From the NCBI RefSeq assembly GCF_003987395.1, contig NZ_PIPT01000003.1, positions 186,001-250,000 of the forward strand: DNA of 64,000 bases, given 5' to 3'. Position 1 is the first letter of the stretch; the number at the start of each line of letters is the position of its first letter. Both the position numbers and the translations under genes were made by a program. The DNA is from Pseudidiomarina aquimaris. Its GTDB lineage: Bacteria; Pseudomonadota; Gammaproteobacteria; Enterobacterales; Alteromonadaceae. Under the pieces are notes generated by a model. That model had not been told where the DNA came from and did not search any database. It worked only from the letters and a program-made list of their open reading frames with translations. Below are positions 1 through 64,000 of this stretch, piece by piece.

Positions 1-600
1 AGAACCGTCGCCCGACAGTGAGTTGTGGGCAATGGCGGTATTGATAAAGCCTGGCAAAATTGAAGTGACCACCAGTCCATGTTCGTGCATTTCTGCGCGT
101 AACGAATCCATAAAGCCAATGACCGCAAACTTAGCGCCGTTGTAACCACTACGCAGCTTGGTGCCAACCTTACCAGCCACAGACGAGACCGTGACGATCT
201 GGCCACTACGGCGTTCTACCATGCGCGGTAACACAAGCTTGGTGAGCGCAACGACGCCGAAATAGTCGATTTCCATCAACTGACGATAGACTTTTAAATC
301 GGTATCCAAAATCATCGAGCGTTGTGAAACACCGGCGTTATTGATCAATATATCGATGACTTGGTCGCCCAGAGCTTCGCGTGCCTGCGCAGCCGCAGCT
401 TCTGGCTGGCTCAAATCGAGGGCCAACACTTGATGATGCTCAGGGTGAGCAAGTTTACTGCGAACTTGTTCGAGAACCTCGGCGCGGCGCGACGTCAGAA
501 TCAAATGGGCACCGGCTTCGGCAAGTTGCTCCGCCATAGCCAAACCGATGCCTGAAGAGGCACCGGTTAGCCAGACGGTTTTACCCGAAAAGTAGCTCAT
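1..600 (-). CDS. Short-chain dehydrogenase/reductase (SDR), 3' end cut by window edge
   Basis: NAD(P)-dependent oxidoreductase of the classical SDR family; substrate unknown. The frame is open for 200 codons from the ATG at 600 to the window edge. It shows the nucleotide-binding motif TGASSGIG (residues 12-19), the structural NNAG (87-90), the catalytic Ser in VSS (about 139-140) and the Tyr/Lys pair of YNGAK (Y153, K157), followed by a PGFINT segment. It starts 3 nt after the stop of the AbgT transporter, so the two are probably cotranscribed. The C-terminal residues lie outside the window. Confidence 0.93.
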   Translation of the reverse strand, partial: MSYFSGKTVWLTGASSGIGLAMAEQLAEAGAHLILTSRRAEVLEQVRSKLAHPEHHQVLALDLSQPEAAAAQAREALGDQVIDILINNAGVSQRSMILDTDLKVYRQLMEIDYFGVVALTKLVLPRMVERRSGQIVTVSSVAGKVGTKLRSGYNGAKFAVIGFMDSLRAEMHEHGLVVTSILPGFINTAIAHNSLSGDGS

Positions 601-603
601 GGT

Positions 604-2145
604 TTAGCCTACCGCTGGGTACATGTAGTTGGCTTGGATACCGAGTGGAATGCCAAGCATCCAGTAGATAACTAGGAAGGCCGACCACAGCACTAATAAG
701 CTAACGGTAAATGGCAGCATCAATGCAACCAACGAACCAATACCAGTACCTTTCACATAACGCTGACAGTACAACACCACGAGTGGGAAGTAAGGTAACA
801 ACGGCGTAATAATGTTACTGGTGGAGTCACCAACACGGTACGCGGCCTGAGTTAAGTCAGGTGAGTAACCTAGCTGCATCAGCATTGGTACGAAAATCGG
901 TGAAATCAGTGCCCATTTCGCTGAAGCTGAGCCAACAAACAAGTTAATGAAGGCCACCAAGAAAATGATGCCGACCATGGTGACACCACCGGAAAGCTGC
1001 AATGAGCTCAAGAAGGTTGCACCTTTGATTGATAGCAGAATACCGAGGTTAGAGTCGCCGAATGCTTTGATAAACAAGGCACAGAAGAACGCCATAACCA
1101 TATAGTAGGCCATGCCTTCCATCGACTTGGTCATTGCCCCAATCACATCTTGTGAGTTAGAGAAGTTACCCGAAACATAGCCGTGGACGATACCCGGTAA
1201 AATGAAGAGTAAGAAAATCAGTGGCACGATCATCTGCATCAATGGCGCGCTGAAAGACGCCAACTCACCAGTCACAGGATCAGCTAGAGGCGTGTTTTCC
1301 GCCGCTGCGGCAAAGTAGAGGCCGACTAAACCAACTACCATGGTTAACACGCCTAAATAGAACGCTTTACGGTCACGAGGCGTCACATCGTCAAGCGCAG
1401 GCATGTCTTCTTGGTCGCCGTCGATAGGCGTTTTGCTCAAACGTGGCTCAATCACGCGGTCGGTTAAGTACCAGCCAACTAACACCACTATAATTGACGA
1501 TGCAGCGGTGAAGAAGTAGTTGTTCAACGGATTCAATTGAATATTCGGGTCAAGGATCTGCGCCGCAGACTGGGTAAAGCCTTGCAAGAGCGGGTCAATC
1601 GCTGACGGGACAAAGTTGGCACTGAAGCCGCCCGAAACACCGGCAAACGCAGCGGCAATACCCGCCAATGGGTGACGGCCCGCGGCGTAGTAGATGACAC
1701 CACCAAGCGGAATCACCAGCACGTAGCCGGCGTCAACGGCGGTATGGCTGACAATCGCGATCAAGATGAGTACCGGAGTTAACAAGGCCTTCGGCGTGAC
1801 ATTCAACATCAGCTTGATAGCGACGTTAATAAAGCCACTGCGTTCAGCAACACCAACACCGAGCATGGCAACTAGCACCACACCTAACGGCGCAAAGCCC
1901 ATAAAGGTGCCGACCATATTGGCGAGGAAGTCGGCCATGGCTTCGCCGCTCAGTAAGTTGGCAACTTGTACGTTCTCGCCCGTAAGAGGGTGTTTGGCAT
2001 CAAACTCAACGCCCGAGAGCAAGAAGCTGAAAACCCAGACGATAATCAGTAAGCCGAAGAACATAACGGCCGGATCAGGAAGTTTGTTACCCACCTTCTC
2101 GACCTTGTCGAGCATGCGGTTGAGTAACGAAGGCGATTCGGACAC
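604..2145 (-). CDS. AbgT family transporter (p-aminobenzoyl-glutamate/antimetabolite type), copy 1
   Basis: Inner-membrane transporter of the AbgT family. Members import p-aminobenzoyl-glutamate or export sulfonamide-type antimetabolites; the substrate here cannot be read from sequence. The 513 residues are strongly hydrophobic throughout, match the usual family length, and carry the conserved GSASAKWALISPIFVPM and GDSTSNIITPL stretches near the C-terminus that form the substrate/sodium hairpins. Translation begins with GTG (MSESPSLL) behind a purine-rich AAGGGG. The SDR gene follows at 3 nt. A second, clearly homologous paralogue lies at 14981-16546. Confidence 0.93.
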   Translation of the reverse strand: MSESPSLLNRMLDKVEKVGNKLPDPAVMFFGLLIIVWVFSFLLSGVEFDAKHPLTGENVQVANLLSGEAMADFLANMVGTFMGFAPLGVVLVAMLGVGVAERSGFINVAIKLMLNVTPKALLTPVLILIAIVSHTAVDAGYVLVIPLGGVIYYAAGRHPLAGIAAAFAGVSGGFSANFVPSAIDPLLQGFTQSAAQILDPNIQLNPLNNYFFTAASSIIVVLVGWYLTDRVIEPRLSKTPIDGDQEDMPALDDVTPRDRKAFYLGVLTMVVGLVGLYFAAAAENTPLADPVTGELASFSAPLMQMIVPLIFLLFILPGIVHGYVSGNFSNSQDVIGAMTKSMEGMAYYMVMAFFCALFIKAFGDSNLGILLSIKGATFLSSLQLSGGVTMVGIIFLVAFINLFVGSASAKWALISPIFVPMLMQLGYSPDLTQAAYRVGDSTSNIITPLLPYFPLVVLYCQRYVKGTGIGSLVALMLPFTVSLLVLWSAFLVIYWMLGIPLGIQANYMYPAVG

Positions 2146-2235
2146 GAGAAAACCCCTTTTCTATTGTTATTATTTGTTAGACGAAAGTATCATACCCCAT
2201 CAACCGACAAGCACAATAGAAGAACGTGAGATCCG

Positions 2236-2805
2236 ATGATTTGTGGAACTGATGAAGCAGGGCGCGGACCCATTGCGGGGCCAGTAGTAGCCGCAGCGGT
2301 CATTCTCGACCCCAACCAGCCCATTGCTGGCATTAACGATTCGAAAAAGCTTTCCGAGAAGAAGCGCCAGGCTTTGAGCGAAGAAATCAAAGCAAAAGCA
2401 CTTTATTGGGCAATTGCGCAATGTGATGCCGAAGAAATTGACCAAATCAATATTTTAAAAGCTTCGCTGCTGGCCATGAAGCGCGCGGTAGAGGCGTTGC
2501 CAGTGGCGCCAGAGAAAGTTTTAGTCGATGGTAATCATTTGCCGCAACTAAAGGTCCCAGCGGAAGCTGTGATTGGTGGTGATGCCTTGCACGCCTGCAT
2601 AGGTGCCGCGTCGATATTGGCGAAAGTCGAGCGTGATCGACAGATGCTCGAATGGCATGAGCTTTATCCGCACTATGATTTCGCCAAACATAAGGCCTAT
2701 CCAACGAAAGCGCACCTAGCACTGCTTGAAGAGCACGGTGCGTGCCCGATTCACCGCCGTAGTTTTAGGCCTGTGATGCGAGTGTTGGGCCACATACCCG
2801 AGTAA
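2236..2805 (+). CDS. rnhB: Ribonuclease HII
   Basis: Cytoplasmic endonuclease that cleaves the RNA strand of RNA/DNA hybrids, including single ribonucleotides left in DNA. The 189-residue protein starts [11 protein letters not shown] with the first catalytic Asp-Glu pair, continues with [11 protein letters not shown], then DGNH and the second acidic pair region, and ends with the HRRSF motif typical of RnhB. Length is normal. It is divergent from the AbgT gene, and its last 41 bp overlap the end of argE on the opposite strand, so the two converge tail to tail. Confidence 0.97.
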
Positions 2806-3949
2806 TAATCTGCCGCAGCTGGTGCTGTGCCGGCGCAATTTCATCGAGTCGAATAAACTCGTCGGGCTGGTGGGCTTGGGCAATGGAGCCTGGGCCCATG
2901 ACGATGGTTTGGCAGCCTAAGTCCTGCACAAACGGTGCTTCAGTGCAGTAATTCGCCGGTTCAGCACTGTTGCCGGTGACCTCTTGTACTAATCGCACGA
3001 TTGCGGAGTCAGGATCGCATTTGTAGCCAGGAATCGCCTCATGGAGGTGCTCGAGACAAATCGCATTGGGGAATTGTTGCTGCAGTGGTTTCAGCTTGGC
3101 ATCTAGAAGGCCGTAAAGCTCGTCCATTGCCATTCCTGGTAATGGGCGCAAGTCAATATGCATTTCACAACACGCACAAATACGATTGGCTGCGTCACCG
3201 CCATGAATGTTGCCGAAGTTTAGCGTCGGGTAGGGCACGGCAAAGTTAGCATCATGGTAACTGCGCTGAAAATCACGCTGTAGCTCACGTAAGCCGGTGA
3301 TGACGTCGTGCATTATTTCAATGGCGTTGACGCCACCCGCTGGATTAGAACTATGCCCGCTTTTCCCTGTGACTCGAATACCTTCGGTCAAATGGCCTTT
3401 GTGCATGGTCACAGGGGTCATTGAGGTGGGCTCACCAATAATGGCAAAGTCGGGTTTTAGCTCACCGAAAGCGGCGAGTTCACGTGCGCCTGCCATCGTT
3501 GTTTCTTCGTCTGCGGTTGCCAGCACATAAATAGGCTTGTCGAACTTAGCTAGGTCAAGACCTCGAAGTGCCTCTAACACAAAAGCGAAAAAGCCTTTCA
3601 TATCGGCGCTACCTAAGCCATAGAGCTTGCCATCTGCTTCGTGGAGTTGGAAGGGGTCTTTGGTCCAGCGGCCCTCGTCCCAGGGAACTGTATCGGTATG
3701 ACCGGCGAGTAATAAACCGCCTTTGCCATTGCTGCCAGAGGGGACGTATTTGGCAAGTAAGTTAAATTTACCTTGTTGTCGCGTGAGTTCATTAACCGAA
3801 ACTTCGAAACCCAAGCTTGTCAGCCAGCCCGCGAGCTTATCTATTAACGCTTTATTACTAGTATCCCAGTGCGGATCGAGGCACGACACCGAGGGTGTGG
3901 CAATCAATTCACGATAAAGCGTGAGGAAGGCGGGTAGCTGTGACATCAC
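2765..3949 (-). CDS. argE: Acetylornithine deacetylase
   Basis: Zinc hydrolase of the M20 peptidase family that releases ornithine from N-acetylornithine in arginine synthesis. The 394-residue protein shows the metal ligands in [12 protein letters not shown], the bridging Asp in GSADMKG, the catalytic/ligand Glu pair in TADEETT, and a C-terminal His in [10 protein letters not shown]. The start is one of two adjacent Met codons (MMSQ). Its 3' end overlaps rnhB by 41 bp. Succinyl-diaminopimelate desuccinylase (DapE) is the nearest alternative, but the overall pattern and length fit ArgE better. Confidence 0.93.
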
Positions 3950-3995
3950 GGAACTCCATAACTAGCGTGTTGATGTCACAGCATACCTGATTTTC

Positions 3996-4583
3996 TTAGA
4001 AGTGATAACTGGCTTCGATGCGTAGACCGTCGCCAAATTCACTATCTTGGTAACGCGCACCAACAGCAAATTCAGGGGTGATGTAGAAACGCGTACCGAA
4101 CTGATATTGGTTGTCGCTACCGGCATCAGTGTAGTCGACCCAACCTAAACCGCCGTATATTTCGAAGCGGTCGATACGGGTACGTAGATTACCTTCAACG
4201 CCCCAGAAAGCGCTATCTTCAGGGCCGAAGTCAACGTGACCGAAACGCCCGGAAAAGTCTGCGACAAGGTTATCGCTTAACCATACATAGCGGCCAAGTT
4301 TGAGGCCTTGGGCATCACGACCATCGCCAAAGGGGCCGTCGTCGCCATCGCGAAGGTAACCACTAATAAACCAGGGAGAGTTAAATTGGTAGCTACCTTC
4401 AACGATGATGCTGTCACCACCGCCATCGTGATCGGCGACGCCGGCGCTTAGAAAGTTAAACGCGCGCGACGTTTGTGGTGTCTCAAACGGGGTAGACTCT
4501 TGCGTCTGTGCAAAGCTTGGTGCAGCGCAGGCAAGGGCACTGGTAACTGCTGTAAGGGTTAACACTTTGCTAAACGTTTTCAT
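3996..4583 (-). CDS. Small outer-membrane beta-barrel protein
   Basis: Predicted outer-membrane protein of 195 residues with unknown substrate. It has a Sec signal peptide (MKTFSKVLTLTAVTSALACA, cleavage likely after PSFA), alternating hydrophobic strands, and ends in Tyr-His-Phe, the aromatic terminus recognised by the Bam machinery. After the signal peptide it begins with FNFLSAGVADHDGGGDS and resembles eight-stranded barrels annotated only as outer membrane beta-barrel or porin family proteins. It stands alone, 46 nt downstream of the argE start on the same strand order, with its own leader region shared with the divergent oxygenase gene. Confidence 0.8.
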   Translation of the reverse strand: MKTFSKVLTLTAVTSALACAAPSFAQTQESTPFETPQTSRAFNFLSAGVADHDGGGDSIIVEGSYQFNSPWFISGYLRDGDDGPFGDGRDAQGLKLGRYVWLSDNLVADFSGRFGHVDFGPEDSAFWGVEGNLRTRIDRFEIYGGLGWVDYTDAGSDNQYQFGTRFYITPEFAVGARYQDSEFGDGLRIEASYHF

Positions 4584-4690
4584 GGTTATTTACCTCGTTA
4601 CAATGAATTCGCTATTGAGTGTGCAAAGATATTGGCAACTTGGAAAGACGGTTTACCAAAGATTTACCCGCGCAGATCGGCGGTTTTTAT

Positions 4691-4719
4691 TTGTCAAAAG
4701 GCCCGAAAATTCATACTAT
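4691..4719 (+). promoter_or_regulatory. Sigma70-like promoter of the oxygenase operon
   Basis: TTGTCA at 4691-4696 and TACTAT at 4714-4719 are separated by exactly 17 bp and lie about 30 nt before the ATG at 4755, giving a short leader. This is the only good match in the 170-bp divergent region reading rightwards. Confidence 0.6.
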
Positions 4720-4754
4720 AGGCGGCTGTTTTTAAACGTTTCGAAAGGTTACCA

Positions 4755-5687
4755 ATGAAGTCTATTCCACACATTGACATGAGCCTCTACGACCAAAATT
4801 TCGAAGACTTTGCCAAGCATGTTGGCGAGGGCTACGAAAAGAATGGTTTCGTAGCGCTAACTAAGCACGGTGTTGACCAACAGTTGATCGAGGAAGCGCT
4901 CGATACCTGTCGTGAGTTGTTTGCTTTACCTGAAGAGGTAAAAAAGCAATATCACATCCCTGGTGGTGGCGGTGCTCGTGGTTACACGCCATTCGGAACT
5001 GAAATCGCAAAAGACGCCAAGCACGTTGACCTCAAAGAGTTCTGGCATGTAGGTCGCGAAATTGAAGGCGAGCCACCGTTCAAACAATTGACGCCGAATA
5101 TTTGGCCAAAAGAATTACCTGAGTTTAAAGACAAAATCCTTAAACTTTATCGCTCACTCGATGCGCTAGGTTTGCGCGTTCTAGAAGCGTTAGCCGTGTA
5201 TCTTGGCCAACCACGTGACTTCTTTAACGATAAAGTCGACCTCGGTAACTCGATTTTACGCCCGTTGCATTATCCGCCAATCGTCGACGAGGGTACACCG
5301 TCAGTACGCGCTGGTGCGCACGAAGATATCAACGTGCTGACCTTGTTGGTCGGTTCACGTGAACCAGGTTTAGAAGTATTGGCAAAAGATGGTTCTTGGA
5401 TCCCAGTGACGATCATCGAAGGCGCCATCATTTGTAACGTCGGCGACATGTTGCAGCGCATGACCAATGGCGTGTTGCCATCAACTACGCATCGCGTGGT
5501 TAATCCGCCAGCGCCCTATAGCTCGAAGTCACGCTATTCAATTCCGTTCTTCTTGCACTTTAATCCAGACGTTATCATTGACCCATTGGATAGCTGTATT
5601 ACTGAAGAGAACCCTAAACGTTGGGATGCCATCTCTTCAGATGATTACCTCATGGAACGGTTACGTGAAATCGGCCTCGTTAAATAG
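4755..5687 (+). CDS. Isopenicillin N synthase-like 2-oxoglutarate/Fe(II) oxygenase
   Basis: Non-heme iron oxygenase of the isopenicillin-N-synthase-like (DIOX_N plus 2OG-FeII_Oxy) family; the substrate is not identifiable. The 310-residue protein has the iron ligands His and Asp in AHEDIN (about residues 192-194) and the distal His in TTHRVV (about 248), plus the RxS co-substrate motif in SRYSIP. The N-terminal DIOX domain includes FALPEEVKKQYH. It is followed 25 nt later by the nucleotidase lipoprotein gene. It is not evidence for beta-lactam synthesis: such homologues are widespread in marine Gammaproteobacteria without antibiotic clusters. Confidence 0.9.
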   Translation: MKSIPHIDMSLYDQNFEDFAKHVGEGYEKNGFVALTKHGVDQQLIEEALDTCRELFALPEEVKKQYHIPGGGGARGYTPFGTEIAKDAKHVDLKEFWHVGREIEGEPPFKQLTPNIWPKELPEFKDKILKLYRSLDALGLRVLEALAVYLGQPRDFFNDKVDLGNSILRPLHYPPIVDEGTPSVRAGAHEDINVLTLLVGSREPGLEVLAKDGSWIPVTIIEGAIICNVGDMLQRMTNGVLPSTTHRVVNPPAPYSSKSRYSIPFFLHFNPDVIIDPLDSCITEENPKRWDAISSDDYLMERLREIGLVK

Positions 5688-5712
5688 GGCGTTTATCAAA
5701 TAAGGCGAGAAT

Positions 5713-7461
5713 ATGTTGCAACCTGGGTTCGGAAAGTTTGCTATTGCTGCAGTAAGTAGCTTGTTGTTGTTCGGTTGTGCCCAAGCTCCGAGTGATATCC
5801 CGCCAGCGCCATTCGAGCTCACTGTTGCGCATGTAAACGATCATCACTCGAACCTGTTGCCCCATGCAGGCACTCAATTGCATGTCATGGGACAAGATTA
5901 CGAAGTCGAAACCGGTGGTTTTGCGCGTGTGGTGAGCCAAATTGCTGCGATTCGTGCCGCCAATGCTAACGTATTGGCGCTGCACGCCGGCGATGCCATT
6001 ACTGGCACCTTGTTCTATACCATTTTCAACGGCGAAGCTGACGCCGCCTTAATGAATCAAGTGTGCTTTGATGCCTTTGCCCTGGGCAATCATGAATTTG
6101 ATAATGGCGACAAAGGGTTAAAGCACTTTCTTGACGCCTTGGCGTTAACCCAAGACTGTCGAACCGAAGTTTTAGCCGCCAATGTTGAACCTCAAGTAGG
6201 TGTTTCACCACTCACGCCAAAAACTCGTTGGGATAGCTTCAAGCCCTACACTATATTCTCGGTTGGTGGCGAGAAAGTCGGGCTCATAGGTCTTGATATC
6301 GCCATCAAAACCAAAAACTCCTCGCAGCCTGATGCGACCACAATGTTCGCTGATGAACTGGCCACGGCGCAGTATTACATTGCCGAATTACAACAGCAGG
6401 GCATCGAAAAGATCGGCCTGTTGACGCATATTCAGTACAAAAACGACTTACGCTTAGCCGAACAACTACCTGCGGTAGATTTTATCGTTGGCGGTGACTC
6501 GCACACCCTATTGGGTGATTACGCTAGTTATGGTTTACCGACTGTGGGACCGTACCCGATGCAAGTCACCAACGCTGACGGCGCGCCCGTATGTATCGCG
6601 CAAGCGTGGCAGTACAGTCAAGTCGTGGGGGAGCTGAAAGTTAGCTTTGCCGGTGATGACGTTGCCAGTTGTGGCGGACAACCGCACCTGTTGGTGAGTA
6701 CTGATGCGCCAGAAGCAATCACCCGTCTCGAAGGTTTCACCGCAGTGGCTCCGGATGCTACCGCCCAAAAGATGCTCGTCACCTACCAAGATAGCCTCGA
6801 TGAGTTGACGCAGACCAACATTGCCGAAGTAGCCGAGCGCCTGTGTATGAAGCGCATGGGGCCAATGACCTTGGCTGATTGTGGTATTGGCCGTCAATCC
6901 GATGTTCATGCAATCGTCGCGGAAGCCTTTCTCGCTAGCGCACCACAGGCTGACTTTGCGTTGCAAAACGGCGGTGGCGTGCGTACCGATCTGAATGCCG
7001 GCGCTTTAACCATTGCCGACGCTTATCGCTTGTTGCCGTTTGCGAATACTTTGGTTGAAGTACAAATTACTGGCGCAGAGGTGAAGCAAGTGCTCGAACA
7101 GGCAGTGGAATACGCTTTGTCGGATTCTGGCTCAGATGGTGCTTACCCGCATGGCGCAGGTATCCGCTTCGATGTTGATATTAGTGCCGCAAATGGCGAG
7201 CGTTTTAGCAATCTACAGGTGAAAACAGTTTCCGGCTGGCAACCCCTGCAGCCCGAGCAAAGCTACACCATGATCACCAATAGCTTCTTGGCGGGTGGTG
7301 CTGATGGCTGGCGCTTACTAGGTGACCTTAAACAAGCAGGGTTAGTACAAGATACTTATGTGAACTATGCGCAGTCGTTTGTCGACTGGGCCCGCAAAAT
7401 AAAAACAATAAAACGGCCGACCGAACATAGCACGCAAAGCTATCGGGCGGCGGACGAATGA
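5713..7461 (+). CDS. UshA/NadN-type 5'-nucleotidase (NAD nucleotidase) lipoprotein
   Basis: Periplasmic or outer-membrane-anchored nucleotidase that probably hydrolyses NAD, UDP-sugars or nucleoside 5'-monophosphates for salvage. A lipoprotein signal peptide ends in the lipobox LLFGC (Cys22). The metallophosphatase domain shows VNDHHSN, GDAITGTLF, GNHEFDNG and GGDSHT, the usual two-metal ligand set. The C-terminal 5'-nucleotidase domain contains NGGGVRTDL and the Phe clamp region. Length (582) is typical. It is in an operon with the oxygenase upstream and overlaps the MFS gene by 4 nt (ATGA). NadN-like function is favoured by the YGLPTVGPYP segment, but UshA remains possible. Confidence 0.88.
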   Translation: MLQPGFGKFAIAAVSSLLLFGCAQAPSDIPPAPFELTVAHVNDHHSNLLPHAGTQLHVMGQDYEVETGGFARVVSQIAAIRAANANVLALHAGDAITGTLFYTIFNGEADAALMNQVCFDAFALGNHEFDNGDKGLKHFLDALALTQDCRTEVLAANVEPQVGVSPLTPKTRWDSFKPYTIFSVGGEKVGLIGLDIAIKTKNSSQPDATTMFADELATAQYYIAELQQQGIEKIGLLTHIQYKNDLRLAEQLPAVDFIVGGDSHTLLGDYASYGLPTVGPYPMQVTNADGAPVCIAQAWQYSQVVGELKVSFAGDDVASCGGQPHLLVSTDAPEAITRLEGFTAVAPDATAQKMLVTYQDSLDELTQTNIAEVAERLCMKRMGPMTLADCGIGRQSDVHAIVAEAFLASAPQADFALQNGGGVRTDLNAGALTIADAYRLLPFANTLVEVQITGAEVKQVLEQAVEYALSDSGSDGAYPHGAGIRFDVDISAANGERFSNLQVKTVSGWQPLQPEQSYTMITNSFLAGGADGWRLLGDLKQAGLVQDTYVNYAQSFVDWARKIKTIKRPTEHSTQSYRAADE

Positions 7462-8651
7462 CAGTAACGCCGGTCTCCGATAAGGCAAAATTTGATCTAG
7501 TTGTTGTCGTCCTGGCCCTGCTCACCATGTTTGGGCCACTGTCGATTGACATGTACCTGCCTGCATTTGGCGATATCGCCGCAAGTTACGGCACCGAGTC
7601 GAATCGCGTAGAACTCTCACTGACTTCATTTTTCTTGGGACTTTTCATTGGCCAGTTGCTGTACGGTACGGCGTCGGACAAATGGGGGCGTAAGCCGCCG
7701 CTGTATTTTGGCCTAACGATCTATATCTTGTCGTCGCTGGCCTGTGCCTACGCGCCAAATCTTGAAAGTCTAATCGTCCTGCGTTTTCTGCAAGCTATCG
7801 GCTCATGTGCCGGTCTAGTGATTGCACGTGCGATGGTGCGTGATCTCTACACTCCGCAGGCATCGGCCCAGGTTTTCTCGTTCTTAATCCTGGTGATGGG
7901 TATCGCGCCAGTCTTGGCGCCACTGGCGGGCGCTTATGTCACTAAAGCGTTTGGTTGGCAGGCGATTTTTATCATTGTGGCGGTACTTGCCGTGGCGTGT
8001 ATGGCGATTGTGCATATTCGGTTGCCAGAAACGCGAGGTTTTAATGGTGCCGTGCGGATGCGGCGCAGTTTGCCCATCTATTGGGATGTGCTCAAAGACC
8101 GGGGTTTTTTGCGTTATTCGTTAGCGGGCGGAGTGGCACAGTCGGGTTTGTTTGCTTATATCACTGGCTCGCCGTTGGTGTTCATCGAGCATTTCGGACT
8201 CGAACCAACCCATTACAGCTGGTTGTTCGGCCTTAACGCCATTGGCATCATTGGTATGGCGCAGTTCAATGCGTGGTTACTGCGTCGCCGCGATGCGCGT
8301 AAGATTCTTAACAAGTCGTTGCCTGTGCTGGCAGTTATTGCCATTACAGCAATCGTTTTGGGCGCGCTTAACGCTAATTTCTGGTGGGTCTTAATCGTCG
8401 TATTCGCCTACGTAAGTACCCTTGGTATGGTCTTCCCCAATGCCATGGCCGGCGCTCTCGCCGAACAACAAGAACGCGCTGGCTCCGCCAGCGCAGTCAC
8501 CGGCAGCTTACAATTCCTCATCGCCGGCATGATCTCCGCCGTCGTCAACGTCGTCGGCCACCAACACCCGCTCGGCATGCTCTTCGTCATTGGCGCCTGC
8601 GGCCTGACGGCCACTTTGCTTTATCGCTTACTGCGTCGCCCACTTATATAG
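7458..8651 (+). CDS. Bcr/CflA family multidrug MFS exporter
   Basis: Twelve-helix inner-membrane drug/proton antiporter of the Bcr/CflA (DHA1) family. The 397 residues include the family signature MYLPAFGDIAASYG in helix 1, the A-like motif GTASDKWGRKPP between helices 2 and 3, and RFLQAIGSCAGLVIARAMVRD in helix 4. The start overlaps the nucleotidase stop by 4 nt, which implies translational coupling. The stretch from about 8400 to the stop uses unusually many C-ending codons compared with the first half, possibly a recombination tract or drift. Confidence 0.93.
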   Translation: MTVTPVSDKAKFDLVVVVLALLTMFGPLSIDMYLPAFGDIAASYGTESNRVELSLTSFFLGLFIGQLLYGTASDKWGRKPPLYFGLTIYILSSLACAYAPNLESLIVLRFLQAIGSCAGLVIARAMVRDLYTPQASAQVFSFLILVMGIAPVLAPLAGAYVTKAFGWQAIFIIVAVLAVACMAIVHIRLPETRGFNGAVRMRRSLPIYWDVLKDRGFLRYSLAGGVAQSGLFAYITGSPLVFIEHFGLEPTHYSWLFGLNAIGIIGMAQFNAWLLRRRDARKILNKSLPVLAVIAITAIVLGALNANFWWVLIVVFAYVSTLGMVFPNAMAGALAEQQERAGSASAVTGSLQFLIAGMISAVVNVVGHQHPLGMLFVIGACGLTATLLYRLLRRPLI

Positions 8652-8872
8652 GTTCCTGGACTCGCCAGGCTGCGGTGCCTAGTCATGGATTGCGTAGCTT
8701 TAAATGTGCAGAACAACTCAAAGAGCTTGTGCAACCTCCGGGCCAAAACCTGAGTTTTGAGGTAGAAAAAATTCTACCAAGTGTGAATCAACAGTTGATT
8801 TGTTTTTTTTGTGATGTTACTTGTTACGTTAGTTACCAAATAAATTAACAACAAAACTAGTAAGGATGCTAT
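8652..8872. other. Intergenic region upstream of the Rhs gene
   Basis: No gene is seen in these 221 bp. It contains an inverted repeat GGTAGAA-AAAA-TTCTACC at 8761-8778, a weak hairpin followed by eight T at 8786-8810, and the Rhs ribosome-binding site TAAGGAT six bases before the ATG at 8873. The 3' half is AT-rich. Confidence 0.6.
8786..8810 (+). terminator. Weak intrinsic-terminator-like hairpin after the MFS gene
   Basis: AATCAAC at 8786-8792 and GTTGATT at 8794-8800 are perfect inverted repeats followed by TGTTTTTTTT. The stem is short and AT-rich, so termination would be inefficient; it may equally be a promoter-proximal element of the Rhs gene. Confidence 0.4.
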
Positions 8873-11800
8873 ATGGCACGGATGCACTCTTTTGCCGTTT
8901 CTGCGCTTTCATTTCTGCTCTTTGGGGCTGTACCAGTTGCCGCGGAGGAAGACGCCCCGCCACCGTCTCTCGAGCGTTCGATTGAGTCGCAAACTTCGAT
9001 GCGCGACAGAGGCGACCTGTCGAGCGTTGAGCTTTCGCCGGCGTTGGAGTGGGATAAACGTAGTGAAATTGGTGAGCGGCTGTCCGAGCATGGTACGGGT
9101 TTACTCGGTGATACCATTGACCCGCACATGGGAACACTGTCATTTTCGCATACCGATATTTCGTTACCGGGAAATTCTGAGCTGCCCGTCGCACTCATCC
9201 GTGAGTTGACACAAGGTTACTTTCACAACCTTGATGAAAACGTAGAGTTTGGCGACTGGCACTATGCAGTGCCACGCTTACATGTGATCACCTCAACGCA
9301 GTCTGGCAATCCGGGAACGAATTGGGCTGGGGCTCGTTGCACCGACCCCTCATCAGCATTTGCTGTATCCATTTATTCGGGGGCGAATTCTCTCGACATC
9401 CAAAGCTATGTTTACCCAGTGGAATACAGCAATGGCTTGCAGCTTGCTATACCTGGGCAGGGCACGCAACAAGTGCTCAGTATGTCGCCGAACGTCAGCC
9501 AACCGTTCCCCTCCGCCGCGCAATTTGTCACACCTGCTGGCTGGTATTTTATCTGTGGCTCGGCGAGTGATGGTGACGATGGGTTTGTTGGCATCGCCCC
9601 CAATGGTGACCAGTATCGCTTTGACCGTTATGCGCAATTCAAACACCGTAACTTTGGCGCCATAACTCCGGATGGTGGTAATGCTGGTCCAAGCCGCATT
9701 ATTGAGCGAGTACGGGCGATGTTGCTGGCCACCGAGGTGACCGATGTGCATGGGAATTGGGTGCGCTATGACTATGACGCGTCTGGCCGTTTGACCCGTA
9801 TTTACGCCAACGATGGGCGCTCGATTACCTTAAGCTATAACGCAGACGGCGTGGTGTCCTCAGCAACCGCTAATGGCAGAACCTGGACTTATGGGTATGT
9901 CAGTGCTGAGGTCGGCGATATGATGCGCGGCGATTACGCGGCAGCAAAACAGGTGCTTGACAGCGTCACGCGCCCGGACGGTACTGCGTGGTCCTTTGAC
10001 TTAGTCGCCATGCATCACCGCCCGGAAACCGGGACCTATTGCACCAACACTGGTGGAAGCTTAAGCCTTACGCACCCCAACGGGGTGACCGGCACGTTTG
10101 CGATCACCGAACTGAAACACCGCCGTGGCTGGGCGGAATGGATGACCGAAACCACACTGCGTTGCTCGGGGGCTTTTACCAATCCGCGGCAGCCGACCTA
10201 TTACGATATCTACCACGCGCCCACCGAGACCATGGCGGTCACGCAAAAAACCGTCACCGGCCCCGACATGCCAACCTCGCAGTGGACTTACACCTATGAG
10301 CAGGATGTTGAAGAGGAGCGCTACCCGGTAGGCCATGAATACGAAGGGCATCCCATTGCGACGTCGGAGAACGACCCCACAAACTGGACTAAAGTAGTGA
10401 ACCCGGATGGTTCAGAAACGACTTATGTGCATTATTGGTCAGAACTAAGCATTACAGGCTTTGACACGAGGCATGCAGGGAAGCTTGCAGTTAAAGAAAC
10501 GCGCTCTTCACCCGGTGGCAGCGTGTTAGAGAGGGTTGATTACAGCTATGTAACTGCTGGAAGCTTTGGGCCGTCGTATTTACCCAATGACTATCAATAT
10601 GCACCGCTAAGCTCATCGGTCTCGTCGGCGTCCGCAACCGCCAATGTGCAACTAGTCAAGCAAATTCAGGCGCGGGATGGGGATACTTTCACCACCGAAT
10701 ACGCCTATAACACAACACAGTCGTCGAGCGCATACTCCTACGGCAAGCCGATTCAAACGAAAGTCTGGTCGAATGTCTCAACAACACCACGAACCACCGA
10801 CATTACCTATGCGCATAACACGACACACTGGGTGTTGGGTTTAACCAAAACCGTGACGGTGAACTCTCGCCTGACCGATAGCTACAATTACACGAGTAAA
10901 GGCGATATCTATCAGCATTGGAAGTATGGGCAAAAAATTGCTGAGTACAGTTACAACAGTTCGGGAACCTTGAATGCAGTGACCGATGCCCGCGGACAGG
11001 TCACGACGTTACAAAACTGGAAGCGTGGTATGCCGCAGCAAGTGACGCGCCCCGACAACACTGTCATTTACCAGTACGTTGATAATAACGGTTGGCTGAC
11101 GAGCACGCGCGATGGCCGCGGCAATACCACGAGCTACTCGCGGGATGCGATGGGTCGGTTGACGGCGATAGACTATCCAGGCAGTTGGTTGAACACCACT
11201 ATCAGTTATGACTTCTCGCAAGGCGGCGCGAAGCAGACCATTGTACGTGGTAGCGCACTGACCGAAATCGACTACGATGGTATGTTCCGCCCGGTGTTGG
11301 AGAAACGCCAGGCGTTGGATACCGGCTGGGTGGCGTACGTGAAGACCAACTACAACAACACCGGTCACGTCGCGTTTAAGTCGCTCCCGGCAACCAGCGC
11401 GTCGCCTGCGGCTGGAACTAATTACACGTATGACAGCCTCGGTCGAGTGCTTACGGAAACCGAAACCGTTGCGCCGTACGCTCAGGTGAGCCATCAGTAC
11501 ATGAGCTCACATCGGCACCGTGTCTACGACCCGTCTAATGCGTATACTGATTATTATGCCTATGGCTATGATGGCCCGGGCTCGGACGATTATCGCGCGA
11601 TTTACCATAGCTCGGGCACCAAGACCGACCTCGTGAAAAACGTGTGGGGTGAGCTAACACAACTGCGCCAATGGGGTACGCAAAACGGTTATACGGTTGA
11701 CCAAAGCCAGTATTATTATTACGACGCGAAGCGCCGCGTGTGTCGACATTACACACCGGAGACCGGTGCCACGCTGTATGCCTATAACGCGGCGGGGCAA

Positions 11801-13639
11801 GTGACCGCCTATGCGCAAGGGCAGGCAAACAGTGGTTGTACGGTGCCAAGTTCAACGGCGCGTGTGGATTTATCCTACGATGCCATGGGGCGCTTGACCG
11901 TCACCGATTATGACGATGGCATCACACCGAATATCAGTCGCAGCTACGATGCCGATGGAAATCTTCTCAGCGTCAGCCGCGGTGGCGTCAATTGGGATTA
12001 CAGTTACAACAACTTAAGCCAGCTCACCGCCGAAACCTTAACGCTCGATAGTCGCACTTATGCACTGTCGTATAGCTATAACAGTGCCGGACAACTCACG
12101 CAAAAGACGCTGCCGTCAGGGCGCAGCATCACCTATAGCAACGATGGCTTGGGTCGCCCTTTAACGGTGCGCAATAACGGCGCACTGTTGGCTTCAAGTA
12201 TGAGTTATCATGCGAACGGCAGTCTGGCTCAGGCCGCTTACGCGAACGGTCATCAGTTTACACAAGCACTGAATGCACGCGGCTTACCGCAGCAGCTTTA
12301 TGTAAGCGATGGCGTGCAGGTCGCGCTTGACCAGTCCATGACGTACGATGCGCGAGGCAACTTAACCCAACTGACCGACGCCGCGGTGCCGAGCAATTCA
12401 CGCGCCAATAGCTATGACGGACTCAGTCGCCTGGTCAGCGCCAGTGGTCCGTGGGGAAGTGGCAGCTATACCTACGATGCCCTAGGTAACCTGCGCCAGA
12501 AACAGCTCGGTTCGCGCACGGTCGACTTGAGTTACAATAGCGTGAACCGCTTAGCGACAAGTGACGACTCCGGCGCTTCTGGCTTGCGCAGCTTTAGCTA
12601 CGACAGTCGTGGCAATGTCACTGCCGTCGGTGCCTTGCAGTTTAGCTATGATGCTGAGAACCAGCCCATTGGCGTTAGTGGCAGTAGTAGCGGCAACTAT
12701 GTTTACGATGGCAATCTCAAACGTGTCAAACAAACTGTAAATGGCGCGACGATATACAACGTCTACGATAAAGCCGGCCAGCTAGTGCATGTCGATAAAC
12801 GCGATGCTGACAAAAGTACGGATTACATTCACGGGACACAGGGCACGCTAGCACGCATTACCAATAACGCCGTGACCTATTTACATCACGACAGCCTTGG
12901 TAGTGCGCAAAGTGGAACGGACAGCAGCGGTGCGATCCTCTGGCAGGAAGCGTACACGCCATATGGTGAAGCTCTTAATGACATCTCTGCCAACCAAGAC
13001 TTAGCTGGCTTTACCGGGCATATTAAAGATGATGCGACCGGCTTGAGTTATATGCAGGCACGATACTATGATCCAGTCATAGGTCGTTTTTATTCGAATG
13101 ATCCGATAGGTTTTACCTCCACCAACCCGATGATGTTTAATCGGTATGCGTATGCCAATAACAACCCATATCGATTTAAAGACCCTTCAGGAATGTGTTC
13201 TGAAGAGCTTTCAGAGTCTGAGGTTTCTTGTGAAGCACAGGATACACTAACTGACATATTAGAACCTCTGATGGAGGATCTTTTAGAAGCTCTAGGTTTT
13301 GAAGTTGTTCCCGATGGAATGAGAGACCCTGATGGTAGGTTTGCATACGAGGCAGATGAAAACTCTGTTACCGAAGAGCTAATAGCAATTGGCATATTGG
13401 CCGGTAAATCGAAGCTAAAAGGTAAAAGACGAGGCCTACGCAAGAAACCTGGTTCTCTGGGGGCTGCTAAAGGTACTGATGCGCTTCGAAGAGAGAATAA
13501 ACAAGTAAGAGATGCAGCAAATGCTGCTGGTGGATTAACCAAGGACCAGAAAAGCAAGCTTCACCAAGAAATTAGTGGGCAGGGTTATGATTATCATACT
13601 ATTGTTGAATTAGCGAAGGAGATCAGAGGTGGCGGCTAA
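8873..13639 (+). CDS. Secreted RHS/YD-repeat polymorphic toxin protein
   Basis: Large surface or secreted protein (1588 residues) of the Rhs/YD-repeat class; these form a cocoon that encloses a C-terminal toxin delivered to competitors. A Sec signal peptide occupies residues 1-25. A long N-terminal region precedes dozens of YD repeats (for example YDAMGRLT, YDSRGN) from about residue 300 to 1340, then the Rhs core-associated segment (YTPYGE, YMQARYYDPVIGRFYSNDPIGF) ends in DPSGM near residue 1440. The last ~147 residues are variable: an acidic start, a basic KGKRRGLRKKPGS linker, then KGTDALRRENKQ and a terminal LHQEISGQGY motif. I recognise no catalytic motif there. Base composition shifts to AT-rich from about 13100. 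The next gene overlaps it and is the likely immunity gene. There is no VgrG or adaptor nearby. Confidence 0.93.
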   Translation: MARMHSFAVSALSFLLFGAVPVAAEEDAPPPSLERSIESQTSMRDRGDLSSVELSPALEWDKRSEIGERLSEHGTGLLGDTIDPHMGTLSFSHTDISLPGNSELPVALIRELTQGYFHNLDENVEFGDWHYAVPRLHVITSTQSGNPGTNWAGARCTDPSSAFAVSIYSGANSLDIQSYVYPVEYSNGLQLAIPGQGTQQVLSMSPNVSQPFPSAAQFVTPAGWYFICGSASDGDDGFVGIAPNGDQYRFDRYAQFKHRNFGAITPDGGNAGPSRIIERVRAMLLATEVTDVHGNWVRYDYDASGRLTRIYANDGRSITLSYNADGVVSSATANGRTWTYGYVSAEVGDMMRGDYAAAKQVLDSVTRPDGTAWSFDLVAMHHRPETGTYCTNTGGSLSLTHPNGVTGTFAITELKHRRGWAEWMTETTLRCSGAFTNPRQPTYYDIYHAPTETMAVTQKTVTGPDMPTSQWTYTYEQDVEEERYPVGHEYEGHPIATSENDPTNWTKVVNPDGSETTYVHYWSELSITGFDTRHAGKLAVKETRSSPGGSVLERVDYSYVTAGSFGPSYLPNDYQYAPLSSSVSSASATANVQLVKQIQARDGDTFTTEYAYNTTQSSSAYSYGKPIQTKVWSNVSTTPRTTDITYAHNTTHWVLGLTKTVTVNSRLTDSYNYTSKGDIYQHWKYGQKIAEYSYNSSGTLNAVTDARGQVTTLQNWKRGMPQQVTRPDNTVIYQYVDNNGWLTSTRDGRGNTTSYSRDAMGRLTAIDYPGSWLNTTISYDFSQGGAKQTIVRGSALTEIDYDGMFRPVLEKRQALDTGWVAYVKTNYNNTGHVAFKSLPATSASPAAGTNYTYDSLGRVLTETETVAPYAQVSHQYMSSHRHRVYDPSNAYTDYYAYGYDGPGSDDYRAIYHSSGTKTDLVKNVWGELTQLRQWGTQNGYTVDQSQYYYYDAKRRVCRHYTPETGATLYAYNAAGQVTAYAQGQANSGCTVPSSTARVDLSYDAMGRLTVTDYDDGITPNISRSYDADGNLLSVSRGGVNWDYSYNNLSQLTAETLTLDSRTYALSYSYNSAGQLTQKTLPSGRSITYSNDGLGRPLTVRNNGALLASSMSYHANGSLAQAAYANGHQFTQALNARGLPQQLYVSDGVQVALDQSMTYDARGNLTQLTDAAVPSNSRANSYDGLSRLVSASGPWGSGSYTYDALGNLRQKQLGSRTVDLSYNSVNRLATSDDSGASGLRSFSYDSRGNVTAVGALQFSYDAENQPIGVSGSSSGNYVYDGNLKRVKQTVNGATIYNVYDKAGQLVHVDKRDADKSTDYIHGTQGTLARITNNAVTYLHHDSLGSAQSGTDSSGAILWQEAYTPYGEALNDISANQDLAGFTGHIKDDATGLSYMQARYYDPVIGRFYSNDPIGFTSTNPMMFNRYAYANNNPYRFKDPSGMCSEELSESEVSCEAQDTLTDILEPLMEDLLEALGFEVVPDGMRDPDGRFAYEADENSVTEELIAIGILAGKSKLKGKRRGLRKKPGSLGAAKGTDALRRENKQVRDAANAAGGLTKDQKSKLHQEISGQGYDYHTIVELAKEIRGGG
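12367..12906 (+). repeat. Rhs core segment duplicated downstream (parent copy)
   Basis: These 540 bp inside the Rhs gene recur at 14331-14870 with the same length and no gaps, differing at scattered positions (about eleven amino-acid changes over roughly 175 codons). The segment encodes the last YD repeats up to the HDSLGSA motif just before the core. Confidence 0.95.
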
Positions 13640-14111
13640 TAATCAAAAATTGAAACATGCGCTAGAAAGTTTAGTAGGAGTGAGGTGTATTCATTGTCTC
13701 TGGGGCAAAGGTACAGGATCGGTTGTTAAGTTTGGCTTTACAATTAATGACTCCTTACAAACAGAGAAGCGTTCCCAACGATCAATATTAAGAAATGAAC
13801 TAATGGTTTACTGCGCGTGGAGGTTGGTTTCGAATTCATTTGGTATCTTTTCTTGGAGAGACATTGGAATTCGCGACCAAGAACTAATAAAAGCGTTCGA
13901 CTCAGTTTCTGGGCAAAGTATTGTTGAGCTTAACTATGATGCACAAAGTCACGACTTTAACTTTCAATTTGAAGACAATTCTGTATTCAGCATTTTTTGT
14001 GATATCGCAAGTGATGATGAAAGCGATGAAAATTACATTCTTTTTAGTAGTTCAGAAATTTTATATATTGATTATCAAGGGAATATTCAAACAGAGGCAT
14101 ATGCAGTTTAG
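13629..14111 (+). CDS. Candidate immunity protein for the Rhs C-terminal toxin
   Basis: No family recognised. The 160-residue protein begins with GTG inside the last codons of the Rhs gene (11-nt overlap in a different frame) behind a good AAGGAG site ending 7 nt before it. It has no signal peptide or membrane segment, so it is cytoplasmic, with an acidic C-terminal half (CDIASDDESDENY) that could complement the basic toxin tail. It shares the AT-rich composition of the toxin-encoding end, unlike the Rhs body. Position, overlap, size and composition are those of Rhs immunity genes; function is inferred from this alone. Confidence 0.72.
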   Translation: MAANNQKLKHALESLVGVRCIHCLWGKGTGSVVKFGFTINDSLQTEKRSQRSILRNELMVYCAWRLVSNSFGIFSWRDIGIRDQELIKAFDSVSGQSIVELNYDAQSHDFNFQFEDNSVFSIFCDIASDDESDENYILFSSSEILYIDYQGNIQTEAYAV

Positions 14112-14330
14112 ATGTTAACAAAGACCTGACACTTTTAGTGCTTTTCAAGATGCCTAACACTTTTCTGTCGTTTAAGCGGCCTGTTGGGCTCGCAGCTTAA
14201 CTGACAGTGTTGCAGGGTCCAATGGATGGAGTTCAATATTCTGTGTCAGCCAAGTTTTCATAAGTCGATTTGGCCATCCAGTCAACCTTAAAATAGATGG
14301 TCAGCTGCGACCAACGCTAAGATGTTTTAT
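14112..14330. other. Mosaic spacer with possible transposase tail remnant (minus strand)
   Basis: No intact gene. Read on the minus strand, 14170-14290 gives an open tail that includes KTWLTQNIELHPLDP and ends in AQQAA before a stop, which looks like the C-terminus of a lost gene, possibly a transposase. The flank carries two near-copies of CCTGACACTTTT/CCTAACACTTTT (about 14127 and 14151), the kind of motif often found beside REP-type transposase genes. The family assignment is a guess. Confidence 0.3.
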
Positions 14331-14907
14331 CCAACTGACCGACGCCGCGGTGCCGAGCAATTCACGCGCCAATAGCTATGACGGACTCAGCCGCCTGGTC
14401 AGCGCCAGTGGTCCGTGGGGAAGTGGCAGCTATACCTACGATGCCTTAGGTAACCTGCGCCAGAAACAGCTCGGTTCGCGCACGGTCGGCTTGAGTTACA
14501 ATAGCGTGAACCGCTTAGTGACAAGTCATGATTCGGGCTCCTCAGGCTTGCGTAGCTTTAGCTACGACAGTCGTGGCAATGTCACTGCCGCCGGCGCCTT
14601 GCAGTTTAGCTATGATGCTGAGAACCAACCCATTAGCGTTAGTGGCAGTAGTAGCGGCAACTATGTTTACGATGGCAATCTTAAACGCGTGAAACAAACT
14701 GTAAATGGCGCCACGATATACAACGTCTACGACCAAGCCGGCCAGCTAGTGCATGTCGATAAACGCGATGCTGGCAAAAGTACGGATTACATTCACGGGG
14801 CACAGGGCACGTTAGCACGCATTACCAATACCACCGTGACGTATTTACATCACGACAGCCTTGGTAGTGCTGACCTTTCCCCTGAAATAACATCGTATTT
14901 TCAATGA
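14331..14907 (+). pseudogene. Orphan Rhs core fragment (displaced tip, toxin lost)
   Basis: A 540-bp copy (14331-14870) of 12367-12906 of the upstream Rhs gene. An open frame runs from a GTG at 14350 to 14907 (185 codons) and reads YD repeats up to HDSLGSA, then ends in ten unrelated residues after the copy breaks at 14870. It lacks the core end, a toxin domain, an immunity gene, a signal peptide and a ribosome-binding site, so it is unlikely to be expressed as a functional protein. Such orphan modules are usual in Rhs loci and act as donors or relics of toxin-tip exchange. Confidence 0.88.
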
Positions 14908-14980
14908 GATTTCAGTCTGTTGACAGGCCGTAGATACGAATGCAATTTTATCCTCTCCACATTATAAAAAGCCGCCCAAC

Positions 14981-16546
14981 CTAAGGAGTGTAGTAGGTTG
15001 GGGTTTCGACGCCTACTGGCATGCCGAGGGCGAACACCCAGATGAAGAACAGGATGCTCCAGCCGAGTAGGAACATGATGCTGTAGGGCAACATGGTGGC
15101 GATGAGGGTACCGATGCCGATGTCTTTTTTGTAGCGTGCGGCGACGGCGAGGATGAGGCCGAAGTAGCTCATCATTGGGGTGATGATGTTGGTGACGGAG
15201 TCACCGATACGGTAGGCCGCTTGGATGACTTCAGGGGCATAGCCGATGAGCATGAGCATGGGCACAAAAATTGGTGCGGTGATGGCCCACTGTGCTGAGG
15301 CGGAGCCGAGCATGAGGTTGACGAAGGCGCACATCAGAATGAATAGGATAAATACTGATGGGCCGGTGAGGCCGACTTCTTGCAAGAAGGTGGCGCCTTT
15401 AATGGCGAATATTGAGCCAAAGTTGGTCCAGCCGAAGAAGGCAACGAACTGGGCGGCGAAGAATACCAAGACGATGTACATGCCGAGCGTGCTCATGGAC
15501 TCGGACATGGCGTCGATGACGTCGCGGTCGGTTTTCATGACTTTGGTAATACGGCCGTAGACGTAACCCGGGATTGCAAAGGTTATGAAGATAAAGGTGA
15601 CGATACCTTTCAAGAACGGCGAGCCGGCGACTTTACCGTCTTCTGGATTTCGCAAAATCCCCCATTCTGGAACGATGGTCAGGGCGAGTAGGGCACCGAG
15701 GAGTAAGAAGCTCAATCCAGCACCTTTGAGGCCGCGTTTCTCTTGATCGGTAAGGGCTTCGATCTTTTGTTCACTGAGGTTAATGCTGGCTTCTTTCGTA
15801 TCGTATTTACCGAGTTTTGGCTCGACGATTTTCTCAGTGACAAAGGTACCCATGATGGCGATCAAGAAGGTGGAAACCATCATGAAGTACCAGTTGGCTT
15901 CGGGCCCAACGTAGTACTCTGGATCGATTAGGTTTGCGGCTTTGGTGGTGATACCGGCGAGCAAGGGGTCGACAGTACCGATAAGTAAGTTAGCGCTGTA
16001 ACCTGCGGAAACGCCCGAGAATGCTGCGGCGAGGCCTGCTAATGGGTGACGTCCGAGCGAGTGGAATATCATCGCCGAGAGTGGTACAAGAACGACGTAA
16101 CCAAGCTCTGAGGCGGTGTTCGAGATAACACCGGCGAGCACTACGGCCAGGGTAACGACGCGTGGGTGCGCGTTCATGACGAGGCCGCGCATGGCAGCAG
16201 ATAGCAAGCCTGAGCGTTCGGCGATACCGACACCTAAGAGGGCCACGAGTACGGTGCCGAGTGGGGTAAAGCCGGTGAAATTGGTGACGAGGCCGGTGAC
16301 GATTCGTTGCAGGCCTTCGGCATTAAGTAAGCTGACGACTTCGATGACTTCACCGCCAGGGCGTGGATCCTGTGCGCTGACGCCAAAATAAGAGGCGATG
16401 CCACTGGCGACAATGACGCCGAGGGCAAAGAGGGCAAACAAGGTAATCGGGTGCGGTAAGAGGTTACCTAACCATTCAACGGTGTCGAGAAAGCGGGTAA
16501 AGGCGCCGCGTTTTTGGTTCTCGGCGGCTGAGTTTGATTGCGTCAT
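14981..16546 (-). CDS. AbgT family transporter, copy 2
   Basis: Second AbgT-family inner-membrane transporter (521 residues). It carries the same landmarks as the first copy: the N-terminal LLPHPITLFALFALGV helix, ERSGLLSAAMRGL, GSASAQWAITAPIFVPM and GDSVTNIITPM. The conserved repeat hairpins are intact. The ATG at 16546 has AGGAG upstream (CAGGAGCAGT). It is monocistronic: the Rhs fragment lies downstream and the heme protein gene is divergent. Substrate (p-aminobenzoyl-glutamate uptake or antimetabolite efflux) cannot be decided. Confidence 0.93.
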   Translation of the reverse strand: MTQSNSAAENQKRGAFTRFLDTVEWLGNLLPHPITLFALFALGVIVASGIASYFGVSAQDPRPGGEVIEVVSLLNAEGLQRIVTGLVTNFTGFTPLGTVLVALLGVGIAERSGLLSAAMRGLVMNAHPRVVTLAVVLAGVISNTASELGYVVLVPLSAMIFHSLGRHPLAGLAAAFSGVSAGYSANLLIGTVDPLLAGITTKAANLIDPEYYVGPEANWYFMMVSTFLIAIMGTFVTEKIVEPKLGKYDTKEASINLSEQKIEALTDQEKRGLKGAGLSFLLLGALLALTIVPEWGILRNPEDGKVAGSPFLKGIVTFIFITFAIPGYVYGRITKVMKTDRDVIDAMSESMSTLGMYIVLVFFAAQFVAFFGWTNFGSIFAIKGATFLQEVGLTGPSVFILFILMCAFVNLMLGSASAQWAITAPIFVPMLMLIGYAPEVIQAAYRIGDSVTNIITPMMSYFGLILAVAARYKKDIGIGTLIATMLPYSIMFLLGWSILFFIWVFALGMPVGVETPTYYTP

Positions 16547-16689
16547 GCAATACTGCTCCTGTCGTCATATTTTATCAAAGCGCTCGATTGTACACGAAAA
16601 TAGCGTAGGGCTCATGTGGCTCTTTATTTTAGCTTGTGCTAAATTAAGAGCGTTGTTTGCTGTTTGTTGTTTGTTGTTCGAGGTGAAAT

Positions 16690-17250
16690 ATGGGAAAGGT
16701 TATCGTTTGGTTGTTAGTTTTGGCGCTGGCTCCAATTACTTGGGCTGGTGATACGGGGGATCGCGAGCGGGTGGAGCGTTCGCGGGAGTTGAGTCAGCAG
16801 TTGCAGCAGCAATTGGGGGCTGAGTTGATGGCGGCTATGCAGGCGCAAGGGCCGGTGCATGCGATTGATGTGTGTAACGTTGAGGCGCCGGGGATTGCGG
16901 CAAGTTTGAGTACTGCGGGTTTGGTTGATGTTGGGCGTACGGCGATTCGTTACCGTAACCCTCGTAATGCTCCAACGGCGGAACAGGTTGCAGTGATGGA
17001 GTCGTTTGCAGAGCAAATCAAACAAGACTCGAGCGTGGTTCCGGAGCGCTTAGTGACGCTCGAAAATGGCGAGCAACACTATATGCGTGCTATTGTCATG
17101 CAGCCGCAATGCCTTGCCTGTCATGGTCAATCTGTGGCGGAACCGATCAAACAAGCAATTGCGGAGAAATATCCCAATGATCAGGCGACTGGTTTTGAAG
17201 TGGGTGACCTGCGCGGTGCGTTTTTAATTAAGTGGTTGAGTGAAGAGTAA
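16690..17250 (+). CDS. Periplasmic DUF3365 (Tll0287-like) c-type heme protein
   Basis: Exported heme-binding sensor-like protein of 186 residues. A signal peptide (MGKVIVWLLVLALAPITWA) is followed by the Tll0287-like/DUF3365 domain with a single c-type heme motif CLACH at about residues 139-143 and the conserved RTAIRYRNPRNAPT segment. Proteins of this family occur alone or fused to histidine kinases and are thought to be redox or gas sensors; its exact role here is unknown. Its neighbour 4 nt downstream is a micro-ORF, then the sulfur module begins. Confidence 0.85.
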   Translation: MGKVIVWLLVLALAPITWAGDTGDRERVERSRELSQQLQQQLGAELMAAMQAQGPVHAIDVCNVEAPGIAASLSTAGLVDVGRTAIRYRNPRNAPTAEQVAVMESFAEQIKQDSSVVPERLVTLENGEQHYMRAIVMQPQCLACHGQSVAEPIKQAIAEKYPNDQATGFEVGDLRGAFLIKWLSEE

Positions 17251-17254
17251 CAAA

Positions 17255-17383
17255 ATGAAGAAAAGTCGTAAGCTCCCGGCGAAGTATGAAGGTCGGGTGG
17301 TGGCTTTTCCAACGTTGCTGTTAGTGTTGCCGATGGTGAAGCGTTTGACCAAAGCGATCGTGGCGCCACCAGAACAGAGTTAG
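17255..17383 (+). CDS. Micro-ORF resembling an internally deleted DUF2798 protein
   Basis: A 42-residue open frame starting 4 nt after the heme protein stop. Its first part (KLPAKYEG) resembles the start of DUF2798 two-helix membrane proteins, and its second part (VVAFPTLLLVLPMVKRL) resembles the second helix and end of the same family, with the first helix and loop missing. It may be a remnant joined in frame, or a genuine one-helix protein. The ribosome-binding site is weak. It overlaps the 3' end of the TauE/SafE gene by 4 bp. Confidence 0.45.
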   Translation: MKKSRKLPAKYEGRVVAFPTLLLVLPMVKRLTKAIVAPPEQS

Positions 17384-18132
17384 AGTACTGACTGGGTCAG
17401 CACAATGACCGCCATGATAATGAGAAAGATCGCAAAACCTTTCTGCAATTTGTCCCGTGGTAAGCGCGCGCTGATCCAGGCACCGGCAAAGCTACCTGCA
17501 ATACCTGCAATAGTAACGATAGCAATGGTGGTCCAGTCAAAGGCATAGCCTTGTTCGGTAAGCGCGGTGAAGTACTTGGCGAAGCCGACGAAAGATTTTA
17601 AGGCGATAATCATTAAGCTGGTGCCGATGGCGAGAAACATTGGCACGCCCCCCAATAGAACAAGTGCCGGTACGATCAAGAAGCCACCGCCGACCCCGAC
17701 AAAACCGGTGATCGCACCGACAATCAGCCCATCGATGGCAATACGTACCACTTTGACTTCTTGAATGGTTTCACCTTTGGGAGCTTTCCGTCGCCACATC
17801 ATCAAAGCGGCGATGACCATCAAGATCACAAATACGAGTAATTGAATGCGGGGATCAACGGCACTGCCTAGCCAAGCTCCTAAATAGGCACCGAGCATTC
17901 CGGGTACGCCAAACAGCCAAACATGTCGCCAAGACACGAGCTTTTTACGGGTGGCCAGTAAGCCGCCGAATAAGCTGATAAAAGCAACGATAAGTAGTGA
18001 CGACGCGATTGCCATATTGCCGGGCATATCAGCAAGGTAGAGCAATACAGGCACAGTAAGGATGGAACCGCCTGAGCCGAATACGCCAAGACTGATACCG
18101 ATAAGGATGGCGCCTAAAATTGCTCCAATCAT
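17380..18132 (-). CDS. Sulfite exporter TauE/SafE family membrane protein
   Basis: Inner-membrane permease (250 residues, about eight helices) of the TauE/SafE/YfcA family, which exports sulfite, sulfoacetate or other organosulfur anions. The two family repeats are visible: GISLGVFGSGGSILTVPVL near the N-terminus and GFVGVGGGFLIVPALVLLGG in the second half. It is divergent from a persulfide dioxygenase, whose product is sulfite, so sulfite export is the sensible guess. The 188-bp divergent region contains palindromes suited to an ArsR-type repressor. Confidence 0.9.
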   Translation of the reverse strand: MIGAILGAILIGISLGVFGSGGSILTVPVLLYLADMPGNMAIASSLLIVAFISLFGGLLATRKKLVSWRHVWLFGVPGMLGAYLGAWLGSAVDPRIQLLVFVILMVIAALMMWRRKAPKGETIQEVKVVRIAIDGLIVGAITGFVGVGGGFLIVPALVLLGGVPMFLAIGTSLMIIALKSFVGFAKYFTALTEQGYAFDWTTIAIVTIAGIAGSFAGAWISARLPRDKLQKGFAIFLIIMAVIVLTQSVL

Positions 18133-18171
18133 AGAAGTGCCTCATTTTTCTGTTTTAATATGTGAAAACGG

Positions 18172-18197
18172 AATAACTATATTCGTTATTATAATAA
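18172..18197. promoter_or_regulatory. AT-rich palindromic operator between sulfur genes
   Basis: AATAAC(18172-18177)-7 nt-GTTATT(18185-18190) is a perfect inverted repeat, and it overlaps the 12-bp palindrome TTATTATAATAA at 18186-18197. An imperfect AAGTATTTC/GAAACTT pair follows to about 18216. Persulfide dioxygenase and TauE/SafE genes are known targets of the sulfide-responsive ArsR repressors BigR/SqrR, whose sites are AT-rich palindromes; assignment to such a regulator is inference, and no regulator gene is in the window. Confidence 0.55.
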
Positions 18198-18320
18198 GTA
18201 TTTCAATCAGAAACTTATTCTATTTTTTCGATTGCCACAATCGCCCTTCAGAGCAGGGATACACCTTGATCAATCTTACCTGATCCCTTACTTTAGTGAA
18301 ACACGAAATAAGGAGGTCAC

Positions 18321-19217
18321 ATGAAAAACATTGTACGTTACAGTCCTTCAACCGGTGTCGGTTCCCCTGATGTTTGGGGAATTTACGAAGCGGATACTGG
18401 CTCAATTCAATACATTGTAGCTGATCCTAAAACTCGCGAAGCGGCGTTAGTGGATGTGGTACAGAACTTCGACCCGCGTTCGGCTAAAACAGACTTTAGT
18501 AGCGCCGATCAGGTGCTCGAGTTAGCCAAAGAGCATGACCTGAAAATCACTTGGGTGCTCGATACGCATCCGCATGCTGACCATATAATGGCTTCGAGCT
18601 ACTTGAAAGAACAGACCGGCGCCCCGAATGCTATTGGTGAGAAGGTGTGTGAGATCGCTGAACTTTGGAGCGACTACTATAATCTACCGAACGCTTTTAC
18701 GCCGACCGAAGACTTTGATTATCTTTTCAAAGAAGGTGACAGCTTCAACATCGGTGAGTTAAACGTTAAAGTATGGTTGTCGCCTGGACATACTTTAGGC
18801 TCAATTACTTATATTGTTGGTGACGCAGCTTTTGTCCATGACACCTTTATGTTTCCAGATAGCGGTACGTCGCGGGCTGATTTCCCAGGCGGTTCGTCGA
18901 AAGACCTATGGGACTCGCTGCAACGTATTTTGGCATTACCAGAAAATACACGCTTGTTTGTCGGCCATGATTACGGCAAAGGCGGCCGCGACCCGCAATG
19001 GGAAGCAACGGTTGCCCAGCACAAGCAAACAAATATTCATTTGGCAGGTGACGTAAGTGAAGCTGCCTATAGAAAACAACGCGATGAGCGTGACGCGACT
19101 TTAGCGTTACCAGATCGCATGTTACACGCACTGCAAGTGAACTTGCGCGCAGGAAAATTGCCTGAACCTGAAGCGGACGGTCATCGTTACTTTAAGATTC
19201 CGGCAAACAAGTTTTAA
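18321..19217 (+). CDS. ETHE1/Blh-type persulfide dioxygenase (MBL fold)
   Basis: Metallo-beta-lactamase-fold protein of 298 residues, probably oxidising glutathione persulfide to sulfite. The iron-binding motif is THPHADH (about residues 76-82), followed by the distal ligands in SPGHTLGS, the Asp in VHDTFMFPDSGTSR and the His in FVGHDYG. These and the length fit the ETHE1/Blh group without a rhodanese domain. A strong AAGGAGG precedes the ATG. It is cotranscribed with the peroxiredoxin 30 nt downstream and divergent from the sulfite exporter. Confidence 0.88.
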   Translation: MKNIVRYSPSTGVGSPDVWGIYEADTGSIQYIVADPKTREAALVDVVQNFDPRSAKTDFSSADQVLELAKEHDLKITWVLDTHPHADHIMASSYLKEQTGAPNAIGEKVCEIAELWSDYYNLPNAFTPTEDFDYLFKEGDSFNIGELNVKVWLSPGHTLGSITYIVGDAAFVHDTFMFPDSGTSRADFPGGSSKDLWDSLQRILALPENTRLFVGHDYGKGGRDPQWEATVAQHKQTNIHLAGDVSEAAYRKQRDERDATLALPDRMLHALQVNLRAGKLPEPEADGHRYFKIPANKF

Positions 19218-19247
19218 TTCTTTTACGACGAAAGAGAGGTATTGAAA

Positions 19248-19877
19248 ATGGGATTACGTATTGGTGATACAGCGCCTAACTTTGAGATTGATACTACTGA
19301 AGGCAAAATCAATTTTCATGACTGGGCGAAGGGTTCTTGGGTCTTTTTCTTTAGCCACCCGGCTGACTATACCCCAGTTTGCACCACGGAAATGGGACGC
19401 ACGGCACAATTAGCAGAGCAATTCGCTGCGCGTAATGTGAAGCCGCTTGGTCTATCAACGGATACAGTTGAAGAACACAAGGGGTGGATGAACGACGTTA
19501 ACGAAACCCAGAATACGACTGTAGGCTTCCCAATTGTCGCTGACAAAGATAAGAAGGTTGCTGAGCTGTATGAGATGATTCACCCAGGTGAAAGCACAAC
19601 AGCTGCGGTACGCTCGGTGTTCATCATCGATCCGAATCAGAAGATCCGCCTAACCATGACCTATCCTATGAGCGTGGGCCGTAACTTCGCTGAAATTTTG
19701 CGTGTGATTGATGCACTGCAGACGGGTGACGAGCACGGCGTGGCAACACCTGCAGATTGGGAACTCGGCGGCGATGTCATTATTCCACCGAGCGTCTCAA
19801 TGGAAGAAGCAGAGAAGAAATTTCCGCAAGGCTTCAAAACCGTGAAACCTTACTTGCGTTACACTAGTGTGAAGTAA
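19248..19877 (+). CDS. 1-Cys (Prx6-type) peroxiredoxin
   Basis: Thiol peroxidase of the AhpC/Prx6 group (209 residues from ATG 19248). The peroxidatic cysteine sits in HPADYTPVCTTEMG (about residue 45), the catalytic Arg in TMTYPMSVGRN, and the Prx6 C-terminal domain in WELGGDVIIPPSVS. No resolving Cys is visible, consistent with a 1-Cys mechanism. An upstream TTG at 19242 is in frame, but AGAGAGG lies 7-8 nt before the ATG, which I prefer. It is followed by a strong terminator. In this operon it may protect against peroxides or persulfides arising in sulfide oxidation. Confidence 0.92.
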   Translation: MGLRIGDTAPNFEIDTTEGKINFHDWAKGSWVFFFSHPADYTPVCTTEMGRTAQLAEQFAARNVKPLGLSTDTVEEHKGWMNDVNETQNTTVGFPIVADKDKKVAELYEMIHPGESTTAAVRSVFIIDPNQKIRLTMTYPMSVGRNFAEILRVIDALQTGDEHGVATPADWELGGDVIIPPSVSMEEAEKKFPQGFKTVKPYLRYTSVK

Positions 19878-19900
19878 CGAAAGCTCATTGTTGAAGTATC

Positions 19901-19932
19901 AAAGGCTCAAGTCTCGGACTTGAGCCTTTTTT
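19901..19932 (+). terminator. Strong intrinsic terminator after the peroxiredoxin gene
   Basis: A perfect 13-bp stem (AAAGGCTCAAGTC / GACTTGAGCCTTT) with the 3-nt loop TCG is followed by a T tract. It ends the persulfide dioxygenase-peroxiredoxin transcript. Confidence 0.93.
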
Positions 19933-20026
19933 GTTTCTCAGCTGTTAAAAAAATAGTGGTGATCAAAAAGTAATCAATTATACTCAAGTGGCGTCCAAGG
20001 GGGGCGAAGCTTTAGAGAAAACAACA

Positions 20027-21337
20027 ATGAATATACTCAAAATTTTTGCAGCGCTGGCGATCGCCATGCTTTCCGGACCTAGTTGGGCGCAAGCGCCTTC
20101 CGAACAATCGTGTAATCAAAAAAATGATGGTGAGTTTTGTTTCTATACGGGGGTTGAATACATTCAAGGCCAAGGTACGGCAAAAAACGTTCAAAAGGCT
20201 TTTGATTACTTCCAAAAATCTTGCGATTTGGGAATACCGGATGGTTGTAACGTATTAGGCTACCATTTTCAGAATGGCATTGATGTTGAAGTCGATTTTG
20301 CTGCCGCCGCACAACACTACCACAACGCCTGCAAGGTAGGTATGCATGCCGCATGCGACTCAGCAAATGCAATGTACTTACAGGGCAAGTACGGCCTGAA
20401 CAACAAGCTGGCTGCAACGCAGGTTTGGTTCGATGCCTGCCAAAGTGGCGTATTGAAAATGTGTCAGTGGGGCATTGATTACCTCACTGAAGGTCGTGAC
20501 GGATACTCCGAGAATCGAACCGCCGCGGCAAAAATGGCTTTAAAAGGCTGCTTGTTACAAGACCCAAATGCTTGCGATTGGGCCGAGTATCTCTATGCGA
20601 CTCCAGACTCGCCTCAGTTTGAAGCCCTAGAAGCAATGCGCATTCTTAGCATTAACTGTGTGCAGCGAAAGTCTGCGAGTTGTTTGCGGCTTGGAACAAT
20701 TTATCACGAGATCGGTGTCTACGATAAAGCTGAGTTCTTTTATCAACAGGCGTGTGACTTGCCGGAAGAGGAAGGTAATTCGCATCAAGGCTGTGGCCAT
20801 GCTAAAGACATGCGAAAATACTTCGCAGACGTGGCCGAACGCGAGCGTATTATGGCCGAAATTGCGGAACGGAATAAGCAAAACTTTGCTCAGTTAAGTC
20901 AACTTTTAGCAAAAGGGGATTACGCGGGTGGTATGGCGTTCGCGGTTGAATCCCGCTCGGTCGAAGTAGCTGAGCGCGCCGTTACAGCGGTCAATCAGGC
21001 CGGTGCATGGGGCACGATCAGTGCTGACTATCTCTATATTATGGCGACATGGTTGAAAGGTGGGGCGTTGGCAGCAGTCAATGCCGAGATGCAAAGACGA
21101 GGCACTGGTTTAGAGGGGCAATTTGGTGAGGGAACGAACACGCCTGCACAAATCGCGAAACGCTACGCTGAGGCCAATAACGGTCGACAATTACCTAGCG
21201 CACGTGCGAGTAGCTCCTCATTCTCGCCAATAGCTGTGCCGAGTTCAGCTCAGATAGCTCAGTCGACACGGGACAAATATCGTTGGGCGCATTGCCAAAT
21301 GTCCGGTTCGAATACAAGCGCAACTGTGTGTCAGTAA
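20027..21337 (+). CDS. Secreted cysteine-rich Sel1-repeat protein
   Basis: Periplasmic protein of 436 residues with Sel1-like (TPR-type) repeats that each carry paired cysteines, as in Helicobacter Hcp proteins, for example FQKSCDLGIPDGCNVLG and YHNACKVGMHAACDSA. Repeats span roughly residues 40-280; the last third is unlike any family I know and ends with Ser-rich sequence and two Cys. I chose the ATG at 20027, which gives a clean signal peptide (MNILKIFAALAIAM...SWA); an in-frame GTG at 19988 would add 13 polar residues. Sel1 proteins are usually scaffolds for protein complexes; no partner is evident. Confidence 0.8.
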   Translation: MNILKIFAALAIAMLSGPSWAQAPSEQSCNQKNDGEFCFYTGVEYIQGQGTAKNVQKAFDYFQKSCDLGIPDGCNVLGYHFQNGIDVEVDFAAAAQHYHNACKVGMHAACDSANAMYLQGKYGLNNKLAATQVWFDACQSGVLKMCQWGIDYLTEGRDGYSENRTAAAKMALKGCLLQDPNACDWAEYLYATPDSPQFEALEAMRILSINCVQRKSASCLRLGTIYHEIGVYDKAEFFYQQACDLPEEEGNSHQGCGHAKDMRKYFADVAERERIMAEIAERNKQNFAQLSQLLAKGDYAGGMAFAVESRSVEVAERAVTAVNQAGAWGTISADYLYIMATWLKGGALAAVNAEMQRRGTGLEGQFGEGTNTPAQIAKRYAEANNGRQLPSARASSSSFSPIAVPSSAQIAQSTRDKYRWAHCQMSGSNTSATVCQ

Positions 21338-21344
21338 AACATAA

Positions 21345-21372
21345 AAAAACGGCGCCCATTGGCGCCGTTTTT
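21345..21372. terminator. Bidirectional intrinsic terminator
   Basis: AAAAACGGCGCC-CATT-GGCGCCGTTTTT forms a 12-bp stem with A and T tracts on both sides, so it can end both the Sel1 gene (plus) and fadE (minus), which converge here. Confidence 0.93.
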
Positions 21373-21389
21373 GTTTTCCAGGCGAGGAG

Positions 21390-23858
21390 TTACGCCGCGT
21401 CAGATTTCTTTGTCTGACTCTTGCCCTGATTCTCAAGAGCCCACTCACGTGCGGCTTTGCCGGCCATGAGATCTTCATGAGCAAAGTCATCTACGTTGAT
21501 GACGCGCAAGCGGCCTTGTTCAGCACGTTCAAGCAGGGCGACTTCATCATCGCTAAGTACGCCTAACTCTTTGCCTTTGGCAGCCACTTTATCCAAGAAG
21601 ATGAACGGCATACGTTCGTTGGCAGCGCGCTGCACGCGGTCATGTAATGGTTCAGCTTCGATAATGTCGAGCAGGGTTTGCTCGAGGTAACCGAACTGAC
21701 CTTCAACAGCCAAGAACTGGCCTGCACCCAAGCGTTCGCGACTGGCGTTTGGCTTCAACAAGATCTTCGCAACTTTGCTGTCCAAACGATCCGAAGGACG
21801 TTTCACGAAGCGGCCGAACGGATACATGATGGCACGCATGGTTTTACCCACGAAGCCAAAGTTATCAAGCAATTCGAGCTGTGCTTCTTGTAGCTTGTAA
21901 AGCGTATCTTGCATTGCCCAGTGCAACAACGGGAGGTCTTCGTGCTGACGACCTTCGTCGGCGAAGCGCTTCAGAGTTGCTGAGCCAATGTACAAGTAGC
22001 TCAGCATGTCACCTAAGCGCGCAGAGATGCGCTGCTTACGCTTCAATGATCCGCCGAGCACGCCCATAGCCACGTCTGATAACAAGGCAAGGTTGGCACT
22101 GAAACGGTTCATTTGCTGATAGTACTGCTTGGTGCTGTCTTTGAATGGTGCATCGCTGAAACGATAGCCGCCAAGACCCAGTGCCAACGAACGTACAAAG
22201 TTGCTCATGGCAAAACCAATATGGCCGAAGATAGCTTTATCGAAGCGGTTTAGTGCTTCTGAGCCAGACTCGGCAGAGGCAAGCATCTCTTCAAGCACAA
22301 ATGGATGGCAGCGGATCGCACCCTGACCGTAAATCATCAAGCTGCGCGTTAGAATATTGGCACCTTCCACGGTAATCGCGACGGGCACACCTTGGTAGCC
22401 ACGGCCCAAGTAGTTATTTGGACCCAAGCAAATGCCTTTACCGCCATGGATATCCATAGCATCGTCCATGCACGAACGAAGTTTTTCGGTCATGTGGTAT
22501 TTGGCAATCGCCGAAATAACAGATGGTTTCTCGCCAAGGTCGATGCCCTTGGTTGAGAAGCTGGTGACGGCATCCATGAGGTACGCGTTACCACCGATGC
22601 GTGCCATGGCTTCTTGTACGCCTTCCATTTTACCGACAGGTAACTTGAACTGACGGCGAATATAAGCATATGCGCCGGTTGCTAGCGCGATAGATTTCAC
22701 GCCACCTGCACTGTTTGATGGCAAGGTGATCGCACGACCTACTGACAGACATTCAACCAGCATACGCCAGCCTTTACCGGCCATTTCTTTACCACCGATA
22801 ATGAAATCAAGCGGGACGAACACGTCTTCACCACGAATTGGACCGTTCTGGAACGGCACGTTCAATGGGAAGTGACGACGGCCGATCTCGACACCTTTGG
22901 TATCGCGAGGAATCAACGCGGCAGTAATGCCAAGTGATTCTTTGTCACTAATCAGGTGATCAGGATCGTAGAGTTTGAATGCTAAGCCGAGCACTGTCGC
23001 GACAGGGGCAAGCGTGATGTAGCGCTTGTTAAAGTTCAAGCGAATACCAACGACTTCTTTGCCTTCCCACTCACCTTTACAGACCACACCTGTATCTGGA
23101 ATTGAGCCAGCATCAGAGCCTGCTTCAGGGCTTGTGAGAGCAAAACATGGTACTTCTTCACCTGTAGCTAGGCGCGGCAAGTAGTAGTCTTTTTGTTCTT
23201 TCGTACCATAATGCTGTAGCAGCTCGCCTGGGCCGAGAGAGTTCGGTACACCGACCGTACTGGCCAAGATAGTGCTGACACCGGCAAGCTTTTGCAATAC
23301 ACGTGACTGCGCGTAAGCAGAGAACTCGAGACCACCGTATTCTTTCTTGATGATCATGGCGAAGAACTTGTTGTCTTTCAGGTATTGCCACACTTCTTCT
23401 GGCATATCCGCCAGCTCGTGTGTCGCTTCCCAGTCGTCGAGCATTTTACAAACTTCTTCGACAGGGCCGTCAAGAAACTCTTGCTCTTCACGCGTCAACT
23501 CAGCTTTTTGAATGCTGTGTAAGTTTTTCCACTCTGGTGCGCCACGGAACAATTCACCTTCCCACCAAGTGGTACCGGCATCAATCGCGTCTTTCTCAGT
23601 TTCTGAGATTTCCGGCATGACTTTGCGGTACATGCCCAGCAGTGATTTGCTGATGTAGCCACGGCGGATAAAGGTGATGTTGAGCGGTAGCAATACGAGC
23701 GCTAACAGCACCCATAAGACTGGGCCAACAATGTCGAAGAAACTACCGATCGCAAACATTGCGACCATGCCGAGGCTGGTCACTAGCAGCGAACTGCGGT
23801 AGTAAAGTAGGCCACCTAACACTAGCAAGGTGGCGATGATCCATAAGGCGACACTCAT
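21390..23858 (-). CDS. fadE: Acyl-CoA dehydrogenase, FadE type
   Basis: First enzyme of fatty-acid beta-oxidation, forming trans-2-enoyl-CoA with FAD. The 822-residue length, the two N-terminal hydrophobic helices, and the central dehydrogenase domain are those of gammaproteobacterial FadE rather than the ~380-residue mitochondrial type. Visible landmarks include [17 protein letters not shown] (FAD/substrate loop), [46 protein letters not shown] and the DUF1974 C-terminal region. It is monocistronic; two FadR-like sites lie upstream, consistent with repression in the absence of long-chain acyl-CoA. Confidence 0.96.
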
Positions 23859-23880
23859 AATGATACTCCGTCGTTGTGGT

Positions 23881-23897
23881 TAGAGGTCTGACCAGTA
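23881..23897 (-). promoter_or_regulatory. FadR-type operator 1 of fadE
   Basis: On the fadE strand the site reads TACTGGTCAGACCTCTA, matching the E. coli FadR consensus AACTGGTCGGACCTGTT at 13 of 17 positions, including all of CTGGTC and GACCT. It lies 23-39 nt before the start codon and just downstream of the predicted -10 element, a position that would block transcription. Confidence 0.7.
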
Positions 23898-23910
23898 AAG
23901 TTATCCATTG

Positions 23911-23939
23911 AGAGTAGTCAATTTACGAGGCATTTTCAA
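23911..23939 (-). promoter_or_regulatory. Predicted fadE promoter
   Basis: On the minus strand TTGAAA (23939-23934) and TACTCT (23916-23911) are spaced by 17 bp. The inferred start point near 23904 places operator 1 at about +7 to +23. Confidence 0.5.
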
Positions 23940-23964
23940 CCCTCATTGCACTTTTTCGTGATGT

Positions 23965-23981
23965 TGAGGTCAGACCTTTCA
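23965..23981. promoter_or_regulatory. FadR-like site 2 in the fadE / DUF3108 divergent region
   Basis: Contains the perfect palindrome AGGTCAGACCT (23967-23977), the same core as operator 1 (AGGTCTGACC), but fits the full FadR consensus less well (10 of 17). It lies 60-75 bp before the DUF3108 gene and about 60 bp upstream of the predicted fadE start point, so it could serve either. Confidence 0.5.
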
Positions 23982-24039
23982 AGCTAATGTTATTGTATAC
24001 GCTGACAAGCGTTTTGAAGATCGATGCACAGGAGTGACT

Positions 24040-24759
24040 ATGAGAGCAGTTGTCGCATTTATTGCCGGCGCGTTAGGGCTTGTCCTAGCTGGTGAAGGTG
24101 TAGCCGCAACTCAGCCAAATAACATGCTGAGTACTTATGATGCGCGCTACGAAGTGCGCCGTGGCGGTTCTGATTATGGCGAGGCCATGCGCCGACTCGA
24201 ACAGACCGCAGAGGGAAGCTATCAGCTTGCCAATGAAACCGAGATCTCATTTCTATTTTTATCAGATGTGCGACGCTACGAGTCGACCTTTGACTTTACC
24301 GCCGAACAGGTCGAACCGCTGAACTTCAGCTTTAAGCGTTCAGGTACCGGTCGCAACAAAGGCATTCGGGTGCGTTTTGATGCAGATGCGCAGCAAGTAG
24401 TTGACGTAGAAGCCGAAGCGCCGTTACCGGTTACTTGGCATGCCGATTTGATGGATGAGGCGAGTCTGCTTGAGCAACTGCGATATGATTTGGCGCACAG
24501 TGATGAAACTGAATTTAGCTATCAGATCATCGATGACAAAGGCGCTAACGACCAACAACGCTTCCGCCGTATGGCATCCGAGACCTTGAAGTTGCCTTAT
24601 GGTGAGGTTGAAGCGGTGAAAGTAGAACGGGTTCGGGAGTCGAAGAAGCGTGAAACCATTTACTGGTTCGCGCCGGAACTCAATTACGTTTTGGTCAAAA
24701 TGCAGCAACGCAAAGAGGGTGACGAAGTTGCCACCCTGTTGCTTGAGCAGTTGAATTAA
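24040..24759 (+). CDS. Periplasmic DUF3108 domain protein
   Basis: Exported protein of 239 residues with a signal peptide (MRAVVAFIAGALGLVLAGEGVAA) and a single DUF3108 domain: YDARYEVRRGGSDYGEA at the start, RRYESTFDF in the middle and a final beta-rich part ending YVLVKMQQRKEGD. Function is unknown; members commonly sit beside purN/purM as here. The ATG at 24040 has AGGAG five bases before it, so I reject the in-frame GTG at 24034. Its stop overlaps the purN stop by 4 bp (convergent). Confidence 0.88.
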   Translation: MRAVVAFIAGALGLVLAGEGVAATQPNNMLSTYDARYEVRRGGSDYGEAMRRLEQTAEGSYQLANETEISFLFLSDVRRYESTFDFTAEQVEPLNFSFKRSGTGRNKGIRVRFDADAQQVVDVEAEAPLPVTWHADLMDEASLLEQLRYDLAHSDETEFSYQIIDDKGANDQQRFRRMASETLKLPYGEVEAVKVERVRESKKRETIYWFAPELNYVLVKMQQRKEGDEVATLLLEQLN

Positions 24760-25394
24760 TCGGCTGCGTAGCCTTGCGGGCCGAGTAGGGTGCCGTCGAG
24801 TTCGGCACCTTTTTCGGTAAGCTTTAAGCGTCCAGAACAGAGCCACTGTACAACGAGCGGATAAATACGATGCTCTTGAGCATGCACACGCTGTTGTAAG
24901 TCACTTGCTTCATCACCTTCAAAAACCGGTACGCGGGCTTGTAAGATAACAGGTCCGCCATCGAGCTCTTCCGTAACAAAATGTACTGAGACACCATGTT
25001 CTTTATCGCCGTTATCAAGCGCGCGTTGATGGGTGTTGATACCACGGTATTTAGGTAATAGAGACGGGTGAATGTTGAGCATGCGACCGTGGTAATGCTG
25101 AGTAAATTCAGCTGTTAAAATACGCATAAAGCCAGCCAACACCACCACGTCAGGCTGAAAGCCATCAATCAGCTGCAGCAATTCGGCATCGTATGCCTCG
25201 CGTGTATCGTAGTCTTTATGCGACAACACAGCGGTAGGAATATTCGCCACTGCGGCTTTTTCAAGCCCACCAACATTCGCTTTGTTACTGATCACGCCAA
25301 CGACTTCACCGTCGATGCGTTGCTGTTGGCAGGCCTCGACAATGGCCTGCATGTTCGTGCCAGAACCGCTAATTAAGACAACGATACGCTTCAT
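24756..25394 (-). CDS. purN: Phosphoribosylglycinamide formyltransferase
   Basis: Third step of de novo purine synthesis: formyl transfer from 10-formyl-THF to GAR. The 212-residue protein shows the GAR-binding loop [11 protein letters not shown], the folate loop [10 protein letters not shown], the catalytic Asn-His in [12 protein letters not shown], and the Asp in ELDGGPVI. The start ATG overlaps the purM stop by 4 nt (ATGA), the usual purMN arrangement. Confidence 0.97.
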
Positions 25395-26437
25395 TCGGTG
25401 ATTTCAACCTGTGCTTCATTGCCTTCACGTGCTGCGACTTGGCCAATGACCCAAGCATCTTCGCCTTGTGCGCGCAGCTCTTCGACGATCGCGTCGGCTT
25501 CTGACTGACGTACTGCCATGATTAAGCCTACGCCGCAGTTAAATGTGCGGTACATTTCTTTAGTGGTGACGTTACCGTTGTGCTGAAGCCAGTTAAATAC
25601 CGCTGGCCATTCCCAACTACTATCGTCGATCATGGCTTTCGCGTCATCAGGTAGCACGCGTGGGATGTTTTCCCAGAAGCCGCCACCGGTAATGTGCGAA
25701 ATCGCGTGTACGCTGTGTTGCTCAAGTACTTTCAATACTGGTTTCACGTAGATGCGCGTTGGGGCCATCAGGTGATCCGCTAAAGGCTTGCCGTCGAGCT
25801 GTTCGGTGGCGACGTCGGTTTCACTTACTTCGATGATTTTACGAATCAGCGAGTAACCGTTTGAATGAGGGCCGCTTGAAGCAAGCGCGATGAGCGCATC
25901 GCCTGGTGCTACTTTGCTACCGTCAATGATTTCGCTTTTTTCCACTACGCCGACACAAAAACCAGCGATATCATAATCGCCTTGTTCGTACATGCCCGGC
26001 ATCTCGGCAGTTTCGCCACCAATCAATGCGCAGCCAGCTTGCACACAACCTTCGCCGATACCGCTTACAACATCGGCAGCGACATCAACATCCAGCTTAG
26101 CGGTCGCATAGTAATCAAGGAAGAATAATGGCTCAGCACCTTGCACAATCAAGTCGTTGACGCACATCGCCACAAGGTCAATACCGACCGTGTCATGCTT
26201 GCCTAGGTCGATAGCCAGGCGTAATTTGGTGCCTACGCCATCGGTGCCTGATACTAGCACCGGCTGCTTGTATTTGGTTGGCAATTCACACAGGGCGCCA
26301 AAACCACCGATTGAACCCATGACTTCAGGGCGCGCAGTACGCTTGGTAACACCTTTAATACGGTCCACTAAAGCATTACCTGCATCAATATCAACGCCGG
26401 CGTCTTTGTAGCTCAAAGAAGGTTTTTGATCACTCAC
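25391..26437 (-). CDS. purM: Phosphoribosylformylglycinamidine cyclo-ligase
   Basis: Fifth step of purine synthesis: ATP-dependent ring closure of FGAM to AIR. From the GTG at 26437 ([14 protein letters not shown]) the protein has 348 residues, the normal PurM length. An open frame continues 87 codons further upstream but is low-complexity without family similarity, and GAGG lies before the GTG. Landmarks are [41 protein letters not shown] and [12 protein letters not shown]. It is the first gene of the purMN operon and divergent from the GNAT-C39 gene. Confidence 0.97.
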
Positions 26438-26542
26438 GGAAAAGTCCTCAGCTGGTGCAAAAAATTTGCGCGCTAGTTTAGCACTTTCTGTGCACAACTG
26501 CGATATACTAAGCGCGCATTTCCACTTCATGACGCACAATTT

Positions 26543-27670
26543 ATGCAAACTCAGCTTGTTCCAGCCCAACGCCAACATCTTGACGCCCTTGAGCGTATCG
26601 AGCAGGCGAGTTTTACCACCGATAGAATCAGTCGTCGTAGTTTTCGACGCTTTATTGATCAGGGCATCGGTGATTTTCAAGTCTTGCTTGCTGACCAAGA
26701 GGTCGTCGGCTATTACATTGTTTTATACCGCCAAGCCACGCAACTGGCACGCCTATACTCATTGGCGGTGGCGCCGCAATTTCGTCGCCGCGGTTACGGT
26801 CGTTTGTTACTCAATGCAGCCGAACACGATGCGGATGAGCGACATTGTCTATTCATGCGCTTAGAGGTGAAAATCGACAACGCAGTGGCTTTGGCGCTTT
26901 ATCATCAGGCTGGCTACTACGATATGGAGATTCGTCCCGAATATTATGAAGACGATTCTGATGCCGTGGTATTGCAAAAATTGCTGCCTCGCTTCGAGCC
27001 GCCCGCTGGCCAGAACGGTGCGCAACGTTTAGTGCCTTATCGCACCCAAACCACGGAATTTACCTGCGGCCCAGCAAGTTTGCTAATGGCAATGGCGTTC
27101 TTTGATATTCCGTCGCAGGATCCTGAACATGAAGAACTAGAAATTTGGCGCGAGGCGACCACGATTTTCATGACCTCTGGACACGGTGGTTGCGGTCCTC
27201 ATGGACTCGCCCGGGCAGCGTTGCGTCGCGGTATGAAGGTTGAGCTGCATGTCAGTCACGATGGGCCTGTGTTAATGGACTCGGTGCGCAGCGCCGAGAA
27301 GAAGCAAATCATGGCGCGTATCCAAGAAAGCGATATTGCCGCTCTCAAAGCTGCCAAGGTGCCCATTCTAGTTGGCGACTACAGCTTGGCGCAGCTCATG
27401 GAGGATTTAAGCCAAGGCAAAGTAGTGGTTGCGCTGATTAGTACGTATGTTTTTGACGAGAGCAAAGCGCCGCATTGGGTGGTCATTTGTGCTGCCGACG
27501 AAAACTACGTTTACATTAACGACCCCGATCAGGACTCACTGCCGTGGCAGTCGGCCGCAGAGCGTCAATACTTACCCATTCCGCTGGCGACCTTTCGCCG
27601 TGCCTTCGGCTTTGGCCGACGCAAACAAAAAGCGGCGCTGGTGTTATCCCGAGCGCCGCACGTTGACTAA
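26543..27670 (+). CDS. GNAT acetyltransferase fused to a C39-like cysteine peptidase
   Basis: Two-domain protein of 375 residues. Residues 1-150 are a RimI-like GNAT domain with the acetyl-CoA loop [17 protein letters not shown]. Residues 165-370 form a peptidase_C39-like domain with the catalytic Cys in [13 protein letters not shown] (about 174), His in APHWVV (about 310) and Asp in YINDPD (about 327). There is no signal peptide. This fusion is a known family of undetermined function, elsewhere often beside RimK-type ATP-grasp ligases, which suggests modification or trimming of small peptides; no RimK gene is adjacent here. It overlaps the downstream convergent lipoprotein gene by 4 bp. Confidence 0.88.
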
Positions 27671-28488
27671 GCTTTCTTCTTTTTCAGATAGCGAGTAATT
27701 TTGAAGCTATCTGCGGGAAAGGAATAGATAGCGTTGACGCCGCGCAATAAGGTCCGGCCAGCTTGCTTTTGAATAACTTCACCGCGTTGGGCGATGGCAA
27801 TCCGCGGAGTAATTAAATTAGACTCGAACTCCACAAGCGAACCGCTCACCATCTGGTTTTGGCGGTCTGCATCGTACAGTTGAATAGCTTGTGAAAAACC
27901 CTCTTCGATCAACGTTTGGAGTTCTTCTTGCTGCATCGCGTCGAGACCCGCAGCTATGTCTGCTTTCGCGTAAGTACGGTCGAGTTCATACAGATACATC
28001 CCTGACCAAGGCTTACTTCCCTCAGTTTCGAGTTCTACGGTCATCACCGTTGCCATGCGCAATACTTCATCTTCGTCGCGTACGACTAATAAATAAGGAC
28101 TGATTTTACTCTGCGCTTGGGCTTGCTCGGTCAAGTTAGCGTTCGCACCAACTTCGGTAAATGTTTTATAGATATCGATCGGCAGTTTGCCGTAAAGCAT
28201 TTCTTTATCTTCTTCGGTATTGGCTTCTATCATTTTTACATTCGCGAGCACGCCAACAGGGCCAAGCAGGAGACCGACACCGACACCACCGCCACCGAAA
28301 TTTTGGATATAGGTGATCGTTTTCTCGTCATTCAGATTAACCGATACATGACTTTCCGCGACCGACGCTGGGTATTGATAAAACTTAAATTCATTTACCT
28401 GAGCGGGGGGCGGGGTAAGCATCGATGGAGCAGAAGCGCAGCCAGCAGCGATGAGCAAACTGGTGAGCGCGATAGTGAGTAAGCGCAT
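27667..28488 (-). CDS. Lipoprotein of unknown function
   Basis: No family recognised with confidence. The 273-residue protein starts with a lipoprotein signal peptide ending in the lipobox IAAGC (Cys17), then CASAPSMLTPPP. A Gly-rich stretch FGGGGVGVGLLLGP (about residues 64-77) could dip into a membrane. The C-terminal end is basic ([11 protein letters not shown]). The residue after Cys is Ala, so outer-membrane sorting is expected. It is monocistronic; the OYE gene is divergent. Confidence 0.75.
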   Translation of the reverse strand: MRLLTIALTSLLIAAGCASAPSMLTPPPAQVNEFKFYQYPASVAESHVSVNLNDEKTITYIQNFGGGGVGVGLLLGPVGVLANVKMIEANTEEDKEMLYGKLPIDIYKTFTEVGANANLTEQAQAQSKISPYLLVVRDEDEVLRMATVMTVELETEGSKPWSGMYLYELDRTYAKADIAAGLDAMQQEELQTLIEEGFSQAIQLYDADRQNQMVSGSLVEFESNLITPRIAIAQRGEVIQKQAGRTLLRGVNAIYSFPADSFKITRYLKKKKA

Positions 28489-28569
28489 GTAAATTTCCTA
28501 TTATTATTGTTATAAAAAGGCGAAGGAGTATAAAAAAGTCTTTTGAGGCACGCAAGTCCTCGTCTTTAC

Positions 28570-28598
28570 TTGACCACATGTGCTAACTCACATAGCGT
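28570..28598 (+). promoter_or_regulatory. Possible promoter/operator of the OYE operon
   Basis: TTGACC (28570-28575) and TAGCGT (28593-28598) are spaced by 17 bp, and the spacer holds the inverted repeat ATGTG-CTAACT-CACAT (28578-28593), well placed for a repressor. The -10 match is weak and the regulator unknown. Confidence 0.35.
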
Positions 28599-28635
28599 AC
28601 TGCAATGACCAAACTTTCCCTAAGGTGAGGATGTT

Positions 28636-29736
28636 ATGTTTGATTCTGAGTTTTCGAGTATAGAATTTGCCGGCATGAAACTGGCTAATCGTTTTGCCCT
28701 TGCGCCGATGACGCGTGTCAGTGCACAGGCTAATGGCCGCGCTAATGAGCTGATGGTCGAGCATTATAAGCGCTACGCAGAAGGCGGCTTTGCGCTCATA
28801 ATTACTGAGGGTATCTATCCGGACCAAGATGCCAGTCAGGGCTACGAAAATCAGCCGGGCCTCGCTGATGCCTTGCAAGTCGAGTCGTGGGTACCGGTGA
28901 TCAAAGCGGTGCACGGCGCTGGCGCCAAAATTATTGCCCAACTCATGCACGCCGGTGCACAAATGCAATACAACCGTTTCGATAAACAGCCCTTAGGTGT
29001 TACCGATCAGAAGCCAGTAGGCAAGCCGCTTGGTTTGTATGGTGACCAAGAAGCGTGGCTCGAACCAAGAGTGATGGACGAAAGCGACTTTGAGCGTGTA
29101 CTCAATGGCTTCCTGCACGGTATTCGCGGAGCGGTTGAGGCTGGTTTTGATGGCGTCGAGCTGCATGGCGCAAATGGTTATTTGTTGAACGAGCTGCTCA
29201 GCACTCACTTCAATACCCGAGAAGACAAGTGGGGTGGCGACATGCAACGCCGCGCGCAGTTCGTTATTGATGTAGTAAAAGCGGCGCGCGAAATGGTCGC
29301 CGATGACTTTGTCTTAGGCATTCGTCTCTCGCAAATCACGATTACCGACCCTGACTATCAATGGCCAGAGGGTGAAGAAGGCTTTAATTGGTTGGTTAAA
29401 GCATTAGCAGAAGCTGGGATTGACTACATTCATACGACTGACAATGAGGCGAACCGTCCAGCTTTGAAAGGCGGTGCACGCTCTCTTGCCGAAGTTGTGC
29501 GTGACGCGGGCATTCCGCTGGTTGTCAACGGTGGTATCGATGACAGTAACTATGCAAAAATCGCTGCGCATTATCCTGAGTCGTTGTTAGCTCTGGGCAA
29601 AGCCGCACTGGCTGACCCGCAGTTTGTCAATAAAGTGAAAGACGGCGACAAGCCGGATGCACTGGATTTTGCGATGTTACAGCCAATTGCCAATGTCGAA
29701 AATGAAATGCGCTGGCGCGCAGAACAAGAAGACTAA
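28636..29736 (+). CDS. Old Yellow Enzyme family NADH:flavin oxidoreductase
   Basis: FMN-dependent ene-reductase of 366 residues. The TIM-barrel landmarks are visible: NRFALAPMTR near the start, the QLMHAGAQ strand, the substrate-binding His/Asn pair in ELHGANGYLLNEL (about residues 175-178), NTREDKWGG, and the late phosphate-binding VNGGIDDSN and LGKAALADPQFV. Physiological substrate is unknown (reactive enals, nitro-compounds or quinones are typical). It leads a tight cluster with DUF817, VOC and probably ElbB genes. Confidence 0.92.
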   Translation: MFDSEFSSIEFAGMKLANRFALAPMTRVSAQANGRANELMVEHYKRYAEGGFALIITEGIYPDQDASQGYENQPGLADALQVESWVPVIKAVHGAGAKIIAQLMHAGAQMQYNRFDKQPLGVTDQKPVGKPLGLYGDQEAWLEPRVMDESDFERVLNGFLHGIRGAVEAGFDGVELHGANGYLLNELLSTHFNTREDKWGGDMQRRAQFVIDVVKAAREMVADDFVLGIRLSQITITDPDYQWPEGEEGFNWLVKALAEAGIDYIHTTDNEANRPALKGGARSLAEVVRDAGIPLVVNGGIDDSNYAKIAAHYPESLLALGKAALADPQFVNKVKDGDKPDALDFAMLQPIANVENEMRWRAEQED

Positions 29737-29739
29737 CAT

Positions 29740-30552
29740 GTGAAAACCTTTATCATTGAGTTTTGGCGTTTTGGCTTAAAACAAGCCAACGCCTGCATGT
29801 TCGGCGGGTTTTTACTCGCCGTCATGCTGATCACCCGCTACTGGTATCCCATTGAGGGACTACATCGCTACGATTTTATCTTTCTGGCAGCGATTGCTTT
29901 CCAAGTTTTCCTGTTGATTTTTAAGCTTGAAACGCTACGCGAAGCCTTCGTAATTATTGTTTTCCACTTAGTTGCCACGGTAATGGAATTGTTTAAGACC
30001 TCGGATGCGATTGGCGCTTGGGTATACCCCGAAGCCTATGTATTTGGAATTGGCAATGTGCCTCTGTTCACCGGTTTTATGTACAGCGCTGTTGGTAGCT
30101 ATCTAGCGCGGGTTTGGCGTCTCTTTGATTTTCAGTATTCCTATTACCCACCCAAATGGGCAACAGTGGTACTCGTGACCTTGGTCTACATTAACTTTTT
30201 CAGCCATCATTTTATTTGGGACATTCGTTGGCTTTTGTTAGCCGCAACATTGCTGATGTTCTATCGCACTACCATCTACTTCAAAGTAATATCTAAGCAT
30301 CGCAGCATGCCTTTGCTGGTCGGTTGGTTTTTGGTGGCTATGTTTATCTGGTTTGCCGAAAACATTGCCACCTTCGCTAATATTTGGATCTATCCGAATC
30401 AAAGCGACGGCTGGGAAATGGTGCCATTAGCCAAGCTGAGTTCATGGTTCTTGCTCATGCTGCTGAGCTTTGTGTTAGTCACACTGATAAAAGACATCAA
30501 GGTGCGCAAGCGCACGCCGCAAAAGGAGCCGGCCCATGCAACCTCGGATTAG
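29740..30552 (+). CDS. DUF817 family integral membrane protein
   Basis: Inner-membrane protein of 270 residues with about seven or eight hydrophobic helices. It matches the DUF817 family from its first residues ([20 protein letters not shown]), through [18 protein letters not shown] and [24 protein letters not shown], to the terminal Trp-rich helices. No biochemical function is known. Translation starts with GTG 3 nt after the OYE stop, and the next gene starts inside its 3' end, so the three are translationally linked. Confidence 0.85.
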
Positions 30553-30946
30553 TTATATCACTCTTGGCGTGGATGATTTAGAACGCTCTGTTGCTTTTTA
30601 CCGTGACGTGCTTGGCTTGCCTACTGACGGCATTATCGGGGAGGAGTTCGAAAACGGTGCCGTGGCGTTTTTCAAAATGGCCGGTGGCCTGACCTTTGCG
30701 TTGTGGCCTCGGGATAGCATTGCCAGCGACTGCGGTGTGTCGAAAGGTGGACCTGACCCAACTGCACTAATGCTAGCGCACAACGTTGAACACCGTGATG
30801 AGGTTGATGCGCTGATGACTGCGCTGCCAGCCGAAGCGGTTGTAAAACCCGCTCGCGAGCTGTTCTGGGGTGGTTATGGTGGAGTATTCAAAGACCCAGA
30901 CGGTCACTTATGGGAAGTTGTGTTTAATCCGAAGCATGCCGGTTGA
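30536..30946 (+). CDS. VOC (glyoxalase/bleomycin-resistance) superfamily protein
   Basis: Single-domain vicinal-oxygen-chelate protein of 136 residues: [25 protein letters not shown] at the N-terminus and [21 protein letters not shown] at the C-terminus, including the His and Glu that usually bind the metal. The activity (lyase, dioxygenase or binding protein) cannot be assigned. Its ATG overlaps the DUF817 gene by 17 bp and has AAGGAG before it. Confidence 0.88.
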
Positions 30947-31006
30947 AATGAGTTTTCGCTGCCCATACGTTTAAGGGTAAGCGAGCAAGAAAAGGATAAT
31001 TTCAGC

Positions 31007-31660
31007 ATGAAAAAAGTAGCAGTATTACTCTCAGGTTCAGGCGTTTTTGATGGCGCCGAAGTGAATGAAGCAGTACTAACGCTCCTGCATATTAGTAAGC
31101 AAGGTGCGAGCTACCAATGCTTCGCTCCCGATATTGATCAGTTGCACGTAGTGAATCACTTGAACGGCGACGTCACTGAGGAAAAACGCAACGTGTTAGT
31201 AGAGTCTGCGCGCATTGCGCGTGGCGAAGTGAAGCCGCTGAGCGAGCTCAATGTCGCTGACTTCGATGCTTTGATTTTGCCTGGTGGCTTCGGTGTTGCG
31301 AAGAACTTCTGTGATTTCGCAGTGAACGGCGCTGAAATGACCGTTAATGAGCAAGTGCTTGCGGTAGGGAAGGCCTTTGTTGAGGCGCGTAAACCGGCGG
31401 GTTACATGTGCATTGCGCCAGTCTTGTTGCCGTATATTTACGGTGACGGCGTTCGAGCGACCGTGGGCTATGATAAAGATGTAGCCAGTGCCATCGAACA
31501 AATGGGCGGCAAGCACGTAGAGTGCCCAGTTGATGACATCGTTGTTGATGACGCCAACCGCTTAGTGACCACACCAGCTTATATGCTGGCGCAGAATCTC
31601 GTCGATGCCGAGAAGGGCATCAGCAAATTGGTCGAAAAAGTGCTGTATATGGCGTCATAA
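31007..31660 (+). CDS. elbB: Isoprenoid biosynthesis glyoxalase ElbB (DJ-1/PfpI-like)
   Basis: DJ-1/PfpI superfamily protein of 217 residues, the usual ElbB size. Landmarks are SGSGVFDGAEVNEAVLTLL at the start, DFDALILPGGFGVAKNFCDF around residue 90, and the nucleophile-elbow region GYMCIAPVLLPYIYG with the conserved Cys near residue 137. E. coli ElbB has weak glyoxalase activity and was linked to isoprenoid output. It is 60 nt downstream of the VOC gene and closed by a terminator. Confidence 0.93.
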   Translation: MKKVAVLLSGSGVFDGAEVNEAVLTLLHISKQGASYQCFAPDIDQLHVVNHLNGDVTEEKRNVLVESARIARGEVKPLSELNVADFDALILPGGFGVAKNFCDFAVNGAEMTVNEQVLAVGKAFVEARKPAGYMCIAPVLLPYIYGDGVRATVGYDKDVASAIEQMGGKHVECPVDDIVVDDANRLVTTPAYMLAQNLVDAEKGISKLVEKVLYMAS

Positions 31661-31954
31661 TCCAACAGCAAACGAACTGGCAAACACCTCAGGGTGTTTG
31701 CCGCTTTTAAGCAATTAACGTTTGATTTTAAAAAGAAAAAACATCCCAACCTTTACCTTCGTTTTACTCTGTTAAGTATTCATGTGCTGCTTTCGAACTG
31801 TTAGCTTCGAAAGGGTGTTGCTGAAAAACCAGTCAATTTAAACGACTTCATTATTACTCAGTAAGCACTTTCTAATGCAGCCAAATGTTGTATCCCGCCG
31901 CTGTAAAACTATGGCGCACAGACGCCAATTGATAATAAGAAAGAGAAAATAATT
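31661..31954. other. Intergenic region between elbB and the subtilisin gene
   Basis: No gene is seen in 294 bp. It holds the elbB terminator (31679-31708) and a perfect inverted repeat CTTTCGAA-8 nt-TTCGAAAG at 31790-31813 that could be an operator for the protease gene, whose ribosome-binding site AAGAAAGAG lies just before 31955. Confidence 0.6.
31679..31708 (+). terminator. Intrinsic terminator after elbB
   Basis: GGCAAACACC-TCAG-GGTGTTTGCC is a perfect 10-bp stem followed by GCTTTT. Confidence 0.85.
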
Positions 31955-33877
31955 ATGAAAAAACTTTCATTCCTAACCTTATCAGCCCTAGCTGTCTCGG
32001 TTTCTTCCGTCTTGGCACAGCCACCCGAGCACTCTAACGCAAAACCTCTAAAAGCAGCATCTGTTGAAGCATCCTCCGAAGCTCAGCGCTACATCATTAA
32101 GTTCAGAGAAAATAGCAAGGCAGTTAAAAGATCGAGTGCACGGGGGCGCTCGGAACTTGCGTTAGCACATGCTAAGTCAATGGTTGAAAAGGCCGGAGGT
32201 AAAGTAAAAATCAGTATGCGACATAATTTAGCCGTGGCGGCTGAGCTTAGCCCACAAGAGAAAAAGCGCCTTGAGAACAATCCCAATATTGAATACATCG
32301 AAGTGGATCAACGACGCCGTCTAATGGCGCAAAGCGTGCCTTACGGTATTGGCATGGTCCAGGCCGACCAAGTCGATGACAGTGTCGCTTCAGCAGCGGC
32401 CGGCGGTAAAAAAATATGTGTCATCGATTCGGGACTCGAATTGCCGCATGAAGACATGGGCACCCAAAACGGCACGATTACTGGAACCAATGACAGTGGG
32501 ACCGGTAACTGGTATGACGAAGGTGGTCCGCATGGTACCCACGTAGCTGGAACTATTGCTGCGCTCAATAACGGCTTGGGTGTTCGCGGTGTCATCGGCA
32601 GCGATCCGAATATGCACATCGTGAAGGTGTTTAATTCGAGTGGCTGGGGCTACTCCTCATCACTAGTTGCGGCAATTGAAACCTGTGCCGATAACGGTGC
32701 AGATGTGGTGAACATGAGTCTTGGTGGCGGCGGTTCGAGTCAAACCGAAGCGAACGCCATGCAAAACCTCTATAACCAAGGCGTTTTATTAATTGCGGCG
32801 GCGGGCAACGATGGTTCGTCTTATACATCGACTGACGCCTTGTCTTATCCAGCTTCGTACAACGCTGTGGTTTCCGTTGCCGCGGTCGATAGCAATAAAG
32901 CATTAGCGTCGTTCTCACAAAAGAACAGTCAAGTTGAAATTGCAGGGCCCGGCGTCAATGTCCTATCGACCTATCCTGAAGGCACGGGGAGCCAAGGGAA
33001 CTATGGCAACATGAGTGGTACCTCTATGGCATCGCCGCACGTGGCGGGTGTCGCAGCACTGGTATGGTCGCATCATCCAAGCTGTAGCGCGGCACAGATC
33101 CGTGGTGCATTAAATGACTCCGCACAGGATCTCGGCACTAGTGGTCGAGATGTACGCTTTGGTTATGGCTTGGTGCAGGCTAAAGATGCAATCGACTACC
33201 TATCCACCAACGGTTGCGATGGTTCGGGCGGCGGTGAAGAGCCACCAGCTACGAATGAGTTGAGTAATGGCCAAACCTTAACAGGTTTAGCAGCAACGAC
33301 AGGTGACGCGCTGTATTACACGCTTGAGGTGCCAGCTGGTGCTACCGACCTGAGTTTTAACATAAACGGCGGCTCTGGAGATGCTGATTTATATGTGAGG
33401 TTTGGCGCGCAGCCGACTACCTCGAACTATGATTGTCGACCTTATCGCGCTGGCAATACCGAAACCTGTACTATTTCAAATCTGCAAGCAGGTACCTACC
33501 ACGTGATGGTTTCGGCCTACTCAAGCTTCTCTAATTTGAACCTCACAGGTTCCTTCACCGAAGCAAGTACAGGCGGTGGCGATTCAGCCTCAGCTACCGA
33601 TTTGTCTGGTGCCACAGGTTCATGGACGCATTATTACGTGGATCTTCCTGCCGGCATGACTACGCTAAATGTTACCATGTCGGGCGGCAGCGGAGACGCT
33701 GATCTGTATGTACGTAAAGGCTCACAACCAACGACATCCAGTTATGATTGTCGCCCTTACCGTTCAGGCAACAATGAAAACTGTTCGATTGACAACCCAG
33801 ACAGTGGTCGTTGGTACATCAGTTTACAGGGTTACCAAGCCTATTCAGGAGTAGACCTATTGGTTGAATGGCAATAA
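31955..33877 (+). CDS. Secreted subtilisin-like serine protease with two PPC domains
   Basis: Extracellular S8-family protease of 640 residues. Order of parts: signal peptide (1-21, cleavage near VLAQ), I9-type propeptide (about 45-125, YIIKFRENSK to IEYIEVDQ), catalytic domain with Asp in CVIDSGLE (about 157), His in HGTHVAGT (about 193) and Ser in GTSMASPHVAG (about 356), then two bacterial pre-peptidase C-terminal (PPC) repeats, each with GGSGDADLYVR and YDCRPYR. The PPC repeats are normally removed during type II secretion maturation. The gene stands alone and would supply amino acids from protein in the medium. Confidence 0.95.
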   Translation: MKKLSFLTLSALAVSVSSVLAQPPEHSNAKPLKAASVEASSEAQRYIIKFRENSKAVKRSSARGRSELALAHAKSMVEKAGGKVKISMRHNLAVAAELSPQEKKRLENNPNIEYIEVDQRRRLMAQSVPYGIGMVQADQVDDSVASAAAGGKKICVIDSGLELPHEDMGTQNGTITGTNDSGTGNWYDEGGPHGTHVAGTIAALNNGLGVRGVIGSDPNMHIVKVFNSSGWGYSSSLVAAIETCADNGADVVNMSLGGGGSSQTEANAMQNLYNQGVLLIAAAGNDGSSYTSTDALSYPASYNAVVSVAAVDSNKALASFSQKNSQVEIAGPGVNVLSTYPEGTGSQGNYGNMSGTSMASPHVAGVAALVWSHHPSCSAAQIRGALNDSAQDLGTSGRDVRFGYGLVQAKDAIDYLSTNGCDGSGGGEEPPATNELSNGQTLTGLAATTGDALYYTLEVPAGATDLSFNINGGSGDADLYVRFGAQPTTSNYDCRPYRAGNTETCTISNLQAGTYHVMVSAYSSFSNLNLTGSFTEASTGGGDSASATDLSGATGSWTHYYVDLPAGMTTLNVTMSGGSGDADLYVRKGSQPTTSSYDCRPYRSGNNENCSIDNPDSGRWYISLQGYQAYSGVDLLVEWQ

Positions 33878-33910
33878 TGCCGTTAAATTTCGCTGTCAGC
33901 CTTGAAATGG

Positions 33911-33939
33911 CTGACAGCGACACCATATAGGTGTAGAAT
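33911..33939 (+). promoter_or_regulatory. Promoter of the tmRNA gene
   Basis: CTGACA (33911-33916) and TAGAAT (33934-33939) with a 17-bp spacer, about 18 nt before the mature 5' end at 33957. The -35 element lies in the right arm of an 11-bp hairpin (33891-33901 / 33909-33919). Confidence 0.65.
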
Positions 33940-33956
33940 AGAGATTGTAAAAACCT

Positions 33957-34316
33957 GGGGCTGATTTGGATTCGACGGGATACACGAAACCCAAGGTGCA
34001 TGCCGAGGTGAGGCTGGCCTCGTAAAAAGCCTCAACTTAATAGTTGCAAACGACGACAACTACGCTTTAGCGGCTTAATAACCCGCTGAGTCCGACCCCT
34101 AGCGCTTTGTCTGTGAGACTAGGATCAGTCGGTTCACCCCAAAGCAGACTCGCGTGGAGGCTTCGCCCGTAGCCAAAGCGTTAAAACCAATCGGGATCGT
34201 CACCTTAAGTAGCCTGTCTGTCGGCGACTTGGTGATTAACTAAAAGACTGACTAAGCATGTAGGACCGAGGATGTAGGTATTACGGACGCGGGTTCAACT
34301 CCCGCCAGCTCCACCA
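33957..34316 (+). ncRNA. ssrA: Transfer-messenger RNA (tmRNA)
   Basis: One-piece tmRNA of about 360 nt that rescues stalled ribosomes. The 5' end GGGGCTGATTTGGATTCGAC pairs with the 3' end CAGCTCC in a seven-bp acceptor stem (one G-U), the T arm reads GGGTTCAACTCCC, and CCA is encoded. The tag frame at 34046-34078 reads ANDDNYALAA followed by two stop codons. Conserved pseudoknot segments lie downstream. It is followed by an intrinsic terminator. The gene is complete with no sign of an integrated island at its 3' end. Confidence 0.98.
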
Positions 34317-34324
34317 CATTCCCT

Positions 34325-34354
34325 AAAAAGCCGCTCACCTGAGTGGCTTTTTTT
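34325..34354 (+). terminator. Intrinsic terminator of tmRNA
   Basis: AAAAAGCCGCTCA-CC-TGAGTGGCTTTTTTT: a stem of 12-13 bp with one G-T pair and a long T tract. Confidence 0.9.
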
Positions 34355-34364
34355 ATTCCCGTAG

Positions 34365-34383
34365 CCCGTGGTTCTACCACGGG
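34365..34383. repeat. REP-like small palindrome
   Basis: CCCGTGGT-TCT-ACCACGGG is a perfect 8-bp hairpin flanked by GTAG and GGCAAACACGCC. It has the form of a REP/RAYT palindrome, but only this copy is seen in the window. Confidence 0.4.
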
Positions 34384-34552
34384 GCAAACACGCCACCACT
34401 TCTATGTCGATTCAACGCTCGGAACCTGTTGGCACACCTTTGTCTAATTCTTCACCGAAAATTGCCCGCAAAAAGCTGCAATCCATTCAAAACTATGTTG
34501 TTATTTCATTAAAGGTAAAAGATCCTAGCTTGTGTGTAAGGAACGCAAATTC

Positions 34553-34930
34553 ATGCAAATACTGAAATGTACCTTGTTGCTAGTGGCTTGTGTGGCATTA
34601 GCACCTGTTTGCGCTAATGCCGTAGCTGACGACAGAGCTACATAAGAAGCTGCTGAAAATACCGTCGCTCACGGCCCCAGCATCAACACGGCGAAAGCTA
34701 AGTTTGATGCGTACATTCAGGCAAACTACGGTAATACCTTTTCCTGTGGTGTGCGCTTGGCGACTCCTGACGAAACCTTGATGCATCGCTATATGTCAGG
34801 CGAGGTACGTCAGGTAGCGCGCTTTGGTACAACTTTAAAAGTGACCGATTACACGCCGATTTATGATCTGGCGAAGCAAAAGGCTCGGTCTGCGGTGGTG
34901 AGCCACACTTATTATATCGAGGACGAATGA
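34553..34930 (+). pseudogene. Small secreted-protein gene interrupted by one in-frame TAA
   Basis: From the ATG at 34553 a signal peptide is read (MQILKCTLLLVACVALAPVC, cleavage near ANA), then codon 31 is TAA (34643-34645). The same frame continues open for 94 more codons to a TGA at 34928-34930 with coding-like sequence (KAKFDAYIQANYGNTFSCG, ATPDETLMHRYMSGEVRQVARFG). The stop overlaps the next gene's ATG by 4 nt, as in an intact operon. A ribosome-binding TAAGGA is present. No usable restart codon follows the TAA closely. No family recognised. A recent nonsense mutation or a sequencing error explains it most simply. Confidence 0.75.
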
Positions 34931-35535
34931 TGTTGATGGATAAACGCGCTCTCGCGATGTGTGCCATTCTCGCTTGTGTATCGAGCGCAGCGGCGGGTAA
35001 TGAAACTACTAGCGAAACGACAGACGTATGCTTAACGCCAGGTACCGATTACTTTGGACTTGATTTCATGGCGTTCGATCAAACCATGAATGCCGGTTGG
35101 CGCGAAGTTGCAAATCGTGAGGGGTGTGCTGTTGCTGCGGCCGATCTCATTAAAGAGTACCGAACGACGAAGTCTGACCTAAGCGAGGGCATGCTAAGCA
35201 CGATGGTCTGGCATGAGGGCCAGATGCGCGCTGAGGCAGGGCAGAATGAGCACGCGATAGCATTGTTCCAGACTACATACAAAGACGCTGAAAAAGACAG
35301 TTTCGGCTGGAATTACTATGTTGATGCAACGATCGCATTTCTTGAACAAGATCGCGATGCGTTGAATAAAGCACGAAACCAGCTCGCGGCTTTGCCCAAG
35401 CCCTCGGGCATAAATATGACAGACCCCGACGGTAATCCGGTGAAAATTGACTGGCCACCGAACCTAAAGGTGGTAGACAATTTTTTGAGTTGTTTTGGCA
35501 AGGATTACGCTGCCGCTTACGGTGAATGTGAATAA
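34927..35535 (+). CDS. Secreted protein of unknown function
   Basis: No family recognised. The 202-residue protein has a short signal peptide (start MMLMDKRALAMCAILACVSSAAAG), then a mostly helical sequence with two cysteine pairs (EGCAVAA, LSCFGKDY, YGECE). A segment AGQNEHAIALFQTTYKDAE resembles one TPR-type helix pair. The start overlaps the stop of the interrupted gene upstream by 4 nt (ATGA), so the two were translated together and may form a pair. Expression may now depend on the polarity of the upstream nonsense codon. Confidence 0.7.
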   Translation: MMLMDKRALAMCAILACVSSAAAGNETTSETTDVCLTPGTDYFGLDFMAFDQTMNAGWREVANREGCAVAAADLIKEYRTTKSDLSEGMLSTMVWHEGQMRAEAGQNEHAIALFQTTYKDAEKDSFGWNYYVDATIAFLEQDRDALNKARNQLAALPKPSGINMTDPDGNPVKIDWPPNLKVVDNFLSCFGKDYAAAYGECE

Positions 35536-35744
35536 AACGGGGCACCATGAGGGTAACCCAAACGACGGCTTAAGCGCGCACAATGGAGCGTTCTACTGTT
35601 GCGTGCGAGCTGTTGAGGTTGATTGCGCTGAGCTCGTGAATCCACCCGCTATGTGATCGAAATGTCCCGCTCTTGCGTTACCACACCACGTACTCTATAC
35701 CTTAATTAAGAGACTCTCCCTCACTTTATTGGAGCGGCATTACC

Positions 35745-36572
35745 ATGAAAGCACATAATTATTTACTCGCAGCAGCCTGTGTTTCGAGCTTGTTCATCGC
35801 AACAGCGTCAGCCCAAGAACAATCACAAGTAGTGGTACCGTTACCGTCAGTTGACGACTTTTCTCAAGGCGAAGATGGCTGGAGTTTTGGCTTGGGTTTG
35901 GGCATTGAATATGAAACGGCCTATGAGGGCTCTGATGAGTTTGGTTTCGAGCCAGAGCCGGCGGGTGGCGTGCAATGGCGCAGTGGCGACAACACATTCT
36001 TTTTCGCCGGTGAAGCCATTGGTTGGCGTGGTCTGCGCGCCGATACCTGGTTTTTTCAAGCGGTTGTTGGTTTCGATGAGGGCCGTGAAGAAGCCGATTC
36101 GGATGAAGGTTACCTAGATGGACTTGGTGATCAAGATGAAGGCGCTGAGGTTGTTTTTGAAGCGCGCCGCGCGTTCGGTGCTGACTGGCGCAACTGGCTC
36201 GTGGGGCGAATTGTGACTGGCGGCGATGGCAACCTTGGTTTGTTCGGGGTTGGGCACCGGTTTGGTAATCAAATCGACGGCTCAGGCTCTGAAATTAACT
36301 TAGTTGCTGTGTTCCACGATAGTGAGTATGCAAACAAAGGCTTTGGTATCGATGCGGGTCAATCCGCTGCCTCCGGTTTGCCTGAATACCAAGTCGACAG
36401 CGGTCTGCGCTCGTTCGGTCTCAACTACAACTATCGCCACTACATTAACAAGAATTGGCAGATTTATGGTGAGGCTCTGTATGAACACTACAGTAGCGAG
36501 GTCCGCGATAGCCCGATCGCCCGTGGTGACTACGAAGCCGAAATAGGCGTCGGGTTTATCTATATCTTTTGA
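35745..36572 (+). CDS. MipA/OmpV family outer-membrane protein
   Basis: Outer-membrane barrel of 275 residues with a signal peptide (MKAHNYLLAAACVSSLFIATASA) and alternating strands, ending SSEVRDSPIARG...VGFIYIF with the C-terminal Phe expected for Bam substrates. The conserved DSPIA segment near the end identifies the MipA/OmpV family, proteins linked to murein-synthase scaffolding or to unspecific transport. A GGAG site lies before the ATG. It is not obviously in an operon; the metal-efflux genes begin about 130 bp later. Confidence 0.88.
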   Translation: MKAHNYLLAAACVSSLFIATASAQEQSQVVVPLPSVDDFSQGEDGWSFGLGLGIEYETAYEGSDEFGFEPEPAGGVQWRSGDNTFFFAGEAIGWRGLRADTWFFQAVVGFDEGREEADSDEGYLDGLGDQDEGAEVVFEARRAFGADWRNWLVGRIVTGGDGNLGLFGVGHRFGNQIDGSGSEINLVAVFHDSEYANKGFGIDAGQSAASGLPEYQVDSGLRSFGLNYNYRHYINKNWQIYGEALYEHYSSEVRDSPIARGDYEAEIGVGFIYIF

Positions 36573-36702
36573 GGAGCTAACTTCCCTCCTGTAGTGGAAG
36601 CTACCGCCGTTTACGCTGGTTGTGTGCGTTGCATAGCCTTGAGCAACGATAGCAAACGTGGTAGCGTTCCCACCATCGAAATATTTAACTCTGGTTGTCG
36701 TG

Positions 36703-37026
36703 GTGTCAAAGACGATTTGGTCTTTTATCATTATCATATTGTTGCATAGCTTTTTCAGCTGTGCAGTCGCTGCTGGTCATGTAGAAGATAATGAGCACAC
36801 CTTTGATTTTGCGCTGGAACATCACGTCCATACCGAGCATCAAAGTGATATTCCAGATAACCTAGACCCGAACCACGACCATCAATTCCACGCGCATGTG
36901 ACGTGCTTTACAGGTTACTCACTAGTGGCGGAGCTACTTTTGTGTCCCGCCGCCGCGATTGCGCATACTAAAACTTCTTTCATTAACAATCCCAGCCAAC
37001 CGCCTACGCCGCCGCCAAACGCCTGA
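36703..37026 (+). CDS. Small His-rich exported protein preceding the metal efflux genes (CzcI-like)
   Basis: Short exported protein (about 107 residues) with a hydrophobic leader (WSFIIIILLHSFFSCAVAA) and a histidine-rich centre (EHTFDFALEHHVHTEHQSD, DHDHQFHAH shape) suited to binding Zn, Co or Cd in the periplasm. It lies 56 nt before the efflux operon, where CzcI-like proteins are commonly found. No ATG exists in frame; GTG at 36703 or 36658 are candidate starts and neither has a convincing ribosome-binding site, so the 5' end is uncertain. Confidence 0.65.
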   Translation: MSKTIWSFIIIILLHSFFSCAVAAGHVEDNEHTFDFALEHHVHTEHQSDIPDNLDPNHDHQFHAHVTCFTGYSLVAELLLCPAAAIAHTKTSFINNPSQPPTPPPNA

Positions 37027-37082
37027 TCTTCGTTAGCTAAGAACGGTGCTTTAAGCACACTTTTTTACTATGGAGATTAATC

Positions 37083-38326
37083 ATGAAATTTATACATTTT
37101 GTGATTGTTGGGCTCGTGGGCATAAGCTCTTGTGTGAGTTCAGCAATCGCTGATGAATTGTCTTTGCGTACCGCTTTTGAGAATGCGCTGCGCGGAAACC
37201 CAAACTTGCAGAAGTATTCGTACCAGCTGCGAATGGCGGAAGCCGAAAAATTGCAAGCATCGCTTCGACCCAATCCAACTTTGGGTCTCGAGTTTGAGAA
37301 TATTTTAGGGACTGGCGAGAGTAGCGGTTTTAGTAACGGCCAAGCCACGCTTTCATACAGTCAATTGATAGAACTTGGTGACAAGCGCAAAAATCGTATG
37401 GCATATGCTTCGGCAGAGCAGCGACAAATAGCCGTCGAGTTTGAGTATGCGAAGAACGAAGTGTTGGCTGAGACAGCGTTGCGCTTTTATGAAGTACTGC
37501 GTATACAAGCGTTGTTACGTTGGAATCAGAAACACCTGCAGCGGCTTGCAGATCTTCATCAGCTTGCAAAGGCCAGAGTACAGTCTGCTGCGGTCCCACC
37601 CTCCGAAGCTACGCGGGTACAATTACAGCATCGCCAAGCCGAAGTTCGGGGCGAGGAATTGCAAGGACAATTGATAGCCGCGATAAGTAGTTTGAGTGCT
37701 ATGTGGGCTTCGAAGCCGAACTTCGAAAAAGTCGTAGGTGAATTTAACAACGATTTTCATATACCTTCAGAAGTTGCCGTAGAAAACGCCATTAATGAGG
37801 CTCCAGAGCTACTTCGCTTGCTCGAGTCTGAAAGGCTTATAACAGCAAAAATAGGCTCTGTGAATGCCGCGGCGACGGCGGACTTAAACCTTGGTCTAGG
37901 TGTGCGCTACAACAATCAAGTAGATGACGCAGGGCTTGTCTTGCAAGCGTCCATGCCATTACAGCTTACCAATCCAAAACAAGGAACTCTCAAGGCCAAC
38001 AAAGTTGAGCGGGAAATGGTTTACGAACAGCAGCGCTTGGTACGAGATAAGCTCCGAGCTTTCAGCAATGAATTACTTGTCGAACTTCAGACTAATGTTC
38101 GTTATTTACAAGCAGTGCAGTCTGATTTATTGCCATTAGCTCAACGTCTAGAACGCGAGATAAATGATGGCTATGAGAGGGGAACTCACTCATTGCTAAC
38201 AGTGCTCGATGCCCAACATGAACTGGCACAGCAGGAATATCTTGTGATTGAGCGAAGAGCTGCGATTTACCGTGGCTTCTTGCAACTCGAGCTCCTTACT
38301 GGAAAAACATTTTTAGGATCTGGACT

Positions 38327-38330
<4 letters not shown>
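37083..38330 (+). CDS. czcC: CzcC-type outer-membrane efflux protein (TolC family)
   Basis: Outer-membrane channel of a heavy-metal RND pump. The 415-residue protein has a signal peptide (cleavage near AIADE), then two outer_membrane-efflux (OEP) repeats with long coiled-coil helices: SLRTAFENALRGNPNLQ ... LRPNPTLGLEFEN in the first and ERLITAKIGSVNAAATADLNLGLGVRYN in the second, ending in a helix GTHSLLTVLDAQHELAQQEY. It overlaps the adaptor gene by 4 nt. The symbol denotes family membership; metal specificity is not proven. Confidence 0.9.
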
Positions 38331-42702
<4,372 letters not shown>

Positions 42703-42725
42703 AATATAACAAAAAGCATGTTTGA

Positions 42726-42753
42726 GAGTTGGGTCTTGAGACCCAACTCTTTT
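42726..42753 (+). terminator. Intrinsic terminator of the czc operon
   Basis: GAGTTGGGTC-TTGA-GACCCAACTC, a perfect 10-bp stem followed by TTTTATT, 24 nt after the czcA stop. Confidence 0.9.
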
Positions 42754-42776
42754 ATTGCGCAACTCTTTTATTGCGC
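42745..42776. repeat. 16-bp tandem duplication at the terminator
   Basis: AACTCTTTTATTGCGC occurs twice in direct succession (42745-42760 and 42761-42776). The first copy includes the right foot of the terminator and its T tract, so the copy event duplicated the T tract; the second contains the yebG stop codon. Confidence 0.95.
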
Positions 42777-43052
42777 AACACTTTTGGTAGGCTCTGCCTT
42801 TTCAGAGGTCTTCTTCTTAGGCGGCTTCTTTGCACCCAAGGCAATCAACATATCTTCACGCTCACGCGCCAAGAAAAACGCCAAATCTTCAAGTTTTTGT
42901 TCGTCAGTAACAACCTCACTCCGTTCGATAAGAGGCAAAAGTCGCTCCACCATATCCAGCATTTTGTCATGGGCATCGGCTTCGGCTTTTGTGGCAAAGG
43001 TCATTTTTTCCTCTCCGTTTCGTACGACAACGTATTGAGTGACTACCGGCAT
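42768..43052 (-). CDS. yebG: SOS-regulated protein YebG
   Basis: Small conserved DNA-damage-inducible protein (94 residues) of unknown biochemical role. The start VTQYVVVRNGEEKMTFATKAEADAHDKMLD matches E. coli YebG closely in pattern (YVVxRxGEEKMxFxxKxEADAxDKML), and the tail is Lys/Glu-rich. A perfect LexA box lies 31-46 bp upstream of the start codon, as in E. coli. Confidence 0.95.
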   Translation of the reverse strand: MPVVTQYVVVRNGEEKMTFATKAEADAHDKMLDMVERLLPLIERSEVVTDEQKLEDLAFFLAREREDMLIALGAKKPPKKKTSEKAEPTKSVAQ

Positions 43053-43082
43053 AGGTTTTCCTTAGTTCTTCAATCGAATAGG

Positions 43083-43098
43083 CTGTATATTTATACAG
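43083..43098 (-). promoter_or_regulatory. LexA (SOS) box of yebG
   Basis: CTGTATATTTATACAG: both CTGT and ACAG half-sites are perfect, with the 8-bp AT-rich spacer of the gammaproteobacterial consensus. Confidence 0.93.
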
Positions 43099-43263
43099 TA
43101 TCTGCTGGAGTAGGGCAACAGCGAAAGCTGTATTCGTTTCTGTCGCTGAAGCTCTAACTCAAATGTAAAAAGTAAGTAGAAAAGCTCGTATCTTTGCTAA
43201 CGTTCAGGTAGGCTACACGTAATTTCAAAAGGAAACTTAATAACAACAATAAGGATACGTTTC

Positions 43264-44157
43264 ATGCGAGTTCTCGTTTTCCTAGCCTTAGCATTATTTT
43301 CCTCGACAGTTATGGCACAAGCGACCAGTTGGATCCCGTTTGAGAATGCTAATGGGCATGTCTTAATTAAAGTCGAAGTGGCGGGTATCGAAAGCTATGC
43401 GATGATCGACTCGGGCTCACAAGTGAATGCTCTAAACCTCAGCTTTGCTGAGCATCATGAGCTTGAATTTGACAGCAACAAGCGCATTAAGATTCAAGGT
43501 GCGCACGATGTTCAAGACCGACGTATTTACCGCGATGTGCCGACAAAGTTACTTGGCTTAGATCTCGACATGGAGCTGGTAGGCCTCGAGCTCGGTGGCA
43601 AGCATGTTAGCTTGCTGCTCGGTGCGCCGCTATTAAACCAGTTTATTTTGCAGTTTGACTACCCGAATAGTCGTTTGCGCTTCGCTAATCCTGGTACTTT
43701 TAATCTTGAAGAAACAGCGAACCTTGAAATGCGTCCGCAGGATGGTTCAGGGCGTCCGTTGGTAAAAGTAAACTTCAATGACGAAGCCGAACGTTGGGTC
43801 CTCCTCGATACGGGGAATAGCGGTGGTTTGTATCTACATCGCAACTTTGCCACGACTCAGAACTGGTTGGAACGTTTTCCTGTAATGGAAGGTGTTTCGC
43901 GCGGTGTAAATGCAAGCAAAGATGTAGAACTCTTTCAATTACCTCTCTTCGGTTTCGGTCCCTATAAACTAGAAGATATTGTGGTTATTGTGCCGAGTGA
44001 GGGCAGTCCTGCTGACTTTGGTAATCGTTATTCCAATATTGGCTCTCGAATGAAGGGGGTCGAAGTGAATGGCATTCTTGGCTACGACATTCTCAAGCAT
44101 TTTATCCTTACCATTGACTATCGAAACGGTCGCGGCCACATCTACGTGCCGCAATAA
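43264..44157 (+). CDS. Exported retropepsin-like aspartic protease
   Basis: Periplasmic protein of 297 residues with a signal peptide (MRVLVFLALALFSSTVMA) and two aspartyl-protease half-domains: MIDSGSQVNALN at about residue 50 and LLDTGNSGGLYLH at about residue 180, each followed by the hydrophobic-hydrophobic-Gly element (VSLLLGAPLL; VNGILGYDIL). It is therefore a single-chain, pepsin-like arrangement of two retropepsin halves. Target proteins are unknown. It stands alone between yebG and a GGDEF gene. Confidence 0.85.
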   Translation: MRVLVFLALALFSSTVMAQATSWIPFENANGHVLIKVEVAGIESYAMIDSGSQVNALNLSFAEHHELEFDSNKRIKIQGAHDVQDRRIYRDVPTKLLGLDLDMELVGLELGGKHVSLLLGAPLLNQFILQFDYPNSRLRFANPGTFNLEETANLEMRPQDGSGRPLVKVNFNDEAERWVLLDTGNSGGLYLHRNFATTQNWLERFPVMEGVSRGVNASKDVELFQLPLFGFGPYKLEDIVVIVPSEGSPADFGNRYSNIGSRMKGVEVNGILGYDILKHFILTIDYRNGRGHIYVPQ

Positions 44158-44216
44158 GAATCAAATTAAGGTTGTAGTTTAAGCGGTTTCTCGGTATTGC
44201 TATAGTCATATGATGT

Positions 44217-45623
44217 TTGACCATAGCCGTTTGGGAAGTCGCTTTGATTTTTAAAAAACGCACGTTAGCTAGCTTTTTTGCGGTATTTGTAGTTGGCTTT
44301 GCAGTGCTCATCCATTTGACAGATTCTTTTAAAGAGCTGCTCGAAGAGCGCTTTAAGAATAATGCTGAAGACGAGCTTCTTGCGGAGCTGTTGTTGGCGA
44401 AATCAAATCTCGAGTCAGAGCTATTTAAAGATGTATTTCTGGTTGATAGCTTAGCGACAATATTCAATATTAATCCTCGCAATGGTGCCGAGAACTTTCC
44501 GCAAATTGCGCGCCGCTTACTACAAAAATCAGAGCATGTCAGAAATGTCGGGATGGCACCAAACGACGTGCTTTCTGAATTACTCCCGCTAGCCGGCAAC
44601 GAGAGTGCGATAGGTTTTGATTATCGTACTGTACCCGCGCAATATGCCACCGTACAAGCGGCGCGTGAGCGCCAAGATATCTTTCTTGCAGGTCCGGTTG
44701 ATCTCGTGCAAGGCGGGCGCGGGCTGATTGCGCGTATTCCGGTATTTAATGATTACCCAACCAACCAAGATTATTGGGGCACGGTAAGCGTGGTGATTGA
44801 TTACGACAACTTAATGCTCGATTCTGGTTTATTGGCTATTCCAAGTACTGAAGTCGCGCTACGAGGAGTTGATGGTGGTGGACGTAATGGCGCGATTTTT
44901 GAAGGGTCAGCAGAGCTATTTGAAGAATCTGACTACAATGGAAAACTAATTGTTCCAAACGGTGAATGGTGGGTCGCCGCCAACTTTGCTCCAACCCTTA
45001 CTCCTGCACAGATTTGGTTTTTACAAGGGGTGCGCATCGGTATGATACTGCTGTATGTCCTGCTCTTCGCCATGATCATTTTGTTATGGGCATTCTATCG
45101 TCGTGAAAAGTATCGGGCTAACGAGGATGTACTGACACGGCTTGTTAATCGACGGTTTGCGCTCGATTATTTGAATCGACGACTTACGAATACGAAAAGT
45201 AAAGAGCAATTCTGTGTCATCGCAGTGGACCTGAACTATTTCAAAGAAATAAATGACAACTTTGGTCACGATAGTGGCGACCATGTACTGCGAGCGGTCG
45301 CGCACCGTCTCGAGGCCGCGGTAAGAAGTTCGGATATTGTCGCCAGAATGGGCGGCGACGAGTTTCTGGTTATCGTAAATCGTCTCAAAGACATGAGTCA
45401 TATCGAGAAGATTATAGAGAAAATCAGGTCGACCGTTGAGGGCGAGGATGTGTTGATCGATGAGCTTTCGATTCGCCCATCAATCAGCATTGGCTCCGCA
45501 TGTAGTACTGAGGGCGGTCTTTCAGTTGTAAAACTACTTAAACTTGCGGATGCCCGTATGTACGAGGATAAAAAGCACATCAAGTCACTACAGCAAAGCC
45601 CATTCGAGGTGCCTACTTCTTAG
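44217..45623 (+). CDS. CHASE-domain diguanylate cyclase
   Basis: Membrane-bound c-di-GMP synthase with an extracytoplasmic sensor. An N-terminal helix (ASFFAVFVVGFAVLIHL), a CHASE-type periplasmic domain (about residues 40-270, including NPRNGAENFPQIARRLL and YWGTVSVVIDYDN), a second helix (IGMILLYVLLFAMIILLWAF) and a C-terminal GGDEF domain are seen. The active site is RMGGDEFL and the inhibitory I-site RSSD is present five residues before it. The start is unclear: TTG at 44217 or TTG at 44244, the latter behind GGGAAG. Its 3' end touches an ATP-grasp gene remnant on the other strand. Confidence 0.9.
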   Translation: MTIAVWEVALIFKKRTLASFFAVFVVGFAVLIHLTDSFKELLEERFKNNAEDELLAELLLAKSNLESELFKDVFLVDSLATIFNINPRNGAENFPQIARRLLQKSEHVRNVGMAPNDVLSELLPLAGNESAIGFDYRTVPAQYATVQAARERQDIFLAGPVDLVQGGRGLIARIPVFNDYPTNQDYWGTVSVVIDYDNLMLDSGLLAIPSTEVALRGVDGGGRNGAIFEGSAELFEESDYNGKLIVPNGEWWVAANFAPTLTPAQIWFLQGVRIGMILLYVLLFAMIILLWAFYRREKYRANEDVLTRLVNRRFALDYLNRRLTNTKSKEQFCVIAVDLNYFKEINDNFGHDSGDHVLRAVAHRLEAAVRSSDIVARMGGDEFLVIVNRLKDMSHIEKIIEKIRSTVEGEDVLIDELSIRPSISIGSACSTEGGLSVVKLLKLADARMYEDKKHIKSLQQSPFEVPTS

Positions 45624-45866
45624 CACATTCGATCAAATAATCTGCTAACGCACCCATCCCAGTGCGTGGCACTTTAAGTTCGGCAATCTGGAGTGCCGCA
45701 TACTGCGATAGCTTACACACCTCAAGGGCAAACACCGAAGTATTGTTAATCACAGTTCGCCTTCATCGAGAAACCACTCCGTTGCCGTCACGCCGCGCTT
45801 GGCAAACTCTGCGCGTAACGGCACCAGCCATTCATCATTCTCGTGAATAACTACGAGCTCTCTCAT
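45613..45866 (-). pseudogene. Remnant of an ATP-grasp protein with large internal deletions
   Basis: From the ATG at 45866 (with AGAGG upstream) 38 codons read RELVVIHENDEWLVPLRAEF then KRGVTATEWFLDEGE, which resembles the start of ATP-grasp ligase-like proteins, and stop at TGA 45752-45750. In another frame the next codons read VINNTSVFALEVCKLSQYAAL then QIAELKVPRTG, resembling a segment normally about 60 residues further on in that family, and the fragment ends DYLIECAKK at 45613. The ATP-binding and catalytic core is gone. Family assignment is from pattern memory. Confidence 0.6.
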
Positions 45867-45951
45867 GCCTACCTCTTTATCTTGCGTGGATTTGTGTTAC
45901 AGCGCTGTTGGCGACCACGATCAATCCGATTTGGTAATATGGAGGAGCGCG

Positions 45952-46001
45952 TTGGAATATCTCACAGCAACTGCTAAACTAAAACAGTCTTTAAAAAGAC
46001 T
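45952..46001 (+). promoter_or_regulatory. Promoter and palindromic operator of the toxin-antitoxin pair
   Basis: TTGGAA (45952-45957), 17-bp spacer, TAAACT (45975-45980). The expected start point falls in the perfect palindrome AGTCTT-TAAA-AAGACT (45986-46001), directly before the ribosome-binding site AAGAGG (46005-46010). This is the classic autoregulation layout for Phd/YefM-type modules. Confidence 0.65.
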
Positions 46002-46015
46002 TTTAAGAGGTGGTT

Positions 46016-46237
46016 GTGAAGACTGAAACCGTGACGTATTTAAAAGAAAATGCGAATAATCTTGAGTTGAAAGAAGAGTTGCTGGTGACGAAAAAGGGTA
46101 AGCCAGCATTTGTCATTCAATCTTATGATGATTATGAGTTTCAACAGGAAACGATTGCTCTACTCAAGCTTATCAACCTGTCAGAAAAATCGTTGCAACA
46201 TCGCGAGTTGAGTCTTAGTGAAGCCTTCGATGTCTGA
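46016..46237 (+). CDS. Phd/YefM-like antitoxin
   Basis: Small DNA-binding antitoxin of 73 residues. From the GTG at 46016 (AAGAGG five bases before) it reads MKTETVTYLKENANNLELKEELLVTKKGKPAFVI-type sequence: the YefM/Phd fold start with the conserved KKGKPAFVI turn that precedes a toxin-binding C-terminal helix. It overlaps the toxin start by 8 nt, so production is coupled. A slightly upstream in-frame GTG (46010) is inside the ribosome-binding site and rejected. Confidence 0.85.
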   Translation: MKTETVTYLKENANNLELKEELLVTKKGKPAFVIQSYDDYEFQQETIALLKLINLSEKSLQHRELSLSEAFDV

Positions 46238-46571
46238 GTATCGTATTGTTGCTTCAGGTGTTTTTAGGCTATCTGTGCAGCGGCTCAAAGGGTTTCTGTC
46301 CCATCAGTACTCAACCGAATTAGCCGATAAGACGTTACTCGAGGTGCAGCAAAAAATCGGGCAAGCCCTGCCTAAGAATCCGCGCATAGCACCGATAAGT
46401 GAACGGCTTTTAGAGTTAGGTGTGCAACACTATCGGCAATGGCACATCGACCAACATTACATTGTTTTATATCGTCTCGACGAGAGGCGAAAAGCGGTCG
46501 AGCTGCTGCTCATCATGGATGCACGGCAAAGCCTGCGTAAGTTGTTGTTCGAAGTGAACCTTCTAAGCTAG
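46230..46571 (+). CDS. RelE/ParE family toxin
   Basis: Type II toxin of 113 residues from the ATG at 46230, inside the antitoxin's last codons. The ParE/RelE fold is suggested by FRLSVQRLKGFLSHQYSTE at the start, HYRQWHIDQHYIVLYRLDE in the centre (with the basic/aromatic residues of the core strands) and LLLIMDARQSLRKLLFE at the end. Whether it cuts mRNA on the ribosome or inhibits gyrase cannot be told. The module is intact although the genes on both sides are remnants. Confidence 0.85.
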   Translation: MSEYRIVASGVFRLSVQRLKGFLSHQYSTELADKTLLEVQQKIGQALPKNPRIAPISERLLELGVQHYRQWHIDQHYIVLYRLDERRKAVELLLIMDARQSLRKLLFEVNLLS

Positions 46572-46699
46572 CCTAGCTTTTCTTGTAAAAAGTCGAGGGC
46601 CGCAGAGACCGCTGCCGACATGTATTTGCGTTCTGTGTAGACCAGATGTACGGGCTCAGGTCGTACGCGGTACCATAGTTCACCAAGGAAACTAAAAGG
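46568..46699 (-). pseudogene. C-terminal fragment of a LysR-type regulator
   Basis: An open minus-strand stretch without a start reads GELWYRVRPEPVHLVYTERK and AAVSAALDFLQEKLG before a stop at 46568. This is the typical end of a LysR effector domain (the HLVYPxRRxLSxxVRAFIDFL pattern). The DNA-binding and most of the effector domain are missing; the fragment breaks off at about 46699. Confidence 0.7.
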
Positions 46700-46742
46700 T
46701 TGCTGAACGTCAGCTGCTTATCAAGCCGCATGGCTATGATGA

Positions 46743-47177
46743 GTTGATGAAGTAGCTGAAGTTATCGACGTTAGCGGAAAATATTTAACACCGGGTTTGG
46801 TGGATTCGCATGTACATTATTTGGCGAGCGATTGGTTTGACACCCGGTTCATGTTTCCATTTGTGAGCGAGTTCTACAACCTCAGTGACGCACAGAATTA
46901 TTTACAAGAAAGCTCGCATAATTTTGATCGTAGTTACCTTTGTTCTAGCGTTACTACCGTTGTGCTCGTCATGTCGACGCAAAACGGCGCGAAAGCTTTG
47001 GGTTTAGAAGCAACTCTTGGCACTGTCGAGGTGGGCAAAAATGCTGACCTTGTGGTACTCGAGGAAGATCCAGGCAAGGATGTTTCAGCATTTCGCTCGA
47101 TCACACACGTGATGCGGTTCGGTAAGTTGCATAGCATCGCAGACTTGAGCTATGCCAACGAAAATGCTGTCGACTAA
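46743..47177 (+). pseudogene. Amidohydrolase with internal deletion
   Basis: The frame opens after a stop at 46740-46742 and reads EVIDVSGKYLTPGLVDSHVH, the first metal-binding HxH of amidohydrolases, then an N-terminal part to YLCSSVTTVV. It jumps directly to the family's C-terminus (STQNGAKALGLEATLGTVE, VGKNADLVVLEEDPGKD), so roughly the middle 200-250 residues with the remaining metal ligands are absent. There is no true start codon or signal peptide. The frame remains open (first GTG at 46797), but the product cannot be an active enzyme. Its stop overlaps the CDF gene end by 4 bp. Confidence 0.75.
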
Positions 47178-48070
47178 TCCAGTCGACAGGCCTCCGATTT
47201 GAACTCTAGCTCAATCGTTGTGTGGAAAATCTCAAAACGCGAGACTGCTTGATTGATGGCTTCTTTAACAGCGAGATAATGCTCCGCGTTATTGAAGTCA
47301 TCTTTTAATTCAACGTGAGCCGTTAGTACGTGTGATTCACCATCGAGCGACCACAGATGCATGTGATGAATATCCGCAACCTGGTCGACGTCACGAATTG
47401 CGTCTTGTACGTCTTGGTAGAGCTTAGGGTTTGGATTCGCTTGCGAAAATAGTTTCAGTGTTTCGATCAAGTTACGAACCACATTTAACAAGATAAATGC
47501 AGTGAAGGCGATTGATAACAGTGGGTCGATGATCGGCCAGTCGACAAAAGTCATAACAATGGCGCCAATAAGCACCGCAACCCAGCCCAAAACATCCTCT
47601 AGTAAGTGCCAATTGAGCACTCGTTCGTTGAGCGTTTTCCCGCCTGAAAGCTTAAACGCGGCGTAACCGTTCACAACTACCCCGAGAATTGCTAAGTAAA
47701 TCATGCCTTCGGTGTTCGGCATGACCGGATCTGTCAGTCGCGGGATGGCCTCGAATAGCACCCACGTGGAGCCAGCAATGAGCACAATTGCGTTAATCAG
47801 TGCGCCTAGCAAACTAAAACGTTTATAACCATACGTGAAGCCAGTGGTAGCTCGCTTGGCACCGAGTTTATTTAGCAGCCAGGCAAGACCTAACGAGAGG
47901 CTGTCACCGAGGTCATGCACGGCATCGGCAATAATTGCAGTACTGTTAGTAAGAATCCCGCCGATAAACTCGATGATAGTAAAGAATAAGTTTAGCCAGA
48001 AAGCGAGACCGATGCGTTGTGAAGAAGCGTCGCCATGGTGATGCTGGTGATGTCCGTGATGATGTCCCAT
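47174..48070 (-). CDS. Cation diffusion facilitator (zinc exporter, CDF family)
   Basis: Inner-membrane metal/proton antiporter of 298 residues. A His-rich start (MGHHHGHHQHHHGD) is followed by six helices with metal-site residues in IIADAVHDLGDSLSLG (helix 2) and a second acidic/His pair in LLEDVLGWVAVLIGAI (helix 5), then a cytoplasmic domain ending HTTIELEFKSEAC. The H/D composition suggests zinc, possibly cadmium or cobalt. It may act beside the czc pump. Confidence 0.93.
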   Translation of the reverse strand: MGHHHGHHQHHHGDASSQRIGLAFWLNLFFTIIEFIGGILTNSTAIIADAVHDLGDSLSLGLAWLLNKLGAKRATTGFTYGYKRFSLLGALINAIVLIAGSTWVLFEAIPRLTDPVMPNTEGMIYLAILGVVVNGYAAFKLSGGKTLNERVLNWHLLEDVLGWVAVLIGAIVMTFVDWPIIDPLLSIAFTAFILLNVVRNLIETLKLFSQANPNPKLYQDVQDAIRDVDQVADIHHMHLWSLDGESHVLTAHVELKDDFNNAEHYLAVKEAINQAVSRFEIFHTTIELEFKSEACRLD

Positions 48071-48119
48071 AAGCCCCTAATCATGCGTTGTTTTTTTCAT
48101 TGTAGAGGAGAAGCAAAAC

Positions 48120-48133
48120 TTGATCGAGATCAA
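48120..48133 (+). promoter_or_regulatory. FNR box of ompW
   Basis: TTGATCGAGATCAA is a perfect match to the FNR consensus TTGAT-N4-ATCAA. With TAAAAT at 48155-48160 as the -10 element, the box is centred about 41 bp before the start point, the class II activation position. Confidence 0.82.
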
Positions 48134-48186
48134 GGTTTTCCGCACATAACCACATAAAATATAGGGAAATAACTAAGGAGTGCTGT

Positions 48187-48891
48187 ATGAAAACCTCAAT
48201 GATCTTATCTAGCTTATTAATTGCCGGTCTTGCTGCACCAATGGCAGCGGCCGCAGACCAATTTTCGGTGAATGTTGGCGCCATCGGTGTCATGCCAAAT
48301 GATGATAGCGCATCATTGCCCGTAATTGAATCTGTTGCAGGTCTCGATTCTGGTTCTACCGGTGTGACAGTCGATGAAAACACTCAGTTGGGAATCACTT
48401 TTGATTACCGGCTGAATCCGAACTGGAGTATTGAGCTCATTGCTGCCACTCCATTTAAGCACGAAATTCATGGTACCGGTGCGATTGACGGTTTGAAAAT
48501 CGGCGAAACTAAACACCTTCCGCCAACCTTGCTCGCGCAATATCACTTTGATTTAGATAACGATGCGATTGATCCGTTTGTTGGTTTTGGGGTGAATTAC
48601 ACGACCTTCTTTGAAGAGAAAGTGAGCCCAGAGCTTGGTGGCGTTCTAACTGATTTAGCAGTAATTACTGCGAATGACGATGTTGAATTAGCGCTTTCAA
48701 ATAGCTGGGGATTCGCATTCCAAGCGGGGGTGAACGTGGCACTGACTGATAACTGGGGCCTGCACTTTATGGTGAGCCGTATGGCTATTGATACCGTTGC
48801 CGACGTGCGCATCAATGGTGTTACCGCTGAGTCTGTCGCGGTCGATATTGACCCAACCGTAGCAATGTTTGGTATTCGCTATAGCTTCTAA
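48187..48891 (+). CDS. ompW: OmpW family outer-membrane protein
   Basis: Eight-stranded outer-membrane barrel with a hydrophobic channel (234 residues). Signal peptide MKTSMILSSLLIAGLAAPMAAA; family landmarks NPNWSIELIAATPFKHEI, LPPTLLAQYHF, DPFVGFGVNYTTFF and the C-terminal IRYSF with the Bam-recognised Phe. It has a strong AAGGAG site, and the perfect FNR box upstream predicts induction at low oxygen, as known for E. coli ompW. Confidence 0.95.
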   Translation: MKTSMILSSLLIAGLAAPMAAAADQFSVNVGAIGVMPNDDSASLPVIESVAGLDSGSTGVTVDENTQLGITFDYRLNPNWSIELIAATPFKHEIHGTGAIDGLKIGETKHLPPTLLAQYHFDLDNDAIDPFVGFGVNYTTFFEEKVSPELGGVLTDLAVITANDDVELALSNSWGFAFQAGVNVALTDNWGLHFMVSRMAIDTVADVRINGVTAESVAVDIDPTVAMFGIRYSF

Positions 48892-48902
48892 GGAGGCATC
48901 TC

Positions 48903-49031
48903 ATGCAATTACTCAAAGAATTTGTTTCTGATCCGGTTATCTTTTTCTCTTTCACTGGATTAGCAGTATTACTTGGTCTTTGCATTTTCTACGTCGTCTA
49001 TTTTATCGCTAAAGCTAACGGCGAAGATTGA
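48903..49031 (+). CDS. DUF3149-like one-helix membrane micro-protein
   Basis: A 42-residue protein (MQLLKEFVSDPVIFFSFTGL...) with one transmembrane helix and a short charged C-terminus (AKANGED). The LKEFVSDPV start followed by a single helix is the pattern of DUF3149 proteins, which are small and uncharacterised. A near-perfect AAGGAGG at 48891-48897 precedes the ATG by 5 nt, good evidence for translation. It is 11 nt after ompW and so probably part of the same FNR-controlled transcript. Confidence 0.75.
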   Translation: MQLLKEFVSDPVIFFSFTGLAVLLGLCIFYVVYFIAKANGED

Positions 49032-49092
49032 TCGGAAGCATGCTGGCCTTCGTAAACAGACCATGAGTGACGAACTGTTAACGGAGGCCAGT

Positions 49093-49491
49093 ATGGCGAC
49101 CGAACTTATCTTGTTCTACGACGGTGGTTGTCCGCTGTGCGTGCATGAAATGCGGCAACTTAAAGCGTTGGACCAAAAGCGCAAGCAACGGCTGCAGTTT
49201 GAAGACATTTGGGCCCACGACTTCGCAAAGCGCTTTCCTGCGATCGATATTGAACAAGCAAATCGCATTCTGCACGGACAACGTGCTGACGGAACCCTGC
49301 TTTATGGCTTGGACGTCACCCATGCCGCATGGTCAGCTGTAGGACGCGGATGGTTAACAGCTCCGCTACGTTGGCCGGGCATTCGCTGGCTGGCAGACAG
49401 AGGCTATCTCGGCTTCGCCAAGCATCGTAACCGTATTTCCAAGTTGATAACCGGCAAGGAGCGCTGTCTACAGTGCTCGCTCGATGAGTAG
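49093..49491 (+). CDS. DCC-family thiol-disulfide oxidoreductase-like protein (DUF393)
   Basis: Protein of 132 residues with the DCC-family signature ELILFYDGGCPLCVHEM at the N-terminus (CxxC motif), then a helical part and a C-terminal CLQC pair. Function is unproven; a thioredoxin-like role is assumed for the family. I take the ATG at 49093 because CGGAGG lies five bases upstream and the family motif follows immediately; the frame is open further upstream, into the micro-protein gene. Confidence 0.88.
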   Translation: MATELILFYDGGCPLCVHEMRQLKALDQKRKQRLQFEDIWAHDFAKRFPAIDIEQANRILHGQRADGTLLYGLDVTHAAWSAVGRGWLTAPLRWPGIRWLADRGYLGFAKHRNRISKLITGKERCLQCSLDE

Positions 49492-49576
49492 TTGCGTCTA
49501 AACTGTCTACTTGTATAGCGCTTCAACATTCTATACCCTGCTTTATAACTTCCCGTTTACTTAGCAAAGGACGCTT

Positions 49577-51268
49577 GTGGCGCACTTTTTAGTCTTGCTG
49601 TTTCGCATCGCATGTTGCCTCGTTTTGAGCGTGGCTACGGTGCATGCTGCGCCGATCAAGATTGCCAACGACAGTCTTTATGGACTGCATGAGCGCGCTA
49701 GCATCTTGCGCGAGGCGCCGCTGAAGTGGCAACTCGATGATATTCTGGTGGCTGAGCAAAATGGCCTATTTGTGCCATTTTCGGGCATTTCATCGAGTTC
49801 CGATCGTGACCACGCTGTTTGGCTTAAGATTCAGTTGGATACAGCTGAAAACTTTGATTTCAGTGAGCCACGACGCTTTTTGTTAGCGCATGCAATTTCG
49901 CAACGTCACGCTGACTTGTACATTCAACAGGGGGAGCAGTGGCAGCACGTCGCTGCTGGGACCGCCGATGGTTACGCGACGAGCCAGCGGCTGAACTACC
50001 GTCATCCAGCTGTACGATTGACGTTTGATCGGCAACCTATCACGATTTATCTCCGCTTCTACGACCCTGCGGGTAGCACCTTTCCAATAAATCTGCTGAC
50101 AGTTGGTGACTACACCGAGCATTATCTTGAGGAAAATCTGGTCTTCGGCATGGTATTTGGCGCAATTTTTGCGCTGTTGTTGTACAACCTGATTTTACTG
50201 GTGCAACTGCGTGATGGCGCCTATCTGTGGTATGTGCTTAGCATGGCTGCGGCAATATTGCTGCTTGCCGATGGTACTGGACTTGGACCGCAAATCCTCT
50301 GGCCAAATAGCAGTCACCCTTGGTGGCTTGGGCGTGTCAGTACTGCTGCGATGTGGGGAAGTGCGGTGCTCATATTTAGTATAAAGTTTCTGCGTTTGCG
50401 CGAGAACTTGCCGTTAGTCGCCACCTTATTGCAGCTCACTGTTTTACTGTTTGGTCTAGTCTATTTGGCCAATGCCTTGGGCTTCACTCGTTATGCATCG
50501 ATTGTTGCAAACAGCATCGCTATGCTGATTATTCCAATCTTGCTAACTTCGGCCGTTGTTCGTTGGGCACAAGGCTTCAAGCCTGCTATTTACTTTGTCG
50601 TTGCGCAAAGCATTATGTTGTTAGCGGCATTAGCTATGGTCTTACGGCAGGTTGGCGTCTTAAATCCAGAAGACATCGTCTCGTATTGGTTTCCGCTTGC
50701 GGTCGCTTTAGAAGCTGTGTTGTTTTCGCTGGCTCTGGCACATCGTATAAGTGAGTTGAAGTTACAACGTAAAGAAGCGGTGCTGGACGCTCAACATGAC
50801 AGTTTAACAGAGCTTCTGAATCGTCGTGGCATGCTCGAACGCCTGCAGCAGCGGGGTGGGAAGAGCAGTTACTGTTTGGTTTTAGTTGATTTAGATGGTT
50901 TTAAACCGATCAACGATCGTTATGGCCACCAAGCGGGCGATGAAGTGCTTGTGTGTGTGGCTAAACGCCTTAAAGCTTGTATTCGCAATGAACGTAACGA
51001 TTGGGTGGTGCGCTTCGGTGGTGATGAGTTTGGGGTGGTTCTTTCGCACTCGATCGCACACCCCGACGCATTCTGTGAGCGGCTGCGACAGACGGTTGAA
51101 GCGCCAATGCAAATCAACGATGAACAAATTTCAGTGGGTGCAAGCATTGGCTTTGCTTGCAGTGACCCCGAAGAAAGTTTTGAAAGTCTTTATCGCCGCG
51201 CTGACAAAGAACTTTACACCGATAAGTCGGCACGGCGTGAACTGGCAATGTCAGTCGACGAGAGCTAA
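49577..51268 (+). CDS. 7TMR-DISM sensor diguanylate cyclase
   Basis: Membrane sensor and c-di-GMP synthase of 563 residues. Signal peptide, a periplasmic 7TMR-DISM extracellular domain (about residues 30-185; SDRDHAVWLKIQLDTAENF, YIQQGEQWQHVAAG), seven transmembrane helices (about 185-390), then a GGDEF domain with RFGGDEFG. The I-site position reads ERND rather than RxxD, so product inhibition is probably absent. The start is GTG behind AAAGGA. Its end overlaps the convergent EVE gene by 18 bp. Confidence 0.92.
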   Translation: MAHFLVLLFRIACCLVLSVATVHAAPIKIANDSLYGLHERASILREAPLKWQLDDILVAEQNGLFVPFSGISSSSDRDHAVWLKIQLDTAENFDFSEPRRFLLAHAISQRHADLYIQQGEQWQHVAAGTADGYATSQRLNYRHPAVRLTFDRQPITIYLRFYDPAGSTFPINLLTVGDYTEHYLEENLVFGMVFGAIFALLLYNLILLVQLRDGAYLWYVLSMAAAILLLADGTGLGPQILWPNSSHPWWLGRVSTAAMWGSAVLIFSIKFLRLRENLPLVATLLQLTVLLFGLVYLANALGFTRYASIVANSIAMLIIPILLTSAVVRWAQGFKPAIYFVVAQSIMLLAALAMVLRQVGVLNPEDIVSYWFPLAVALEAVLFSLALAHRISELKLQRKEAVLDAQHDSLTELLNRRGMLERLQQRGGKSSYCLVLVDLDGFKPINDRYGHQAGDEVLVCVAKRLKACIRNERNDWVVRFGGDEFGVVLSHSIAHPDAFCERLRQTVEAPMQINDEQISVGASIGFACSDPEESFESLYRRADKELYTDKSARRELAMSVDES

Positions 51269-51709
51269 AACGGCTTGGTATTCGCTCGCTTGAAAAGGCA
51301 CCACACTTAGCCGAGAACCCTTTTGCACCAATGGATTTTCTGCCATAGCGGGGAGTGTCTTCAGTTCTTTTAGTGCAAGAGGTTGTTTGAACTTACGTAC
51401 GAATTGTAATCGCACTGCGCTCCAGCGTGGATTCTCGGGCATCGATTTGGGGTCGAAGTAAGCTGACTCTGGCTCGAATTGCAAAGGGTCGACAAAAGCT
51501 TCTTCCGTCACTTCAGCAAGGCCGACAATGCCAACCTTGGCGCAACTCGAATGATAGATAAATACCTGGTCACCCTTCGCCATTTCCCGCAAAAAGTTGC
51601 GCGCCTGATAGTTGCGCACACCGTCCCAGGCAATACCCTCTGAGCCGGTATCAGCAATTGTGTCGATACTGCACTCATCGGGTTCGGTTTTAACTAGCCA
51701 ATACTTCAT
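51251..51709 (-). CDS. EVE domain protein
   Basis: Cytoplasmic protein of 152 residues consisting of one EVE domain, a PUA-like fold that binds modified bases in nucleic acids. It starts MKYWLVKTEPDECSID and contains WDGVRNYQARNFLREMAKGDQVFIYHS, the most conserved parts of the family. It overlaps the upstream HlyD gene by 4 nt (ATGA). Standalone EVE proteins near exporters are common, and no restriction or RNA-modification gene is nearby. Confidence 0.92.
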   Translation of the reverse strand: MKYWLVKTEPDECSIDTIADTGSEGIAWDGVRNYQARNFLREMAKGDQVFIYHSSCAKVGIVGLAEVTEEAFVDPLQFEPESAYFDPKSMPENPRWSAVRLQFVRKFKQPLALKELKTLPAMAENPLVQKGSRLSVVPFQASEYQAVLALVD

Positions 51710-52890
51710 AACTGCACTTGCATGCCTTCTTCTAATTCGCCACTTGGATGGTTGACCACCTGCTCGTTAGCGTTTAAACCATTTATTATCTGTCGATAAA
51801 TACCACTTTGAAAGCCTACGTTAACGGCTCTGCGCTCTAGCTCTCCCTCTTGATAGACAAACACATACCATTGCTCATCTTGTCTGAAGAGGGCGGTTAT
51901 CGGTACCGCTAGGGCATCTTCTGCTTGTTCGATGACAATCTCTGCGTTGACGCGGAAGTCGTTACCGAGCTCAGGTGCAGGCGCATCGAGCTCGATAAAA
52001 ACACTTACGCGCTGTTCTTCGATACCCAAAGCCGAGACGCGAGTAAAGCCTGCGGGACTCACACGGCGCACTATACCTGATTTGACTTCTTGCCCGCCCC
52101 ATTGATTGATACGTGCGGTCATTCCCGGGCGCACTTTAACGGCAGCACTACTCAAAAGGTCGACCTGAACCTCGAGCTCACTCAGATCGCCCAGTTCTAA
52201 AATCGTTTCACCAGCGGTCACAATACCTTCACAGCAACGAAAACGTTGCAACACCGTGCCACTAATGGGTGCGGGTACTTCGAGAATGCGTGTTTGGTCA
52301 CTGCTACGGGTGCCTTCAGCAATCTCCAGAACCAGTTTTGCATTGGTGACATCTGCTTGCGCGACAGCGACGGCAGCGGTCGCCGAGCGTAAATTTGATT
52401 GCGCCCGAAAGAGGGCGGTTTGTGCTCGCTCAAGGTCTGCAGTGGACGCGAGCCCCGCATCGTATAGACGTTTAATACGCTGCAGCTCACTGCTCGCAAG
52501 TTGCGCTTCGCTTTCGCTATTCTGTTGCAGAGCAATGGCGGCTTGTAGACGTGCCTCAGTGGCGTTAAGAGTTTGTTCTGCTTGCTCGCGACTACGTTGG
52601 TCGAGCGCGGGCGTTGGCGCTGGCTCCACCTCAAAAACCGTATCGCCTTGGGTAATTGGGTCGCCAGGCTCAAGCGAAACACGACGTAGATAGCCGGTAA
52701 TCGGCGCTGAGACGGAATAGGTATTACGTAAATGCGTTCTGCCTTCGTCACTTACCGTGGCAGCTAAGGGGCCTTGATAAACGTCACTTACAACGACTTG
52801 CGGCGGCGCAGGCCGTAAACTGTAGAAGAGTGCGACGGCAACGAGTACAAAGAGCAGCCAGGGTAGTAATTTCACCAGTGGTTTTTTCAT
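51706..52890 (-). CDS. HlyD-family efflux adaptor
   Basis: Membrane-fusion protein (394 residues from the ATG at 52890) of an ABC exporter. One N-terminal helix (LLPWLLFVLVAVALFYSL), split lipoyl motif (SVSAPITGYLRRVSLEPGD and VPAPISGTVLQRFRCCEGIV), a coiled-coil hairpin between them (residues about 110-200), then barrel and membrane-proximal domains. A TTG at 52917 is in frame; the ATG lies 12 nt after AAGGAG, so the start is not certain. It is the third gene of an ATPase-permease-adaptor operon, all overlapping or nearly so. Confidence 0.92.
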   Translation of the reverse strand: MKKPLVKLLPWLLFVLVAVALFYSLRPAPPQVVVSDVYQGPLAATVSDEGRTHLRNTYSVSAPITGYLRRVSLEPGDPITQGDTVFEVEPAPTPALDQRSREQAEQTLNATEARLQAAIALQQNSESEAQLASSELQRIKRLYDAGLASTADLERAQTALFRAQSNLRSATAAVAVAQADVTNAKLVLEIAEGTRSSDQTRILEVPAPISGTVLQRFRCCEGIVTAGETILELGDLSELEVQVDLLSSAAVKVRPGMTARINQWGGQEVKSGIVRRVSPAGFTRVSALGIEEQRVSVFIELDAPAPELGNDFRVNAEIVIEQAEDALAVPITALFRQDEQWYVFVYQEGELERRAVNVGFQSGIYRQIINGLNANEQVVNHPSGELEEGMQVQL

Positions 52891-52917
52891 CGTCTGTAAT
52901 CTCTCCTTGCCTCTCAA

Positions 52918-55272
52918 TTACTCGGCTTTTAATGCGGCAACCAAATCAATACGTTGCAAGCGTCGTAACATAAACATGACCGCTATTGCCGCCGCGGTCA
53001 ATACGCCGAGGGCCGATAGCCCAAAAAGCTGCCGGCTCACGACAAACGGAATACGAAACAGCTCGCTACTCATCAGCTCGGTCATGCCTGCCGCAAAGAG
53101 AAAACCAACAAGCCAGCCCAGCGGAATGGCAATCAGCACCACTAACAGCAGCTCGCCGAACAGAATAATTGCGACCTCGGCGTAGCTATAGCCTAGCACC
53201 CTTAAGGTAGAAAGCTCTCGCTCACGCTCTGCAAGCGCGATTCGAGCATTGTTATAGACCATCGCAAAGGTGAGTGAGCCGGCTAAAACAAAAATAATAC
53301 TCATGGCGGTGAGGACGGTGTCGTCCATGTAGCTGCGTAATTTTTCTTCGGCTTCGCGTATGTGGCTGTATCCGGCAATCTGTGGCATCTCATTAAGTCG
53401 TGCGTAAAGCGCTTCTTTCTCTGTCGCATCGATAAGTAGCCAAGCGCCACTTAGCACGTCGCTTTCCAGTAAAATGCGATTCAATTCAGGGAGTGCCATA
53501 TACGCACCCACGCCAATAGCTTCATTCGTGATCGCCACCAATGGGATTGCTTGGGTCATGCGGCGTTCACCGATAAACTCAACGCGCACCTGCTGATCAA
53601 GTTCGAGGCTAAGTTGCTGGGCGAGGTGGTCGGTTAAGACTAAACCGGCGTCGGGCAAACTGCGCATGCTAGCTAATTGGCGCAACTTACTGTCTGGACT
53701 GAAAGCAGAGACTGAGGTGCTGTAAACCGTGGTGCCGCTGTGCAGACGCACAGGGACACTGCGCATGCCTTCGACATAGTTGACGCCCGGTAGGGCGGCC
53801 AAACTCGCTAATGCTTGCGCATCGGTGACTTGACTAAAATGGACAATGACATCCATTTGTTGCTCCACACGGTAATTGCGGTCGAGCATAGTGCTGATGG
53901 CTTGAAACTGATAGCTGCCAAATAGCAACAGTCCGCCGGCGAGCGCGACGCCAGTAATCGAGAGCGTGCTACGTAGGGGATGCCGCACTAGGTTGCGCAA
54001 AATAATCCGCCATGCCTGATTGAGTCGCATGGTCGCAATAAAATGATTGATGCGACTTTGGTGAAAGTTAGGCGGATTAGGTGGGCGCATCGCTTGCGCC
54101 GGCGGAACCCGGATGGCTTTATAGATAGCGCGCCAAGTGCCAACGAATCCAGCGGCAAACGTCACCAGAACAGCAATAGCGAGGCTTCGCCAGTTGGTAT
54201 CTACGTTGAGGTCAATGAAACTAAAATAAAGGCTGTAGAGCTCAACCATAGTGGCAGATAGCCAATGGCTCAAGAGCAGTCCTAAAATAAGCCCAACCAA
54301 TACCACAAGGCTACTGAATCCCAAGTAATGCAAAAAAATAGTAGCGGGTCGGTAACCAAAGGCCTTCATGATCGCAATGATTTGTTGTTGGGTGTGAATT
54401 TGGCGCTGCATAAAAATGTTAAATAAGAACGCCGAAGTCCCGAGGAATACCAACGGCAGAAAAACCGCATTGGTGCCGAGTTGCTTAAGCTCCTCGCTTA
54501 AAAAGCGGTGCGAGATCTGCTCCTCACGGGTGTAGGCACCACGGCCACCATAGTTTTCAAAGACCTGATCGAGTCGCAATTTTAATGTGGCGCTGTCGGC
54601 CTGCGCCTCCAGCTGTATGAGGAGGCTGTTAAATGCGCCGTCCATATCAAGGGCAGCAGCTAAAGCGTCTTCGCGTAGCCAAAGTACTCCGTAGCGTTGA
54701 TAGTCCGGCATGATATCTGCCGGCCCAATTTGGTAAATGTATTCTGGCGAAATGGCGATGCCAACGATCTCCAACTCAGTGCGCCGGCCATTTAGAATCG
54801 CAGTGATTGAGTCATGCAATTGCAATTTATGAGCTTCAGCGAAAGGTTGTGCGACAACCACTTGGCGACTGTTTGTTGGCAACATCCCTCGCTGCAGATG
54901 CAAGGTATTTAATAGCTGGGTCTGCTGTTCAGGCACCGACACCAGTTGTGCCTGGATCGGATCGGCAAAGCCGCTGACTTCGACCCGTGCTGCACTGCGA
55001 ATACGCGCCTCGGCGACTGCCACGCCAGGCATTTCCTGCACTTGTGTTAGCAGGTTACGTGGCGCGCGAGTGAGCTCTAGGAAAACATCGGCAAAACGAT
55101 GCTCATTATAAAAAGTCTGCTGTGCGTTGGTTAAGCTTTGCTTTGCGGTGGTCATGATCATGAGCACCATGACTCCTACGGCAACGACAATAGCGATGGC
55201 AAAAAGTTGGGCGCGTGCGAGCCAAACCTCGCGCAGCAATTTGGCAAGCAAGGTAGCTTGTGCGCTTACCAC
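52918..55272 (-). CDS. ABC transporter permease with two FtsX domains
   Basis: Large inner-membrane permease of the MacB/LolC superfamily (784 residues). There are two FtsX units, each with a periplasmic MacB-PCD-like segment: the first with helix [20 protein letters not shown] and the TM cluster near residues 280-400, the second starting [20 protein letters not shown]. It starts with GTG overlapping the ATPase stop by 7 nt. With the ATPase and HlyD partner it forms a tripartite exporter, perhaps for a lipid, peptide or macrolide-like compound. Confidence 0.92.
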
Positions 55273-55961
55273 TGCAACTCCCGCGCTGGGCGTTGGGTTG
55301 TGTTGGTATGGATGTCGCTAATTTTGCCATCGGAAAGGCGTATTACGCGATTCGCCATGTCCGCAATAATGGCATTATGGGTGATCACCGCTGTGGTGGT
55401 GCCGAGCTCTTGATTAATTTGCTGCAAGACGTCGAGCACAAGGCCTCCAGTGTTGGAGTCGAGCGCGCCCGTTGGTTCATCACAAAGTAAAATTTCGGGG
55501 CGCTTGGCCACCGCACGAGCAATCGCTACGCGTTGTTGCTCACCCCCTGACAACTGTGCAGGGAAATGATCCATTCGGCCGCTCAACCCGACCCGCTCAA
55601 GCGCTTCTTCTGGACGCATCGGGTTGCGTGCAATATCCGTGACCATCGCCACGTTCTCGCGGGCTGTGAGGCTCGGAATTAGATTGTAAAACTGAAAAAC
55701 AAAGCCAACGTGATCGCGGCGAAATCGGGTAAGCTCACGGTCGGAAGCTTGATGTAGAGCTGTATCACCATAGAAAAGTTGGCCGCTCGTCGGTGTATCA
55801 AGACCGCCCATAATGTTGAGGAGTGTCGACTTGCCCGAGCCAGAGGCGCCCAGTAGCACAACCAATTCACCGCTGACCAGTTCGAGACTCACGCCGCGTA
55901 AGGCGTGGATCTCAACTTCGCCCATATGGTAAACCTTACTAAGTGCCTCTGCTCGGAGCAT
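55266..55961 (-). CDS. ABC transporter ATP-binding protein (MacB/LolD type)
   Basis: ATPase of 231 residues that powers the adjacent FtsX-type permease. Walker [14 protein letters not shown]-loop [17 protein letters not shown], signature [14 protein letters not shown], Walker [13 protein letters not shown] and H-loop VITHNA are all intact. It is the first gene of the three-gene exporter operon; a small two-helix protein gene lies 29 nt upstream. Confidence 0.96.
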
Positions 55962-55990
55962 AGGAGCATCCTACGTGGTCAATAGGGTTA

Positions 55991-56239
55991 TTAAGTATTC
56001 CCCATCATCATAGCACCACCGAGGCCCAATACGCCCATACCAAAACCGATAACCATAGCAATGACCATCCAAATGAGAATGGCACGGGCCCAGTTTTGTT
56101 TGGACGGTTTGGTTGAGTTCGAGAATGCCCACACGAGTAGGGCAATAATGTTAACTACTGGAATAGCCGTTAGAAAAAGAGTCAACATCCATTCGCCTAA
56201 GCGAACGGTACTTGAGTTATCAAAGCCGTGATGATCCAT
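55991..56239 (-). CDS. Small two-helix membrane protein
   Basis: An 82-residue protein with two hydrophobic segments (WMLTLFLTAIPVVNIIALLVWAF and ILIWMVIAMVIGFGMGVLGLG) joined by a short basic loop. It resembles the widespread but uncharacterised small proteins with VNIIALLVWAF. AAGGACCC precedes the ATG. It is 29 nt upstream of the ABC ATPase on the same strand and may be cotranscribed. Confidence 0.75.
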   Translation of the reverse strand: MDHHGFDNSSTVRLGEWMLTLFLTAIPVVNIIALLVWAFSNSTKPSKQNWARAILIWMVIAMVIGFGMGVLGLGGAMMMGNT

Positions 56240-56351
56240 GAGGGGGTCCTTTTATGCGTTATAGTTATACGTTCATCAATGGATGATTGTGTTTCGCAAC
56301 ACCATCTAGCAACATAGGTGGCAGGACTTAGAGTGTCAATGAGAAAAATCA

Positions 56352-56882
56352 ATGAAATCAATGAAACAACATGTTATTGCAGTATTACTGCTCGCTAGCG
56401 CAGTCAGCGGAGGTGCTTCGGTTATGGCAAATGAGTTTACAGTTTATGTGGTTCGACACGCAGAAAAGGCGGTGGCTGAATCTGATCCACCGCTTAGTGA
56501 AAAAGGCCAGCAACGTGCACATACACTCGCGCAGATGTTGCAAAAAGCTGAACTGAAAGCAATCTATAGTACGCCGTACCAACGCACCCAGATGACCGCA
56601 CAACCGCTTGCTGAGTCAGTTGGTTTGACTGTGCAAAGTTACCGTCCTGGTGATGCCGAGGGAATACTCGAAGCGCTCATGGCGCGGGGCGAAAATACCC
56701 TCATCGTGGGGCACAGTAATACGGTTCCGGCGCTGGTTCGTGGCCTAGGTGGCCAGAGTGAAAACCTTACCGAGCAAGACTATGGGGACCTATTTCAGCT
56801 GACCTTCTATGATTGTGCTGGCGAAGGTGAAGAAAAGCGTTGCCAATTGCTGCAAACACGTTTGATGGTGCCCACCAACTAA
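56352..56882 (+). CDS. Periplasmic histidine phosphatase (SixA-like)
   Basis: Histidine-phosphatase-superfamily protein of 176 residues with a signal peptide (MKSMKQHVIAVLLLASAVSG, cleavage near VMA). The catalytic RHA motif is in VVRHAEKA, the second His in IVGHSNTVPALV, and an Arg in PYQRTQMTA; the acid is expected around TEQD. Export distinguishes it from E. coli SixA. Substrate unknown. A second ATG at 56361 is possible. It converges with the propeller-GGDEF gene. Confidence 0.88.
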   Translation: MKSMKQHVIAVLLLASAVSGGASVMANEFTVYVVRHAEKAVAESDPPLSEKGQQRAHTLAQMLQKAELKAIYSTPYQRTQMTAQPLAESVGLTVQSYRPGDAEGILEALMARGENTLIVGHSNTVPALVRGLGGQSENLTEQDYGDLFQLTFYDCAGEGEEKRCQLLQTRLMVPTN

Positions 56883-56891
56883 GTGGATAAG

Positions 56892-59786
56892 TTACTCAGT
56901 GCGAGGTGCAATTTCAGTGCGGTTACGCCCTAGGCTTTTCGCTTTATAGAGAGCTTTGTCGGCGCGACGCAATAGACTCGCTGCGGTCTCGTTTGGCTGA
57001 TGCAAGGCTGCACCAAAACTGCCGGTCACCGTTAGGTCGCTGACTAAATTATGCAAGTCTGCTTGTTCCAGCGCACAACGCATGCGCTCACAAATTGCTA
57101 TAAGTTGTTGTGCGTCGGTTTTCGATAGCAGAATGGCGAACTCCTCGCCGCCCCAACGTGCCACCATATCGCTCTCGCGGGCTGTCGCGGTAATGATTTG
57201 CGCAACGCGTTTTAACACCTTGTCACCGGTGGTATGCAAATAGCGGTCATTCACTTCTTTAAAGTAATCGAGGTCAAGCAAAATTAAGCCAAGTTCATCG
57301 CCGGTCGTGCGTGCCACTTTTTCACGTAAAAACTCGTCAAAGGCACGGCGGTTTGCTAGCAGCGTGAGGCTATCTTGATTGGCCAATTGTTCTAAGGACT
57401 TGGTTTGTTCGCGCACCAAGTCTTGTAAGCGTTCCTTACTACGTTTGAGTCGATAAGAGCGCAAGCGAATGATAGCGATGACTAAGAAAACACTGATAAG
57501 CGCAAGAGCGAACCAAGTGACAGGGCGCTGCCATAGCGTGGGAAGCTTGTGAAACGCAAAGGTTGCAGAGTCACTCCATTGGCCATTCGGATACGCCGTT
57601 TGCACCTGAAAAATATAGGCCCCCGGGGGCAACTCGGTGTACGCAACACTTAATTGTCCTGCTCGTGCTACGACCCACGTGTCATCATAGCCAGACAACT
57701 GAACGCGGTAGTTTATCGATTCCGGATGGTGGAAACCGAGTCCAGCAAAGCTAAATTCGACGCGACCTGTCCCCGCATCAAGATAGATGTCAGGCTTAAT
57801 AGCAACATTATCGGCATAAACACGTTCGATAACCGGCCGCGGTGGGTTGTTCGCCAGTGAATTCACATTGCTTGGGAGATAATGGCCGACGCCTTGTGAG
57901 GTTGCAAACCACAGCTCACCGGCGCTATCCACGAGCATCGGTGGCCCACCGGTATTAATTTGCGAACTGGCTAAGCCATGAAACGACTCATAGAAGCTAA
58001 AGTCGAGTGGGGTTGCGGGGTCCGCGTCATAGATCGCGCGTTCAAAGTCTTCGGCATTGATGAAGTACAAGCCACGCCCTGTAGCCAGCCATAAATTGCC
58101 TTGCTGATCACGAGTGACATCGAAGAACTTAACGAAGGGTAAGCCATTATCCTCGTCAAATACCTGCCATTGCTCGGTCTGTTTGTTAAACAGGATAAGC
58201 CCGCGATCGCTCGCAACGTATAGGTGCTGGTCTGACTCGTGAAAGCCGAACATAAACTCTGCGTCGGTAGTGTCACTGAGATCAATACGTTGCACACCGT
58301 TCTCGGTAAGGACAGAAAGTCCGCGCATACTGCCGATCCAAATATCCCCCGTGAGACTTTGCTGAATGGCATAAATGATCTCATCGGGCAGCCCTTGCGC
58401 GGTGCCAATGTAGTCAGGTGGGGAGAGTTCGCCATTGCCAAGTCGTTGCGAACGGAGCACACCGCGTGATGTTGCGGCATACAAATAACCGTCATCGGCG
58501 AGTAAAACACTGCGAATATCATTGCCGGGAAAGCCATTGTTTTCGTTGTAATGGGCAATTTGTTCGCCGTCGCGCAGCACGTAGAGGCCATTGGTGAAGG
58601 TGCCAATATACAGCAGCCCATCACTGCTTTGAGCGATGGTGAGAATGCTCTCGTTGGCAACTGAACTGGATGTCTCAAAGGGCAAGATAGCTTCATTTAC
58701 AATGCGCTTGATACCACCTAAGCCACCGACCAAAACCGTATTATCGTGCAATTGGTAAAGTGCGCGCACGTAATCATAACCAAGCCCATCCTCTTTGCGA
58801 TGGCTGTGGAACGGTGCTTCACGGAACTGTGTTAAACCGCGATGGGTGCCCACCCATAAGGTATTTTCACGATCGACAAAGATCGACAAAATATGATTAT
58901 TAGGTAAGCCATTGGCAACCGAGGTCATGATCGGTTGCTGGCTATCCAGTCGGGTCAAACCGTGCTCGTGGGTTCCGACCCAAATGTCGCCATTCGGCGC
59001 TTGATAAAGTTCAGTAACTGTACTTGGATACGTCACCGGCCATAATTGATAGCTCAAGTCGTCAATATCGAGCTGATAGACGCGAGTATCGATGCTCAGC
59101 CATAGCGTCTTTGCTGTTGCGTCATTGATGATGCCGAAATTGTAACCCGATGGCAGACCTTCTACGGTATGAAATGTTTGTTGCTCGCTATCAAAGTAAG
59201 CCGGTCCGCGGTCCGTTGCGGCCCAGATGCGGCCATTGGCGTCCTTTGCTAAGGACAAAATGGAATTACTTGGTAGGCCCTCGGTGACTGTGAACTGGGT
59301 ACGCTCACCGGCGCACTCGCGCACCACACCAGTGGTTACGGTAGCGTACCAAGTGCAACGGGGGGTTGCGAATAGGGCGAAATCAACGCGATCAAAAACA
59401 CGTGGCTGTGCTTGCCACTCACCGCCCGCTGGCGCTGGTTGGAAATGGCTTACACCGCCTCGTGCGCCGGTCGCTACCACGGTATTGTTATACGGATTCT
59501 CGGCAACAAACAATGCGCCGGGGTCGGGCAGTTGGGTTTCATCATTAAAAACCTCAAACTTACGGCCATTGAAGCGCACCGGCCCTTGCCAGGTAGCAAT
59601 CCATAAATAGCCTTGCTGGTCTTGGCTAATATGATTAATCGAATTATGTGGCAGGCCATGACGCGTATCCCAGACGCGCATCGCGCGGTCGCTTAAAGGA
59701 CGCAGCTCTTGCGCGACGCTGACAGCGCTGACCAGTAACAAAACTGGTAAAAAAAACACTGTTAACAGGCGTCGTGGTATGGGCAT
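56892..59786 (-). CDS. Two-component-regulator-propeller diguanylate cyclase
   Basis: Large sensor c-di-GMP synthase of 964 residues. Signal peptide, then a periplasmic double beta-propeller of Reg_prop repeats (LPHNSINHISQDQQGYLWI, GLPSNSILSLAKDANGRIW and others, about residues 40-660), a Y_Y_Y domain (about 665-745), one transmembrane helix (WFALALISVFLVIAIIRL), a coiled coil, and GGDEF with RWGGEEFA. The I-site RESD is present. The first of three adjacent c-di-GMP genes. The ligand is unknown; Bacteroidetes homologues with this propeller sense sugars. Confidence 0.93.
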   Translation of the reverse strand: MPIPRRLLTVFFLPVLLLVSAVSVAQELRPLSDRAMRVWDTRHGLPHNSINHISQDQQGYLWIATWQGPVRFNGRKFEVFNDETQLPDPGALFVAENPYNNTVVATGARGGVSHFQPAPAGGEWQAQPRVFDRVDFALFATPRCTWYATVTTGVVRECAGERTQFTVTEGLPSNSILSLAKDANGRIWAATDRGPAYFDSEQQTFHTVEGLPSGYNFGIINDATAKTLWLSIDTRVYQLDIDDLSYQLWPVTYPSTVTELYQAPNGDIWVGTHEHGLTRLDSQQPIMTSVANGLPNNHILSIFVDRENTLWVGTHRGLTQFREAPFHSHRKEDGLGYDYVRALYQLHDNTVLVGGLGGIKRIVNEAILPFETSSSVANESILTIAQSSDGLLYIGTFTNGLYVLRDGEQIAHYNENNGFPGNDIRSVLLADDGYLYAATSRGVLRSQRLGNGELSPPDYIGTAQGLPDEIIYAIQQSLTGDIWIGSMRGLSVLTENGVQRIDLSDTTDAEFMFGFHESDQHLYVASDRGLILFNKQTEQWQVFDEDNGLPFVKFFDVTRDQQGNLWLATGRGLYFINAEDFERAIYDADPATPLDFSFYESFHGLASSQINTGGPPMLVDSAGELWFATSQGVGHYLPSNVNSLANNPPRPVIERVYADNVAIKPDIYLDAGTGRVEFSFAGLGFHHPESINYRVQLSGYDDTWVVARAGQLSVAYTELPPGAYIFQVQTAYPNGQWSDSATFAFHKLPTLWQRPVTWFALALISVFLVIAIIRLRSYRLKRSKERLQDLVREQTKSLEQLANQDSLTLLANRRAFDEFLREKVARTTGDELGLILLDLDYFKEVNDRYLHTTGDKVLKRVAQIITATARESDMVARWGGEEFAILLSKTDAQQLIAICERMRCALEQADLHNLVSDLTVTGSFGAALHQPNETAASLLRRADKALYKAKSLGRNRTEIAPRTE

Positions 59787-59823
59787 TGATGAGAAGTTCC
59801 GTTAAGCTTAGGTTATTAATTCC

Positions 59824-60753
59824 ATGGTATCCGAGAGGGGCATGAAAGACGAGCGCGACCTCAGCGAACTTATCGAAATCATTCCTGACGCAGCTCTTGT
59901 TGTCAATAAAGACGGCAAGATAGTGCTGGTGAATCGATTGGCAACGACGTTATTCGGCTATGAACATGCGGACTTACACGGTGCAAGTCTGGATATATTG
60001 CTTCCCGAAAATATTCGCAGTCATCATCAAAACCACGTTGCCCACTTCTTCGATACCGAGCAAAATCGACCGATGGGGCGTGGCTTTCGCTTTCTCGGCG
60101 TACGCAAAAATGGTGACTCGTTTCACGTCGATATTATGCTGAGTCACGTTCGGGTGAAGCATGAGCCTTATGCGATCGCGTTCATCCGCGATGCAACCCA
60201 GTTCAAGCAAACCGAAGAAAAGATTCGACGCGAACTTGAGAGCGAGCGTAAGCAAGCGCTAACGGATTATTTGACGGGCTTGGCAAACCGCCGTGCGTTT
60301 TATCAGGAGCTTGACGACGATATTGCCGAATTGCGCGCAGGCTTACATACGTTCACGGTAGCGCTCATCGATCTAGATGATTTCAAGCTGATCAACGACA
60401 CCTACGGCCACGATGAGGGTGACCGTGCTCTACAAACCATAGCCAATGCCATCAAAGATGCCTGTCGTGGGAGTGACTTCGTCGCACGCATCGGTGGTGA
60501 TGAGTTTGCCACGATTCACCCCAGCGCGAGCCTAAGTGATGCCGAGACGATTTTGCAACGTGTGCGCGAGCGAGTTTTACTGGTGACCGAACAACATGGT
60601 TGGCAAGTCTCCTTGTCGATAGGTATTTGCCATTGTGGTACTTATTCCGACAATTGTACCGTCGATCAGATCTTACGCGTGGCGGATCAGGCCATGTACA
60701 TCGGCAAGCGAAGAGGCAAAAACCGTATTAACTCTGGGCTTTTGCCGAATTAA
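59824..60753 (+). CDS. PAS-domain diguanylate cyclase
   Basis: Cytoplasmic c-di-GMP synthase of 309 residues. A PAS domain (about 15-125; ALVVNKDGKIVLVNRLATTLFGY, SFHVDIMLSHVRV) is followed by a short coiled coil (EEKIRRELESERKQ) and GGDEF with RIGGDEFA; the I-site RGSD is intact. The PAS cofactor is unclear. Two starts are possible (59824 and ATG 59842); the second has GAGAGGGG too close to be clearly better. Its 3' end overlaps the convergent GGDEF-EAL gene by 26 bp. Confidence 0.92.
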   Translation: MVSERGMKDERDLSELIEIIPDAALVVNKDGKIVLVNRLATTLFGYEHADLHGASLDILLPENIRSHHQNHVAHFFDTEQNRPMGRGFRFLGVRKNGDSFHVDIMLSHVRVKHEPYAIAFIRDATQFKQTEEKIRRELESERKQALTDYLTGLANRRAFYQELDDDIAELRAGLHTFTVALIDLDDFKLINDTYGHDEGDRALQTIANAIKDACRGSDFVARIGGDEFATIHPSASLSDAETILQRVRERVLLVTEQHGWQVSLSIGICHCGTYSDNCTVDQILRVADQAMYIGKRRGKNRINSGLLPN

Positions 60754-62245
60754 GGTTTTTTACAAAGGACTGTAAGGCATTAAGGCTCATGGGTTTCGCA
60801 TATAAATAACCTTGCACTTCTTCACAGCCGGCTTTTTCTAGGTAACGGGCTTGCTGTTGGCTTTCCACGCCTTCGGCAACAACGCGCAAATGTAAGGCTT
60901 GAGCCATTGCTAGAATTGTTTTTACCAAACGTGCGTCCTGTGCGTTCTTGACGATATCCCGCACAAAGCTTTGATCTATTTTTAACTCTTGAATCGGCAG
61001 CAGACGCAGCGTACTTAGTGACGAATAGCCTGTACCAAAGTCATCGAGCGATACTTGCACGCCTCTTTGTGAGAGCACGCTCAAGACATTTTTGACGCCT
61101 TCAAGGTTGAGTAGCGCGGAGGTTTCGGTAAGCTCTAACTCGACCACGGACCAGTGGCCCGGTAGTTCAGCTAAATTGTGCAGAAACCGTTCGGAGCCTT
61201 GGGAATTGTTAAAGTCGGCGGCAGAAACGTTAAACGATACCCGCGGAATAGACTGATAAAGCAGGTCGGCTTCGATAAGTTCGTGAATCGCAGTTTGCAT
61301 GACAAAGTCGGTGATGTCGCAGATCAAGCCGTGTTGTTCCGCCAATGGAATAAAAACATCAGGGGGGATCATCCCTTCTTCTGGATGATGCCAGCGTGCG
61401 AGCACCTCGACGCCACTGATCTGCTGATCATGCAGACGAAATTGGGGCTGATAGGCAACGCTTAGCTTTTTATTGGCAATCGCCGCCTTTAAGTCGAACA
61501 GCATTTTGGTGCGTTTCGAGGCGTTTTCGCCATACTCACTTTTGTACACGCGTAGACGATTACTACCAAGTGACTTCGCTTCATCCTGTGCCATCAAGGC
61601 CGCTTCTATTAAATCCTCACTACTTTTCGCATCATGCGGAAAACGCGCAATACCAAAACAAGCTGTGAGCGCGGAGTCAGGTAACTCTGGAATTGCAATC
61701 GTCCGTATCAACTGCTGTAAATGCTGAGCTTGCGGTAAGACTTGATCCGGCCAACGTGCAGATGGAATGGCAATCGCAAACTCGTCTCCAGCGAAGCGGC
61801 TGATTAAAACTCGCTGTTGGAAATGGTCGCGTAATAAGCTCGCAACACTTTGTAGAAAGCGGTCACCGACTTGACTCCCAGCATTACTGTTGAGTTGCTT
61901 AAAGCCATCAAGATTGAGCACGATCAAGGTGAGTTGTTGCTCATGTTCGGCACAAAAAGCCAACTCGCTTTTGAGCTCGCGGTTGAACATATGGCGATTC
62001 AGGAGACGGGTGAGTGGGTCTCGCTCAGACAAGCTGCGCTCACGGACGAGGGCGTATTTAGCTAAGAAAAACAGGATAAACGCCGTGACCACCACATAAG
62101 CCCAGCCTTTAAAGGTCTGTAGTTCAGTTAATAAATTTGAGTCAGCCGCAATCGCCAGCAGAAACTGGTCGGAATAACGTATCCAAACTAAACCGAGAAC
62201 CAAATAGACCGCAGCAATTAACCCTGCCGCTCGATTGGGTGACAT
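60728..62245 (-). CDS. GGDEF-EAL protein, probable c-di-GMP phosphodiesterase
   Basis: Membrane protein of 505 residues with two N-terminal helices (LIAAVYLVLGLVWIRYS and GWAYVVVTAFILFFLAKYA), a GGDEF domain with the variant RFAGDEFA and no I-site, and a C-terminal EAL domain whose residues look complete: EVLARW, FNVSAADF, ELTETSAL, LDDFGTGYSS, ELKIDQSF and VVAEGVE. Phosphodiesterase activity is likely; the cyclase half may be regulatory. The leader carries an inverted repeat that overlaps its Shine-Dalgarno sequence. Confidence 0.92.
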   Translation of the reverse strand: MSPNRAAGLIAAVYLVLGLVWIRYSDQFLLAIAADSNLLTELQTFKGWAYVVVTAFILFFLAKYALVRERSLSERDPLTRLLNRHMFNRELKSELAFCAEHEQQLTLIVLNLDGFKQLNSNAGSQVGDRFLQSVASLLRDHFQQRVLISRFAGDEFAIAIPSARWPDQVLPQAQHLQQLIRTIAIPELPDSALTACFGIARFPHDAKSSEDLIEAALMAQDEAKSLGSNRLRVYKSEYGENASKRTKMLFDLKAAIANKKLSVAYQPQFRLHDQQISGVEVLARWHHPEEGMIPPDVFIPLAEQHGLICDITDFVMQTAIHELIEADLLYQSIPRVSFNVSAADFNNSQGSERFLHNLAELPGHWSVVELELTETSALLNLEGVKNVLSVLSQRGVQVSLDDFGTGYSSLSTLRLLPIQELKIDQSFVRDIVKNAQDARLVKTILAMAQALHLRVVAEGVESQQQARYLEKAGCEEVQGYLYAKPMSLNALQSFVKNLNSAKAQS

Positions 62246-62252
62246 AAAGCGC

Positions 62253-62315
62253 GTACTCCTTAGCTAAAGCGCACAATTTTATCATTCGCGCATATTTAAC
62301 CTTAGCAAGGAGTAC
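62253..62315 (-). promoter_or_regulatory. Inverted repeat overlapping the ribosome-binding site of the GGDEF-EAL gene
   Basis: GTACTCCTTAGCTAA (62253-62267) and TTAGCAAGGAGTAC (62302-62315) are reverse complements apart from a single-base gap. In the gene's direction the near arm contains the Shine-Dalgarno AAGGAG before the start codon at 62245, and the far arm contains its complement CTCCTT. A TAAAAT lies between the arms. Confidence 0.55.
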
Positions 62316-62330
62316 AAAATTTACCAGTTT

Positions 62331-63173
62331 TTAACGAGTTAAATAGGAATGGTGAAAACGTAAATGGTCCTCAATAAAGCTCGCTATAAAGTAGTAACTA
62401 TGGTCATAGCCGTCTTGTAAGCGTAATTGTGCCAGTACGTCCTGTTTTGCAACGGTTTCCTCAAGTACTGAGAAATTAAGCTGCTCCGCGAGAAAATTAT
62501 CAGCACCACCTTGGTCGACCAAGAGTGGAGGGCAGTCATGACCGTCCCGAAGCAGTGCCACTGCATCGTACTGTTGCCAGGTCGCACGATCTTCGCCAAG
62601 GTAGCCGGAGAAGGCCTTGAGGCCCCATGGGCAAGCGCTTGGGTGGGCGATGGGGGCAAAGGCAGAGACGCTAGCGAAGCGTTCTTTTTCGCGCAACGCC
62701 ATAATTAAGGCACCATGTCCGCCCATGGAGTGACCACTGATACTTAACTTACCGTTGAGCGGCAGTTCGCTATGCACGACATCAAGGAGCTCCTTGGTGA
62801 TGTAATCGTACATTTGGTAGTGCTTAGCCCATGGTTGCTCGGTAGCATTTACATAAAAGCCGGCCCCCTTACCAAAATCATAAGCATCATCGTCCGCGAC
62901 GTCATCGCCGCGCGGACTGGTGTCAGGGATGATTAAGGCAAGACCTAACTCCGCCGCTATCCGTTGAGCGCCAGCCTTACTACTGAAGTTTTCGTCGGTA
63001 CAGGTAAGTCCTGACAACCATAGCACGGCCGGAACGTGATCTCCGTCAAGCGCTTGTGGCGGCAGGAACACACTAAACTGCATGATGCAGTTTAGTGTGC
63101 TGGCTTGATGTTCATAGCGACGTTGTTCGCCATCGAAACAACGCACGCTACTGACTTGTTTTAATGTCGTCAT
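62331..63173 (-). CDS. fghA: S-formylglutathione hydrolase
   Basis: Esterase D-type serine hydrolase that releases formate and glutathione, the second step of formaldehyde detoxification. The 280-residue protein has the nucleophile motif [11 protein letters not shown] (about Ser149), the Asp in [11 protein letters not shown] and the His in GYDHSYYF; the start [20 protein letters not shown] is typical. It follows the class III alcohol dehydrogenase by 10 nt in one operon. Confidence 0.96.
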
Positions 63174-63183
63174 AAGCGCCTCG

Positions 63184-64000
<817 letters not shown>

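Follow-up and report, generated by a model that had tools for sequence, protein, structure and literature searches.

The locus described here raises a simple question: why are the main rhs gene and the putative immunity gene followed by a 540-bp piece of Rhs core that carries no toxin? The locus is part of the window, a stretch of 64,000 nucleotides from Pseudidiomarina aquimaris (C16:186001-250000 of G000, a draft genome of 2.8 Mb in 22 contigs), and the fragment is located inside a 308-kb contig. Plain coordinates are window positions; other places in this genome are given by contig and position. The features of the locus are listed in Table 1.

A displaced Rhs core fragment without a tip

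The first-pass annotation had described a gapless, displaced copy of the Rhs core with abrupt ends. To this the alignment agrees: compared base by base, positions 14331-14870 and 12367-12906 are identical at 512 of 540 positions, and the resemblance of the two copies is gone immediately outside the block. The copies form a direct repeat with an offset of 1964 bp, of which a repeat finder returned a 300-nt part at 95%. At its start, the match can be extended to 14327 through a CCAA common to both copies, and it ends at 14870. The longest exact runs shared by the fragment and the main gene are 60 and 54 bp. The 28 differences between them change 26 codons, 15 of which are silent and 11 nonsilent. 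The reading frame across the fragment is still open, and a profile search (Pfam and NCBIfam) of this 185-aa frame gave matches to YD/RHS repeats.

The core of the main gene ends with the motif KDPSG (codons 13178-13192, assigned by eye) and is followed by a tip of about 148 aa. Neither this tip nor the 160-aa frame at 13629-14111 had a Pfam or NCBIfam match at an E value of 0.01. The last base of the fragment corresponds to main-gene position 12906, about 270 bp short of the KDPSG codons, and the fragment does not reach a core end (DPxG) and variable tip of the kind found in an orphan rhs-CT/rhsI module. That no toxin accompanies the displaced piece had been noted before and was borne out: its right edge is followed by 110 bases, starting with an insertion sequence (IS) end, and then by the convergent AbgT-family gene, the next gene, at 14981, with no immunity gene or tip found 3' of the fragment. 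A sigma-70-type consensus scan of positions 13600-15000 gave no site on the plus strand and one promoter-like site on the minus strand, compared with 1.9 expected by shuffling. When the fragment was compared with plasmids (72,556 records, distant mode), no match was obtained.

Table 1. Features of the rhs locus and its surroundings (window positions)
Feature	Position	Strand	Remarks
MFS transporter gene	7458-8651		Flanks the rhs locus
Whole rhs locus	8643-14967	.	Insertion between the MFS transporter gene and the convergent AbgT-family gene
Main rhs gene	8873-13639	+	1588 aa; RHS_repeat and Rhs_assc_core (residues 1361-1441)
Segment matching the fragment	12363-12906	+	Within the main rhs gene, about residues 1165-1345
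Putative immunity gene	13629-14111	+	160-aa frame overlapping the rhs 3' end; role assigned by position only
IS3-family end remnant	14138-14224	-	75-76% identical to stretches in L049, L050 and L053; aligned to L050
IS256-family end remnant	14231-14318	-	Outer repeat at 14231, inner side faces the fragment; aligned to L041
Rhs core fragment (very probable relic)	14327-14870	+	Includes the CCAA that precedes 14331-14870; encodes YD repeats; core end, tip and immunity gene absent
IS3-family terminal end	14871-14916	-	TGACC terminus abuts the fragment
AbgT-family transporter gene	14981-16546		Convergent; flanks the rhs locus

Insertion-sequence ends at both edges of the fragment

An IS terminus is present at the right edge, exactly to the base (14870/14871) where the core homology stops. 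The sequence around 14870-14916 recurs over 47-61 bases at three other places in the genome, C16:308170 (94%), C22:1280 (94%) and C20:434 (87%), and the C22 copy is the end of an element beside two frames that match IS3-family transposase. Positions 14917-14929 prolong the match to the neighborhood of C20:434 (L006), the sole such place in the genome. With 14917-14967 and the following bases as the query, matches among the loci fetched were confined to this same place.

Several minor observations concern this right-hand end. At three of its four genomic places, an rhs piece contains it or is no more than about 1.1 kb away. The IS3 end at C16:308170 (L004) interrupts a frame behind another sequence that looks by eye like an Rhs tip, and the short tail that it adds is nearly the same as the tail of the fragment's own frame. 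The roughly 50 bp that separate the IS3 end from the AbgT-family gene (14917-14967) are missing at this place in G007 and G021.

On the left, the flank (14112-14335) was used as a query against 26 genomes of the genus. This revealed matches in 11 of them (20 rows, one of which is the window itself). Parts of 14218-14311 were covered by 15 rows in eight genomes, at 80 to 92% identity, and parts of 14138-14224 by four rows in three genomes, at 75 to 86%; one genome matched both stretches. Frames were listed around 14 of these loci. Two of the IS256-type loci (L041 and L042) carry a 402-aa frame that is matched at its 3' end and is an IS256-family transposase (NF033543, E values of 3.5e-117 and 3.1e-113). 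Three more (L043, L047 and L051) are shortened pieces, and no transposase frame was recognized by eye in the remaining IS256-type loci listed. For the other stretch, a frame in L050 whose end matches 14138-14224 was assigned to IS3 transposase (NF033516, E value of 1.6e-55), and frames in L049 (2.8e-26) and L053 (1.8e-05) match the same model below its cut-off. In the alignment to L041, the IS256-type similarity extends to about 14318 and stops roughly 10 bp short of the fragment, which faces the interior of the element and not its terminus. Positions 14319-14326 and 14917-14967 fall outside the features assigned with confidence. Because no copy of either left-hand IS end was found elsewhere in this genome, their termini rest on the relatives.

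The sequences at the two edges resemble IS3- and IS256-family elements in that they are found elsewhere beside transposase genes of these families. Unlike whole elements, they are end remnants of only about 46-88 bp and contain no transposase. The far sides of the inserting elements are gone, which leaves no second target-site copy for comparison. Since both of its ends lie at IS scars, the 540-bp length is what insertion and deletion left over, and not a shared or exchanged tract. This carries a general caution: the length and ends of an orphan rhs piece need not mark a recombination tract.

Relation to other rhs copies and the exchange point

A search of the 26 genus genomes (one per species) with the fragment returned the fragment itself, the main gene, one copy on contig C20, one copy in G010, and one 31-bp match. 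G010, which is another species, was the only one of the 25 other genomes searched to match the fragment (88%). Over the 540 bp, the main gene and the fragment differ at 28 positions, the main gene and the C20 copy at 22, and the fragment and the C20 copy at 25; each of the three differs from G010 at 67-71. Private changes number 10 in the main gene, 10 in the fragment and 7 in the C20 copy. At sites that divide the four sequences two against two, with two three-state sites excluded, the main gene groups with the C20 copy five times, the fragment with the C20 copy twice and the main gene with the fragment once. Judged by these counts, the main, fragment and C20 copies are nearly equidistant. 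The fragment is thus an old paralogue and no fresh copy of the main gene, from which it has more differences than it has from the C20 copy.

These comparisons bear on two other explanations. It had been suggested that the fragment records the last exchange, in which case it would have been left behind when the main gene most recently changed its tip. Its position directly 3' of the putative immunity gene fits a displaced module, but the fragment resembles the main gene no more closely than it does the C20 copy, the two-against-two sites favor main gene plus C20 over main gene plus fragment, and the other two genes remain homologous to the main gene beyond 12906. We regard such an origin as highly improbable. 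Just as improbable is an assembly artefact caused by the collapse or misjoining of a repeat. In its favor, the assembly is a 22-contig draft, and the right-hand IS end is close to a contig end at three of its four places (C16:308170 of 308299, C22:1280 and C20:434). Against an artefact, the fragment is interior to its contig, the main gene, the fragment and the C20 copy are three distinct sequences with 22-28 differences between them, and the left flank (14112-14335) occurs only once in the genome. As far as the sequence can tell, the fragment does not represent a collapsed repeat.

The homology of the other two genes also indicates where tips are exchanged. The C20 copy is homologous to the main gene over 12136-13171 and the G010 gene over 8984-13206; both continue for 265-300 bp beyond the end of the fragment and then carry different tips. 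By eye, the proteins diverge briefly after NDP (about 13104-13150) and then agree up to DPxG. Because the shared sequence runs to 13171 and 13206 and other tips follow, the exchange point in these genes lies at or just before the KDPSG codons, some 200-285 bp past the right edge of the fragment. The first-pass annotation had taken the tract to mark exactly the part of the core that is shared. What survives of this is a displaced Rhs core piece that follows the main rhs gene and the putative immunity gene; with ends at IS scars and homology in C20 and G010 that runs past 12906, its limits are not those of the shared core. A search of genome contigs with the core end gave 20 loci, from which records of the same genome or near-identical ones may have been omitted; the best was a Pseudidiomarina insulisalsae contig.

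The differences between the fragment and the main gene are unevenly spread, with 9 of them falling within 40 bp, a clustering reached in 0.7% of 2000 random placements. Within this cluster (12555-12589), five changes occur in the fragment alone and one in the main gene alone; G010 shares the other three. This composition weakly disfavors a recent gene conversion from the main gene.

Other rhs copies in the genome show breaks of their own. In one (L002, C20:2300), the leader of the main gene (8745-8868) is joined directly to core position 12136, so that about 3.3 kb of core is missing, and the tip differs from that of the main gene. The same tip recurs in L136 (C20:65.2-66.2 kb), where it is split over two frames behind a core piece that has lost the stretch between about 12613 and about 12896. 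Three rhs pieces are broken within about 20 bp of one another, at the core equivalents of 12888-12906 (the end of the fragment, the start of L135 and an edge of the L136 deletion). This arrangement resembles a breakpoint hotspot, but the neighbors of the three breaks differ (an IS end, another repeat and a short shared word), and no common mechanism is proposed.

Origin of the fragment and setting of the rhs locus

The fragment very probably derives from a second rhs copy that was broken up by insertion sequences and is now dead, and it most likely represents the ordinary decay of an old duplicate, not a working toxin-swap switch. The second copy was most likely an orphan module of core and tip, placed 3' of the main rhs gene and the immunity gene; as the tip that once followed the fragment is unseen, a second rhs gene of greater length would fit equally well. 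The locus would have started with the main rhs gene, its immunity gene and at least one further rhs copy behind them, and IS elements would then have invaded it. On the right, an IS3 element may have landed in the core and later been lost save for about 46 bp, taking the tip beyond along with it. On the left, an IS256 element, inserted in an older IS3 element, may have been followed by a deletion running into the rhs core. Deletions would in this way have removed most of the IS sequence and the tip of the second copy; the end state is what is observed, and the order of events is inferred.

Consistent with the notion of a relic, further rhs pieces in the genome are also broken (the copy at C20:2300 and the orphan at C20:65-66 kb). 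Against it, the frame across the 540 bp is open, which weighs little, since 10 private substitutions are too few for a stop codon to be expected. Also on that side, the IS3 scrap at 14138-14224 has a similarity of only 75-76%, and a transposase above the family cut-off was found in only one (L050) of the three loci concerned. No sign of function was found, and most likely the fragment persists merely as not yet deleted.

The alternative that the fragment is a maintained recombination substrate, either exchanging tips with the main core or allowing the tip and immunity gene to be excised as a circle of about 1.96 kb, draws on its 95% identity over 540 bp and its spacing of 1964 bp. In the available parts of the source, main and orphan rhs genes of Salmonella LT2 share 522 bp at 95% identity (PMC3967940), and circular intermediates arising from such recombination are proposed in the available text of PMC2935791. 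The first-pass annotation had likewise offered the tract as a site for tip exchange. At this identity and length, recombination is possible in principle. An IS end lies directly 3' of the fragment, leaving nothing to exchange, and both of its ends are at IS scars. Because nothing lies behind the fragment, recombination with the main core would be expected only to delete the existing tip and its immunity gene, leaving the main gene tipless. A maintained substrate is therefore very unlikely. A slightly smaller chance is given to the idea that the tipless fragment serves as a disarming or export repeat, through which the 1.96-kb circle is excised and the main gene is capped by a short IS-encoded tail. 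If excision does occur, tip exchange through the proposed circular intermediate would have a natural substrate in this locus.

The reading as an IS-trimmed relic has parallels in known systems. As in orphan rhs-CT/rhsI modules (STM0292 of Salmonella LT2, PMC3967940; enterobacterial arrays, PMC2935791; available parts of both), the core piece is directly behind the main rhs gene and immunity gene, and in length (522 bp there and 540 bp here) and identity it resembles the LT2 orphan. Unlike the modules in these texts, the fragment has no tip or immunity gene, ends at IS scars and offers nothing that could be loaded onto the main gene. According to the same portions of PMC2935791, core pieces vary in length, and some are degenerate. 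For CDI loci, the accessible sections of PMC3150448 describe some orphans disrupted by IS elements and other cdiA-CT fragments that lack VENN and cdiI. The fragment is like these decayed orphans in having no boundary motif and no immunity gene and in the presence of mobile elements in orphan arrays; unlike it, those orphans are cdiA and not rhs, and the two kinds of decay are at different loci there. Given such orphans, degenerate core pieces and IS-disrupted orphans, as far as these sources extend, each proposed step of decay is ordinary. A literature search on Rhs in Idiomarina, within the text accessible to it, found no related work, and the locus provides a worked example of rhs-locus decay in Pseudidiomarina.

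Among the 25 other genus genomes searched, 22 have the best matches to the two flanking genes as neighbors on one contig. In G011 the two matches are split between contigs, and for G018 and G020 no MFS match turned up next to the AbgT-family gene. The gap between the flanking-gene matches is 8-1424 bases in the 22 genomes, versus 6335 in G000, and the widest gap (1424 bases) is that of G014, a genome without any rhs match. In the 13 of the 22 that were aligned to the window, similarity runs up to 8527-8642 and resumes from 14968-14991. Judged from these gaps and alignments, the rhs locus (about 8643-14967) is an insertion relative to its congeners.

The N terminus of the main Rhs protein (window 8873-8950) looks by eye like a signal peptide. 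No match to the type VI secretion system (T6SS) sheath gene tssB/vipA (PF05591) was found in G000; of 14 control genomes, E. coli alone was positive. With this start and no PF05591 match, the main Rhs protein is unlikely to be a T6SS effector.

Upstream of the main rhs gene, the sequence AAAACCTGAGTYTTGAGGT (window 8745-8763) occurs, with at most one mismatch, at 17 places (L142-L158) in 9 of the 26 genus genomes; its reversed control occurs at none in the 26. By eye, 15 of the 17 places have a longer upstream stretch in common. At the seven loci with listed frames, its neighbors, named by eye, are rhs, AbiE-like, Fic-like, transposase-like or unrecognized.
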